The notes below the pieces were generated by a model that was not told the DNA's origin, did not search any database, and saw only the letters and a list, made by a program, of their open reading frames with translations. 43,803 nt of DNA from Ruminococcus sp. (GTDB lineage: Bacteria > Bacillota > Clostridia > Oscillospirales > Ruminococcaceae), in assembly GCA_017478965.1 (NCBI GenBank), contig JAFVCV010000022.1, forward strand, positions 1 to 43,803. Reading direction: 5' to 3'. This document shows, piece after piece, positions 1 through 43,803 of the stretch. Numbering within the stretch: position 1 is the first letter of the stretch; each line of letters starts with the position of its first letter. The position numbers were made by a program, and so were the translations under genes.

Positions 1-2
1 AA

Positions 3-257
3 CAGAAAGAGCTGTCCGCAGAAGTTGCTGACCTTGAAGAAAAGTTCTCCACGATCAGGCAGGACGAAGACGATGTGGTTATGTTCATGGAGCGTCTGAG
101 AAAATACACCGATGTGCAGGAGCTTACCCGTGAGATGTGCTTGGAGCTTATCGTGTATATCACTCTTGATGCCTATGTCGAGGGGCAGCCTCGTGACATT
201 TACATCTACTACAAGCTGCTCGATGAACCTCTTCCTGACAAAAGAAGCCTGTTTTAA
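3..257 (+). CDS. Large serine recombinase, C-terminal end (partial at window edge)
   Basis: Only the last 84 codons are present; the reading frame is open to the left edge. The visible tail has a charged, probably coiled-coil stretch (KELSAEVADLEEKF) followed by RKYTDVQELT. That motif is typical of the DUF4368-type C-terminus of large serine recombinases (the TndX/Tn4451-like resolvases of Firmicutes integrative elements), which usually reads RKYTDIQELT. The catalytic serine domain lies outside the window. In such elements the recombinase gene normally sits at one end, so the element boundary is expected just downstream of the stop. The tail after the motif is divergent, so the family call rests mainly on this one motif and the context. 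Confidence 0.7.
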   Translation, partial: QKELSAEVADLEEKFSTIRQDEDDVVMFMERLRKYTDVQELTREMCLELIVYITLDAYVEGQPRDIYIYYKLLDEPLPDKRSLF

Positions 258-310
258 GGCGTATTTACGTTATTTATCAATCATACGAAAGTGTGTTACC
301 ATTTGGCAAG

Positions 311-418
311 AGGACTACTTTGAACGTCTATTCCCATATGTTCCAGACCGCGCAGGCAAGAGTAGCTCAGGCAATGGACGGAGCATTCAGCTTTCTTCCG
401 CAGGATAGCACAACTTAA
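311..418 (+). pseudogene. 3' remnant of a tyrosine recombinase (integrase)
   Basis: This is a 35-codon open stretch ending in TAA at 416-418, with no start codon of its own. It reads TTLNVYSHMFQTAQARVAQA followed by MDGAF. The N-x-Y-S-H block is the usual surroundings of the catalytic tyrosine at the C-terminus of Tn916/phage-type tyrosine integrases, and the following AQA..A.AM helix is also typical. Upstream codons in this frame no longer resemble an integrase, so the gene appears cut at roughly 290-310, close to the end of the serine recombinase gene. It lies about 115 bp from the 3' end of tRNA-Glu, the usual position of an integrase next to its attachment site. The family assignment comes from motif recognition only. 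Confidence 0.6.
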
Positions 419-426
419 AGCAAAGC

Positions 427-466
427 TGTCCGCTACAAAAAACGAATAGCGGACAAGTAGCGGACA
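427..466. repeat. Inverted and direct TAGCGGACA repeats
   Basis: The sequence at 427-436 (TGTCCGCTAC) is the exact reverse complement of 457-466 (GTAGCGGACA). A second direct copy, TAGCGGACAA, lies at 447-456. Three copies of a 9-10 bp word in 40 bp, between an integrase remnant and a tRNA 3' end, look like recombinase arm-type binding sites; the function is inferred. Confidence 0.5.
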
Positions 467-483
467 AAGCCTATTTTCGGTAT

Positions 484-527
484 AAAAGAAAAACTCGGAA
501 ACAACGCTATTACGCTGTTTCCGAGCC
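484..527 (-). terminator. Rho-independent terminator of the tRNA transcript
   Basis: On the minus strand a perfect 10-bp stem, CTCGGAAACA (516-525) with TGTTTCCGAG (494-503), is followed by a run of T residues. It lies directly downstream of tRNA-Glu and ends the tRNA-Met/tRNA-Glu transcript. Confidence 0.85.
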
Positions 528-534
528 TTAACTG

Positions 535-610
535 TGGTGACCCGTACGGGAATTGAACCCATGATTACGCCGTGAAAGGGCGTCGTCTTAACCTCTTGAC
601 CAACGGGCCA
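535..610 (-). tRNA. tRNA-Glu (anticodon TTC)
   Basis: The minus strand folds into a full cloverleaf of 76 nt including an encoded CCA (535-537). The acceptor TGGCCCG pairs with CGGGTCA, the anticodon loop is CTTTCAC with TTC, and the T arm carries GGTTCAATTCC. It is the second gene of a two-tRNA transcript. Its 3' end faces the mobile-element remnants. Confidence 0.95.
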
Positions 611-633
611 AAAAAAATTACGGGAGATACTCA

Positions 634-710
634 TGGTGGCGATAACTGGATTTGAACCGGTGACACCCTGGGTATGAACCAAGTGCTCTAGCCAACTGAG
701 CTATATCGCC
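634..710 (-). tRNA. tRNA-Met (anticodon CAT, elongator type)
   Basis: This is a 77-nt cloverleaf on the minus strand with encoded CCA (634-636). The acceptor GGCGATA pairs with TATCGCC and the anticodon loop is TTCATAC. A fully paired first acceptor base pair argues for the elongator rather than the initiator. A CAT anticodon could also mark a lysidine-modified tRNA-Ile, but the body resembles elongator tRNA-Met. The T stem has one mismatch. It lies 23 nt upstream of tRNA-Glu in the same transcript. Confidence 0.9.
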
Positions 711-736
711 GTTGATCTCCCGTAACAACATAAAAT

Positions 737-765
737 ATTATACACTAAAATTTTCGTTTTGTCAA
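737..765 (-). promoter_or_regulatory. Promoter of the tRNA-Met/tRNA-Glu unit
   Basis: On the minus strand a perfect TTGACA (760-765) and a perfect TATAAT (737-742) are separated by 17 bp, about 27 nt ahead of tRNA-Met. Confidence 0.9.
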
Positions 766-1121
766 GACCTTTTTTCAAAAAAATATTTTTTACAATGCTT
801 TTGGCTGTTGTGATGCCCAAGGGCGGCCGCTGTTGATTTGTTTTAGGCAAATACTACAATCGGCAGGGCCTTATTTTGGGCCGATCTTACCCGTGTGACA
901 GTCTGGCACACAGTTTGTGCGGCAGACTGCTCAGAACTGGCGGGCAGTGGCTGAAGAGCTTTTCATTGTTTTAAGCAATGCTTGGAGCAATCTGTTTTTT
1001 TACCCTGATGGGGACGTTGTTTTTTATATCGGATCAACAACGTTTCGGCTGTTTTTCAGCATTACCGAAAGAAATCAGGTAATAATAAAAAAGGTTTAAG
1101 AAAGCTTTAAGAAAAAAATAC
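766..1121. other. Gene-poor stretch with two hairpins
   Basis: No convincing gene is seen here. Two stem-loops stand close together: 859-885 (ATCGG/CCGAT outer stem) and 899-929 (CAGTCTG/CAGACTG outer stem enclosing GCACA/TGTGC). Neither is followed by a T run, so they are not ordinary terminators. A 60-codon frame at 917-1099 has no ribosome binding site and no recognisable features. Confidence 0.4.
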
Positions 1122-1150
1122 TTGCAGACTTGACCGGTCTATGTTATCAT
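1122..1150 (+). promoter_or_regulatory. Promoter of the YdcF-like gene
   Basis: TTGCAG (1122-1127) and TATCAT (1145-1150) are spaced 17 bp apart, 34 nt before the GTG start at 1185. Confidence 0.7.
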
Positions 1151-1184
1151 AGAGGTACAGAAAAAACAGGGAAGAGGGATAGCT

Positions 1185-1943
1185 GTGACGGTCAGATATG
1201 TGTTTCTGGCGCTGGAGATAATGCTGCTGTTTTTGTTTCTGGCACCGTTCCCCATAATTTGCTCGGGAAACGTGGCAGGCATTGTTTTCTCCTTAGCGCT
1301 CATTTTTATAACGGCAAATTTCAAGGGGACCTGCGCCCTTTTGGGAAGGCTATGGGGCAGTTTGCCGGGGAAGATATCAATACTGGCGGCTGCGCTCATT
1401 CTGGCGGCGGGAGCAGTTTATGTCAGCGTGCTATCGGTTAAGATGTACCGTGCGCAGGAAAACAGGCCTGAAAAGACGAAGGTCATCGTGGTCCTGGGCT
1501 GCAAGGTCAACGGCGAGAAGCCGTCACGTATGCTCAGAAGAAGGCTTGACGCTGCGGCGAAGGCCCTTGATGAGCACCCGGAGGCCGTGTGCATAGTTTC
1601 CGGCGGGCAGGGAAGCAATGAAAAGATATCTGAGGCGGAGGCCATGAAGAGATATCTGCTGGAAAAGGGCATAGAGGAGGAAAGGCTCATAATGGAGGAC
1701 CGCTCCACGTCCACCTATGAAAACCTGAAATACAGCTTTGAGCTGACTGATGAAATGGGCCTTGGGAGAGACATCACCATAGTCACCGACGGCTTTCATC
1801 AGTACAGGGCAAGCCTGATCGCCAAGGAACTTGGGGCGGGGGAGATAACGGCTTGTTCGGCTTATACTGAGCCAAGATTTTTGCCCACTTACTGGGTGAG
1901 GGAATGGCTGGGGCTGAGCTACTTCTTTGTTTTCGGAAAATAA
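1185..1943 (+). CDS. YdcF/DUF218-family membrane protein
   Basis: The 252-aa protein has three predicted membrane segments (about residues 5-25, 29-45 and 64-85) and then a DUF218 domain from about residue 95. Motifs include VIVVLGCKVNGEKPS, VSGGQGSNE, EAEAMKRYLLEKGI, STSTYENL and a late HQYRA. This is the usual YdcF/SanA pattern, in which the domain lies outside or at the membrane; family members are linked to envelope integrity, but the biochemical reaction is not settled. The start is GTG with GAAGAGGG six nucleotides upstream; the next ATG at 1198 is out of frame. It is a single-gene unit between its own promoter and a bidirectional terminator. Confidence 0.85.
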   Translation: MTVRYVFLALEIMLLFLFLAPFPIICSGNVAGIVFSLALIFITANFKGTCALLGRLWGSLPGKISILAAALILAAGAVYVSVLSVKMYRAQENRPEKTKVIVVLGCKVNGEKPSRMLRRRLDAAAKALDEHPEAVCIVSGGQGSNEKISEAEAMKRYLLEKGIEEERLIMEDRSTSTYENLKYSFELTDEMGLGRDITIVTDGFHQYRASLIAKELGAGEITACSAYTEPRFLPTYWVREWLGLSYFFVFGK

Positions 1944-1951
1944 CAAACACA

Positions 1952-1988
1952 AAAACGGCTGTCAGACCCAAAGTCCGACAGCCGTTTT
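1952..1988. terminator. Bidirectional terminator between convergent genes
   Basis: A perfect 12-bp stem (1952-1963 with 1977-1988) begins with AAAA and ends with TTTT, so it can stop transcription from the YdcF-like gene and from the 50-aa gene on the opposite strand. Confidence 0.9.
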
Positions 1989-2002
1989 ATTTCGCAGATA
2001 TA

Positions 2003-2155
2003 TCACTGGATACCGCACTCATCGTAATCTTTCCACTTCTCATAGTGCTCTTTTTCCTCAAAATATTTGTATACGAAAAAGGCTGTGGAAACGACCACGA
2101 GCATCAAAGCTCCCATCAAAGCCCAGAAAGACTTTTTTTCGGAATATTTAGACAT
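2003..2155 (-). CDS. Small single-pass membrane protein (50 aa)
   Basis: On the minus strand an ATG at 2155 opens a 50-codon frame ending in TGA at 2003. The product begins MSKYSEKKSFW, has one hydrophobic segment (about residues 11-28, ALMGALMLVVVSTAFFVY), and then a charged tail ending YEKWKDYDECGIQ. A purine-rich GGAAGGGA precedes the start, and a near-perfect promoter (TTGACA-17-TATCAT) lies 33 nt further upstream. With a dedicated promoter and terminator it is a real gene despite its size. I recall similar short proteins with a KW.DYDECG tail from related Clostridia but know of no assigned function. Confidence 0.75.
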   Translation of the reverse strand: MSKYSEKKSFWALMGALMLVVVSTAFFVYKYFEEKEHYEKWKDYDECGIQ

Positions 2156-2187
2156 AAAGCCACGTCCCTTCCTTTTTTGTTTCTAAT

Positions 2188-2216
2188 ATGATATCACATT
2201 TTTGCAGATATGTCAA
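2188..2216 (-). promoter_or_regulatory. Promoter of the 50-aa membrane protein gene
   Basis: On the minus strand TTGACA (2211-2216) and TATCAT (2188-2193) are spaced 17 bp apart. The -35 box ends 6 bp from the stop codon of the neighbouring VanY-like gene. Confidence 0.85.
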
Positions 2217-2221
2217 CCGTT

Positions 2222-2839
2222 TCACCTGATTTTCATATCAGGCGGGCCGCTGTTTTTGCAGGGGAGGGTGAAACGGTCGCTGTAAAAATGCAGGAACTCT
2301 TCGAGACAGCAGCCGCTTTCTTTTATAAGTGCGGCGGCCTGAGGGCCTACGTAGCGGTAGTGCCATGGCTCATAGCTTATGCCGGTGATATGCTCCTTCA
2401 TTCTGGGGTATCGCAGGATAAAACCGTAGAGGTGGGCGTTCACGCAGAGCCATCTCCCCTGGGGAGTGCGGTGGAAGTCCTCTTCGCAGTCATCGCTGCC
2501 GGGGGTGCCTAGGTCTGCGGCTATGCCGGCATTGTGCTCGCTGCACCCGGGCAGGGCAAGGGTCCTGCGGGTAAGCTCCAGGGCGTTCTCATAGGAAAGA
2601 CCGTCCCTCATGGCGTCGTTTACGGAGCGCTCCCAGAGCAGCTGCTGGTAGTCGGTGCTGCGGTAACCGGAGATAACGCTTATCTCTATGCCTTCATTTC
2701 TTGCAGCGGCCAGCATTCTTTCGAGCGCACGGCCGGTCTCCTGCTCAAAGGTCCTGCCACCGGCTTTGGTGAGCATCAGCCCTTTTTCAAAGCCCTCCGG
2801 CAGGGGATAAAAGCTGTTTATAAGTATCAGTCTGTCCAT
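2222..2839 (-). CDS. VanY-family D-alanyl-D-alanine carboxypeptidase without signal peptide
   Basis: This 205-aa protein belongs to peptidase family M15B. The zinc and catalytic motifs are present: SGYRSTDYQ, SEHNAGIAADLG (H and D metal ligands) and EPWHYRYVG (catalytic E and third metal-ligand H). The family trims the terminal D-Ala from peptidoglycan stem peptides. I chose the ATG at 2839 because AGAGGTGATGAT lies directly upstream; a longer frame to 2995 exists but its extra residues look random and overlap the spoIIP start. The protein starts straight into the domain (MDRLILINSFYPLPEGF) with no signal peptide or membrane anchor, which is unusual for an enzyme acting on the wall. It is divergent from spoIIP. 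Confidence 0.85.
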   Translation of the reverse strand: MDRLILINSFYPLPEGFEKGLMLTKAGGRTFEQETGRALERMLAAARNEGIEISVISGYRSTDYQQLLWERSVNDAMRDGLSYENALELTRRTLALPGCSEHNAGIAADLGTPGSDDCEEDFHRTPQGRWLCVNAHLYGFILRYPRMKEHITGISYEPWHYRYVGPQAAALIKESGCCLEEFLHFYSDRFTLPCKNSGPPDMKIR

Positions 2840-2898
2840 ATCATCACCTCTGTCCATATTATGCCGGGGCGGCCTTTGGTGACATTTTTCTGGAATAA

Positions 2899-2926
2899 TT
2901 GAGCCTGTCCCGAATATGTTTATAGT
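2899..2926 (+). promoter_or_regulatory. Possible promoter of spoIIP
   Basis: TTGAGC (2899-2904) and TATAGT (2921-2926) are spaced 16 bp apart, about 28 nt before the chosen spoIIP start. The match is only fair, and a sporulation-sigma promoter cannot be excluded. Confidence 0.35.
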
Positions 2927-2954
2927 ACAGCGATCATTCAGCGAGGTGATGGAT

Positions 2955-4097
2955 ATGGGACTTAAAAAGACGGTAACAGGGGCGCTGACTGTCATAGCGG
3001 CTTTTTTCGTCGTTCCGGCGGTGATATTTGCGGGGGAAAAGGACAGCGAAGGTCTTGACCGTTTAGCGGCGGCCTCGGCAGGGCTGATGGGCGGGAGACA
3101 GCCCGCTTTTCAAAGCGCTTCGGTCAGTACGGTGCTGCCGCCGGGGAGCGAGATCTCAGCGGTGAGCTACTGGGACATCGCCCTTGCTCTGGAGGAGAAA
3201 GAGCCTGAGAGCACTACTTCGGAAGTGCCAAGCCCTCTGCCGGCGGAGGACGTTGAGTGGGCGCTGCCTTACCCCGAGGGACTTACTGACCGGGACGGTG
3301 TTATCGAGAAGTATACCTACGGTCACTATGATGACGAGCGGTTCTTTGACCTTGAAAGCGGCGGCCAGGTCAGGAACTGTACGGACTACAGCAATGAGGA
3401 GCTTTATGAGCTGAGCCGTAAGGGACTTCCCTTTGATACGGAAATAAGCTCTGAGGAGCCGCTGGTACTTATCTATCACACCCACGCCACCGAGAGCTTT
3501 GAGCTTGAGGACCGCAGCTGGTATGACAAAGATTTCTCTTCCAAGACCACAATGCGGGAGAAAAATATCATTTCCGTCGGGGACCGCATCTGCGAAATGC
3601 TTGACCGGGGCGGCATACCGTATATCCACGACACCCTGGTCCACGACTACCCGGACTATAACAACGCCTATCGCTCCAGCCGTGCGGCGGTGGAGGAGAT
3701 ACTAAGGGAGTATCCCTCTATCAAGATCTGCCTTGACGTCCACCGGGACGGCATAGAGAGAGAGGACGGCACCCGCATAGCCCCTGTGGCAGATATCGGC
3801 GGCAGGGAAGCGGCTCAGATAATGCTCATCTCCTGCGCCGATGACGGCAGCGGGAACATACCTTATTTCAGGGAGAATTTTGCCTTTGCCTGCGCCTTTC
3901 AGCAAAGGCTTGAGACTATGTGGCCGGGATTGACCAGGCCGGTGCTTTTTGACTGCCGGTACTATAATCAGGATCTTTCCACCGGTTCGCTGCTCATCGA
4001 AGTGGGCAGTCACGGGAACAGTCTTGACCAGGCTCAGTATTCCGGTGAGCTTATCGGCAGGACCCTTGTAAGCCTTTTCGGAAAAGAAACAGATTAG
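2955..4097 (+). CDS. spoIIP: Stage II sporulation protein P
   Basis: The 380-aa product has an N-terminal membrane/signal segment (about residues 8-27), a low-complexity linker and the SpoIIP amidase/endopeptidase domain. Motifs include EPLVLIYHTHATESF (about residues 166-180), a PSIKICLDVHRDGI block (HRD near 263) and a final IEVGSHGNSLDQA. SpoIIP acts with SpoIID and SpoIIM to thin septal peptidoglycan and drive engulfment during endospore formation. AGGTGA at 2944-2949 places the start at ATG 2955; ATG 2949 is in frame but sits on the Shine-Dalgarno. The gene is followed by a strong terminator and is apparently monocistronic. Its presence implies at least a retained sporulation programme. 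Confidence 0.9.
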   Translation: MGLKKTVTGALTVIAAFFVVPAVIFAGEKDSEGLDRLAAASAGLMGGRQPAFQSASVSTVLPPGSEISAVSYWDIALALEEKEPESTTSEVPSPLPAEDVEWALPYPEGLTDRDGVIEKYTYGHYDDERFFDLESGGQVRNCTDYSNEELYELSRKGLPFDTEISSEEPLVLIYHTHATESFELEDRSWYDKDFSSKTTMREKNIISVGDRICEMLDRGGIPYIHDTLVHDYPDYNNAYRSSRAAVEEILREYPSIKICLDVHRDGIEREDGTRIAPVADIGGREAAQIMLISCADDGSGNIPYFRENFAFACAFQQRLETMWPGLTRPVLFDCRYYNQDLSTGSLLIEVGSHGNSLDQAQYSGELIGRTLVSLFGKETD

Positions 4098-4106
4098 CTC
4101 ATCATC

Positions 4107-4145
4107 AGCCCGGGACCTCTGGAAGTGAGGTCCCCGGGCTTTTTC
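4107..4145 (+). terminator. Terminator after spoIIP
   Basis: A GC-rich stem (AGCCCGGG-ACCTC with GAGGTCCCCGGGCT, one bulge) is followed by TTTTTCTG. Confidence 0.85.
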
Positions 4146-4187
4146 TGCTTTGTCAGCCGCCAAAACATAGATTTCCTACCGAACCAG

Positions 4188-4216
4188 TTGACATTTAAAG
4201 AAAAAAGTGGTATAAT
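4188..4216 (+). promoter_or_regulatory. Promoter of the suf operon
   Basis: A perfect TTGACA (4188-4193) and a perfect TATAAT (4211-4216) are spaced 17 bp apart. The leader to sufC is about 85-90 nt. Confidence 0.9.
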
Positions 4217-4309
4217 GTCTCTTGGTGTATCTGTAGGGTCGTGGATACCGGCTTTTCCTATTATTATGATATGCTTGATATAAATTAAATGCTGAAAGAG
4301 GGAGCTATT

Positions 4310-5068
4310 ATGGCGAAACTGCTGAAAATAAACGGGCTTTATGCCGGGATCGAAGAAAAAGAACTGCTGCACGGGATATCTCTTGAGATAGACAAGGGTG
4401 AAACTCACGTGCTGATGGGGCCGAACGGTGCGGGCAAATCTACCTTAGGGCATACGCTGATGGGCAGTCCTGAGTATGAGGTCACTGGGGGGACTATCGA
4501 ATTCGACGGGGAGGACATAACGGAGCTTGGCGCTGATAAAAGGGCGCAGAAGGGGCTTTTCCTTTCTTTCCAGAACCCCATAGAGATACCGGGCATATCG
4601 CTGTCGGCATTTCTCAGGAGCGCTCTGGAGCAGAGGACCGGCGAGCGCATCAAGCTCATGGCGTTCCAGAAGAAGCTCAGAGCCGCCATGGAGGTGCTGC
4701 AGATGGACCCGGAATATGCTGAAAGGGACCTGAACGTCGGATTTTCCGGCGGTGAGAAGAAAAAAGCCGAGATACTCCAGCTGCTAATGCTTGATCCCAG
4801 GCTTGCGATACTGGACGAGACTGATTCGGGACTGGACGTTGACGCTGTGAAGACAGTTTCAGCAGGCGTGGCTGAATATCGCAGAGAGAATGAGAATTCT
4901 CTTCTGATAATAACCCACAATACTAAGATCTTAGAGTCCTTAAAAGTGGACAGGACCCATATAATCGCCGGCGGCAGGATAGTGGCCGAGGGCGGGCCGG
5001 AGCTTATTGAGGACGTGAATAAGAACGGCTTTGAAAAGTATGTTCAGGCAGAGCGGGGAGAGGCATGA
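4310..5068 (+). CDS. sufC: SUF Fe-S assembly ATPase SufC
   Basis: The 252-aa ABC-type ATPase has Walker A GPNGAGKST (residues 37-45), a SufC-specific signature FSGGEKKKAEILQ, and a Walker B/D-loop LAILDETDSGLDVD. SufC forms a soluble complex with SufB and SufD and powers Fe-S cluster assembly on SufB. It has no membrane segment, in line with the family. The start is ATG 4310 with AGAGGGAG upstream; an in-frame ATG at 4289 lacks a good site. It is first in the operon and its stop overlaps the sufB start (ATGA). Confidence 0.95.
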   Translation: MAKLLKINGLYAGIEEKELLHGISLEIDKGETHVLMGPNGAGKSTLGHTLMGSPEYEVTGGTIEFDGEDITELGADKRAQKGLFLSFQNPIEIPGISLSAFLRSALEQRTGERIKLMAFQKKLRAAMEVLQMDPEYAERDLNVGFSGGEKKKAEILQLLMLDPRLAILDETDSGLDVDAVKTVSAGVAEYRRENENSLLIITHNTKILESLKVDRTHIIAGGRIVAEGGPELIEDVNKNGFEKYVQAERGEA

Positions 5069-6477
5069 TGAAGGAGAAGACTCAGGTAGAGGATATCAAC
5101 AGGGGCTTTTACGACTTCCGTTTTGAAGAGGACGAGAAGGATATGCTCCAGAGCGGCATCACGCCGGATATAATCAGAGAGATCTCTGAGGAGAAGAACG
5201 ACCCGCAGTGGATGAGGGAGTTCAGGTTAAAGTCACTGGAAATATACAACAGCACTGAGATGCCGCCCTGGGGGCCGTCCATCGAGGGGCTGGATATGTC
5301 AAAGATAGTCACCTATATCCGCTCGAAATCAAGAATGAACAACCAGTGGGAGGACGTTCCTCAGGATATCAAGGAGACCTTTGAAAGGCTTGGCATACCT
5401 CAGGCGGAGAGAGAAAAGTTAGCCGGCGTGGGTGCGCAGTACGACTCCGAGCTGGTCTATCACAATGTGCGCCGGGAGGTTGCGGAGCAGGGCGTGGTCT
5501 ATACGGACCTGGAGAGCGCTATGTATGACGAGCGCTATGCGGACATGATAAGGGAGCATTTTATGAAACTGGTCCCGCCTACAGACCATAAGTTTGCGGC
5601 CCTGCACGGGGCTGTCTGGAGCGGCGGTTCGTTCGTTTATGTACCCAAGGGGGTCCATGTGGACATCCCCCTGCAATCCTATTTCAGGCTCAATGCACAG
5701 GGTGCGGGGCAGTTCGAGCATACGCTCATAATCGTTGATGAGGGGGCCTATCTGCATTTTATAGAGGGCTGCTCGGCGCCGAAATACTATGTGGCCAGCC
5801 TTCACGCCGGGTGCGTGGAGCTTTTTGTGGCAAAGAACGCCACGCTGAGGTATTCGACTATTGAAAACTGGTCCAAAAATATGTACAATTTAAATACCAA
5901 GAGAGCCATCGTTGAAGAAGGCGGCAAGATAGAGTGGGTGTCCGGTTCCTTCGGCTCTCATGTGTCTTATCTCTACCCTATGAGCATTCTGCACGGCAGG
6001 GGAGCAAGGGCGGAGTTCACAGGCATAACTTTTGCCGGCGAGGGGCAGGACCTTGACACCGGGGCCAAAGTGGTCCATGCGGCGCCGGAAACTTCCTCGT
6101 ATATGAATACCAGATCTATCTCGAAAAGCGGCGGTGTGAACACGTTCAGGAGCGCCGTTACCGTGAACAGGAACGCAGTGGGCAGCAAGAGCTCGGTAAG
6201 CTGTGAATCGCTGATGCTTGACAGCATATCCCGCTCGGACACTATACCCGCCATGGATATAAGGACGGACGATGCGGACATCGGTCACGAGGCGAAAATA
6301 GGCAGGATAAGCGATGAGGCTGTGTTCTACCTGATGAGCAGGGGACTTAGCGAGGAGAATGCGAAGGCCCTTATAGTCAGCGGCTTTGCGGACAATGTCT
6401 CAAAGGAGCTGCCGCTGGAGTATGCGGTGGAAATGAACAATCTCATAACTATAGAAATGAAAGGCAGCATAGGCTGA
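5065..6477 (+). CDS. sufB: Fe-S cluster scaffold SufB
   Basis: The 470-aa SufB has family landmarks QYDSELVYHNVR, PKGVHVDIPLQSYFR, CSAPKYYVASLHAGCVELFV, and the C-terminal RTDDADIGHEAKIGRISDEAVFYLMSRG. SufB accepts sulfur and builds a nascent cluster within the SufBC2D complex. The length matches the usual 465-495 aa. The start at 5065 overlaps the sufC stop by 4 nt, indicating translational coupling; an adjacent ATG at 5068 is an equally possible start. The region near residues 245-255 holds the cysteines expected to participate in persulfide transfer. Confidence 0.95.
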   Translation: MMKEKTQVEDINRGFYDFRFEEDEKDMLQSGITPDIIREISEEKNDPQWMREFRLKSLEIYNSTEMPPWGPSIEGLDMSKIVTYIRSKSRMNNQWEDVPQDIKETFERLGIPQAEREKLAGVGAQYDSELVYHNVRREVAEQGVVYTDLESAMYDERYADMIREHFMKLVPPTDHKFAALHGAVWSGGSFVYVPKGVHVDIPLQSYFRLNAQGAGQFEHTLIIVDEGAYLHFIEGCSAPKYYVASLHAGCVELFVAKNATLRYSTIENWSKNMYNLNTKRAIVEEGGKIEWVSGSFGSHVSYLYPMSILHGRGARAEFTGITFAGEGQDLDTGAKVVHAAPETSSYMNTRSISKSGGVNTFRSAVTVNRNAVGSKSSVSCESLMLDSISRSDTIPAMDIRTDDADIGHEAKIGRISDEAVFYLMSRGLSEENAKALIVSGFADNVSKELPLEYAVEMNNLITIEMKGSIG

Positions 6478-6491
6478 GGAGGTGCAGGCAA

Positions 6492-7529
6492 ATGGGGAAG
6501 ATCATCATCAACAGGCTGCCTGTGCCGACATGGCGCAGTCTGAAGGCCAATTACGCAGAAGTGGATTATGAGCCGGAATGTGCGATGCCGCCGAGCATGA
6601 TACTGCCGGAGGGCATGGAGCCGGGCTTCGGGGAGAACAGGTGCAGGATAAGGACCGGCTGCGGGGAGGAGCTTTCCAGGGAGCTTGACAAGGTCCCGTG
6701 GACCAAGTATGTTTATAATGCGGACAAGGTGTTAGATGACCCTCTGCGGCTCTATTTCATGTTCGAGGAGGACGAACGGGCAGGCATCAGGGCCGAGATA
6801 AATGTGGGGGCCGGAGCCGGGCTGGAGGTCTATGTGATCTATGAGAGCTTTGAAAATGCCAAGGGCATCGGAGCGGTCCAGCTGGAGATAAACGCCGCAG
6901 AAAACTCCAGGGTAAAAGTAACGCAGCTGATAGACGTCAGCGACGGAATGGACTTTATAAACGATATCGGCGCTAAGGTGGGCAGTGACGCTCAGGTGGA
7001 GATAACACAGGTCTACCTGGGGGGCAAAAACGTTTTCGGAGGTATATATTCGGCTCTTGAGGGATACAGGTCTGTCCTGAGGACGGATATAGGATATAAG
7101 CTTGACGCAGACAGGAGCTTAGATATCAATGTGGTGGCTGACCACACAGGAAAAAGGTCTGAAAGCGAGATAAACGTCAGGGGCGTGCTTTCTGATAAGG
7201 CGAAGAAGGTCTTCAGAGGGACCATCGACTTCAAGACCGGAGCCAGGGAGGCAAAGGGCGCAGAGAGCGAGGATGTTCTGCTGCTGAACGAAGAGGTCGT
7301 TAACAAGACCATACCGCTGATACTTTGCAGCGAGGAGGACGTTGAGGGCAGTCACGGCGCCTCCATAGGCAGGCTCAGCGACAGTTCGGTTTTCTACATG
7401 ATGTCCAGGGGGATAAGCTACGAGAAGGTCTATGAGATCATGGCAGAGGCTAAGCTCAACACCGTCATCAGGAAGACAGATGACGAGGAGATGCTGCATA
7501 GGATAGAAAAGGCCCTTAAAAGGAGGTGA
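6492..7529 (+). CDS. sufD: SufBD-family scaffold partner SufD
   Basis: The 345-aa SufB/SufD-fold protein ends with HGASIGRLSDSSVFYMMSRG, the block shared by SufB and SufD. SufD partners SufB and SufC in the assembly complex. At 345 aa it is shorter than many SufD proteins (about 420 aa) because the N-terminal helical domain is reduced, a form common in Clostridia. GGAGGTGC lies 5 nt before the ATG, and the gap from sufB is 14 nt. Confidence 0.9.
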   Translation: MGKIIINRLPVPTWRSLKANYAEVDYEPECAMPPSMILPEGMEPGFGENRCRIRTGCGEELSRELDKVPWTKYVYNADKVLDDPLRLYFMFEEDERAGIRAEINVGAGAGLEVYVIYESFENAKGIGAVQLEINAAENSRVKVTQLIDVSDGMDFINDIGAKVGSDAQVEITQVYLGGKNVFGGIYSALEGYRSVLRTDIGYKLDADRSLDINVVADHTGKRSESEINVRGVLSDKAKKVFRGTIDFKTGAREAKGAESEDVLLLNEEVVNKTIPLILCSEEDVEGSHGASIGRLSDSSVFYMMSRGISYEKVYEIMAEAKLNTVIRKTDDEEMLHRIEKALKRR

Positions 7530-7533
7530 GCCC

Positions 7534-8760
7534 ATGGGGGACCGCACATTGCTTTTAAAAGAGGATTTCCCGGTATTCAAAGCCTATCCGGGGCTGGTAT
7601 ATCTGGATAATTCGGCTACACAGCAAAAGCCGGAGAGCGTCCTCAGGGCGGTAGATAACTACTACCGGCAGGAGAATGCCAACCCCATGCGGGGGCTGTA
7701 CGATCTGAGCATGAGGGCAACCGAGGCCTATGAGGGCGCAAGGGAGGCCGTCAGGGCATTTATAAATGCGAAGAGCGTCAGTGAGATCATATTCACCCGC
7801 AATGCCACTGAGAGCCTGAACCTGGCCGCTTACAGCCTTGGCAGGAGCATAGTGGGGGAGGGCGACGAGATACTCATAACCATCGCCGAGCATCACAGCG
7901 ATCTTCTGCCGTGGCAGCTGCTTGCGAAGGAGAAGGGTGCTAAGCTCAGATATCTGGAATGTGATGAGGAAGGGCTTTTCACTGAGGAGGGGCTGAGAGC
8001 GGCCCTGACGGACAGGACGAAGATCTTCGCTTTTACGCATATCTCAAATGTTCTAGGTAGGATAAACGACGTAAAGGGGTTTGTAAAGCTCTGCCGGGAG
8101 AACGGCACTGTCACTGTATGCGACGGGGCGCAGAGCGTTGCGCATATACCGGTGGACGTCAGGGACCTGGGAGTCGATCTTCTGGCCTTTTCGGGACACA
8201 AGATGCTGGGTCCCATGGGCATAGGCGTTCTTTACGGCAGGGAAGAGCTGCTGGAAAAAATGCCGCCTTTTCTCTCCGGCGGCGAGATGATAGAATATGT
8301 TTCCAGAGACAGCGCCACCTATGCGCCCCTGCCCCATAAATTCGAGGCCGGGACCGTCAATGCCGGCGGTGCGGTGGGCCTGAGGGCGGCTATCGAGTAT
8401 ATAAATGACATTGGCTTTGACCTTATCACCCGGAGGGAGGAGGAGCTGACAAGGCTCTGCTTCGAGGAGATGAGCAGGATACCCTTCGTGAGGATAATGG
8501 GCGGCCGAAGGGCAGAGGATCACTGCGGGATCATCACCTTCGATATCGAGGGCGTACACCCACACGACGTGGCGGCAATAATGGACAGCAAGGAAATAGC
8601 GGTCAGGGCGGGCCACCACTGTGCGCAGCCCTTGCACAAGCACCTCGGGATAATGTCCAGCACCAGGGTGAGCTTTGCGTTCTATAACACTGAAGAGGAC
8701 GTTATGAGGTTTATCGCTGCGTTAAAGCAGGTAAGGAGAATGATGGGATATGGCGAATAA
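7534..8760 (+). CDS. sufS: Cysteine desulfurase SufS
   Basis: The 408-aa group II cysteine desulfurase is a PLP enzyme that converts cysteine to alanine and an enzyme-bound persulfide. The PLP lysine is K223 (AFSGHKMLGPMG), the cofactor-stacking histidine is in ITIAEHHSD (about 120), and the active cysteine is C362 in RAGHHCAQPLHKHLG. The GGAGGTGA site is ideal. The last 11 nt overlap sufU, which receives sulfur from SufS in Gram-positives. Confidence 0.95.
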   Translation: MGDRTLLLKEDFPVFKAYPGLVYLDNSATQQKPESVLRAVDNYYRQENANPMRGLYDLSMRATEAYEGAREAVRAFINAKSVSEIIFTRNATESLNLAAYSLGRSIVGEGDEILITIAEHHSDLLPWQLLAKEKGAKLRYLECDEEGLFTEEGLRAALTDRTKIFAFTHISNVLGRINDVKGFVKLCRENGTVTVCDGAQSVAHIPVDVRDLGVDLLAFSGHKMLGPMGIGVLYGREELLEKMPPFLSGGEMIEYVSRDSATYAPLPHKFEAGTVNAGGAVGLRAAIEYINDIGFDLITRREEELTRLCFEEMSRIPFVRIMGGRRAEDHCGIITFDIEGVHPHDVAAIMDSKEIAVRAGHHCAQPLHKHLGIMSSTRVSFAFYNTEEDVMRFIAALKQVRRMMGYGE

Positions 8761-9184
8761 CAGCTTTTATAACATGATACTGACGGACCACAATCTTCAC
8801 CCGGCCCATAAGCACGGGCTTGAATGTGCCAATTTCTGTCATGAGGGCATCAATCCCAGCTGCGGGGACGATATAGTTCTCAACCTTGACATCAGGGACG
8901 GAGTTATCAGGGACGGTTCCTATACAGGCAGCGGCTGTGCAGTGTCGCAGGCGTCGGCGGATATCATGCTTGACCTGGTCATCGGAAAGACCGTAGAGGA
9001 GGCTGCAAAGATCTCCCAGGACTTCATGGCTATGATAAAGGGCGAGGCCGATGAAGAGACTCTGGAGCAGCTGGACGAGGCTGCGGCTTTGCAGGATATC
9101 GCCCATATGCCCTCCAGGGTCAAGTGTGCGGTCTTAGGCTGGCACACCCTTGAAGAGCTGATAAAGCAGTCGGAAGAGCAGTAA
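8750..9184 (+). CDS. sufU: Zinc-dependent sulfurtransferase SufU
   Basis: The 144-aa IscU-like fold has the SufU ligands C38 (NPSCGDD), D40, C63 (GSGCAVS) and C126 (RVKCAVLGW). In Bacillus this protein carries zinc, accepts persulfide from SufS and passes it to SufB. The insertion between the second and third cysteine and the loss of the IscU histidine fit SufU rather than IscU. It is last in the suf operon, overlapping sufS, and is followed by a terminator. Confidence 0.93.
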   Translation: MANNSFYNMILTDHNLHPAHKHGLECANFCHEGINPSCGDDIVLNLDIRDGVIRDGSYTGSGCAVSQASADIMLDLVIGKTVEEAAKISQDFMAMIKGEADEETLEQLDEAAALQDIAHMPSRVKCAVLGWHTLEELIKQSEEQ

Positions 9185-9186
9185 AA

Positions 9187-9227
9187 AATGACCGTCCGTG
9201 GTCGCACACGGGCGGTCATTCTCATTT
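9187..9227. terminator. Terminator after sufU, overlapping the end of the ABC ATPase gene
   Basis: A 14-bp stem (9187-9200 with 9207-9220, one G-T pair) has A residues before and T-rich sequence after. It can serve the convergent suf and exporter transcripts; the stop codon of the minus-strand ATPase begins 2 nt away. Confidence 0.8.
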
Positions 9228-9959
9228 GGTTCTCTCTTCGTATATTGCGGCGACCTCATCAATGTCACCCGCAGCGGTAAGCTCGCCGTGTTCAAGCAGG
9301 ATAGCCTTGTTGCACAGCCGCTTTACCTGGTCAAGGGAATGGGATACGAACAGGACCGTCACATTGGTCTTAAACATACTCATTATCTTTTTCTCGCTTT
9401 TTTTGCGGAATTTGGCGTCGCCTACCGAGAGCACTTCGTCAAGTATAAGTATGTCCGGCTCCACCTGAGTGGCGATGGAAAAGCCCAGCCTGCTCTTCAT
9501 GCCGGAGGAGTAGTTCTTTATAGGTACGTCTATGAATTTTTCCAGCTCGGCAAATCTCACTATGTCGTCGAATTTCTCGTCAACAAAGCTCTTGGGGTAG
9601 CCAAGGACTGCGCTGTAAAGATAGATGTTCTCCGCACCGGTATACTGCGGGTCGAACCCGGCTCCAAGCTCAAGCAGCGGCACCAGCCTGCCCGAGCGCT
9701 TTACTTCGCCCTCAGTCGGCTTGAATACACCGGCGATGACCTTTAACAGTGTACTTTTGCCGGCGCCGTTAAGGCCAAGTATTCCCACCCGGTCGCCCTT
9801 CTCGACCTTGAAATCAATGTTTTTGAGCGCCCAGAACTCGTTGTAGCGGAGCTTGCCGGTAACAAGCTTTATGACATATTCCTTTAAGCTGTCAACCTTC
9901 TCCTGGCTCAGATTGAACTTCATGCCCACGTTGTTGACTTCAATAGCGTATTTAGACAT
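9222..9959 (-). CDS. Polysaccharide/teichoic-acid exporter ATPase (TagH/Wzt family)
   Basis: The 245-aa ABC ATPase has Walker A GLNGAGKSTLL, the family-typical LVPLLELGAGFDPQYTGAENIYL stretch, signature YSSGMKSRLGF, Walker B ILILDEVLSVGD and an H-loop FVSHSL. This subfamily energises export of wall teichoic acid, O-antigen or other lipid-linked polymers across the membrane. It lacks the extra C-terminal carbohydrate-binding domain of Wzt, so export would not depend on end-modification recognition. It lies 15 nt downstream of its permease. The substrate cannot be told from the sequence, and no glycosyltransferases are nearby. Confidence 0.88.
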   Translation of the reverse strand: MSKYAIEVNNVGMKFNLSQEKVDSLKEYVIKLVTGKLRYNEFWALKNIDFKVEKGDRVGILGLNGAGKSTLLKVIAGVFKPTEGEVKRSGRLVPLLELGAGFDPQYTGAENIYLYSAVLGYPKSFVDEKFDDIVRFAELEKFIDVPIKNYSSGMKSRLGFSIATQVEPDILILDEVLSVGDAKFRKKSEKKIMSMFKTNVTVLFVSHSLDQVKRLCNKAILLEHGELTAAGDIDEVAAIYEERTK

Positions 9960-9974
9960 CTGCGCTCCCTCTTA

Positions 9975-10760
9975 TCAAATATGAAGTATGAACTTGTCCT
10001 GGTTTTTCTTGAAAAGGGCCACACCCACTATTACAGAAACTATGCTGACTGCCATGGGCATCCAGAACCAGTAGCCCTCCGTGAACATATTTCTGCCGTA
10101 AACAGCGTCCCTGAAACAGCGGATTATGGCATAAAGGGGATTGAGCCTGAAGACCCAGGCACTGCCGGTCTTCTCCATGGTCTCGGTCTTGTAGAAGATA
10201 GCGCAGGTGTACATTATGAGCATCAGCGCCACGTCCCAGAGATATTCAAGGTCTCTGAAAAATACCGACATGGTGGAAAGTATCATGCCTGCCCCCAGGG
10301 TCAGCATAAAGAGCATGAACAGCGGGACTATCCCTGTGAATACCCAGACTGTCGGGTAGACTTTGAATACTACCGCCGCCCCCACCAGCACTATCAGAGA
10401 GATCATAAAAATGATGAAATTGAAAAGCACGCTCGACAGCGGATAGATATATTTAGGTACGTAGACCTTTTTTATCATGCCCGCATGGGCACGTATGGAC
10501 TTCATGGCCGCTTTGGTGGCCCCGGAGAAGAAGGTGTAGAGCAGTCTGCCTGTCAGTATATATACCGGGAAGGTCTTGTCGTTTTTTCCAAAAAAATGAC
10601 CGAACACCAGCGTCAGCACGCAGGTGGTCAGCAGCGGCTCCAGCAGGGTCCAGAGAATACCCAGATAGGACCTGCGGTATTTCAGCTTTATGCCCTTCTT
10701 GACCAGCTCCCTCAGCAGGAAACGGTATCGCTTGAAGGTCTTTATCTGTTCTTTAAACAT
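9975..10760 (-). CDS. ABC-2 type polysaccharide/teichoic-acid exporter permease (TagG/Wzm family)
   Basis: The 261-aa integral membrane protein has about six hydrophobic segments. It opens with RELVKKGIKLKYRRSYLGILW, the amphipathic entry typical of TagG/Wzm permeases, and has a central FFRDLEYLW block. It forms the channel with the downstream ATPase. The start codon is preceded by TTGAGG. It is the first gene of a two-gene minus-strand operon with a strong promoter and a leader of roughly 50 nt that contains a GC hairpin (10783-10799). Confidence 0.88.
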   Translation of the reverse strand: MFKEQIKTFKRYRFLLRELVKKGIKLKYRRSYLGILWTLLEPLLTTCVLTLVFGHFFGKNDKTFPVYILTGRLLYTFFSGATKAAMKSIRAHAGMIKKVYVPKYIYPLSSVLFNFIIFMISLIVLVGAAVVFKVYPTVWVFTGIVPLFMLFMLTLGAGMILSTMSVFFRDLEYLWDVALMLIMYTCAIFYKTETMEKTGSAWVFRLNPLYAIIRCFRDAVYGRNMFTEGYWFWMPMAVSIVSVIVGVALFKKNQDKFILHI

Positions 10761-10819
10761 AATTACCTCAAAATAAGTTCAGGCGGGGCCTTCCCCCGCA
10801 TTTCAACACAACTATAGTA

Positions 10820-10848
10820 ATTATAATATATCCCCCCACAAAAGTCAA
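10820..10848 (-). promoter_or_regulatory. Promoter of the exporter operon
   Basis: On the minus strand TTGACT (10843-10848) and TATAAT (10820-10825) are spaced 17 bp apart. Confidence 0.85.
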
Positions 10849-10919
10849 TTATATATTATGACAAATTTGGACCGTCCCCTGTAAAGGATTATGTTAAATA
10901 ATAATCTTAAATAAATGCG

Positions 10920-10948
10920 TTGACAGGGCGGTAAAATTATGTTAAAAT
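10920..10948 (+). promoter_or_regulatory. Promoter of the flavodiiron gene
   Basis: TTGACA (10920-10925) and TAAAAT (10943-10948) are spaced 17 bp apart. The leader to the start at 11086 is about 130 nt. Confidence 0.8.
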
Positions 10949-11085
10949 ACTAATATCGTATAGTATTTCACGAAACTGTCATGCTCGCTTTTTTCGCTCT
11001 GTGCGGAGGAGCACACATGGCGTTTCTGACATCAGAAGCGAAATATTGCTTAAAATCAGTTTATGCTGAAAACGGAGGTAGTAAA

Positions 11086-12249
11086 ATGTCAGAAGTAAAG
11101 ATCTCTGACAGCATCGTTTATATCGGTGCTGACGATAAGGACCTTGACCTTTTTGAGAGCCAGTACGTCGTTCCCAACGGCATGGCTTATAATTCCTATG
11201 TTATACTTGATGAGAAAGTCTGCGTCATGGATACCGCTGACGAAAGGGTCAGCCAGGTCTGGAGAGCCAATCTGGAAAAGGCTCTGGGGGGCAGAAAGCC
11301 AGATCTTCTGGTGGTACAGCACGTTGAGCCTGACCACAGCGCAAATATCGCCTATTTAGCCGAAAAGTACCCGGAGATGAAGATAGTCGGCAATGCCAAG
11401 ACCTTTGCCATGCTGGGACAGTTTTTCGATATCCCCGGACTTTCGGAGAAGGCGGTGACCGTCAAGGAGGGCGACACGCTCTCTCTTGGCAGCCATACCC
11501 TGAGATTTCTGATGGCTCCTATGGTACACTGGCCTGAGGTCATGATGACTTATGAGGAAAGCGAAAAGGTGTTCTTCACCGCTGACGCTTTCGGAAAGTT
11601 CGGAACTCTTGACACAGATGAGGACTGGGCCTGTGAGGCAAGGCGTTATTATTTCAACATTGTAGGCAAATACGGTACGCAGGTGCAGGCTCTGCTGAAA
11701 AAGGCAGCCGGGCTCGATATACAGAAGATACTGCCTCTGCATGGACCGATACTGGACAGCGACCTTAGTTATTACATCGGCCTTTACGACACCTGGTCCT
11801 CCTATAGGCCTGAGGCCGAGGGCGTGTTCATCGCCTGTGCCTCTATCCACGGCAATACCCTCAAGGCTGCCGAAAAGCTGAAAGCCATGCTGGAGGAAAA
11901 GGGCGTCAGGAAGGTGGCTGTCTCTGACCTTTCCAGGGACGACATCGCAGAGTGCGTTGAGGACGCTTTCAAGTATGACAGGACAGTGTTCATGTCCTCT
12001 TCCTATGATGCAGGCGTTTTCCCTCCTATGGAAGATTTCCTTATGCACCTGAAAGCAAAGGCATATCAGGGCCGCAGGGTCGCCGTTGTGGAGAACGGCT
12101 CATGGGCGCCCTCTGCCGCCAAGGTCATAAAGAGCTATATTGAAGGTTTCAAGGACGTGGAGCTTATCGAGCCGGTAGTGACCATCAGGTCAGCCCTTAA
12201 CGCAGAAAGTGAAAAGAAGCTGGAGGAGCTGGCTGCGGCACTGGTTTAA
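11086..12249 (+). CDS. FprA-family A-type flavodiiron protein
   Basis: The 387-aa protein has a metallo-beta-lactamase-like diiron domain and a C-terminal flavodoxin domain. The iron ligands are visible: H79, E81, D83, H84 (HVEPDHS), H148 (MVHWPE), D167 (TADAFGKFG) and H219 (LPLHGPIL). The FMN loop is ASIHGNTLKAAEKL. Such enzymes reduce O2 to water or NO to N2O in anaerobes, taking electrons from rubredoxin or similar carriers. The start is ATG 11086 behind ACGGAGGTAG; an upstream in-frame ATG at 10981 would add 35 non-conserved residues. It is a single-gene unit and probably soluble. Confidence 0.93.
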   Translation: MSEVKISDSIVYIGADDKDLDLFESQYVVPNGMAYNSYVILDEKVCVMDTADERVSQVWRANLEKALGGRKPDLLVVQHVEPDHSANIAYLAEKYPEMKIVGNAKTFAMLGQFFDIPGLSEKAVTVKEGDTLSLGSHTLRFLMAPMVHWPEVMMTYEESEKVFFTADAFGKFGTLDTDEDWACEARRYYFNIVGKYGTQVQALLKKAAGLDIQKILPLHGPILDSDLSYYIGLYDTWSSYRPEAEGVFIACASIHGNTLKAAEKLKAMLEEKGVRKVAVSDLSRDDIAECVEDAFKYDRTVFMSSSYDAGVFPPMEDFLMHLKAKAYQGRRVAVVENGSWAPSAAKVIKSYIEGFKDVELIEPVVTIRSALNAESEKKLEELAAALV

Positions 12250-12274
12250 GTGTACAAAAAAACAGACATTATCA

Positions 12275-12307
12275 AAGCCCGGGGCAGTCTGCTCCGGGCT
12301 TGTTTTT
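12275..12307 (+). terminator. Terminator after the flavodiiron gene
   Basis: The stem AAGCCCGG/CCGGGCTT (12275-12282 with 12294-12301) is followed by GTTTTT. Confidence 0.8.
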
Positions 12308-12318
12308 ATCCGTACACC

Positions 12319-13905
12319 TTAAAAGACGCCGCTAATGCTGCTGTCCTGAGAAACATCATCGGCCCTGTCTGACTCATAGGTGTATACTGTCCATCTGTTA
12401 TCCTCAAAGAACTCGGCATAGACCGTAAAGCTTTCGCCGCTGCCGACGATCCGATAGCAGAGGTCATCGCTGTAAAGGCCTTCGCTGTTCTGCTCAATTT
12501 CGTATCTCATCAGGATATCCATTCCTTCTGAGCCTATGCCTGATGCGTCTGATTCAGGGCCATAGCTCTGCTTTTCCACCGCACGGTATATGTCTTTCTG
12601 CTGTATGAGTTCGTCATAGACCCGGTCAGTCTCCGATCTCTCCGGACCAAGGTCAAGGTCATAGGAAGCAGGCTCATAGCCATCGGCCGCAAGTTTTGCA
12701 ATTACTCTTTTGTAAGCCTTTCCCACCTCGGCTGCGTATACTCCCTCGGTCAGCCCGGACTGCATAACGTAATGCTCGCCGCTCAGATCAATGCTGTCTA
12801 CATACAAGAAACCGTCCTCAGTGAAAAGAACTGTAGACCTGCCGGACCTTATCCTTTCCAGAGCGTCCTCGTCCCCGACAGCTTCGTTGAGCGCACCGGT
12901 AAGCAGTTCCAGAGTGCAGACATAGCTGGGGTCCATTGAAAACGCCTGAGGCGGGTTCACGAACCGGCCCTGCTCCTCATCAAAAGTGATGAACGATCTA
13001 TAGTCGGAGAAATCGCCCTCGTAGCTGAACCCGGCACCCCTCAGGTCACCCCAAATATGTGAAAGGTCCCACTGGACCGCCTGCGCTCCCAGGTAAATGC
13101 AGAGCGCAGTCTCACGGCTCTCATTTCGGCGGGAATAAACTGTCTTAAAGCCCGAGGGGTCCTCATACTCAGTTTCTTCTTCGCCGGTGGTAAGGTCATC
13201 TGTGTCAGTGTTCTCAATATTGGGGTAGGTAAATCCTATGTCAGCTTCCTTGTCCGGGTAGACTGTTACGGCCCTTGGCTGGGTGGGGTCACTTTTGTCA
13301 AAGGTCAGGATAAATTCGATCTCTTCAAGGCTCTGCCCACAGTCTTCCCGGTAATTATAGGCCAGAAGGCTTGCATAACGCTCTTTTGAATACGTTATCG
13401 GTTTCGTATCGACCGGTAGATCCGGGTCACTTCTGAACTCGTTTTCATTATAAATTTCCGACTCCTCAGAGCTAAGAACTTCTCTTACTGTCTCACTGTC
13501 GATAGTCATGCCATTGTAATCGCCGACTAAACGGATAGCTACTGAAGTCTCCACCGCTGCATGATAGATACTCTTGGCCTGTTCAAGGTATATCTGCTGT
13601 GGATCAACTGTGATCTGCTCGGTACCTTCCTGCGCCGTAGGAGGTTTCTGAGCGCTGTTTTTAAAATATAAAGCTCCTCCCGCCGCCATGACCAGGGCGG
13701 CAGCAGCTGCTAGGACTGAAAGATATCTGCCGCCTTTGACCCTGGCCTTGTCAGTATCAGCGCCGGTCCCGCTTTTCGTGATGACAGGACCTGCTGCTCC
13801 CTCCTTCGCATACTGCGGGAACCTTTCTTTCAGCATGGCGCTTAGCCGTTCCTTCTGTTCCTGTGAAAGTTTTTTATCATCGTAATATCTCCTGATCTCG
13901 TTCAT
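12319..13905 (-). CDS. Membrane-anchored putative anti-sigma partner of the ECF factor
   Basis: The 528-aa protein has a cytoplasmic N-terminus (MNEIRRYYDDKKLSQEQKER, about 60 residues), one membrane segment (about residues 62-82, alanine-rich) and a roughly 440-residue extracytoplasmic region of unknown fold rich in D, E, S and Y. Its ATG overlaps the stop of the upstream sigma factor gene (ATGA), which is the usual arrangement of an ECF sigma factor with its anti-sigma. I see no HxxxCxxC zinc anti-sigma motif, so the anti-sigma role is inferred from gene order and topology. The large outside domain may sense an envelope signal. Confidence 0.65.
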   Translation of the reverse strand: MNEIRRYYDDKKLSQEQKERLSAMLKERFPQYAKEGAAGPVITKSGTGADTDKARVKGGRYLSVLAAAAALVMAAGGALYFKNSAQKPPTAQEGTEQITVDPQQIYLEQAKSIYHAAVETSVAIRLVGDYNGMTIDSETVREVLSSEESEIYNENEFRSDPDLPVDTKPITYSKERYASLLAYNYREDCGQSLEEIEFILTFDKSDPTQPRAVTVYPDKEADIGFTYPNIENTDTDDLTTGEEETEYEDPSGFKTVYSRRNESRETALCIYLGAQAVQWDLSHIWGDLRGAGFSYEGDFSDYRSFITFDEEQGRFVNPPQAFSMDPSYVCTLELLTGALNEAVGDEDALERIRSGRSTVLFTEDGFLYVDSIDLSGEHYVMQSGLTEGVYAAEVGKAYKRVIAKLAADGYEPASYDLDLGPERSETDRVYDELIQQKDIYRAVEKQSYGPESDASGIGSEGMDILMRYEIEQNSEGLYSDDLCYRIVGSGESFTVYAEFFEDNRWTVYTYESDRADDVSQDSSISGVF

Positions 13906-14399
13906 GTGCTCATCTCCTCGTCTGAAAGAAGTCCTTTCAGCTTTTCTCTCGCTCTTGCCAGCCTGGATACCACGGTGCCTTTGGGTATTTTAAGCAGGCT
14001 CGCTATCTCCTCTGTTTTGTACTGCTCATAGTAATAAAGATAAATGACCGTTCTGTACTTTTCGTCCAGCTGTGAGAGCGCCTTTTTAAGGTCCAGCTCC
14101 TCCTCTCCCATACCGCTGCTCATCCCGGCGGAAACTGCTCTTTCCTCCTCCAGGGCGGCAGTCTTCCGGTACCTTGCGGACTTCAGTATATCCCTGCATC
14201 TGTTTACAGCGACCCTTATGAACCAGGCTTTCAGATGCTCCTGGTCCCTTATCTCCAGTCTCCCGCAGACTGTGAAATACTTTATCATGACCTCGCTGAC
14301 CACGTCCTCAGCCTCATGAGGGTCCCTTAGACAGGTCAGTGCGGCCCGGTAGACTGTGTCGGAATAAAGAGCCACTATTTCATCTATATCTATATCCAT
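13902..14399 (-). CDS. ECF-type RNA polymerase sigma factor
   Basis: The 165-aa protein contains sigma region 2 (DEIVALYSDTVYRAALTCL, EAEDVVSEVMIKYF, AWFIRVAVNRCRDILKS) and region 4 (LDEKYRTVIYLYYYEQYKTE, EIASLLKIPKGTVVSRLARA). It would direct polymerase to a specific promoter set when released from its membrane partner. The start is ATG 14399 with GTGAGGTG six nucleotides upstream; an extension to 14423 lacks a site. The region upstream (about 14440-14480) has no clear housekeeping promoter, which is compatible with autoregulation by an ECF-type promoter, but none can be assigned firmly. Confidence 0.9.
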   Translation of the reverse strand: MDIDIDEIVALYSDTVYRAALTCLRDPHEAEDVVSEVMIKYFTVCGRLEIRDQEHLKAWFIRVAVNRCRDILKSARYRKTAALEEERAVSAGMSSGMGEEELDLKKALSQLDEKYRTVIYLYYYEQYKTEEIASLLKIPKGTVVSRLARAREKLKGLLSDEEMST

Positions 14400-14482
14400 C
14401 TTCAACACCTCACTTTCCTGCACCGTCTGAAAAGCCTTTCACTTTTAACACGACACAGATACTGTCCTGATTTCATTATCCT

Positions 14483-14514
14483 CAAAAAAAACAGCGGGAA
14501 GGAGCCCTTCCCGC
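14483..14514 (-). terminator. Terminator of the galK-trmB operon
   Basis: On the minus strand the stem GCGGGAAGG/CCTTCCCGC (14494-14514, 3-nt loop) is followed by TGT and eight T residues. Confidence 0.9.
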
Positions 14515-14520
14515 CGTTGG

Positions 14521-15021
14521 TCAATATGAACTTTCGTAATACCACCCGCCGCCAAGCTCTCCGGCATTACCGACGTCCCCGCCCTCAGGGGCGTAGATGA
14601 GCACAGCCCTTATGGAGAGATAGAACCGCACGCTTTCACCGTCTGAGCGTACATAGGCGGTGCCAGCGTCCTCCACGGCCTTCAGTATCTCCCTGTCATC
14701 TTTATAGAGGGGGTTGCTCCTTAAGGTAGATATGCCCACCTTATTGTCGGCGGTGATGCGCCTTTCGCTTTCTTCCGGGGCGCTGCCAGTGGGCTTATCC
14801 AGCAGGATATCGGCCGCAGAAGCATAGCTTTCCCGGTTCTTTTCCAGATAGTCACTCAAATACTGCCTGCTGTGCAGATACCTCTGCCGTCCGAGACCGG
14901 CTGCAAGAGCCAGAACGATGACGATCACCGCAGCCGCTTTCAGGGCTTTTGCGCTTATCCTGAGAGCCTTGCCCTCCTTTTCAGGGGCATTTGAGACTGT
15001 TTTTTCCTGTTCCTCGCTCAT
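14521..15021 (-). CDS. Hypothetical single-pass membrane protein
   Basis: The 166-aa protein has a charged cytoplasmic N-terminus (about 28 residues), one membrane segment near residues 29-46 (AAAVIVIVLALAAGLG) and an outside domain ending GGGWYYESSY. I do not recognise a family. Its start overlaps the trmB stop by 4 nt, so it is translated as the last gene of the galK-orf-trmB unit. Nothing in it suggests a catalytic site. Confidence 0.65.
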   Translation of the reverse strand: MSEEQEKTVSNAPEKEGKALRISAKALKAAAVIVIVLALAAGLGRQRYLHSRQYLSDYLEKNRESYASAADILLDKPTGSAPEESERRITADNKVGISTLRSNPLYKDDREILKAVEDAGTAYVRSDGESVRFYLSIRAVLIYAPEGGDVGNAGELGGGWYYESSY

Positions 15022-15689
15022 CTTATCATGTAGGCTTCCAGCCTGTAGATGGGCATTCCCATGTCGCTGAACCTCTTCTCATATTCGGTTACGATGTTGC
15101 CTTCAAAACCGCTGTGGTGAAGGTCCAGGGAAATGTTTTTCAGGCCGAAACCGTTAGCGGTGAACTGCTCGATCGAGAACTCGAAGAAGTGCATATTGTC
15201 CGTTTTCTGGTACACTTCTCCCTCCGGGACCAGTATCTTCCTGTAGATCTCCAGAAAGTCCTTATAGGTCAGCCTGTGGTTGTAATAGCTGTTTTTGGGG
15301 TATGGACAGCTGAAATTAAGATATATGCACCGGACCGACTTCTCAGGTATAAAGCAGTCCAGATACCTGGCGTTGCCCCTGAGGAAGATCACGTTCTCAA
15401 GGCCCTCTTCCATGGCGCTTTCAGCCGCCTCTACGATGACATTAGAACTCAGCTCCACCGCAAGGAAGTTGGTCCCGGGGCACCTTTTCGCCATCTCTCT
15501 TATGAACTGCCCCTTGCCGCAGCCTATCTCCAGCTCCACCGGGCCGTCTCTTTTAAAAAGCTTTTTAAGGTCCAGGATATCCTTATCGTCCTTGACGCTG
15601 AAATCAAGCACATCTCTGTCCATATAGATGATCCTGTCGCCGCAGGCTTTGAGCCTGCCCTCCAGATTGTTTTTTCTTCGCATTCGCAT
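15018..15689 (-). CDS. trmB: tRNA (guanine-N7-)-methyltransferase TrmB
   Basis: The 223-aa SAM-dependent methyltransferase forms m7G46 in tRNA. Visible motifs are ELEIGCGKGQF (SAM site, about residues 52-62), NFLAVELSSNV, VIFLRGNA, YLNFSCPYPK, HRLTYKDFL, TDN and the C-terminal TEYEKRF. In most TrmB proteins the fourth motif reads NFSDPWPK; here the aspartate is cysteine and the tryptophan is tyrosine. All other landmarks and the length are normal, so the family call is secure. GGAG lies 11 nt upstream of the ATG. It lies 40 nt downstream of the preceding gene. Confidence 0.9.
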   Translation of the reverse strand: MRMRRKNNLEGRLKACGDRIIYMDRDVLDFSVKDDKDILDLKKLFKRDGPVELEIGCGKGQFIREMAKRCPGTNFLAVELSSNVIVEAAESAMEEGLENVIFLRGNARYLDCFIPEKSVRCIYLNFSCPYPKNSYYNHRLTYKDFLEIYRKILVPEGEVYQKTDNMHFFEFSIEQFTANGFGLKNISLDLHHSGFEGNIVTEYEKRFSDMGMPIYRLEAYMIR

Positions 15690-15729
15690 ATCGTCATCTG
15701 CTCCTTACCCTGTGCGGCAGGCCCGGCCG

Positions 15730-16350
15730 CTATTTTTTCTTCTTTCCCTTTTTTTGCAGTTTATGAAGAAAATAATCTTCATCGTCCGTAACGTTCACCC
15801 AGTCTGTAGCGGCGCCGTTGAGGGGATTTTCAAAGGGATATACTGAGATCATCAGCTCCGGGGTGTCCTCCTGCCCTCCGGAAACGAAATGGGGCATCAC
15901 TTTGAAGGTCATCTGCTTTTTCATCTCCGCCAGAAACCGGTCCTCTTCCTTTTCATGATACTCCTCCTGTGAGGGGTCCGTGAGCCTGAGGTCCGTGAGC
16001 CGCAGCTGATAGATGCGTTTCCCGTCCTTCTTTGTCACAAGGGGAAAGTCCAGCCTTTTTGCTTTCTGCCCGCCGGTAATGAGCTGAAAGTCCGAGAAGG
16101 TAACTCTGCCGCTGTCCACTGCCTCCCCTGATACCGTGACGCAAAGTCCCTTGTCGGAGGCCAGGCCGACACTCTCTACCCCGAAGGTGAAGAGCAGTCC
16201 GCTTATCATGACCTCACCGATGGAAGTCATTTTCAGTCTGACCTCCTTAGGGGACAGGTCGTCTATCATCTTGTCTATCTCCCGGCCTATCCTGCCGGGT
16301 ATCTTTCCGCCTAAGATGCCCTGGAAATCGGGCAGTTTGTTCATATCCAC
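15730..16350 (-). CDS. Hypothetical protein between galK and trmB
   Basis: This roughly 206-aa soluble protein has no signal peptide and no membrane segment. The middle (about residues 40-110) looks beta-rich, and the C-terminus is very basic (LHKLQKKGKKKK). I do not recognise the family. The start is either GTG 16350 or ATG 16344; neither has a good ribosome binding site, and the gene begins 7 nt after the galK stop, so translation is probably coupled to galK. Confidence 0.6.
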   Translation of the reverse strand: MDMNKLPDFQGILGGKIPGRIGREIDKMIDDLSPKEVRLKMTSIGEVMISGLLFTFGVESVGLASDKGLCVTVSGEAVDSGRVTFSDFQLITGGQKAKRLDFPLVTKKDGKRIYQLRLTDLRLTDPSQEEYHEKEEDRFLAEMKKQMTFKVMPHFVSGGQEDTPELMISVYPFENPLNGAATDWVNVTDDEDYFLHKLQKKGKKKK

Positions 16351-16357
16351 GGCGTTA

Positions 16358-17596
16358 TCAGAGCAGGACTCTGGTGCCGCCGCAGTTTCTTACAGAAAGC
16401 ACGTAGCAGGCTCCAGCGCCGAAAACTCTCTCCATCTCGGTCCTGAACTTCTCAAGCTTGTTATCAGGCACGAAAGCCTGTATGGTACCGGCAAAGCCGC
16501 CGCCGTGTACCCGGCAGGCCCCTTCGCCCTCCAGCAGCTCCCTTGCAAGGTAAAGGGCCAGGGTAAGGCCCTGATGGGCGGGGTCCTTCGGAGAATAGAT
16601 ATTTTGCAGATAGGAAAGTGACGACAGCCCCGAGCTGTTCACAAGAGAAAGGAAAGACTTTATATCGCCCTTGTCAAGTGCCTCGGCCTCCTTAGCGACC
16701 CTCTCGTTGTCATCGAAGAAATGCAGCGCTCTCAGCACAGCCCTGTCGCCGCACTTTTCTCTCAGCTCACTGATATTTTCAAGGACCTGCTCCTTGCTTA
16801 TCTGCCTGAGGACCTCTTTGCCGAAATACCCCGCAACAGACTTCATCTCAGGCGGGATAGCCGCATAATCCGGCGTAAGGTCGGCGTGGCTGCCCTTAGT
16901 GTCGATTATGCAGAGGTTTTGTCCCGCTGCACCGAGGTCAAGCTCGATAGACCTGATGACCGGCTCCTCTTTATCCCCGAAGTCTATGGTGATGAACCCG
17001 CCTACAGACGAGGCCATCTGGTCCATAAGTCCTGAGGGCTTGCCGAAGTAGGCGTTCTCGGCATACTGAGCGATCTTGGCCACTTCCACATCGCTGACTT
17101 CGCCGTTATTGTAAAGGCCGTTCAGTATAGTCCCTATAAGTACCTCAAAGGCTGCCGAGGAGGAAAGACCCGAGCCTTTGAGCACGTTCGACACGGTATA
17201 GGCTTTAAAACCGCCGGCCTTATGTCCGTTTTGCGCAAAGCCCGCAGCCATGCCCCGGATAAGTGATGCAGAGGTGCCGAACTGGTCCTCCCTGATCTCC
17301 TGTTCGCTGATATCGACAGTGTCAAGGTCAAAGCCTTCTGACTTGACGGAGATCACATTGCTGTCTGATGGGGAAACAGCGGCAATGATATCGAGCGATA
17401 CCCCGGCCGCTAAAACGCAGCCTAGGTTATGGTCAGTGTGGTTGCCGCCCACCTCGGTCCTGCCGGGTGCGCTGAAAAAATACAGGGGTTTTTCGCCGTA
17501 AAGCTTCTCAAATCCTGCGGCGGTCCTCTCATAGCGTTCCCTCTGCTCACTGAGCTTGTCCGCAGCGTATATCTTATCCAATGTCAGTTCCTTCAT
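16358..17596 (-). CDS. galK: Galactokinase
   Basis: The 412-aa GHMP-family kinase phosphorylates galactose at C1 in the Leloir pathway. It has the galactokinase signature GRTEVGGNHTDHN (residues 45-57), the ATP-binding loop LKGSGLSSSAAFEVL, GLMDQMASSVG with the catalytic aspartate, and the third GHMP motif RVHGGGFAGTIQAF. The length is about 20 aa above the usual, mainly from an N-terminal extension also seen in clostridial homologues. AGGAGG lies 7 nt before the ATG. No galT or galE lies beside it. Confidence 0.92.
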   Translation of the reverse strand: MKELTLDKIYAADKLSEQRERYERTAAGFEKLYGEKPLYFFSAPGRTEVGGNHTDHNLGCVLAAGVSLDIIAAVSPSDSNVISVKSEGFDLDTVDISEQEIREDQFGTSASLIRGMAAGFAQNGHKAGGFKAYTVSNVLKGSGLSSSAAFEVLIGTILNGLYNNGEVSDVEVAKIAQYAENAYFGKPSGLMDQMASSVGGFITIDFGDKEEPVIRSIELDLGAAGQNLCIIDTKGSHADLTPDYAAIPPEMKSVAGYFGKEVLRQISKEQVLENISELREKCGDRAVLRALHFFDDNERVAKEAEALDKGDIKSFLSLVNSSGLSSLSYLQNIYSPKDPAHQGLTLALYLARELLEGEGACRVHGGGFAGTIQAFVPDNKLEKFRTEMERVFGAGACYVLSVRNCGGTRVLL

Positions 17597-17636
17597 ATCA
17601 GTGACCTCCTGCCTGATGCTAATATACTGTTACATT

Positions 17637-17665
17637 ATTATACTATGCTTTTCTGTTTTTTTCAA
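17637..17665 (-). promoter_or_regulatory. Promoter of the galK operon
   Basis: On the minus strand TTGAAA (17660-17665) and TATAAT (17637-17642) are spaced 17 bp apart. Confidence 0.85.
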
Positions 17666-17787
17666 GCGCCTTTTGAAATTTTTTACCGGCTGCTGTGAAT
17701 TCCTCAGTTTTACGGAGCATAAATGGCTGAAAAATGCTGAATACTGGTATATTTTGCTAATTTCGATAAAAAATTCTGTTTTATCTA

Positions 17788-17816
17788 TTGCATTTCGGTG
17801 TAAAATGTGGTATAAT
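17788..17816 (+). promoter_or_regulatory. Promoter of the IOR operon
   Basis: TTGCAT (17788-17793) and TATAAT (17811-17816) are spaced 17 bp apart. The leader to the start at 17916 is about 93 nt. Confidence 0.85.
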
Positions 17817-17844
17817 CAATCAATAAGTGTTTGTATTTTCATAG

Positions 17845-17896
17845 CGGTCTGTAGGGACCGTAAATTTAAAGACCTGTCTACCTCAGAACGACAGGT
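17845..17896 (+). promoter_or_regulatory. Two stem-loops in the IOR operon leader
   Basis: Stem 1 is CGGTC/GACCG (17845-17849 with 17856-17860). Stem 2 is ACCTGTC/GACAGGT (17872-17878 with 17890-17896), ending 19 nt before the start codon. No T run follows either stem. They could affect mRNA stability or translation; no known riboswitch or T-box motif is seen. Confidence 0.45.
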
Positions 17897-17915
17897 ATGA
17901 AAGGAAAGAGTATTT

Positions 17916-19643
17916 ATGAAAACATTGATGCTTGGCAACGAGGCTTTTGCAAGGGGCCTTTATGAGGCAGGCTGCAAGGTAGTTTCTTCTTACCCCGGCA
18001 CCCCCTCGACTGAGATAACCGAGGCCGCTGCAAAGTATGATGAGATCTATGCGGAGTGGGCGCCTAACGAGAAGGTGGCTATGGAAGTGGCTCTGGGCGC
18101 ATCTATAGCAGGTGTCAGGAGCTTCTGCGGAATGAAGCACGTGGGCCTTAACGTGGCTGCGGACCCTCTTTATACTGCCGGCTATACGGGTGTTACCGGC
18201 GGCATGGTCATAGCTGTCGCTGATGATCCGGGTATGCACTCCTCTCAGAACGAGCAGGATTCGAGACATCATGCTGCTGCTTCAAAGACCATGATGATCG
18301 AGCCTTCGGACTCTGCTGAGTGTAAAGAGTTCACCAAGATGGCCTTTGAGCTTTCAGAGAGATTTGACGTTCCCGTCATCGTGAGGATGTCTACCAGAGT
18401 TTCCCACTCTCAGTCCGCTGTAGAGCTTTGCGACAGGGAGGAGAGGGAGCCTATACCCTATAAGAAAGACGCTGCAAAGTACGTTATGATGCCCGGCAAC
18501 GCCATAAGGAGACACCCGATAGTCGAGGACAGGATGGCTGCTATCGCAGAGTACGGCGAGGACTGTCCCCTGAATACAGTTGAGGACAACGGCGCCGAGA
18601 TAGGCGTTATCACAGCAGGTATCTGCTATCAGTATGCCAAGGAGGCTCTGGGCGATAAGGTGAACTACCTGAAACTGGGCATAGTCAATCCGATGCCTGT
18701 GAAGATAATAAAGGATTTTGCCGCTAAGTGCAGCAAGGTCTATGTTATTGAAGAGCTGGACGACGTTATCGAGACACATTGCAGGAAAAACGGCGTTACG
18801 GTCCAGGGCAAGGAGCTTTTCGGCTGGCTCGGGGAGATATCACAGACCAAGATCAGGGAGAAGATTCTGGGCATAAAGCCTGAGTATGATACCTTTGGGG
18901 ACACTGTGCCTGTAAGGCCCCCTGTGATGTGCGCAGGCTGTCCGCACAGAGGACTTTTCTACTGTCTGAGCAAGCTGAAGGTCAATGTTTCCGGCGATAT
19001 CGGCTGCTACACTCTCGGAGCAACCGCTCCGCTGTGTGCTATGGACTCTACCATCTGCATGGGCGCATCAGTTTCCGCACTTCACGGCTTTAACAAGGCT
19101 CTTGGCGCCGAGGCTGAGAAAAAGAGCGTTGCTGTCATCGGTGACTCTACCTTCATGCACAGCGGCATGACCGGCCTGGTGAACATCGCATATAATGCTA
19201 CGAATTCTACAGTCATCATTCTTGACAACAGCATCACCGGCATGACCGGCCATCAGCAGAACCCTACCACCGGAAAGAACCTTAAAGGCGACCCGGCAGC
19301 TGCGGTGAATCTGGAGGAGCTTTGCCACGCCATCGGCATAAAGAGCGTCAGGGTAGTTGACCCTTACCATATGGCCGAGACTGAGAAGGTCATCAAGGAA
19401 GAGCTGGAGAAGGAGGAGCCTTCGGTCATAATCTCAAGAAGGCCCTGCGCACTGCTCAAATATGTAAAGCATAAGCCGGCGCTGAGATGTGACAAGGACA
19501 AGTGCGTAGGCTGTAAGCAGTGCCTGAAGATAGGCTGCCCGGCCATTTCTATCCATGATAAGAAAATGGTCATCGACCACACCCAGTGCGTGGGCTGCGG
19601 CATATGCACTGAGATGTGCAAGGTCGGCGCAATAGTAGAATGA
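17916..19643 (+). CDS. iorA: Indolepyruvate:ferredoxin oxidoreductase, alpha subunit
   Basis: The 575-aa subunit carries an N-terminal pyrimidine-binding half (SSYPGTPSTEITE), a central TPP-binding half (CAGCPHRGLFYCL, GDIGCYTLG, DSTFMHSGMTGL, NSITGMTGHQQNP) and a C-terminal bicluster domain. The bicluster cysteines are C530, C533, C536, C541 and C558, C561, C564, C568. With IorB it interconverts aryl-pyruvates and arylacetyl-CoA plus CO2 using ferredoxin. GAAAGGAAAGAG precedes the ATG. In this operon the two subunits are separated by a small membrane-protein gene, which is not the usual direct iorA-iorB order. Confidence 0.93.
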   Translation: MKTLMLGNEAFARGLYEAGCKVVSSYPGTPSTEITEAAAKYDEIYAEWAPNEKVAMEVALGASIAGVRSFCGMKHVGLNVAADPLYTAGYTGVTGGMVIAVADDPGMHSSQNEQDSRHHAAASKTMMIEPSDSAECKEFTKMAFELSERFDVPVIVRMSTRVSHSQSAVELCDREEREPIPYKKDAAKYVMMPGNAIRRHPIVEDRMAAIAEYGEDCPLNTVEDNGAEIGVITAGICYQYAKEALGDKVNYLKLGIVNPMPVKIIKDFAAKCSKVYVIEELDDVIETHCRKNGVTVQGKELFGWLGEISQTKIREKILGIKPEYDTFGDTVPVRPPVMCAGCPHRGLFYCLSKLKVNVSGDIGCYTLGATAPLCAMDSTICMGASVSALHGFNKALGAEAEKKSVAVIGDSTFMHSGMTGLVNIAYNATNSTVIILDNSITGMTGHQQNPTTGKNLKGDPAAAVNLEELCHAIGIKSVRVVDPYHMAETEKVIKEELEKEEPSVIISRRPCALLKYVKHKPALRCDKDKCVGCKQCLKIGCPAISIHDKKMVIDHTQCVGCGICTEMCKVGAIVE

Positions 19644-19681
19644 CAGTATAGATAATGATTTGAGGAAAAAGGAGAATGGAT

Positions 19682-20101
19682 ATGACAGATAACGATAATA
19701 AAGCATTGGGCGTAGTTGGCGCAGTTATAGGTGCAGGACTGGGTATGCTGGTCTGGCTGCTGCTGGCAAGATTAGGAGTTATCGCAGCTATCGGCGGATT
19801 TGCTATCGCAGGAGGGGCGTTCTACGGTTATTTTCTGCTGGCAAAGGGCATAAGCAAGACCGGTCTGGTCATCGTGGCAGTCGTTGCGCTGGTAACGGTT
19901 TATCTTTCGATCAGGCTGAGCTATGCTTTCCTGGTGCAGAGGACCTTTGAGGGGGACCTGACCCTGAAAGAGAGCTTTGCGCTGCTGGAGGTGGCTATGA
20001 GCGATCCTGAGGTCAAGGGCGCTTACATAAAGGATATGCTCATGGGCTATGCCTTCACCCTGATAGGCGGGTTCAGCGTTATAAAAAAGGCGCTGGTCTG
20101 A
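19682..20101 (+). CDS. Small multi-pass membrane protein between iorA and iorB
   Basis: The protein is about 139 aa with four predicted membrane segments (near residues 8-30, 33-53, 58-77 and 117-135) and a short acidic loop before the last one. I recognise no family. GGAG lies 7 nt before ATG 19682; ATG 19676 would be too close to the site. It starts 38 nt after iorA and ends 37 nt before iorB, in the same direction and without a terminator, so it is co-transcribed. It could tether the oxidoreductase to the membrane or move its aromatic substrate; both ideas are inference from position only. Confidence 0.7.
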   Translation: MTDNDNKALGVVGAVIGAGLGMLVWLLLARLGVIAAIGGFAIAGGAFYGYFLLAKGISKTGLVIVAVVALVTVYLSIRLSYAFLVQRTFEGDLTLKESFALLEVAMSDPEVKGAYIKDMLMGYAFTLIGGFSVIKKALV

Positions 20102-20138
20102 GCAGTGACGCAGGAGAGTATCAAAAGGAGTGTTATAG

Positions 20139-20714
20139 ATGGAAACTAAGTCGATAATGATAGTCGGCGTGGGCGGACAGGGTTCGCTGCTGGCTTCAAG
20201 GATAATAGGAAACGTATTGCTTTCGCAGGGCTTTGACGTAAAGGTCAGCGAGGTACACGGCATGAGCCAGAGAGGCGGCTCGGTGGTAACATATGTAAAA
20301 TACGGCGACAAGGTCTATTCGCCGGTGGTGGAGCTGGGCGAGGCTGATATTATCATCAGCTTTGAACAGCTGGAGGCCGCAAGGTATGTGCAGTATCTGA
20401 AAAAGGGCGGACATATCGTGGTATCGACCCAGCAGATAGATCCTATGCCCGTCATCACAGGGGCTGCGGTATACCCTGAGGATATCATAGGCAAGCTGAA
20501 AGCCCAGGGCATCGACGTCATAGATGTTGACGCACTTACCTTAGCCGAGCAGGCAGGAACCTCTAAGGCCTCCAATGTGGTCCTCATGGGCGTGGTGTCC
20601 ACAAAAATGGACTTTGATGAGAGCGTATGGCAGCAGGCTCTGGAGCACTGTGTTCCGCCAAAGTTCCTGGAACTCAATAAGAAAGCCTTTGCCCTCGGCA
20701 GAGAGGCAGGCTGA
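20139..20714 (+). CDS. iorB: Indolepyruvate:ferredoxin oxidoreductase, beta subunit
   Basis: The 191-aa gamma-domain subunit has the motifs IMIVGVGGQGSLLASRIIG (residues 6-24), VHGMSQRGGSVVTYVKYG, and EQLEAARYVQYLKKGG. It completes the TPP enzyme together with IorA. AAAAGGAG lies 8 nt before the ATG. It is third in the operon. Confidence 0.92.
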   Translation: METKSIMIVGVGGQGSLLASRIIGNVLLSQGFDVKVSEVHGMSQRGGSVVTYVKYGDKVYSPVVELGEADIIISFEQLEAARYVQYLKKGGHIVVSTQQIDPMPVITGAAVYPEDIIGKLKAQGIDVIDVDALTLAEQAGTSKASNVVLMGVVSTKMDFDESVWQQALEHCVPPKFLELNKKAFALGREAG

Positions 20715-20721
20715 TCTGTCC

Positions 20722-20840
20722 GGGCGGTCACACCGCCCAGATATTTGCTTCTGACGATTTAGCAATTTAAATCGCACTAGGAAGTTTATCCCATTTTTCG
20801 TTAAATATGTCCTGTCCCTGCAAGGCAACCGCTTGCAGGG
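20722..20840 (+). promoter_or_regulatory. Two hairpins between iorB and the CoA ligase
   Basis: Hairpin 1 is GGGCGGT/ACCGCCC with a 3-nt loop (20722-20738). Hairpin 2 is a 9-bp CCCTGCAAG/CTTGCAGGG stem (20816-20840) ending 34 nt before the ligase start. Neither has a T run, so they may be RNA-processing or stability elements rather than terminators. Confidence 0.5.
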
Positions 20841-20874
20841 CGGGCCGAAAGGAATATAAAGGAGGTCATCGCCA

Positions 20875-22188
20875 ATGGCAGAAAAGATCTATTGGAACAA
20901 GGAAATCGAAACGATGGAGCTGGACAAGATGAAGGAGCTCCAGAGTGAAAGACTGGTCAGACAGGTAAAGCACGTGTGGGACAATGTGCCTTATTACCGA
21001 AAGCTCATGGAGGAAAAGGGCGTTACGCCTGAGGATATCAAGGGCGTAGAGGACCTGCACAAGCTGCCTTTTATCTCAAAGGCCGATCTGAGGGAGGGAT
21101 ATCCCTACGGCCTGCTGGCCAAGCCCCTTTCTGAGTGTGTCAGGATCCAGTCTACCAGCGGCACCACCGGCAAGAGAGTGGTGGCTTTCTATACACAGAA
21201 CGACGTTGATCTCTGGGAGGACTGTGTGGCAAGAGCTATCACAGCCGCAGGGGGAACTAAGGAGGACGTTTGTCAGGTCTGCTACGGCTACGGACTTTTC
21301 ACCGGCGGCCCGGGACTTCACGGCGGCGCACATAAGGTGGGCTGCCTGACGCTGCCTATGTCCTCAGGGAATACTGAGAGACAGATACAGTTCATGATGG
21401 ACCTGAAATCCACGATCCTTTGCTGCACGCCTTCCTACGCCGCTTACATAGGCGAGACTCTGGCCGAGATGGGCTATAAGCCTGAGGACAACAGCCTTAA
21501 AGCCGGTATCTTCGGGGCAGAACCCTGGACGGAGGAGATGAGGCAGGAGATACAGAAACTTCTGGGCATCAAGGCCTACGATATCTACGGACTTACAGAG
21601 ACCAGCGGCCCGGGCGTGGCCTTCGAGTGCGAGGAGCAGACCGGTATGCACATCAACGAGGATAATTTCATCGCTGAGATCATTGATCCCGACACCGGTG
21701 AGGTACTGCCTGAGGGCTCCAAGGGCGAGCTGGTTTTCACCAGCATCACCAAGGAGGCTTTCCCTCTGCTCAGGTACAGGACCAGAGATATCTGCGTTCT
21801 TTCCAGGAAGAAGTGCTCCTGCGGAAGGACCTTAGTGAAGATGACCAAACCCATGGGCAGGAGCGACGATATGCTTATAATCAAGGGCGTCAACGTGTTC
21901 CCGTCACAGATAGAGACCGTCCTGCTGAAGGACTTCAATGCAACGCCTAACTACCAGATAGTTGTTGACCGTGTGGGAAGTGTGGATACCTTTGAGATAA
22001 AGGTAGAACTGTCTGAGGATATGTTCAGCGATACCATCAAGTCCGTGGAGGCTCTGGAGAAGAAGCTCAGCGCCGATATCGTACAGATACTTGGCATCAG
22101 GGCAAAGATCAGCCTGGTGGAGCCTAAGAGCATACCACGTTCAGAAGGTAAGGCGGTAAGAGTCATAGACAGAAGAAAACTTGTTTAA
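20875..22188 (+). CDS. Phenylacetate--CoA ligase (arylacetate-CoA ligase)
   Basis: The 437-aa ANL-superfamily enzyme has the P-loop STSGTTGKRVV (about residues 86-96), AGIFGAEPWTEEMRQ, YDIYGLTETSGPGVAFEC, RYRTRDICVLS and a C-terminal PRSEGKAVRV containing the catalytic lysine. It activates phenylacetate or related arylacetates with ATP and CoA. Length and motifs match the PaaK group found beside IOR genes in anaerobes. The site is a strong AAAGGAGGTCATC. Linked to IOR it either makes ATP from aromatic amino acid breakdown or feeds arylacetyl-CoA back to aryl-pyruvate. Confidence 0.92.
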   Translation: MAEKIYWNKEIETMELDKMKELQSERLVRQVKHVWDNVPYYRKLMEEKGVTPEDIKGVEDLHKLPFISKADLREGYPYGLLAKPLSECVRIQSTSGTTGKRVVAFYTQNDVDLWEDCVARAITAAGGTKEDVCQVCYGYGLFTGGPGLHGGAHKVGCLTLPMSSGNTERQIQFMMDLKSTILCCTPSYAAYIGETLAEMGYKPEDNSLKAGIFGAEPWTEEMRQEIQKLLGIKAYDIYGLTETSGPGVAFECEEQTGMHINEDNFIAEIIDPDTGEVLPEGSKGELVFTSITKEAFPLLRYRTRDICVLSRKKCSCGRTLVKMTKPMGRSDDMLIIKGVNVFPSQIETVLLKDFNATPNYQIVVDRVGSVDTFEIKVELSEDMFSDTIKSVEALEKKLSADIVQILGIRAKISLVEPKSIPRSEGKAVRVIDRRKLV

Positions 22189-22202
22189 GGAGGTCGCAGA
22201 AA

Positions 22203-22637
22203 ATGACAGTAAAACAGCTCTCAGTTTTTGTAGAAAACAAACCCGGCAGACTTTCGGACGTCACCGCCGTTCTGTTCGACGCCGGGATCAATATCCGGGC
22301 CATCACTACTGCCGACAGCAGGGATTTCGGTATCCTCAGGCTCATCGTTGACGATACCGATAAGGCATTTGTAAAGCTGAAACAGGAGGGTTATGTGGTA
22401 AGGACCACTAAAGTCCTGGCTGTTGTGGCTGACGACAAGCCCGGTGGGATGGCAAAGATGATGAAGGCTCTGTATGAGGCGAATATCAGCGTTGAATATA
22501 TGTATTCAGCATTTCTTAACCCCTCCGAGGTCACTGCCTGCCTGATACTCAGGGTGGACAGCAATGAGAATGCCTCCGAGGCTCTGAAGGAAAAAGGCTA
22601 TAAGCTCCTCACTGAGGAAGAACTCCACAGTTTCTGA
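22203..22637 (+). CDS. Tandem ACT-domain protein
   Basis: The 144-aa protein consists of two ACT domains (about residues 3-70 and 71-140). The first begins KQLSVFVENKPGRLSDVTAVL and the second KVLAVVADDKPGGMAKMMKAL. ACT domains bind amino acids, and this stand-alone two-domain type is commonly found next to phenylacetate-CoA ligase/IOR genes, where an aromatic amino acid is the likely ligand. It has no DNA-binding or catalytic region. AAGGAGGTC lies upstream, 14 nt after the ligase. It is last in the operon. Confidence 0.88.
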   Translation: MTVKQLSVFVENKPGRLSDVTAVLFDAGINIRAITTADSRDFGILRLIVDDTDKAFVKLKQEGYVVRTTKVLAVVADDKPGGMAKMMKALYEANISVEYMYSAFLNPSEVTACLILRVDSNENASEALKEKGYKLLTEEELHSF

Positions 22638-22668
22638 TCTGTGAAGGCTCTCATATCAAAGTATGTAT

Positions 22669-22698
22669 CTCGCCCTGCTATTGCGGGGCGAGCTTTTT
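22669..22698 (+). terminator. Terminator of the IOR operon
   Basis: The stem CTCGCCC/GGGCGAG (22669-22675 with 22686-22692) is followed by CTTTTT. Confidence 0.88.
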
Positions 22699-22714
22699 GC
22701 ATACGGACCAGGAG

Positions 22715-22794
22715 GTTAGCTATTGCTAACTAATTAATTGGTTAGTTTTGACAAACTAATTATTAATAATTCATTAAATTTTCATAAAACTAAT
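22715..22794. promoter_or_regulatory. Overlapping TTAGTT/AACTAA palindrome array (operator candidate)
   Basis: Three linked inverted repeats are visible: GTTAGC/GCTAAC (22715-22730), AACTAA/TTAGTT (22728-22747) and TTAGTTT/AAACTAA (22742-22759). The last covers a TTGACA at 22748-22753. A further half-site AACTAAT lies at 22788-22794. TTAGTT-type dyads are typical of MarR-family operators. The array lies upstream of the ferredoxin promoter; no MarR gene is in the window. Confidence 0.6.
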
Positions 22795-22804
22795 TCTAAG
22801 GTAC

Positions 22805-22832
22805 TTGATTTTCCCGGCAGATGTGTTATTAT
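22805..22832 (+). promoter_or_regulatory. Likely promoter of the ferredoxin gene
   Basis: TTGATT (22805-22810) and TATTAT (22827-22832) are spaced 16 bp apart. The leader to the start at 22923 is about 85 nt. Confidence 0.55.
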
Positions 22833-22922
22833 AAATACATAAGAACAATTGCTTTTTAAGCTTAGCATTTGTTGCTTTTAGTACTATTTGGTATCAGATT
22901 TGGTATTATGGGAGGTTTTACT

Positions 22923-23093
22923 ATGGCTTACAAGATCAATGAAGAGTGCATCGGCTGCCAGGCTTGTGTTGGTGAGTGCCCTGTTGGCGCTATCTCTGAG
23001 AAGGACGGCGTTTGCGTTATTGATTCTGATGCTTGTCTGGATTGCGGCGCTTGCGCTGGTGTATGTCCTGTTGGCGCACCTCAGGCTGAGTGA
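22923..23093 (+). CDS. 2[4Fe-4S] ferredoxin
   Basis: The 56-aa clostridial-type ferredoxin has cysteines C9, C12, C15, C19 and C38, C41, C44, C48 in two CxxCxxCxxxCP motifs. It carries low-potential electrons for enzymes such as the IOR just upstream. GGGAGG lies 7 nt before the ATG. It has its own promoter and terminator, and codon choice (GCT, GTT, GGC) suggests high expression. Confidence 0.95.
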   Translation: MAYKINEECIGCQACVGECPVGAISEKDGVCVIDSDACLDCGACAGVCPVGAPQAE

Positions 23094-23113
23094 TCGGATA
23101 AAGAGAAAAATTT

Positions 23114-23143
23114 ATATCCGTCCTTCGGGGCGGATATTTTTTT
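23114..23143 (+). terminator. Terminator after the ferredoxin gene
   Basis: A 10-bp stem with a TTCG loop (ATATCCGTCC/GGGCGGATAT) is followed by seven T residues. Confidence 0.9.
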
Positions 23144-23174
23144 GTTCTTTTTTGGTATAAAATCAGCAATTTTT

Positions 23175-23238
23175 GATAGGTTTTCACTTGATAAATAAGT
23201 AAAAATATGCTATTATTAAAGGGTGTGAAAGACCTATC
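23175..23238 (+). promoter_or_regulatory. Two-component system promoter bracketed by an inverted repeat
   Basis: The promoter is TTGATA (23188-23193) and TATTAT (23211-23216) with a 17-bp spacer. It is flanked exactly by GATAGGTTTTCAC (23175-23187) and GTGAAAGACCTATC (23225-23238), an inverted repeat with a single extra base. A third GTAGGTTTT copy is at 23251-23259. The layout suggests a repressor or autoregulatory site. Confidence 0.65.
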
Positions 23239-23310
23239 GGGCATTTTAAGGTAGGTTTTAGGCTTTTGAGTTATGCTGACAGTATAACTTTCAGAATGGA
23301 GCTGATAAAT

Positions 23311-23988
23311 ATGAGATTACTTTTAGCGGACGATGAGAAGGAGCTTTCAAACGCTGTTTCGGCGGTGCTCAAGCATAACAATTATTCGGTGGACGTTGTC
23401 TATAACGGCAGGGACGCCTATGACTATATCATCGCCACGGATTATGACGGCATAATCTTAGATATCATGATGCCGTTTATGGACGGCGTAGAGGTGCTCA
23501 GAAAGATCAGGGAAAAAGGCATACAGACCCCTGTGCTGCTGCTGACGGCAAAGTCGCAGGTCGAGGACAGGATAGCCGGCCTTGACAGCGGCGCCGACGA
23601 CTATCTTACGAAACCCTTCGCAATGGGCGAGCTGCTTGCCAGGATAAGGGCGATGACCAGGCGCAGGACCGAGTTCTCGCCCAACATATTAAAGGTCGGA
23701 AACGTCACCCTCGACAGAGAGCGGTTCGTCATCTCCACGGAAGAGGGCGGCGAGACTAAGCTTGGCAACAAGGAATTCCAGGTGCTGGAGATGCTCATGC
23801 TCAACCGCAACGTGCTCATATCCACCGAAAGGCTGATGGAAAAGATATGGGGCTTTGATGCGGAGGCTGAGATCAGCGTGGTGTGGGTGTACATCTCTTA
23901 CATCAGAAGAAAGCTGTCCGGGGTCAAGGCCGACATCGAGATAAAGGCCACCAGGGGCGTGGGCTACACTCTGGAGGTAAAGGAATGA
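23311..23988 (+). CDS. OmpR-family response regulator
   Basis: The 225-aa protein has a receiver domain with acidic pair D7/D8, phospho-acceptor D51 (IILDIMMP) and K101 (LTKPF), followed by a winged-helix DNA-binding domain (LGNKEFQVLEMLMLNRN, ISVVWVYISYIRRKL, TRGVGYTLEV). The start is ATG 23311, aligning with the usual MRLLLADDE opening; a longer frame from 23266 is less likely. The stop overlaps the histidine kinase start. It probably controls the VTC operon downstream (see the promoter at 25365). Confidence 0.93.
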   Translation: MRLLLADDEKELSNAVSAVLKHNNYSVDVVYNGRDAYDYIIATDYDGIILDIMMPFMDGVEVLRKIREKGIQTPVLLLTAKSQVEDRIAGLDSGADDYLTKPFAMGELLARIRAMTRRRTEFSPNILKVGNVTLDRERFVISTEEGGETKLGNKEFQVLEMLMLNRNVLISTERLMEKIWGFDAEAEISVVWVYISYIRRKLSGVKADIEIKATRGVGYTLEVKE

Positions 23989-25307
23989 TAAAGCGGCTGC
24001 GGCGCAGGTTCGTGCTGATAGCTGCGGGGAGCCTGCTGATAGTGGAGCTGGTGATAATCGGGCTCATCAATGTGATGAACTTCGCTCAGATAAACAGCCG
24101 TGAGGAGCAGCTCATGAAGATAATGCTGGATAACGGCGGCGAGTTCCCGGAATTTTTCAAGCATAAAGAAAACAAGCAGAGCGACTTCAGCTTTGATGAC
24201 AGCGGCGAGCCGCCCCCAAAGCCCGTTGAAGACCAGGATAACGGCTTTTTCAGGAGCCATATGGACATAAGCGAGGAGACCCGGTATCAGACCAGATATT
24301 TTTACATAAGATATAACGGGTCCCTGGAGCCTGATGTGATAAACACAGGACATATCGCTGCGGTGTCGTCGGAGGAGGCTGTGAAGTTCGCAGAGAGGGC
24401 CAGCGCTGTCGGCAAAAACAGCGGATATATAGATAACTATCGCTTTTCAGTCAGGGAGACCTCTGACGGCGGGAGGCTTTTCGTGTTCATGGACTGCCGG
24501 GAGGATATGGCGACAAAGCAAAGGTTCCTGCTGATGTCGGCGGGTATCTCTCTGGGTGGATATGTGCTGGTGTGCCTGCTGATAATAGTTCTTTCAGGCA
24601 GGGCGGTAAAGCCATTTATCGAAAACTACGAGAAACAGCGGATGTTCATCACCGACGCCGGACACGAGATAAAAACGCCCTTAGCCATCATTTCCGCCAA
24701 TACCGAGGTCATCGAGATGCTGTCGGAGCCTAATGAGTGGACCGGGAGCATACATAACCAGGTCGACAGGCTGGGAGGGCTGGTGGCTAATATGCTCAGG
24801 CTGGCTAAAATGGACGGCGAGAGCGCCAGGCTGGAGTTTTCGGAATTCTCCATGACTGACGCCTTTGTGGATATAGCCGAGCCTTTCAGGACCCTTGCTC
24901 AGAGCAGGGGACTCAGCCTTGATATCAAATTCGACGAGGGCATAAGGGTGAACGGCGACGAGGGGGCTTTAAGGCAGGTCGTCTCGGTGTTCATCGAGAA
25001 TGCGGTGAAGTACTGCGATGAAGGAGGCAGTATCAGCGCAGTGCTTTCCAGGACGGGCAGCGGCCGCCATGCGCTCATCGAAGTGACCAACGACTGCGCC
25101 GACCCGCCGGAGGACACCCAGCGGCTGTTCGACAGGTTCTACCGGTCCGATAAGGCAAGGGCAAGGGAGAACGGTGAGGTAAAGACAGGATACGGTATAG
25201 GGCTTTCTATGGCAAAGGCAGCCGTAGAGGCTCATAAGGGCAGGATAGGCTGCCGGACAGGGGAGGGGAAGATAACCTTCTTTGCCAGGCTGCGTACAGA
25301 TAAATGA
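23985..25307 (+). CDS. Sensor histidine kinase
   Basis: The 440-aa membrane kinase has TM1 at about 9-31, an outside sensor region of roughly 150 residues, TM2 at about 183-205, a HisKA domain with H227 (DAGHEIKTPLA) and a HATPase domain (N box ENAVKYC, G boxes GYGIGLSMAKAAVE and RTGEGKITF). It partners the preceding regulator. The start ATG 23985 overlaps the regulator stop (ATGA). The sensor region has an unusual proline/acidic stretch (EPPPKPVEDQDN) near residues 75-86. Confidence 0.93.
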   Translation: MIKRLRRRFVLIAAGSLLIVELVIIGLINVMNFAQINSREEQLMKIMLDNGGEFPEFFKHKENKQSDFSFDDSGEPPPKPVEDQDNGFFRSHMDISEETRYQTRYFYIRYNGSLEPDVINTGHIAAVSSEEAVKFAERASAVGKNSGYIDNYRFSVRETSDGGRLFVFMDCREDMATKQRFLLMSAGISLGGYVLVCLLIIVLSGRAVKPFIENYEKQRMFITDAGHEIKTPLAIISANTEVIEMLSEPNEWTGSIHNQVDRLGGLVANMLRLAKMDGESARLEFSEFSMTDAFVDIAEPFRTLAQSRGLSLDIKFDEGIRVNGDEGALRQVVSVFIENAVKYCDEGGSISAVLSRTGSGRHALIEVTNDCADPPEDTQRLFDRFYRSDKARARENGEVKTGYGIGLSMAKAAVEAHKGRIGCRTGEGKITFFARLRTDK

Positions 25308-25364
25308 ACCAATAATGGGCGTTTCAAGGCGCCGGAAAAAATTTTTTTGACTTTTTTGATATCA

Positions 25365-25396
25365 TTAAGCTTAAATTAAGGTTGAGGGCTTATAAT
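25365..25396 (+). promoter_or_regulatory. Activator-type promoter of the VTC operon
   Basis: A perfect TATAAT (25391-25396) lacks any -35 box at 17 bp (AGCTTA). Instead two direct TTAAG copies, at 25365-25369 and 25376-25380, are spaced exactly 11 bp apart, the spacing used by OmpR/PhoB-family regulators. The adjacent response regulator is the natural candidate to bind here. Confidence 0.6.
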
Positions 25397-25447
25397 CAAG
25401 ACCATAGAAGGAAAGAGTAAAAAATATCAAACGAAAGGAATGATAAT

Positions 25448-26212
25448 ATGGCTGTTCAGGAAGTTTTCAAGCGTGTTGAAAAGAAATACATAGTCACAGC
25501 TCAGCAGCAGGAAGAACTGACAAGGCTGATGGCCGGGGAAGTGGCTGCCGATGCTTACGGACTTACGACCATATGCAATATCTATTACGATACGCCTGAA
25601 CACCGGCTCATAAGGACCTCTATGGAAAAGCCTGTTTATAAGGAAAAGCTGAGAGTCAGGAGCTACGGTGTGCCGGACAAGGACGGCAAGGTGTTCGTGG
25701 AACTGAAAAAAAAGTATAAGGGTATAGTCTACAAGAGAAGAGTGGACATGAGCCTTATAGAGTCCTACGAGTTTCTGAATTTCGGTTTAGCACCGGGGAA
25801 AAATCCTCAGATCGAAAAGGAGATAAGCTACTTCATGAGCTTTTACAAGGGCATAGCTCCCAGGATGTATCTGAGCTATGACAGGATCGCCTTTGCGGGG
25901 ATAAACGACCCGGAGCTGAGAATGACCTTCGACAGCGATCTGACCTACAGGGAGGACGAGCTGAGACTGGAGAAAGGCTCCTGGGGAGAAAAGCTCCTGA
26001 GGCCTGACCAGAGGATAATGGAGGTCAAGATACCGGGCGCAATGCCGCTGTGGATGAGCAGGATATTTGACGACCTGGGTATCTACCCCGGTTCGTTCTC
26101 GAAATACGGAGAGGCTTATAAAAGTGTTTTTACAAATGCCCTCAACTCTGATAAAGCTTTAAAAGTCAATGAAAATGAAAACGGAAAAGGAACGGTGAAC
26201 CACTGTGCTTGA
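25448..26212 (+). CDS. VTC-domain (polyphosphate polymerase-like) protein
   Basis: The 254-aa CYTH/TTM-superfamily protein belongs to the VTC type. Tunnel-wall motifs are visible: VFKRVEKKYIV, CNIYYDT, YKEKLRVRSYG, VFVELKKKYKGIVYKRR, ITFDS-like MTFDSDLTYR, and RIMEVKIPG. In eukaryotes this fold makes polyphosphate from ATP; the basic and acidic residues of the tunnel (ExK, RxR, KKK, KRR, ExK) are kept here. No membrane segment or SPX domain is present. It overlaps the DUF4956 gene by 8 nt, suggesting the two proteins act together at the membrane. Confidence 0.87.
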   Translation: MAVQEVFKRVEKKYIVTAQQQEELTRLMAGEVAADAYGLTTICNIYYDTPEHRLIRTSMEKPVYKEKLRVRSYGVPDKDGKVFVELKKKYKGIVYKRRVDMSLIESYEFLNFGLAPGKNPQIEKEISYFMSFYKGIAPRMYLSYDRIAFAGINDPELRMTFDSDLTYREDELRLEKGSWGEKLLRPDQRIMEVKIPGAMPLWMSRIFDDLGIYPGSFSKYGEAYKSVFTNALNSDKALKVNENENGKGTVNHCA

Positions 26213-26909
26213 TATAAATACTATTTTTGCTGCAAATGTTGATCTTACGGCTTCTGCCGGGATAGCGCTCTCTACTAAGGATTTCATGATATGTACCGCA
26301 CTGTCATTGGCCCTGGGAGCTGTCATAGCCTTTACATTCTGCTTTAAGCAGAAGAAGTCCAAGAGCTTTATAACCACCCTTGCGATGCTGCCGCTAATAG
26401 TGCAGGTAGTCATAATGCTGGTCAACGGCAATCTGGGTACCGGTGTGGCTGTGGCAGGCGCTTTCAGTCTGGTAAGGTTCCGCTCAATGCCCGGCAACGC
26501 CAAGGATATCCTGGGGATATTCCTTTCGATGGCCGTAGGTCTTGCCACCGGAACGAACCATGTGGCGCTTTCGCTGCTGTTCACAGCTATCGCCTGCGCA
26601 GCCGCCGCTGTCTACACCTTCGCACCCATCGGTGTGTCCGGCAACAGCGAGAAGGTACTGACGATAACTATACCCGAGAGCCTGGATTACGGCGATATTT
26701 TTGATGATATCTTTGAGAAGTTCACCTCAAAGGCGGAGCTGGAGTCTGTAAAAACCACCAACATGGGCAGCCTTTTCAAGCTCAGATACGATATCGAGCT
26801 TAAAAAGGGCGTGAGCGAGAAGGAACTCATAGACGAGCTGAGGGTGAAGAACGGCAATCTTGAGATAATCTGCTCAAGGAAGATGCCCGACACGGAAAAG
26901 CTGCTCTGA
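26205..26909 (+). CDS. DUF4956 membrane protein
   Basis: The 234-aa protein has about four membrane segments in the first 145 residues and a cytoplasmic C-terminal domain (about 150-234). The GAFSLVRFRSMPGNAKDI block is the hallmark of DUF4956. The start is GTG 26205 inside the end of the VTC gene, with AAAAGGA upstream. DUF4956 genes commonly neighbour bacterial VTC genes, so it may export or anchor the VTC product; its activity is not established. Confidence 0.85.
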   Translation: MLDINTIFAANVDLTASAGIALSTKDFMICTALSLALGAVIAFTFCFKQKKSKSFITTLAMLPLIVQVVIMLVNGNLGTGVAVAGAFSLVRFRSMPGNAKDILGIFLSMAVGLATGTNHVALSLLFTAIACAAAAVYTFAPIGVSGNSEKVLTITIPESLDYGDIFDDIFEKFTSKAELESVKTTNMGSLFKLRYDIELKKGVSEKELIDELRVKNGNLEIICSRKMPDTEKLL

Positions 26910-26922
26910 TAAAGACTTATGC

Positions 26923-26957
26923 GGCTCCTGCGGGGGAAAGACTTTTTCGCAGGGGCC
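26923..26957 (+). other. Stem-loop between DUF4956 and the beta-helix lipoprotein gene
   Basis: A 10-bp stem GGCTCCTGCG/CGCAGGGGCC has no T run after it. It may set relative mRNA levels within the operon. Confidence 0.5.
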
Positions 26958-27028
26958 ATGATCGTATATAAAGAACGCTAAATGATCTGCCTAATACATA
27001 TAAAGTACATAATCCGGAGGGGATAGAT

Positions 27029-29053
27029 ATGAAAAGAACGGACCTGAAAAGGTATGCCGCCGTAGTCTGTGCGCTGAGCCTGCTGCTGGCCGCCGGGTGT
27101 TCCGGCACCGGCAGGAGTGAAAGCTCCGCCGGCTCGGTGACGACAGCATCGTCGGCAAAGAACGAGGCCAGCTCCATAAAGCTCGGCGCAGTCACCACCG
27201 GGATCTCGGCGGAGGATCTTGACATCGGCTACGATGAGTCTGAGTCAGTAGAGATAAGCTTTGACGGTGAGAACGCTGATATCAGTGGCAGCGGTGCAGA
27301 GCTTTCCGGAGGTGCAGTCACTATATCCTCTGCGGGTACCTATGTGCTCAGAGGCAGCGGCACCGGCAGGATAGTGGTGGACGCTGGCAAGGACAGCAAG
27401 GTGAAGCTCATCATGGACGGGGTGAGTCTTAGCTGTGAAGACAATGCGGCAGTTACAGTGCAGAGTGCCGACAAGGTCTATCTGGTGCTGAATGAGGGGA
27501 CTGAAAACAGTTTTTCTGACGGCAGCAGCTATGAAAACGGAGAAGAGGACAATACAGACGGCTGTATATTCTCTAAGGCAGACCTGACCATAAACGGCGA
27601 AGGCAGCCTCAGCGTCAGCGGCAACTTCAAGCACGGCATAGTAAGCAAGGATGACCTGGTGGTGACCGGGGGCAATATCAGCGTTTATGCAGTCTCTTCC
27701 GCACTGGTAGGTAAAGACAGTCTCAGGATAAGCAGCGGCAGCTTTGATATCGAATGTGGAAAGGACGGACTGAAATCCACCAACACTGAGAAGGAGGACA
27801 AGGGCTTTATAAGCATCACCGGGGGTACCTTTGATATAGTTTCCGGCGGGGACGCTGTTTCAGCCGCTACGGACCTTATAGTCTCCGGCGGGGAATTTGA
27901 GCTTAACTGCGGCGGCGGAAGTGCCAATGCGTCCATGAAGACCGACGGCAGGCCCAATGATGACTGGCAGAACGATATGGGCGGATTTGGCGGCCACGGC
28001 GGTCGGGACAACGATCTCGGTGAGCCTCCCGGAGGGTTCAGAGATGATCGTGGAGATATGGGCGAGCCTCCTGACGGCTTCGGGGGCGGCGACATGGGGG
28101 TACCGCCGGATATGAACGGCTTTGAGGCCACCGCTTTCGTCAGCGTTCCGACGGTGCCCGGCTCCGAAGAGGGAGAGAGCACCTCTTCCGCCAAGGGTCT
28201 GAAGGCCGGTGGGAATATCCTTGTGGAGGACTGCGATATCACGGCGGATACAGCAGACGACCTTATACACTGCGGCGGTGACGCTGAGATAAGCGGCGGC
28301 ACTCTTACCGGCACCTCCGGAGATGACGGTATCCATGTTGACGGGGACCTGCTCATTTCCGGCGGAGAGATCACTATTTCAAAAAGCTATGAGGGCATAG
28401 AGGGAATGACCGTGACCGTTACAGGCGGAAAGCTGGACATTACCGCATCAGACGACGGCATCAACTGCGCCGGCGGCAGCGACACCGGCTCTGAGGGCCG
28501 AATGGGCTGGGACCAGTTCGCTGCCCAGGAGGGCGTGTACCTCAGGATAAGCGGCGGTGAGATAAATGTCAACAGCGGAGGCGACGGTCTGGATTCCAAC
28601 GGAGATCTGTACATAGACGGCGGCTTTGTGACCGTCAGCGGTCCGGAGAACAGCGGCAACGGCTCCATAGACCACAACGGCTCAGCTTATATCACAGGCG
28701 GGACAGTCATAGCCCTTGGCGCTGTGGGAATGGAGGAGATGTTCGACGAAGAAGGCTCCTCGCAGTATGCGGTCCTGCACGATTTTGCCGGGACCCTTCC
28801 GGCTGATACTGAGTTCACCGTCAGCGACAGGGACGGCAATGTCATACTTTCCTTTATCTCACCCAAGACCTGGCAGGGGGCTATTTTCAGCAGCCCTGAC
28901 CTTGAAGAGGGCCAGACCTATACTCTCACCGCAGGTAGCTACAGCGATGAAGTGAGCATAAGTTCTGTAATTACCTCGAATTCTTCCGGCGGTTTTGGCG
29001 GGGGGAACATGGGACCCGGCGGCGCAAGAGGAGACTTCGGGAGAAAAATGTAA
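27029..29053 (+). CDS. Carbohydrate-binding-domain beta-helix lipoprotein
   Basis: The 674-aa secreted lipoprotein has a signal peptide with lipobox LLAAGC (C24), a Ser/Gly linker, then repeated GG.i.ISGG.. strands characteristic of a right-handed parallel beta-helix (Cthe_2159-like carbohydrate-binding domain family). Aspartate/asparagine-rich turns such as GDDGIHVDGDLLISGG recur and could bind calcium. A Gly/Pro/Asp-rich insertion (about residues 316-368) interrupts the helix, and a similar Gly-rich tail closes the protein. Homologues bind acidic plant polysaccharides. It is third in the VTC operon, 119 nt after DUF4956, with GGAGGGG before the ATG. No dockerin or catalytic domain is seen. 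Confidence 0.85.
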   Translation: MKRTDLKRYAAVVCALSLLLAAGCSGTGRSESSAGSVTTASSAKNEASSIKLGAVTTGISAEDLDIGYDESESVEISFDGENADISGSGAELSGGAVTISSAGTYVLRGSGTGRIVVDAGKDSKVKLIMDGVSLSCEDNAAVTVQSADKVYLVLNEGTENSFSDGSSYENGEEDNTDGCIFSKADLTINGEGSLSVSGNFKHGIVSKDDLVVTGGNISVYAVSSALVGKDSLRISSGSFDIECGKDGLKSTNTEKEDKGFISITGGTFDIVSGGDAVSAATDLIVSGGEFELNCGGGSANASMKTDGRPNDDWQNDMGGFGGHGGRDNDLGEPPGGFRDDRGDMGEPPDGFGGGDMGVPPDMNGFEATAFVSVPTVPGSEEGESTSSAKGLKAGGNILVEDCDITADTADDLIHCGGDAEISGGTLTGTSGDDGIHVDGDLLISGGEITISKSYEGIEGMTVTVTGGKLDITASDDGINCAGGSDTGSEGRMGWDQFAAQEGVYLRISGGEINVNSGGDGLDSNGDLYIDGGFVTVSGPENSGNGSIDHNGSAYITGGTVIALGAVGMEEMFDEEGSSQYAVLHDFAGTLPADTEFTVSDRDGNVILSFISPKTWQGAIFSSPDLEEGQTYTLTAGSYSDEVSISSVITSNSSGGFGGGNMGPGGARGDFGRKM

Positions 29054-29070
29054 AAAAAGTGTTAACCTTC

Positions 29071-29099
29071 TTGACAAACGGCGGCGGCGGTGATATAAT
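29071..29099 (+). promoter_or_regulatory. Promoter of rpmE
   Basis: TTGACA (29071-29076) and TATAAT (29094-29099) are spaced 17 bp apart, both perfect. Confidence 0.92.
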
Positions 29100-29105
29100 A
29101 TATAA

Positions 29106-29227
29106 GTCTGAAATAGGACTCTTTTGTACTGTTTCGGAGCTTATTATCGAAATGCTGCATAGAACTACTGTCTGAACTAAGGATGATGGGCTTCTATGAG
29201 CCATATACTTTAGTTTGGAAGGAGGTC
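29106..29227 (+). ncRNA. Structured leader of rpmE (candidate L31 autoregulatory element)
   Basis: The 120-nt leader ends in a hairpin with outer stem AACTAA/TTAGTT (29175-29180 with 29210-29215) and inner ATGG(G)CT/AGCCAT, immediately before the GGAGG of rpmE. Leaders that bind L31 and repress its own mRNA are known in Firmicutes. The assignment here is by position and shape, not by a covariance match. Confidence 0.5.
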
Positions 29228-29434
29228 ATGAAAGTGAGAGAGGGTATCCATCCCAAGTATGTCGAGACAACTATTACCTGCGCTTGCGGCAATGTTATCA
29301 AGACCCGTTCGACCAAGGAGAATATCAAGGTCGAGATCTGTTCCAAGTGCCACCCGTTCTACACCGGCAAGCAGAAGCTTGTTGACAGCGGCGGACGTGT
29401 TGACAGATTCAAGAAGAGATTCAATCTTGACTAA
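29228..29434 (+). CDS. rpmE: 50S ribosomal protein L31 (zinc-binding type A)
   Basis: The 68-aa protein keeps the four zinc ligands: C16 and C18 (TCACGN) and C37 and C40 ([13 protein letters not shown]). This is the C+ form, as opposed to the zinc-free paralogue made in zinc starvation. The start is ATG 29228 behind AAGGAGGTC; a longer frame from 29183 belongs to the leader. It is monocistronic, with a strong promoter and terminator. Confidence 0.96.
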
Positions 29435-29447
29435 GTATGAAAATGAG

Positions 29448-29480
29448 AAAGAGTGGAAGGAATTTCCACTCTTTTTTTCA
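29448..29480 (+). terminator. Terminator after rpmE
   Basis: An 11-bp perfect stem AAAGAGTGGAA/TTCCACTCTTT is followed by further T residues. Confidence 0.92.
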
Positions 29481-29533
29481 CATTAGGCGCCTGACCCGTA
29501 AACGGGAGACAGGGCAGCAGCGAGGTGAGGAGA

Positions 29534-30154
29534 ATGGGCTATCGGACCGTAAGGGCTTATGCGAAGGACAGCTTTGTGGAGAAAAAGTCGGAGTTTATCG
29601 GGCATATCATGCCTGTGAGGACCAATGAAGAGGCTGTGGATTTCATAAACAGGATAAAAGCGGAGAACCGTAAGGCAAGGCATAATGTTTATGCTTATGT
29701 GCTGAGAGAGGGCAGCATCAGCCGTTATTCAGATGACGGCGAGCCTCAGGGCACGGGCGGGGTGCCGGTGCTGGACGTTGTGACCAAGGCGGGGCTTTGC
29801 GATGTGTGCGTGGTGGTGACCAGGTATTTCGGCGGAGTCCTGCTGGGGGCCAGCGGACTGGTGAGGGCCTATTCACAGGCTTGTTCTCTGGCTGTGGGTG
29901 CGGCTGAGGTCATGGAGATGTGCGAATGTTCAAGGGTAAGCTTTTCCTGCGATTATACCCTTTACGGCAAGGTGTCCTATATCCTGCCGGAATTCGGGGT
30001 CATCAGTGAGAAGGAGGACTTTGCGGACAAGGTGGATATATCCGTGCTGGTAAAGGCCGAGCAGGCGGAGGGACTCAAAAAAAAGCTCACCGATATCTCT
30101 AACGGGCAGCTGGAATTGTCAGAAGATATAGGCCTGTGGGCTGATTTTGCGTGA
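29534..30154 (+). CDS. YigZ/IMPACT-family protein
   Basis: The 206-aa protein has the IMPACT N-terminal domain (KKSEFIGHIMPV, HNVYAYVL, YSDDGEPQGTGGVPVLDVV, VVTRYFGGVLLGASGLVRAY) and a C-terminal DUF1949 ferredoxin-like domain (about 138-206). Family members have been linked to translation control; the bacterial activity is unsettled. AGGTGAGG precedes ATG 29534; a GTG nine nucleotides upstream is less likely. No clear promoter lies between the rpmE terminator and this gene. Confidence 0.9.
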   Translation: MGYRTVRAYAKDSFVEKKSEFIGHIMPVRTNEEAVDFINRIKAENRKARHNVYAYVLREGSISRYSDDGEPQGTGGVPVLDVVTKAGLCDVCVVVTRYFGGVLLGASGLVRAYSQACSLAVGAAEVMEMCECSRVSFSCDYTLYGKVSYILPEFGVISEKEDFADKVDISVLVKAEQAEGLKKKLTDISNGQLELSEDIGLWADFA

Positions 30155-30288
30155 AATTTGTGCAAATATACAAAGATGTTTTAATAAATTTGGAATAAAA
30201 AGGCTTTTTCGATACCGTAAAAGTATATATTGTCAGGCAGAGGGTCATAAGGACAGTTTGCAGGATGCACATGAACGGAGGGCGCTTT

Positions 30289-31335
30289 TTGTTTCCCAGA
30301 GAGAGATTTGAAGAGTTTGAAAGGACCATGCTGTGCGGCTACGCAGCTTTTTGCGCCGAGACGGCGGGCAGGGAGCGGCCGGAGGAGAAATGTCAGCTCA
30401 GGACCGAATATCAGAGGGACAGAGACAGGATACTGCACAGCAATTCTTTCAGAAGACTAAAGCATAAGACGCAGGTGTTTCTTTCGCCGGCAGGTGACCA
30501 TTACAGGACCCGTCTCACCCATACCCTGGAGGTGAGCCAGATCGCCCGGACGATCACCAGGGCGCTGATGCTCAATGAGGACCTGACGGAGGCCATAGCC
30601 TTAGGACATGACCTTGGCCATACGCCCTTCGGTCATGCGGGGGAGAGAATGCTGGATAAGCTCAGCCCCGACGGTTTCCATCACTATGAGCAGAGCCTGA
30701 GAGTGGTGGATATACTGGAGAAGGACGGACAGGGGCTTAATCTTACCAGGGAGGTAAGGGACGGTATTTTAAAGCATACCAATATGACTGCCTCCACTCT
30801 GGAAGGCTGTGCGGTCAGGTATGCGGATGTCATCGCTTACATAAATCATGACATCGACGATTCCATCAGGGCCGGTATATTGAAGGAAGAAGATATCCCC
30901 AGGAGCATAACCGGAGTGCTGGGGCACTCGAAGTCGGAGAGGATAACCACACTGGTGGGTTCTCTGGTGGAGTGCGGGATAACTGAGACGGACCGGGAGG
31001 ACGACAAGGGCGTCCCTATAGGCGGGAAGTTTGTCAGGCTGTCAATGTCGGAAGAGGTCTATAAGGCTTATAAGGAGCTGCACAGGTTCATGTTCGACTG
31101 CGTTTACACCAACCCTAAGTGCAAGTCGGAGGAGAGCAAGGCTCAGGATATGATAGCTTATCTCTATGAATACTATACCGAGCATATCGAGGCACTGCCG
31201 GCTATGTATATGAACTTAGCTTACAAATACGGCATCGACAGGGCGGTCTGCGACTATATCTCCGGCATGACTGACGTTTTCGCAGTGGAAACTTTTAAAG
31301 AGCTTTTCATTCCGGCTGCATGGATGGTCAAATAG
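30289..31335 (+). CDS. dGTPase-like HD-domain phosphohydrolase (TTG start)
   Basis: The 348-aa HD-superfamily triphosphohydrolase of the dGTPase-like group has RTEYQRDRDRILHSNSFRRL, KTQVF, HYRTRLTHTLEVSQIARTI (metal H), LGHDLGHTPFGHAGE (HD motif) and a later metal aspartate in NHDIDD. Such enzymes hydrolyse dNTPs to nucleoside and triphosphate. I place the start at TTG 30289: GGAGGG lies 6 nt upstream, and the N-terminus then matches the usual RE..E..ER...YAA opening. ATG 30265 is in frame but poorly served. It precedes dnaG and rpoD, the standard Clostridia order. Confidence 0.88.
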   Translation: MFPRERFEEFERTMLCGYAAFCAETAGRERPEEKCQLRTEYQRDRDRILHSNSFRRLKHKTQVFLSPAGDHYRTRLTHTLEVSQIARTITRALMLNEDLTEAIALGHDLGHTPFGHAGERMLDKLSPDGFHHYEQSLRVVDILEKDGQGLNLTREVRDGILKHTNMTASTLEGCAVRYADVIAYINHDIDDSIRAGILKEEDIPRSITGVLGHSKSERITTLVGSLVECGITETDREDDKGVPIGGKFVRLSMSEEVYKAYKELHRFMFDCVYTNPKCKSEESKAQDMIAYLYEYYTEHIEALPAMYMNLAYKYGIDRAVCDYISGMTDVFAVETFKELFIPAAWMVK

Positions 31336-31390
31336 TACGGCTGCGGTGCAGGGCGGTTTTTGACATATTTCTGATATTTAAGGAGTAAAA

Positions 31391-33163
31391 ATGGCTTTAC
31401 CAGCGGATCTTGTGCAGAGACTCAAGGACGCCAATCCCATAGCAGAGGTCATGGGACGGGTCGTGTCTCTGAAATGGCAGGGAAGGGATTATGTGTGCCT
31501 TTGTCCTTTCCATACGGAAAAGACGCCTTCCTGTCATGTCCACCCGGACAGCGGATATTTCAAATGCTTTGGCTGCAACGCCGGGGGGGACGTCATCACT
31601 TTCACGATGATGTACAATAATCTTGAGTATATGGACGCCGTGAGAAAGCTTGCCGAGGACGCAGGGCTGCCTCTTCCGGAGGACAGGGGCGAAAGGAAGC
31701 GCACCGACGAGCGCAAACGGCTTTATGAGATAAACAAGGCGGCAGCAAGGTTCTTCTATTCTCAGCTGCGGACCCCTGAGGGAATGAAGTGCGTGGACTA
31801 TCTGATGAATACCAGAAAGCTCACGCCGGAGGTCATAAAGAAATACGGCATGGGCTATGCTCCCAGGAGCTGGACCGCACTTAAAAACCATATGATGGCC
31901 GAGGGCTTTTCCGAGGAGGAGCTGGTGAAGGCCTCGCTCCTCACAAGGTCAAGCAAGGGCGGCGCCAATACCTTTGCCTTTTTTATGGACAGGGCCATGT
32001 TCCCGTTCATAGACCTTTCGGGAAGGATAGTGGGCTTCGGCGGAAGGACCCTTGGGGACGATAAGCGGAAGTATCTCAATTCCCGGGATACGGCCTGCTA
32101 CAATAAGAACAGGTTCCTGTTCTCGATGAATTTCGCCAAGGAAAAAAGTGTAAAGACCGGAACGGTGCTGCTGTGCGAGGGGAACCTGGACGTTATCTCG
32201 CTCTACCGCAGCGGCTTTGAGAACGCTGTGGCAAGCTGCGGCACGGCGCTGACGGAGGAGCAGGCTAAGCTGATATCAAACTATGCCGAGAAGGTCATTA
32301 TCTGCTATGACGCCGATGAGGCCGGACAGAAGGCCACTGCCAGGGCCATAGGCATACTCAGGGGCGCAGGGCTGAAAACTGCGGTGCTGAAAATAAACGG
32401 CGCCAAGGACCCTGATGAATATATAAACAAATACGGCGCCGACCATTTCAGTCATCTTATCAGGAACGCTGAGGGCGCAGTAGAGTTCGAGCTGGAAAAG
32501 TGTAAGGAAGACCTTGATCTTACTACTGACGAGGGCAGGCTGGACTGCCTTAAAAGGTCATACGGGGTCCTGGCTAAGATAGGCTCGGCGGTGGAGAGAG
32601 AGATCTACATATCAAAGCTTGCCAAGGACATGGGCGTAAGTGCCAATTCTGTGGAGAACGAGGTGAACAGGGTCCTCAGAAGGGGCGTCAAGCAGTACGA
32701 GCTTGCACAGTTCAGGGCAGAGATGAGGAGGATCACTAACAGCGATCCTAAGACGGACTCAGGTTCCGTAGAGGTAAGGTCGGAAAGGAATATAATCTAT
32801 CATCTGGCAAATTTCCCGGAAGATCTCGAACACATCGTTTCAAGGATAAAGCCGGAGGAATTTATAACCGACTTTGAGAAGAGCGTTTACGGCAGCCTTG
32901 TATACAGGATCAGAAACGAGCTGGATATATCGCCTTCGGGGTTTTACGATGAATTTTCGCCGGAGGAAGTGGATAAGATAACTTCGCTGTTTGTTTTTGA
33001 GGATATGGGGGCTGATGATATAGATGTGATCTATGACTGCATAAAGCATATTAAGGCCTACAACTCCCATGCTGAGGAAAAGCAGAGGGATGAGAGCGGT
33101 GAGTTCGACCCGGAAGCGGCCGCAAGAGAGTTCGAGGAGATGCAGAAAAAATTCAGCCAGTAG
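31391..33163 (+). CDS. dnaG: DNA primase
   Basis: The 590-aa primase makes RNA primers for replication. The N-terminal zinc-binding domain has C38, H41, C59, C62 (CPFHTEKTPS...CFGCNAGG). The core includes KYGMGYAP, FPFIDLSGRIVGFGGRTLG and the TOPRIM fold (LCEGNLDVISLY, CYDADEAGQKA). The C-terminal helicase-binding domain follows from about residue 430. AAGGAG lies 6 nt before the ATG. Length is normal. Confidence 0.96.
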   Translation: MALPADLVQRLKDANPIAEVMGRVVSLKWQGRDYVCLCPFHTEKTPSCHVHPDSGYFKCFGCNAGGDVITFTMMYNNLEYMDAVRKLAEDAGLPLPEDRGERKRTDERKRLYEINKAAARFFYSQLRTPEGMKCVDYLMNTRKLTPEVIKKYGMGYAPRSWTALKNHMMAEGFSEEELVKASLLTRSSKGGANTFAFFMDRAMFPFIDLSGRIVGFGGRTLGDDKRKYLNSRDTACYNKNRFLFSMNFAKEKSVKTGTVLLCEGNLDVISLYRSGFENAVASCGTALTEEQAKLISNYAEKVIICYDADEAGQKATARAIGILRGAGLKTAVLKINGAKDPDEYINKYGADHFSHLIRNAEGAVEFELEKCKEDLDLTTDEGRLDCLKRSYGVLAKIGSAVEREIYISKLAKDMGVSANSVENEVNRVLRRGVKQYELAQFRAEMRRITNSDPKTDSGSVEVRSERNIIYHLANFPEDLEHIVSRIKPEEFITDFEKSVYGSLVYRIRNELDISPSGFYDEFSPEEVDKITSLFVFEDMGADDIDVIYDCIKHIKAYNSHAEEKQRDESGEFDPEAAAREFEEMQKKFSQ

Positions 33164-33232
33164 CTTTTTGCCCGAATGTATGAATTATTCCCGGAAACGG
33201 TGACTATAATAAAAATCAAGGAGAGTATGATT

Positions 33233-34333
33233 ATGACAGACAGAAGTAAGATCATGGAAAACCTTATGGAACACGGCAAGCAGACCGGCAAGCTGACCAC
33301 TAAGGAGATAACCGACGCTCTGGAGAAACTGGATTTTGACGTGGAGCAGATGGATAATTTCTATGACACCTGCGCAAGCCTTAATATCGAGATAATCGAC
33401 GACGTTGTGGTGGACGACACTCTGGATTTCGTAAATCCGGACGATGAGCTGGACCAGGACGGGGTCGATATATCCCTTTCTACCGACGGCATCGCTATCG
33501 ACGACCCGGTAAAGATCTATCTGAAGGAGATAGGACGTGTGCCGCTGCTGACCTCTGAGGAGGAGATACAGCTTGCAGAGATGATGTCGGGGGATAACGA
33601 GAAGGAGGCATCCAAGGCAAGAAAGAGACTGGCCGAGGCCAACCTCAGGCTGGTGGTGTCCATCGCCAAGAGATACGTTGGCAGGGGCATGAGCTTTCTT
33701 GACCTTATCCAGGAAGGCAATATGGGCCTTATAAAGGCCGTGGAGAAGTTCGATTACAAGAAGGGCTTCAAGTTTTCCACCTATGCCACATGGTGGATAA
33801 GGCAGGCCATAACCCGAGCCATCGCTGACCAGGCCAGGACCATACGCATACCCGTCCATATGGTGGAGACTATCACCAAGGTAAAGAAGGTGTCCTCACA
33901 GCTTCTCCATAAGAACGGCCGTGACCCCTCGCCGGAGGAGATCGCAGGGGAGCTTGACATGAGCGTGGACAGAGTGAGGGAGATAATGAGGATCGCACAG
34001 GACCCTGTTTCCCTGGAAACTCCTATAGGCGAGGAAGAGGACTCTCATCTGGGTGACTTTATCCCCGATGACGATGCTCCGGCTCCTGCTGAGGCAGCGT
34101 CACTGGTGCTTCTGAAGGAGCAGATAAACCAGGTGCTCTCTACCCTGACTGAGCGTGAGGAGAAGGTCCTCAGACTCAGGTTCGGCCTGGAAGACGGCAG
34201 ATCAAGGACTCTGGAAGAGGTCGGACAGGAATTCAAGGTGACACGGGAAAGGATACGTCAGATCGAGGCAAAGGCACTGAGAAAGCTCCGTCACCCCAAC
34301 CGCAGCAATAAGGTAAGGGATTTTATAGACTGA
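33233..34333 (+). CDS. rpoD: Primary RNA polymerase sigma factor SigA/RpoD
   Basis: The 366-aa housekeeping sigma factor has region 1.1 at the N-terminus, region 1.2 ([17 protein letters not shown]), region 2 ([46 protein letters not shown]), region 3, and region 4 ([33 protein letters not shown]). It recognises the TTGACA/TATAAT promoters that are abundant here. The start is ATG 33233, 9 nt after AAGGAG; ATG 33227 is too close. It lies 69 nt after dnaG. Confidence 0.96.
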
Positions 34334-34356
34334 GTCCGTAAAATTAGGAGGATCAT

Positions 34357-34803
34357 ATGTATATTACTCTTGAGACAGACTATGCGGTGAGGATCACTGC
34401 GGAGCTGTGCAGGGAACAGGGCAAGCTGGATGCCAGGACCATATCCGAAAGGACCGGCGTGACTCTCAGGTTCTCTTTGAAGATACTGAGAAAGCTGGTC
34501 AGCGAAGGCATCGTGAGATCGTATAAGGGTACCCAGGGCGGGTATATGATCAATATGGATCCCCATGAGATAACCCTCAGAACTGTGGTAGAGGCCATAG
34601 AGGGTACATATTGCTTTTCCCGCTGCCTTTCAGCGGACGGTGAGTGTAACAGAGGTGCATCGGGTTACTGCAGATTTCAGGAGGCTTTCGCCGAGATAAC
34701 TCATATGGTCAGGGACAAGCTTGACAGCTTTACCTTTGCAGACCTTATCACCGAAAAGGAGGATAAGGAGAAGGCTGATGAAAGAAGAATCCCAGAGCCG
34801 TAA
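34357..34803 (+). CDS. Rrf2-family transcriptional regulator with four cysteines
   Basis: The 148-aa winged-helix regulator opens MYITLETDYAVRI, with recognition region VTLRFSLKILRKLVSEGIVRS and wing YKGTQGGYMI. It has C86, C90, C97 and C105 where IscR-like members bind an Fe-S cluster (spacing Cx3Cx6Cx7C). An iron-sulfur or redox sensing role is therefore likely. The distant suf operon at 4.2-9.2 kb is a possible target. AGGAGG precedes the ATG, 23 nt after rpoD. Its end overlaps the next gene by 26 nt. Confidence 0.87.
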   Translation: MYITLETDYAVRITAELCREQGKLDARTISERTGVTLRFSLKILRKLVSEGIVRSYKGTQGGYMINMDPHEITLRTVVEAIEGTYCFSRCLSADGECNRGASGYCRFQEAFAEITHMVRDKLDSFTFADLITEKEDKEKADERRIPEP

Positions 34804-35857
34804 CGGCGGCGAAAATGCAAAAAAACAGTTCAGGCTCAGCGACGAGGCCAGGGCAAGGATAGACCGGGAATACTCTGACGTCAGCACCCAGTGGACGGAC
34901 AAGGCATATGAAAGGCACCAGAGAAAGCCCGGACAGAGAAGGTCTTCCGCTCATGAGGTCAGATCTGTTCAGAGGGCGCAGCGCCAGGAGAGGCAGCAGC
35001 AGGACCGTTTGCAGAGCTATAAAGCCCGCAGCAGCGTCAGCGAGCGCTATGAAGATTGTCAGGGGTATACGGACTATCAGGAGGATCGGGAAAGCCCGGA
35101 GCCGAAAAAGAGCCGTTTCAGGCACTGGCGGCGAAAGCTTGCTGTCAGGATACTGGTCATCAGTGCGGTACTGATGCTTATAAATGTGGGCGTGCTGTTC
35201 TTTTCCGGCAAGCTCTGGTTCAATGAGCCAAGGAAAAGGGACTACCCGATAAGAGGGCCTGTTATCAGTGAGAAGGAGGGCCGGGTGGACTGGGAGAAGT
35301 TCACTTCCCAGAATATCCAGATGGTATACGTCAGGGCCACGAAAAGCACAGCCTACGTGGACGAGAGGTTCCAGAAGAACCGCAGCGCTCTGGAAGATAT
35401 GGATATACCTGCCGGGTTCATCCATGTTTTTGACCTGGCCATGAGCGGCAGCGACCAGGCGCAGCATTTCATCAAGAGCGTGGGCAAGCTGGATAACTGG
35501 CTCTTGCCTGTGGTGGATATCGAGGCTACGGGCTTTTACAATGTGCTGCCTGTGGAATACGACAATGTAAGAAAGCAGCTCAGAGAGTTCTGCGATGAGC
35601 TTATCAAGGAATACGGCAAGGCCCCTGTCATAAAGTGCGACAAAAAGATTTATGAGAAGGTGGTCGGAACCGGCTTTTTTGAGGACTGTCCGCTGTGGTA
35701 TATAAGCGAGTATACAAAGCCTGACAGCAGCATCGACTGGACCTTCTGGGGCTACAGCAGCAGGGTGAAGTTCGACTACTACGAAAGCGGCGGTTTTCTT
35801 GAAATGACGGTCTATAAAGGTGATGAGACCGAGCTTGGCTATAATATGTTCGTATAA
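34778..35857 (+). CDS. Membrane-anchored GH25 (lysozyme-type) protein
   Basis: The 359-aa type II membrane protein has a basic, glutamine-rich cytoplasmic N-terminus (about 120 residues), one membrane segment (about 127-146) and an outside GH25 domain (about 165-359). GH25 muramidases cut peptidoglycan glycan strands. The catalytic D-x-E pair is present in LPVVDIEATG, and VDWEKF, MVYVRATK, and LWYISEY are typical. The early strand that normally carries an aspartate (G-[IF]-D-V-S) reads GPVIS, so one conserved active-site aspartate is missing. The start is ATG 34778 with AAGGAGAAGG upstream, inside the Rrf2 gene. Confidence 0.82.
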   Translation: MKEESQSRNGGENAKKQFRLSDEARARIDREYSDVSTQWTDKAYERHQRKPGQRRSSAHEVRSVQRAQRQERQQQDRLQSYKARSSVSERYEDCQGYTDYQEDRESPEPKKSRFRHWRRKLAVRILVISAVLMLINVGVLFFSGKLWFNEPRKRDYPIRGPVISEKEGRVDWEKFTSQNIQMVYVRATKSTAYVDERFQKNRSALEDMDIPAGFIHVFDLAMSGSDQAQHFIKSVGKLDNWLLPVVDIEATGFYNVLPVEYDNVRKQLREFCDELIKEYGKAPVIKCDKKIYEKVVGTGFFEDCPLWYISEYTKPDSSIDWTFWGYSSRVKFDYYESGGFLEMTVYKGDETELGYNMFV

Positions 35858-35867
35858 TATTGATCTT

Positions 35868-35903
35868 GACCGGTCCACTTTGAGGTGTGCCGGTCTTTTA
35901 TTT
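35868..35903 (+). terminator. Terminator after the GH25 gene
   Basis: The stem GACCGG/CCGGTC with an imperfect upper part is followed by TTTTATTTTT. Confidence 0.75.
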
Positions 35904-35975
35904 TTATGGTCAAGCTGTATAATAATATGTGCATAATATATAATTCATTTGTGCTGTTTTGTGTAAGTTGTTCTA

Positions 35976-36004
35976 TTGAAAAAATGTAAACAGAATGTTA
36001 TAAT
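35976..36004 (+). promoter_or_regulatory. Promoter of the five-gene VWA/PurA-like operon
   Basis: TTGAAA (35976-35981) and TATAAT (35999-36004) are spaced 17 bp apart. The leader to the first start at 36088 is about 78 nt. Confidence 0.85.
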
Positions 36005-36087
36005 ATTATATGTGAGAATGTGAGCAGCTTTGTTCTCAGGGCTGCGGCATACCGGTATCTGAAGAAAAAATGAACGGAGGACATAGT

Positions 36088-36390
36088 ATGGACGGAGAAT
36101 ATGCTGGACTTATCATAATGGGTTCTATAGTGGGCGTCATCGTGCTGATACTTCTGATAGCGCTTTTTGCAAATATCGCTACAGTTATAAAGTATAAGAG
36201 AAAGCCCCAGCAGCAGGGGCAGTTCGACGGCTATTCATGGCAGCCTGAGAACAGCAGTCTTGACAGCGCCCAGGCACAGGCTGTGCAGGGCTTTGAACAG
36301 GCAGCGAATGGGAGCTTTTCGCAGCAGCAGGCCGGCGATGATCTCAAGCAGGCGGCTGATCTTTCAGGCTTTGATGACAGCCCGCTCTGA
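36088..36390 (+). CDS. Small single-pass membrane protein, first gene of the VWA operon
   Basis: The 100-aa protein has one membrane segment (about residues 7-32, LIIMGSIVGVIVLILLIALFA), a short basic stop-transfer (KYKRK) and a Gln/Ser/Asp-rich, probably disordered tail with QAQAVQGFEQAA. No family is recognised. ATG 36088 has GGAGG 7 nt upstream; the in-frame ATG at 36070 sits before that site. It ends 23 nt before the next gene. It may anchor the soluble operon products at the membrane, which is inference from topology. Confidence 0.7.
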   Translation: MDGEYAGLIIMGSIVGVIVLILLIALFANIATVIKYKRKPQQQGQFDGYSWQPENSSLDSAQAQAVQGFEQAANGSFSQQQAGDDLKQAADLSGFDDSPL

Positions 36391-36413
36391 GATGCTGAGG
36401 AAGGAATGAAAAA

Positions 36414-37316
36414 ATGCTGAATTTTAAATGCCGCAACTGCGGCGGAGAGATGTCGGTGGACCGCAGGGGAGATCTGCTTTGCAGCTACTGCGATTCCAGG
36501 TTCGTGTTCACTGACAGGGACCTGAAGGATTATAAGGAATTCAGGTATAAGATGCTGTACTATCTCAGCGCAGTGGCTAATAAGACCGCCGCCGACAGCG
36601 ATGCCGAGAGGATATGGGAGAGTGCAGAGGGAGAGCAGTTCGAGACGGCCGACGGCACAGACATAGTGATAAACCATATCTATATGGGCAGATATGACGG
36701 GGTGGAGATCTATACTGCAAGAAACAGCGTGGTATTCGTTTTTCCCTCAGGCTGTCCGGGACTGGCTGACAGGTTCGGGAACTCGCTGAAGTGTCTCAGC
36801 TATCCCTCGGCGGACGTAAGGGATCTTTCGCAGTATTTTCCGCACATTACCGGGCAGTTCACCCTGAAGGACGGGAGAATGATGCTCGCTGTCTCCAAGC
36901 CGGAAAACGTGTTCCCGCTTGGGGCTTTCGGCAGCCTTCCGCCGGTCCATGCGGCCTGGATAACTTCCAGGCTTGAAAATCTGTGCTGTGTGCTGGAATA
37001 CAGCGGCGTAATGCACGGAGGGATAGACCTGGAGAGCCTGTTCATCAACGCCGGGACCCATGAGCTTTATCTCCTGGGAGGATGGTGGAAGAGCAGAACG
37101 GAAAGAGGAGTCAGCGATCTTCATATGGTGAGGAATACCGTGAAAAAGCTGATGGGCAGGTATCTTTCGCAGGCGCCGGGGGAATACCGGCGGTTTCTTG
37201 ACAGCGTCACCGCAAAGGACGCTTATGACGATTTCGCACAGTGGGACCAGGTCATACAGAAAGGTTTCGGCGGACGCAGGTTCGAGAAACTTGACCTGAC
37301 TGATATCAAAATTTGA
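36414..37316 (+). CDS. Zinc-ribbon protein with degenerate kinase-like domain
   Basis: The 300-aa protein starts with a zinc ribbon (C6, C9, C23, C26: FKCRNCGG and LLCSYCDS). The remainder (about 75-300) resembles the back half of a protein-kinase fold: MHGGIDLESLFINAGTHELYLLGGWW occupies the place of the HRD catalytic loop and DFG segment, followed by an HMVRNTVKKLMG helix and FLDSV..KDAYDDFAQWDQV. The catalytic aspartate is glycine (HGG), DFG is GGW, and no P-loop or VAIK lysine is visible, so it is most likely a pseudokinase. It starts 23 nt after the small membrane protein and ends 14 nt before the VWA gene. The kinase relationship is by motif recognition. Confidence 0.65.
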   Translation: MLNFKCRNCGGEMSVDRRGDLLCSYCDSRFVFTDRDLKDYKEFRYKMLYYLSAVANKTAADSDAERIWESAEGEQFETADGTDIVINHIYMGRYDGVEIYTARNSVVFVFPSGCPGLADRFGNSLKCLSYPSADVRDLSQYFPHITGQFTLKDGRMMLAVSKPENVFPLGAFGSLPPVHAAWITSRLENLCCVLEYSGVMHGGIDLESLFINAGTHELYLLGGWWKSRTERGVSDLHMVRNTVKKLMGRYLSQAPGEYRRFLDSVTAKDAYDDFAQWDQVIQKGFGGRRFEKLDLTDIKI

Positions 37317-37330
37317 AAGGAAGATGAAAT

Positions 37331-38221
37331 ATGGGCAGCGGCAGCTATACTAGCGCAGACTGGGCCAAGCTCAGGAGCAGCGCCAAGATCACAGAAAGAT
37401 CTAACGACAGGGATATTTTTAAGAAAAGGGAGATGGACCAGCGGTTCGACCCTAAGTACATAAACGTCCGTGAGGCCAGGGACGGCGACGACCACCCTGA
37501 GTCTACGCCTATTATAATAGGACTGGACGTTACTGGGTCTATGGGCTATCTTGCGGCGCAGATCGCCAAGGAGGGTCTTAATGAGACTATGATGAAGCTG
37601 TTTTCTACCAAGCCCGTCACCGACCCGCAGATAATGTTTGCCGCACTGGGGGACGTGGTGGACAGCGCACCTCTTCAGGTCACTCAGTTCGAGTCGGACA
37701 TCAGGATAGCAGAGCAGCTGATGGACCTGTGGCTGGAGGGCCGTGGCGGCGACAATCCTGAGGACTATAACCTTCTCTGGTATTTTGCCGCAAAGCACAC
37801 CAGCACTGACTGCTTTGAAAAGAGAGGCAAGAAGGGTTATATCTTTACCATAGGCGATGCCGACTGCCACCGGAGCATTACGGGAGACAGCTTCAGAAAG
37901 GTCTTTGGTGAAAAGGAGGACGAGCTGACCCTGAAACAGACCGCTGAGATGGCTAAGGAAAAATATGAGCTTTTCCATATCCATATCAGTAATCACAGAG
38001 ACGACAGACCGAGTCTGCTTGGCAGCGTTATCCCCGGACGTATCATAACTGTTGAAAAGGCCTATGTGGATACGATACCTGAGCTTATCGTCGGTGCTCT
38101 CCTTCTGGCAGGGGGACAGAGCATGAAACAGGTGGTGAGCAACTGGCCTGAACACAGTGAGCTGGTGCAGAGATCTCTTAGCGGACTGGTAATGAACAAT
38201 TCCGGCAGCATAGTATTCTGA
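37331..38221 (+). CDS. von Willebrand factor A (VWA) domain protein
   Basis: The 296-aa soluble protein has a VWA domain from about residue 58. The metal-ion-dependent adhesion site has D66, T68 and S70 (IIIGLDVTGSMGY, the DxTxS variant) with further MIDAS residues expected in the GRGGDNPEDY region (about 137-146). The N-terminal 55 residues are charged (TERSNDRDIFKKREMDQRFDPK). Intracellular VWA proteins act as metal-dependent assembly platforms, often paired with kinases, phosphatases or AAA+ ATPases. No signal peptide is present. GAAAGGAAG precedes the ATG, and the stop overlaps the next start by 1 nt (TGATG). Confidence 0.87.
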   Translation: MGSGSYTSADWAKLRSSAKITERSNDRDIFKKREMDQRFDPKYINVREARDGDDHPESTPIIIGLDVTGSMGYLAAQIAKEGLNETMMKLFSTKPVTDPQIMFAALGDVVDSAPLQVTQFESDIRIAEQLMDLWLEGRGGDNPEDYNLLWYFAAKHTSTDCFEKRGKKGYIFTIGDADCHRSITGDSFRKVFGEKEDELTLKQTAEMAKEKYELFHIHISNHRDDRPSLLGSVIPGRIITVEKAYVDTIPELIVGALLLAGGQSMKQVVSNWPEHSELVQRSLSGLVMNNSGSIVF

Positions 38222-39405
38222 TGCAGGAGGTCTTTGCAGTGATAGGGGCTTGTTTTGGTGACGAGGGCAAGGGTCTGGTCACCGACAGCCTTTGTATCGG
38301 CAGCGGCAGGACTGCTGTGGTAAGGCATAACGGCGGCGCCCAGGCGGGGCATACGGTGGAGGATGGGGGCAGGAGGTTCGTTTTCCATCAGCTCGGCTCC
38401 GGGTCTTTTCACGGTGCGGATACGGTCTGGGCCGATAGCTTTATGCCGGACCTTTTCAAACTCAGCGGTGAGCTGGAGGAGTTCACCAGTCTTTCTGGCC
38501 GGGAACCGAGGGTGTTGGCCTTCCCGGATACCTGTCCCACGCTCATAGACGATGTGCTTATCAATATGGCCCTGGAGAACTCACGGGGCAGCAGCCGTCA
38601 CGGCAGCTGCGGCATGGGCATAAACGAGGCCGATAACCGTATTTCAGCCGGGTACGGGATAACTCTCGGACAGATGAAGGGCTGCACCCTGGGGAGCCTT
38701 GAGAGACGAATGAGAGAGATAAGAAGTGCATATGTGCCCGGAAGGCTGAAAAAACTCGGGCTGGAGCCGGACAGGCTGGGGGAATACGGCGAGATGCTAT
38801 GTGACCCGGAGATCATCGGCCGTGCCGCACTGAACATGATGAGAGGACTTGAAAAAGTCAGCATCATCGAGGGCAAAGAGCCGCTCAGCGGCTACAGCAG
38901 GATAGTTTTTGAGGGCGCTCAGGGGCTGCTGCTGGATTCTATGAACAAGGAGTTCGCCCCTCATGTGACGGCGTCAAGGACCGGGCTGGATATGCCCCTG
39001 AGATCCTGTGAAAAGATCGGGGCAAAGCTTGGCACAGCAGTCTATGTCATTCGCAGCTATGTGACCCGGCACGGGGCAGGACCGCTGCCCGGTGAATGCG
39101 GCAAAAGTCTGTTGGGAGATATAGGCGACGATCTGACCAACCAGCCCAATCCCTGGCAGGGGACCATAAGATATGCCCCTCACCAAGCTGCGGAGAGCTT
39201 GCTCAAAGCAGTAAAGAAGGACCTTGACCGGGAGCACAGACCGGCGGCATGGCTGGCCGTGACCCATCTTAACGAGACCGGGAACATGGTCAGGTCCGTC
39301 GCAGGCGATATGAGCTTTGAGGAGCTTTGTGCCGACAGCAGGTTCGCAGGAGTTTTTGAGAGGGTGGTCCCTTTCTATTCGGGGCGCAGCGAAAGATTAG
39401 TGTGA
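38221..39405 (+). CDS. Divergent adenylosuccinate synthetase homologue (PurA/PurZ-like)
   Basis: The 394-aa enzyme of the adenylosuccinate synthetase superfamily keeps the N-terminal catalytic motifs: GDEGKG (13-18) with D14, and NGGAQAGHTV with H44. FEGAQGLLLD (230-239), VTASRT (249-254) and TRHGAGPLPGE (282-292) are also recognisable. It departs from housekeeping PurA at substrate-determining places: RHGSCGMGINE (126-136) in place of the usual TGRGIGP loop, NPWQGTIRYAP (310-320) where PurA has its RR.GW motif, and THLNET (348-353) where PurA has the guanine-reading TKLD. These variants recall archaeal and phage PurZ-type members. Expected chemistry is ligation of aspartate to a purine nucleotide; the substrate is unknown. 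There is no Shine-Dalgarno, so translation is coupled to the VWA gene. Confidence 0.85.
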   Translation: MQEVFAVIGACFGDEGKGLVTDSLCIGSGRTAVVRHNGGAQAGHTVEDGGRRFVFHQLGSGSFHGADTVWADSFMPDLFKLSGELEEFTSLSGREPRVLAFPDTCPTLIDDVLINMALENSRGSSRHGSCGMGINEADNRISAGYGITLGQMKGCTLGSLERRMREIRSAYVPGRLKKLGLEPDRLGEYGEMLCDPEIIGRAALNMMRGLEKVSIIEGKEPLSGYSRIVFEGAQGLLLDSMNKEFAPHVTASRTGLDMPLRSCEKIGAKLGTAVYVIRSYVTRHGAGPLPGECGKSLLGDIGDDLTNQPNPWQGTIRYAPHQAAESLLKAVKKDLDREHRPAAWLAVTHLNETGNMVRSVAGDMSFEELCADSRFAGVFERVVPFYSGRSERLV

Positions 39406-39421
39406 TATCAAGGAGAAGACC

Positions 39422-39649
39422 ATGATCTGTCCATACTGCAACAAGGAAATGAAAAAAGGCATACTTTCCGGTGACGGCAGGAGCGCTGTTACCTGGAAGG
39501 AGGGGGACAAGAAGGCCGGCTTTTACGACAAGCTGGGTCTGGCAGGATATACAGTCACAGCGGTCAGGCGGACCCTGGCGGCTTTTACTGTTGAGAGCTA
39601 TTTTTGTCCTGAGTGCAAAAAAATGATCTTTGACACAGACGTAAAATAA
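39422..39649 (+). CDS. Small zinc-ribbon protein, last gene of the VWA operon
   Basis: The 75-aa protein has a split zinc ribbon: C3 and C6 (ICPYCNKEMKKG) at the N-terminus and C62 and C65 (FCPECKKMIFD) at the C-terminus. This resembles the DUF6487-type proteins of Clostridia (PYCG.EM..G..). Function is unknown. AAGGAG lies 7 nt before the ATG, 16 nt after the PurA-like gene, so it belongs to the same operon. It is followed by a strong terminator. Confidence 0.75.
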   Translation: MICPYCNKEMKKGILSGDGRSAVTWKEGDKKAGFYDKLGLAGYTVTAVRRTLAAFTVESYFCPECKKMIFDTDVK

Positions 39650-39664
39650 ATACCCGATAACACT

Positions 39665-39732
39665 GCCCGCAGTATCAGGTGATGCGCAGCCTTTGTCAGG
39701 TGATAGTATCACCAAATACTGCGGGCTTTTTT
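39665..39732 (+). terminator. Long terminator of the VWA operon
   Basis: The outer stem GCCCGCAGTAT/ATACTGCGGGC (39665-39675 with 39716-39726) is followed by six T residues. The roughly 40-nt loop holds a second hairpin, GGTGAT/ATCACC, and a direct repeat of TCAGGTGAT. Confidence 0.88.
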
Positions 39733-39747
39733 CATGAAAAAAAATAA

Positions 39748-39776
39748 TTGAAAACGGGGCGGCTATCTGATATAAT
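39748..39776 (+). promoter_or_regulatory. Promoter of the debranching enzyme gene
   Basis: TTGAAA (39748-39753) and TATAAT (39771-39776) are spaced 17 bp apart. Confidence 0.87.
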
Positions 39777-39839
39777 AATAGGGATAAGAGGTATAATACT
39801 GGAAACGACTGAAATCTATGAAGGCAGGAGTGTTATCTA

Positions 39840-41933
39840 TTGAAAAACTCAGCGACCTATAAAGCCACTGACAAGATCGCCGGCTATGACTGCCGGCCCG
39901 GGATCTATACTCTCAACGGCGCATCGGCTATGCTCCATGCGGTGAATTTCACGGTCCATTCATCAAAGGCCACCGGGTGCAGCGTGGTGCTCTTCGAGCG
40001 TGGGTCTACAGAGCCGTTTGCGGTCATCCCTATACCGGATAGTTACAGGATAGTGGACACCTGGTCCATAATGATCTACGGGCTCAACATCTACGAGATC
40101 GAGTACTGCTACCGGCTTTCGGGGGAATATGCTCCGGAAAAGGGGCTGCTGTTCAACGAGAACACCAATATCCTTGACCCCTACGCCAGGGCCGTCACCG
40201 GTCAGAGCGTCTGGGGCAAGAAGTCCGGGGCGCAGGACTGCTATCATGGGCGTGTCTGTACGGACAGGTTCGAGTGGGGTAATTTCGCCAAAAAGGAAAT
40301 AGCTTTCAGCGACCTTGTGATCTATGAGCTGCACGTCAGAGGATTTACCAAGAGCCTGACTTCCGGGGTGAGGAACAACGGCACCTTCGACGGGGTCATC
40401 GAAAAGCTGCCCTACCTCAAAAGCCTTGGGGTGAATGCCATCGAGCTAATGCCTATCTTTGAGTTCGACGAGCTGTATGAGGAAAGGGAGCATGAGGGTA
40501 AAAAGCTCATGAACTACTGGGGCTACAACACTACCTGCTTTTTTGCGCCGAATACCAGCTATTCCTCTTCGGTGGAATACAACCATGAGGGGGACGAGCT
40601 GAAGACCCTTATCAGGACCTGCAACGAGAACGGTATCCTGGTGTTCCTGGACGTGGTGTTCAACCACACCTCCGAGGGCAACGAGGACGGGAAGATATTT
40701 TCATTCAAGGGCCTTGACAATAACGTTTACTATATGCTGACCCCCGAGGGTAAGTATTTCAATTTCAGCGGCTGTGGAAACACAATGAACTGCAACCATC
40801 CGGTGGTGCAGCAGTTTATTATAGACTGTCTGAGATACTGGGTGATCGAATACCGGGTGGACGGTTTCCGCTTTGATCTAGCGTCGATATTAGGCCGCAG
40901 CGAGGACGGCACGCCTATGGAGAACCCGCCCATTTTAAAGACCATCGCCTACGACCCTATCCTAAGCGGCACCAAGCTCATCGCAGAGGCCTGGGATGCA
41001 GGCGGGCTTTATCAGGTGGGGAGCTTTCCCTCATGGAACCGATGGGCGGAGTGGAACGGACGGTTCAGGGACGATCTCAGGTGCTTTTTGAAGGGCGACA
41101 ACGGTATGGCCTGGGCGGCGGTGCAAAGGCTCTCAGGCTCTAAGGACCTTTATCCCCCTGAGGCCAGGGGGGTGAATGCCTCGGTGAATTTCCTGACCTG
41201 TCATGACGGCTTCACGATGTACGACCTTTACAGCTATAACGTCAAGCACAACGAAGAAAACGGCTGGGACAACACCGACGGCGACAACAGCAATACCGGC
41301 TGGAACTGCGGCATCGAGGGCGAGACTGACGACAGTAAGATAAACGGCCTCAGGATAAGAATGGTCAAGAACGCCTTTACCGCACTGCTTTGCAGCCGGG
41401 GTGCAGTGATGTTCTTTGCAGGGGACGAGTTCTGCAACACCCAGTTTGGCAACAACAACGCATACTGTCAGGATAACGAAGTCTCATGGCTGGATTGGAG
41501 CAGGCTCAAAAAGTACAAAGAGGTCCATGACCTGGTCAGGGACCTTATCGCCTACAGAATGAAACACGATGTTATCAGACACAGCACAGTTCCCAGCTCC
41601 ATGGGTTTTCCCGACATCAGCGTCCACAACACCTACGCCTGGAACGATAAGTTCAACGACCATGACCATGTGATCGGGCTGATGTTCGCAGGAAAGGACA
41701 AAAAGGGCAATGACGACGCTGTATTCATCGGCTTCAACACCTATTGGGAGGAATGCCGTATGGAGCTGCCGTCATTGCCGGGAGATCATTACTGGGGCAT
41801 AGATTTTTACACCTATGTGCCATATAAGAAAGGCACCGACTTCGACAAAATGATACACAGGGACGAGCTGAGCTTTACCCTTAAACCCAGGTCCGCCATA
41901 GTTCTTTCAGCCAGAAGGAGAAAGCAGCCTTAA
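39840..41933 (+). CDS. Glycogen debranching enzyme / isoamylase-type GH13 (TTG start)
   Basis: The 697-aa GlgX/isoamylase-like alpha-amylase-superfamily enzyme has an N-terminal CBM48 region (about 15-140) and a GH13 barrel with ELHVRGFT, DVVFNHTSEG, the nucleophile D346 (VDGFRFDLA), acid/base E383 (LIAEAWDAG) and D456 (FLTCHDGFT). It cleaves alpha-1,6 branches of glycogen or starch-derived dextrins. There is no signal peptide, so it acts on intracellular glycogen. The only plausible start is TTG 39840, 9 nt after AGGAG; the next in-frame ATG would delete 30 conserved-looking residues. The length fits GlgX. The end overlaps the converging lipoprotein gene by 4 nt. Confidence 0.9.
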   Translation: MKNSATYKATDKIAGYDCRPGIYTLNGASAMLHAVNFTVHSSKATGCSVVLFERGSTEPFAVIPIPDSYRIVDTWSIMIYGLNIYEIEYCYRLSGEYAPEKGLLFNENTNILDPYARAVTGQSVWGKKSGAQDCYHGRVCTDRFEWGNFAKKEIAFSDLVIYELHVRGFTKSLTSGVRNNGTFDGVIEKLPYLKSLGVNAIELMPIFEFDELYEEREHEGKKLMNYWGYNTTCFFAPNTSYSSSVEYNHEGDELKTLIRTCNENGILVFLDVVFNHTSEGNEDGKIFSFKGLDNNVYYMLTPEGKYFNFSGCGNTMNCNHPVVQQFIIDCLRYWVIEYRVDGFRFDLASILGRSEDGTPMENPPILKTIAYDPILSGTKLIAEAWDAGGLYQVGSFPSWNRWAEWNGRFRDDLRCFLKGDNGMAWAAVQRLSGSKDLYPPEARGVNASVNFLTCHDGFTMYDLYSYNVKHNEENGWDNTDGDNSNTGWNCGIEGETDDSKINGLRIRMVKNAFTALLCSRGAVMFFAGDEFCNTQFGNNNAYCQDNEVSWLDWSRLKKYKEVHDLVRDLIAYRMKHDVIRHSTVPSSMGFPDISVHNTYAWNDKFNDHDHVIGLMFAGKDKKGNDDAVFIGFNTYWEECRMELPSLPGDHYWGIDFYTYVPYKKGTDFDKMIHRDELSFTLKPRSAIVLSARRRKQP

Positions 41934-42652
41934 ACGCCCATCCTGTCCCTGAACAGGTCGTAGAGGGACTTGCCCTGGTCCGCCGGGTCAAGGTCAACGT
42001 CCTTGACGTTTTGCAGCCAGGAGCTGTTTTCGTTGAGCATACGGTAGGCGATATTATGCTGCTCCCATTCGTAGGCCATGTCCTCAGGGGTCCTGTAGCC
42101 GGTAAGCTCTCTGTCGTGGATAGGGTGCTCGTCGGAAAGAGCCGTGCAGATAAGCTCGATGTCGGCACTGTTGGTTATCCTGTATGAGTCTATGACCTTC
42201 CAGTTATCATACGTATAGACAGCGCTGTAAGTTTCGCCGCCGTAGGTGAAGGCGTACCGGCTGCCTCCGCCGTCTGTGTCGTAAAGGCCGACTTCTTCAG
42301 GGGAGCTTAAAAGCTGGGGGCTATCCCCGGCCAGGCTGTCCGACAGGTCGCTGAGTGCGCCGAATGCAGTCTCAAGGTCCGGCAAAGGGTGGTCGCCGTC
42401 GTCGGGATAGCTGTCACACTGGCTGTCTTCGGCGACGCTGTCCGATCCAGAGCCTGTCTCTGATGGAACTGATACTGATGAGTTTTCTGCCGTCCCGTTT
42501 CTTCCCGGGACGGCAGTTTCCGTTTGCTCCCCATGGGAAAGGCTGCTGACTTCGGCTTCTGATATAACGCCGGAGTTTTCCTCTATCCTGCTGCCGCAGC
42601 CGGTGAGCATAATCACACACCATAGCAGCGCTGCCATATATCTTACCTTCAT
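41930..42652 (-). CDS. Hypothetical lipoprotein
   Basis: The 240-aa lipoprotein has a signal peptide with lipobox MLTGC (C19), a Ser/Glu/Asp-rich linker (about 20-85), and a C-terminal region with no recognised fold. The start is ATG 42652, overlapping the stop of a 29-codon leader ORF (ATGA), so translation is coupled; there is no good Shine-Dalgarno of its own. It converges on the debranching enzyme, sharing 4 nt. Confidence 0.75.
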   Translation of the reverse strand: MKVRYMAALLWCVIMLTGCGSRIEENSGVISEAEVSSLSHGEQTETAVPGRNGTAENSSVSVPSETGSGSDSVAEDSQCDSYPDDGDHPLPDLETAFGALSDLSDSLAGDSPQLLSSPEEVGLYDTDGGGSRYAFTYGGETYSAVYTYDNWKVIDSYRITNSADIELICTALSDEHPIHDRELTGYRTPEDMAYEWEQHNIAYRMLNENSSWLQNVKDVDLDPADQGKSLYDLFRDRMGV

Positions 42653-42738
42653 GATCCAAAGCACAGCTCCCCGCTGACCTTTATCCCTCTGACTGTCCTT
42701 ATGCTGTTTTGTTCGTTGATCTCAGATCTGTCCGGCAT
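42649..42738 (-). CDS. 29-aa leader ORF coupled to the lipoprotein gene
   Basis: On the minus strand ATG 42738 follows AGGAG by 7 nt and opens 29 codons (MPDRSEINEQ... ending ELCFGS). Its TGA overlaps the lipoprotein ATG in the classic ATGA arrangement. It is hydrophilic, with no membrane segment. The good ribosome site and exact coupling suggest it is translated; it may serve mainly to deliver ribosomes to the lipoprotein start. Confidence 0.6.
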   Translation of the reverse strand: MPDRSEINEQNSIRTVRGIKVSGELCFGS

Positions 42739-42798
42739 AGCTTTTCTCCTGTCCTGAAAAATGTACTTTTACTATAATGAGCCTTTAACCTCAAAGTT

Positions 42799-42828
42799 AT
42801 TATATCATATCCTGCCCCTTTGCGTCAA
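42799..42828 (-). promoter_or_regulatory. Promoter of the leader ORF/lipoprotein unit
   Basis: On the minus strand TTGACG (42823-42828) and TATAAT (42799-42804) are spaced 18 bp apart. Confidence 0.75.
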
Positions 42829-42863
42829 TACGGCAAAGGGTATAAATTTTCAGGCCCAGACTG

Positions 42864-42892
42864 TTGACGGCGGCGGTGAAAGGTGGTATAAT
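42864..42892 (+). promoter_or_regulatory. Promoter of the multi-pass membrane protein gene
   Basis: TTGACG (42864-42869) and TATAAT (42887-42892) are spaced 17 bp apart. The -35 box lies 35 bp from the -35 box of the divergent lipoprotein unit. Confidence 0.87.
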
Positions 42893-42928
42893 ACGGTTAG
42901 TTGAAACTTACCGAAAGGAGAGATATGA

Positions 42929-43639
42929 ATGTTAAGATCATCAGACAGATATTGCAGGCTGTTTCTGCTTCTTGGCACAGCCGCTATGCTGCTGTGCGGG
43001 GTCAGTGACTGCCTGCTTTCCTACATGGGCGAGGGGGAGCCATACGTGGTGAAAAACATGGTGAGCGCAGACATCGTGAATGTTCCTTTGTGGCATTATA
43101 GCCTGTCGTTCTTTATCGGCATACCGGCGGCTGTGTTCTATTATCTTGCAGCAGGCTCTGTCTGCCGTTACATAGGGGAAAGTGATGCAGCAGACGCAGA
43201 GGGGTGGAAAAAGGCTTACCGTTTCGGCACAGCGATGATGTCCGTAGGCATCTTCGGCATACATTCTATCTGCTGCATGGCCCTCATGGGAGTCCGTGCA
43301 GCACTGCTTTCCGGGGCGGACCCTCTGACTGCCGGAGAGATGTTTGCTCCGGCGGCTCTCATTCCCTTTGCCGTCGGGACTGTCTGGCAGACCGCAGCCG
43401 ACATTATCTCCGGGGCGGCCTATATCGCTATGGTGGTCAAGGGCGTCATACCGGTGCCGAAAAAATGGCTCATCATCGGACCCCTGTCCCTGTTTGTCAT
43501 CACGAAAGTCTTAGGCAGGACATTGACTGCCCTGACAGGGGTCAGCGCCTTTACCCACTGGCTGGCGGGTGGCGAGTCCTGGGGGATAGCGTTTATGTTC
43601 CTGTCAGTACTGAGTGTCTGGCCCCCGGAACGCCGGTGA
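42929..43639 (+). CDS. Multi-pass membrane protein of unknown function
   Basis: The 236-aa protein has about six hydrophobic segments (near residues 10-30, 57-80, 98-120, 137-160, 176-195 and 208-230) and short loops. The layout loosely resembles the DUF6796 type of clostridial membrane proteins, but I am not certain. GAAAGGAGAG precedes the ATG. It has its own promoter, and a new promoter follows it. Confidence 0.7.
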   Translation: MLRSSDRYCRLFLLLGTAAMLLCGVSDCLLSYMGEGEPYVVKNMVSADIVNVPLWHYSLSFFIGIPAAVFYYLAAGSVCRYIGESDAADAEGWKKAYRFGTAMMSVGIFGIHSICCMALMGVRAALLSGADPLTAGEMFAPAALIPFAVGTVWQTAADIISGAAYIAMVVKGVIPVPKKWLIIGPLSLFVITKVLGRTLTALTGVSAFTHWLAGGESWGIAFMFLSVLSVWPPERR

Positions 43640-43673
43640 ACGATCTGAAACAGAAATATTTACTTTTATACTG

Positions 43674-43702
43674 TTGCAAACCGGTAAGATCTGTGGTATC
43701 AT
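43674..43702 (+). promoter_or_regulatory. Promoter of the gene at the right edge
   Basis: TTGCAA (43674-43679) and TATCAT (43697-43702) are spaced 17 bp apart. Confidence 0.75.
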
Positions 43703-43746
43703 ATCATAAGACCGGGCTTTGGCCCTGAAAAGAAAAGAGTGATGAT

Positions 43747-43803
43747 ATGGATAAAACAGCTATCCCCTGCGACCCTATGGCAGGGCAGGAGGTAAAAAAC
43801 GTT
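43747..43803 (+). CDS. Unidentified gene, 5' end only
   Basis: Nineteen codons are visible (MDKTAIPCDPMAGQEVKNV) before the window ends. AGAGTGATGAT lies upstream of the ATG and a promoter lies 45 nt away. The fragment is hydrophilic at its start and too short to identify. Confidence 0.55.
   Translation, partial: MDKTAIPCDPMAGQEVKNV

Follow-up and report, generated by a model that had tools for sequence, protein, structure and literature searches.

The operon and its conserved core

The contig of Ruminococcus sp. analyzed here, the whole 43,803-nucleotide stretch of which is called the window, raises the question why a homologue of adenylosuccinate synthetase should share an operon with a VWA protein and a kinase-like protein. 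Five plus-strand open reading frames (ORFs) fill positions 36088-39649, with intergenic spacing of 23, 14, -1 and 16 nt according to ORF analysis of the window (Table 1). This layout, together with a good promoter-like site in front of the first gene and a strong terminator hairpin, confirms the operon proposed in the first-pass annotation, which was made from the letters of the DNA. Three of its protein assignments are also upheld. Gene 4 is an adenylosuccinate synthetase in Pfam (PF00709, 112.7 bits), gene 3 has a VWA / integrin beta-I-like fold in its predicted structure and carries a MIDAS motif, and gene 2 encodes an N-terminal zinc ribbon (CxxC...CxxC) followed by a predicted protein-kinase fold that lacks the catalytic HRD/DFG residues. 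The best PHROG for gene 4 is phrog_1211 (4.2e-47), named 2-aminooxy adenylosuccinate synthetase. In the window scan genes 2 and 3 gave no above-cut-off Pfam match, Pfam VWA included, and comparison of the five window proteins with PADLOC gave one weak match only, gene 5 at 0.037.

Table 1. Features of the operon and its borders in the window.
Feature	Positions	Strand	Evidence or remark
Promoter-like site, TTGAAA-17-TATAAT, extended -10	35976..36004	+	Single good promoter-like site of the operon
Gene 1, 100-aa protein with hydrophobic N-terminal stretch	36088..36390	+	Local addition, outside the conserved core
Gene 2 (core), zinc ribbon and pseudokinase	36414..37316	+	Predicted model, family alignment, homologues in 116/174 loci
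Gene 3 (core), VWA / integrin beta-I-like, MG N-terminus, MIDAS motif DVTGS	37331..38221	+	
Gene 4 (core), third-clade PurA-like enzyme, overlapping the gene 3 stop with its start	38221..39405	+	PF00709, phrog_1211, residues, trees
Gene 5, DUF6487 zinc-ribbon protein	39422..39649	+	PF20097, 65.9 bits; local addition, outside the conserved core
Strong intrinsic terminator hairpin, then T run	39665..39726	+	Just past the last gene

Pattern scans for the VWA protein turned up relatives in bacterial contigs (at least 544) and in viral contigs (342), many of the latter being metagenomic, so that misassigned bacterial DNA is possible among them. The best 80 of each were retained, and with six earlier viral contigs, four genome loci and four named phages they make up 174 loci; the window's own locus and its short copies (L001, L002, L007-L011) are excluded from the counts. 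Distinct VWA proteins are present in 167 of the 174, and L018/L022 and L021/L093 are each the same place found twice. Because 170 loci were retrieved by similarity to the window's VWA protein (the four named phages were retrieved via the PurA-like gene), the set leans to relatives of the window and misses distant ones. In 167 of the 174 loci the VWA gene is followed downstream, on its own strand, by a PurA-like gene (163 of the 170 retrieved via VWA): within 1.5 kb in 159, overlapping through over-long ORF calls in three and at 1.6-2.6 kb in five viral loci. Of the remaining seven, L044, L108 and L128 lack such a gene, while L045, L090, L151 and L181 stand at contig ends. The gap between the two genes has a median of 15 nt, with overlap in 50 of 163, and no fusion of the two proteins was found among the loci. 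Pairwise distances correlate with r 0.80-0.90 in 102 loci, shared ancestry being left uncorrected in this figure.

The kinase-like gene adjoins the VWA gene in 116 of the 174 loci (76/84 bacterial loci, 39/86 viral contigs and 1/4 named phages) and lies upstream of it, with a median start at about 1 kb. Among the 58 loci where it was not found, nine are cut by contig ends, 20 have another family in its place and 29 neither. The place of the kinase-like gene is taken in 15 loci by one further phage gene family and in 7 by a second, neither of which was ever found together with it. Upstream families VVWD and RNNK are noted here as a description only. The co-occurrence in other genomes expected for all five genes thus holds for genes 2-4, while genes 1 and 5 have no homologues at any other of 181 loci. 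For this reason the core has three genes, and the five-gene unit is a local version of it; in related loci an NrtR/NUDIX gene, absent at the window, is added to the core as a fourth. The suggested membrane platform is not supported, since gene 1 is not conserved.

The gene set is of general interest because of its spread through large phages, plasmids and gut bacteria. When 50,697 phage records were searched by tblastn, the VWA protein matched 206 (Mycobacterium 188, Rhizobium 10, Vibrio 6) and the PurA-like protein 220 (Mycobacterium 189, Rhizobium 10, Vibrio 6), where the 189 Mycobacterium records count RefSeq and GenBank copies apart and the second query also catches other PurA homologues. 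Carriers of the module are phages of these three genera, plasmids of Alpha- and Betaproteobacteria and of Actinomycetes, and rumen Clostridia; among the best 80 of the at least 544 bacterial relatives, the closest named ones are rumen Ruminococcus and Clostridia metagenome-assembled genomes. The VWA gene is carried by 21 plasmid records, and in the nine inspected (two of them, Agrobacterium and Allorhizobium, being near relatives) we found the kinase-like gene in 8/9 and the PurA-like gene in 8/9. A general gene of the phylum was ruled out, since in an even draw of 199 genomes only that of the window has the module; in the set of relatives it is present in five of 61 genomes, its own included. 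Location in a defence island was likewise rejected: 119 neighbors of bacterial loci (127 proteins minus eight of L035 and L091, dropped as near-copies, from 34 of 50 loci with enough flank) matched 62 PADLOC families, the commonest of which, among the first 25 families listed, matched four proteins. Prophage origin of the bacterial loci was set aside as well, since none of the 25 neighbor Pfam families listed first, out of 146, is a phage family.

The PurA-like enzyme

Residues were read in MAFFT alignments, where the row for the genome's own PurA is visibly out of place in several columns. The first alignment took only PurA-like sequences of 300-480 aa with a G[DE]x[GA]KG match; as this preselection could favor Asp13, all 167 PurA-like ORFs were recounted without it, and the result held. 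With canonical PurA the module enzyme shares the fold, by homology, and the catalytic residues: Asp13, Lys16 and His41 are retained in 166/166 filled rows (one ORF is truncated), Gln224 in 161/161 and Thr239, as Thr or Ser, in 161/161. The two differ at other positions, Asn38 being replaced by Gln (163/166), Thr129 by Cys (147/165) and Val273 by His (160/160), with Arg143 retained in just 5/157 and Lys331 mostly replaced by His or Cys. The TTGRxR aspartate loop is present in 0/163 PurA-like proteins, and an N..N..Q motif stands in its place in 134/163. According to a passage of PMC8342488 the base pocket of S-2L PurZ is lined by Asn, Thr, Gln and Val, which are taken here as equivalents of positions 38, 129, 224 and 273. 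That the catalytic residues are intact speaks for PurA chemistry with a different substrate.

The first-pass annotation had also likened gene 4 to PurZ. PurZ and PurZ0, the 2-amino-adenylosuccinate synthetases of Z-genome phages, resemble the module enzyme in superfamily, in phage carriage and in the missing TTGRxR loop. However, PurZ has Ser for Asp13, in our five aligned rows as well as in 147/147 phage members counted in a passage of PMC12884076, whereas the module enzyme has Asp along with Gln38, Cys129, His273 and the N..N..Q motif; for this reason the module family is not PurZ. Two trees, made by a quick search with few outgroup rows (6 PurA, 5 PurZ) and no archaeal PurA, place PurA, PurZ and the module family in three clades, with SH-aLRT support of 96, 99 and 98 in the first tree and 96, 100 and 100 in the second. 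Judged by its sequence, the PurA-like enzyme of the module is therefore a third clade, neither PurA nor PurZ. PMC12884076 gives 481 viral PF00709 homologues, describes 151 of them as the PurZ group and, in the passages concerned, leaves the others without discussion. The module family adds a third branch to the adenylosuccinate-synthetase superfamily, one that keeps the catalytic residues but has a rewritten pocket, so that a possible new purine chemistry can be tested directly. Bacterial and viral members are intermixed in the second tree (eight changes by parsimony, at least 4-5 of them forced by well supported branches), and so the module seems to have been exchanged between phages and bacteria several times.

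The VWA and pseudokinase partners

VWA proteins of the module start with MG in 163 of 174 loci, and in 15/15 of a smaller set, an invariance which is partly by choice because the VWA starts were picked by a script to fit the MG motif. As a near-invariant partner of the PurA-like enzyme, the VWA protein would be a docking subunit. The predicted model of gene 2 (pLDDT 90.5) matches protein kinases with both Foldseek and VIA. HRD/DFG is missing in the window protein and in most of 40 aligned kinase-like members; a few keep HxD, and gp265 of phage Pleione scores as Pkinase with 35.6 bits. An HPD motif, characteristic of the J-domain, is present in 41 of 112 kinase-like proteins. The protein upstream is thus for the most part a pseudokinase, carrying either a J-domain or, in the case of the window, a zinc ribbon, and in these two forms it looks like an interchangeable adaptor.

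NrtR and NUDIX neighbors

Nine of 80 bacterial loci have an NrtR/NUDIX gene no more than 1.5 kb from the module. Seven of the nine belong to the eight bacterial loci with the J-domain form (J-type), namely five of six HPD-motif loci and L095 and L101, typed J by hand; five J-type loci are close Ruminococcus relatives. The remaining two are L100 and L046, the latter sitting in the zinc-ribbon clade of the second tree with a kinase gene that was found late and is untyped. At zinc-ribbon-type loci the count is 0/59, and at 11 of these the flanking sequence is shorter than 1 kb on at least one side. The window has no adjoining NrtR, and its genome gave no NrtR match, so the link to NAD/ADP-ribose reaches the window only via relatives. 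NUDIX adjoins the module in 7/9 inspected plasmid loci. NrtR stands divergently upstream in loci of Ruminococcus, Agrobacterium, Allorhizobium, Rhizobium, Rhodovulum, Acetobacter (where it is split) and Competibacteraceae, and in Rhodococcus and Tsukamurella a plain NUDIX gene lies directly downstream; by Pfam together with homology, an NrtR domain is seen in 12 loci. At the level of genomes NrtR domains occur in 12 of the 61 relatives, in 4/5 with the module versus 8/56 without it (Fisher p 0.004), an association that is weak since p is 0.054 within the genus.

The strict full NUDIX catalytic pattern was found in 0/15 of the neighboring NUDIX proteins, L095 and L046 coming close, and in a passage of PMC6800001 the NrtR of M. 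smegmatis is an inactive regulator that binds ADP-ribose. Five Ruminococcus intergenic regions share TGTTATTATC, in two of them as part of a full 19-nt palindrome; because the five regions come from close relatives, this is weak evidence. Together the NrtR genes suggest control by ADP-ribose in the J-type relatives, and they draw attention to NAD/ADP-ribose, at present a front in the conflict between phages and bacteria. Among 150 viral neighbors there are five NUDIX, three cytidylyltransferase-like and two NADAR proteins, as raw counts with no large-phage background, and the NUDIX model used for bacterial loci matches within 1.5 kb in only one of 86 viral contigs. The NADAR and NMNAT-NUDIX genes near phage loci are only suggestive.

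Discussion

In open-access full-text papers, a scope which leaves subscription papers and preprints aside, the module as a unit seems to be without a described function. Taking together genes that travel together, predicted folds and the residue pattern, we tentatively prefer, at clearly less than even confidence, a purine-type N-ligase complex with docking and adaptor subunits, responsive to NAD/ADP-ribose and to stress or infection, employed by phages and passed repeatedly between them and bacteria. The PurA-like subunit would keep PurA chemistry, that is NTP-driven phosphorylation of a lactam oxygen (e.g. the purine 6-oxo) followed by displacement with an amine, but its substrate would not be IMP and its amine site would be altered. 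The VWA subunit, a near-obligate partner with an integrin-like Mg2+ docking fold, may present a ligand, protein or peptide, and the upstream pseudokinase may serve as adaptor. In phages and J-type bacteria the adaptor's J-domain would recruit Hsp70; in the lineage of the window a zinc ribbon would stand in its place. Where NrtR/NUDIX genes flank the module, in J-type bacterial and plasmid loci, NAD/ADP-ribose stress would switch it on. Against this reading count the missing NrtR neighbor in the window's own lineage (0/59 zinc-ribbon-type loci), the single NUDIX match among 86 viral contigs and the 58 loci where no kinase-like gene was found; the PurA-like protein may also have given up ligation and act as an NTPase only. 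A bolder variant, which we hold to be quite improbable, is that the VWA and PurA-like proteins form one composite active site, where an activated purine (e.g. an NAD- or ADP-ribose-derived nucleotide) is joined to a protein or peptide amine; in place of the free aspartate once bound by the lost aspartate loop, the VWA metal site would hold a peptide or an acidic residue. If true, this would mean purine-based protein modification, or its repair, in the phage-host conflict over NAD.

The main competitor of the N-ligase complex is a chaperone or remodelling device, in which the PurA-like protein is a nucleotide-driven switch for VWA protein and pseudokinase, which handle modified or misfolded proteins with no ligation. 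The J-domain motif and the VWA fold fit such a device, and in the NrtR-regulated ADP-ribose systems of PMC9503650 a VWA protein is called a peptide-binding chaperone; however, the base-activation residues Asp13, His41 and Gln224 are without exception in the filled rows, and a switch would seem to need less, so that we consider this device rather unlikely. Also unlikely, and slightly more so, is PurZ-like synthesis of a modified nucleotide for phage DNA or as a signal, which bacteria would use as an alarm metabolite. Phage carriage, the name of the best PHROG and the nucleotide-handling NUDIX and NMNAT-type neighbors speak for it, and the Asp found in 166/166 rows where PurZ has Ser, as well as the separate clade, speak against it. 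To our knowledge PurZ works without a VWA partner. Nor was a polymerase, or datZ, mazZ or dpoZ as PurZ-type neighbors, recognized in the recurrent neighbor clusters, as judged by eye, or in the 25 Pfam families listed first, out of 53, for the 150 viral neighbors.

TerY-P triads, to which the first-pass annotation compared the operon, combine an active Ser/Thr kinase with a PP2C phosphatase partner. A phosphorylation and metal-sensing switch of this kind with an added PurA-like enzyme would explain why a VWA protein, a kinase fold and a zinc ribbon, the parts that the module has in common with the triads described in excerpts of PMC11090510, are found in one operon. The module kinase is degenerate, however, most members having lost the catalytic residues, no recurrent third partner in the place of the PP2C phosphatase was recognized among clusters judged by eye, and a PurA-like enzyme is present; the comparison therefore does not carry over, and such a switch is very improbable. 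Least credible of all, with next to no probability, is a spare purA copy in an unrelated operon. The PF00709 match is in accordance with it, but a separate purA elsewhere in the same 2.69 Mb assembly gives a full-length match of 539 bits versus 111 for gene 4, which is hence not the organism's only purA, and the distinct clade and pocket and the conserved partners are against a spare purA.

Closest to the N-ligase complex in its regulation are the NrtR/WYL-regulated ARG-centred systems with vWA chaperones (PMC9503650), which have an NrtR-type Nudix and a VWA protein in one neighborhood as the J-type relatives do, but not the window. For these systems a logic of NrtR and VWA chaperone acting against viral ADP-ribosylation has been proposed (PMC9503650, section 3.8). 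The ARG itself (ADP-ribosylglycohydrolase) is absent from the first 25 families listed in the bacterial and viral neighbor scans, and none of the terms adenylosuccinate, PurA, DnaJ, J-domain and pseudokinase occurs in the main text of PMC9503650. Two further likenesses are by description. Rki, a J-protein of phage RB43 (PMC3486835), is another phage-encoded J-domain, whereas in the module the J-domain is joined to a pseudokinase within an operon. Vi01-like phages (Kuttervirus) have both adenylosuccinate synthase and VWA proteins in gene lists excerpted from PMC10892097; no name of a Kuttervirus host appears in the organism counts of the VWA phage matches, which hold Mycobacterium, Rhizobium, Vibrio, Bacteriophage and Mycolicibacterium only. 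In the C1 mycobacteriophage Pinkcreek, a passage of PMC9476963 reports a Ser/Thr kinase and a PurA-like synthetase as unique to the subcluster and conserved in it, the two being unlinked there.

Variants of the module core

Upstream of the VWA gene, two small families were found in phage loci in place of the kinase-like gene. The one with a VVWD[LIM]M motif is present at 15 loci (L003, which is Vibrio phage Va1, and 14 more), none of which has a kinase-like gene, and a Pfam scan of two of its members gave no match. The second, with an RNNK motif, is found at seven loci (L016 and six more), where it and the kinase-like gene are mutually exclusive and where in most cases it overlaps the VWA start by one base. 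In 25 bacterial loci (L063, L064, L067-L069, L072-L074, L076-L091 and L094) two adjacent ORFs of the module's VWA family replace the single one.

SPFH/Band 7 genes adjoin two loci without a PurA-like gene, L108 and L128. The Rhodovulum plasmid locus (L208) carries NrtR, kinase-like and VWA genes; a PurA-like gene was looked for there and not found.

Genomes and neighboring genes

No PF00709 match was obtained in seven of 26 phylum genomes (G066, G067, G069, G070, G072, G076 and G080; 93-100% complete), which therefore apparently lack any PurA. Among the 119 Pfam-scanned neighbor proteins of bacterial loci, the dnaJ, prmA and RNA-methyltransferase families occur three times each, possibly reflecting a single lineage. 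In the vicinity of the phage module, NADAR genes were observed at three loci, and in Vibrio phage Va1 a TROVE protein is also encoded close to it.

Features at individual module loci
Feature	Position	Basis or remark
VVWD[LIM]M family member	L003:3252-3965	upstream of VWA
RNNK-motif family member	L016:5630-6001	upstream of VWA
SPFH/Band 7 gene	L108:7293-8360	Pfam
SPFH/Band 7 gene	L128:3822-4697	by-eye reading
NADAR gene	L003:2233-2889	Pfam
NADAR gene	L134:9060-9611	homology
NADAR gene	L123:9153-9752	homology
TROVE (Ro60-like) protein	L003:8384-9892	Vibrio phage Va1
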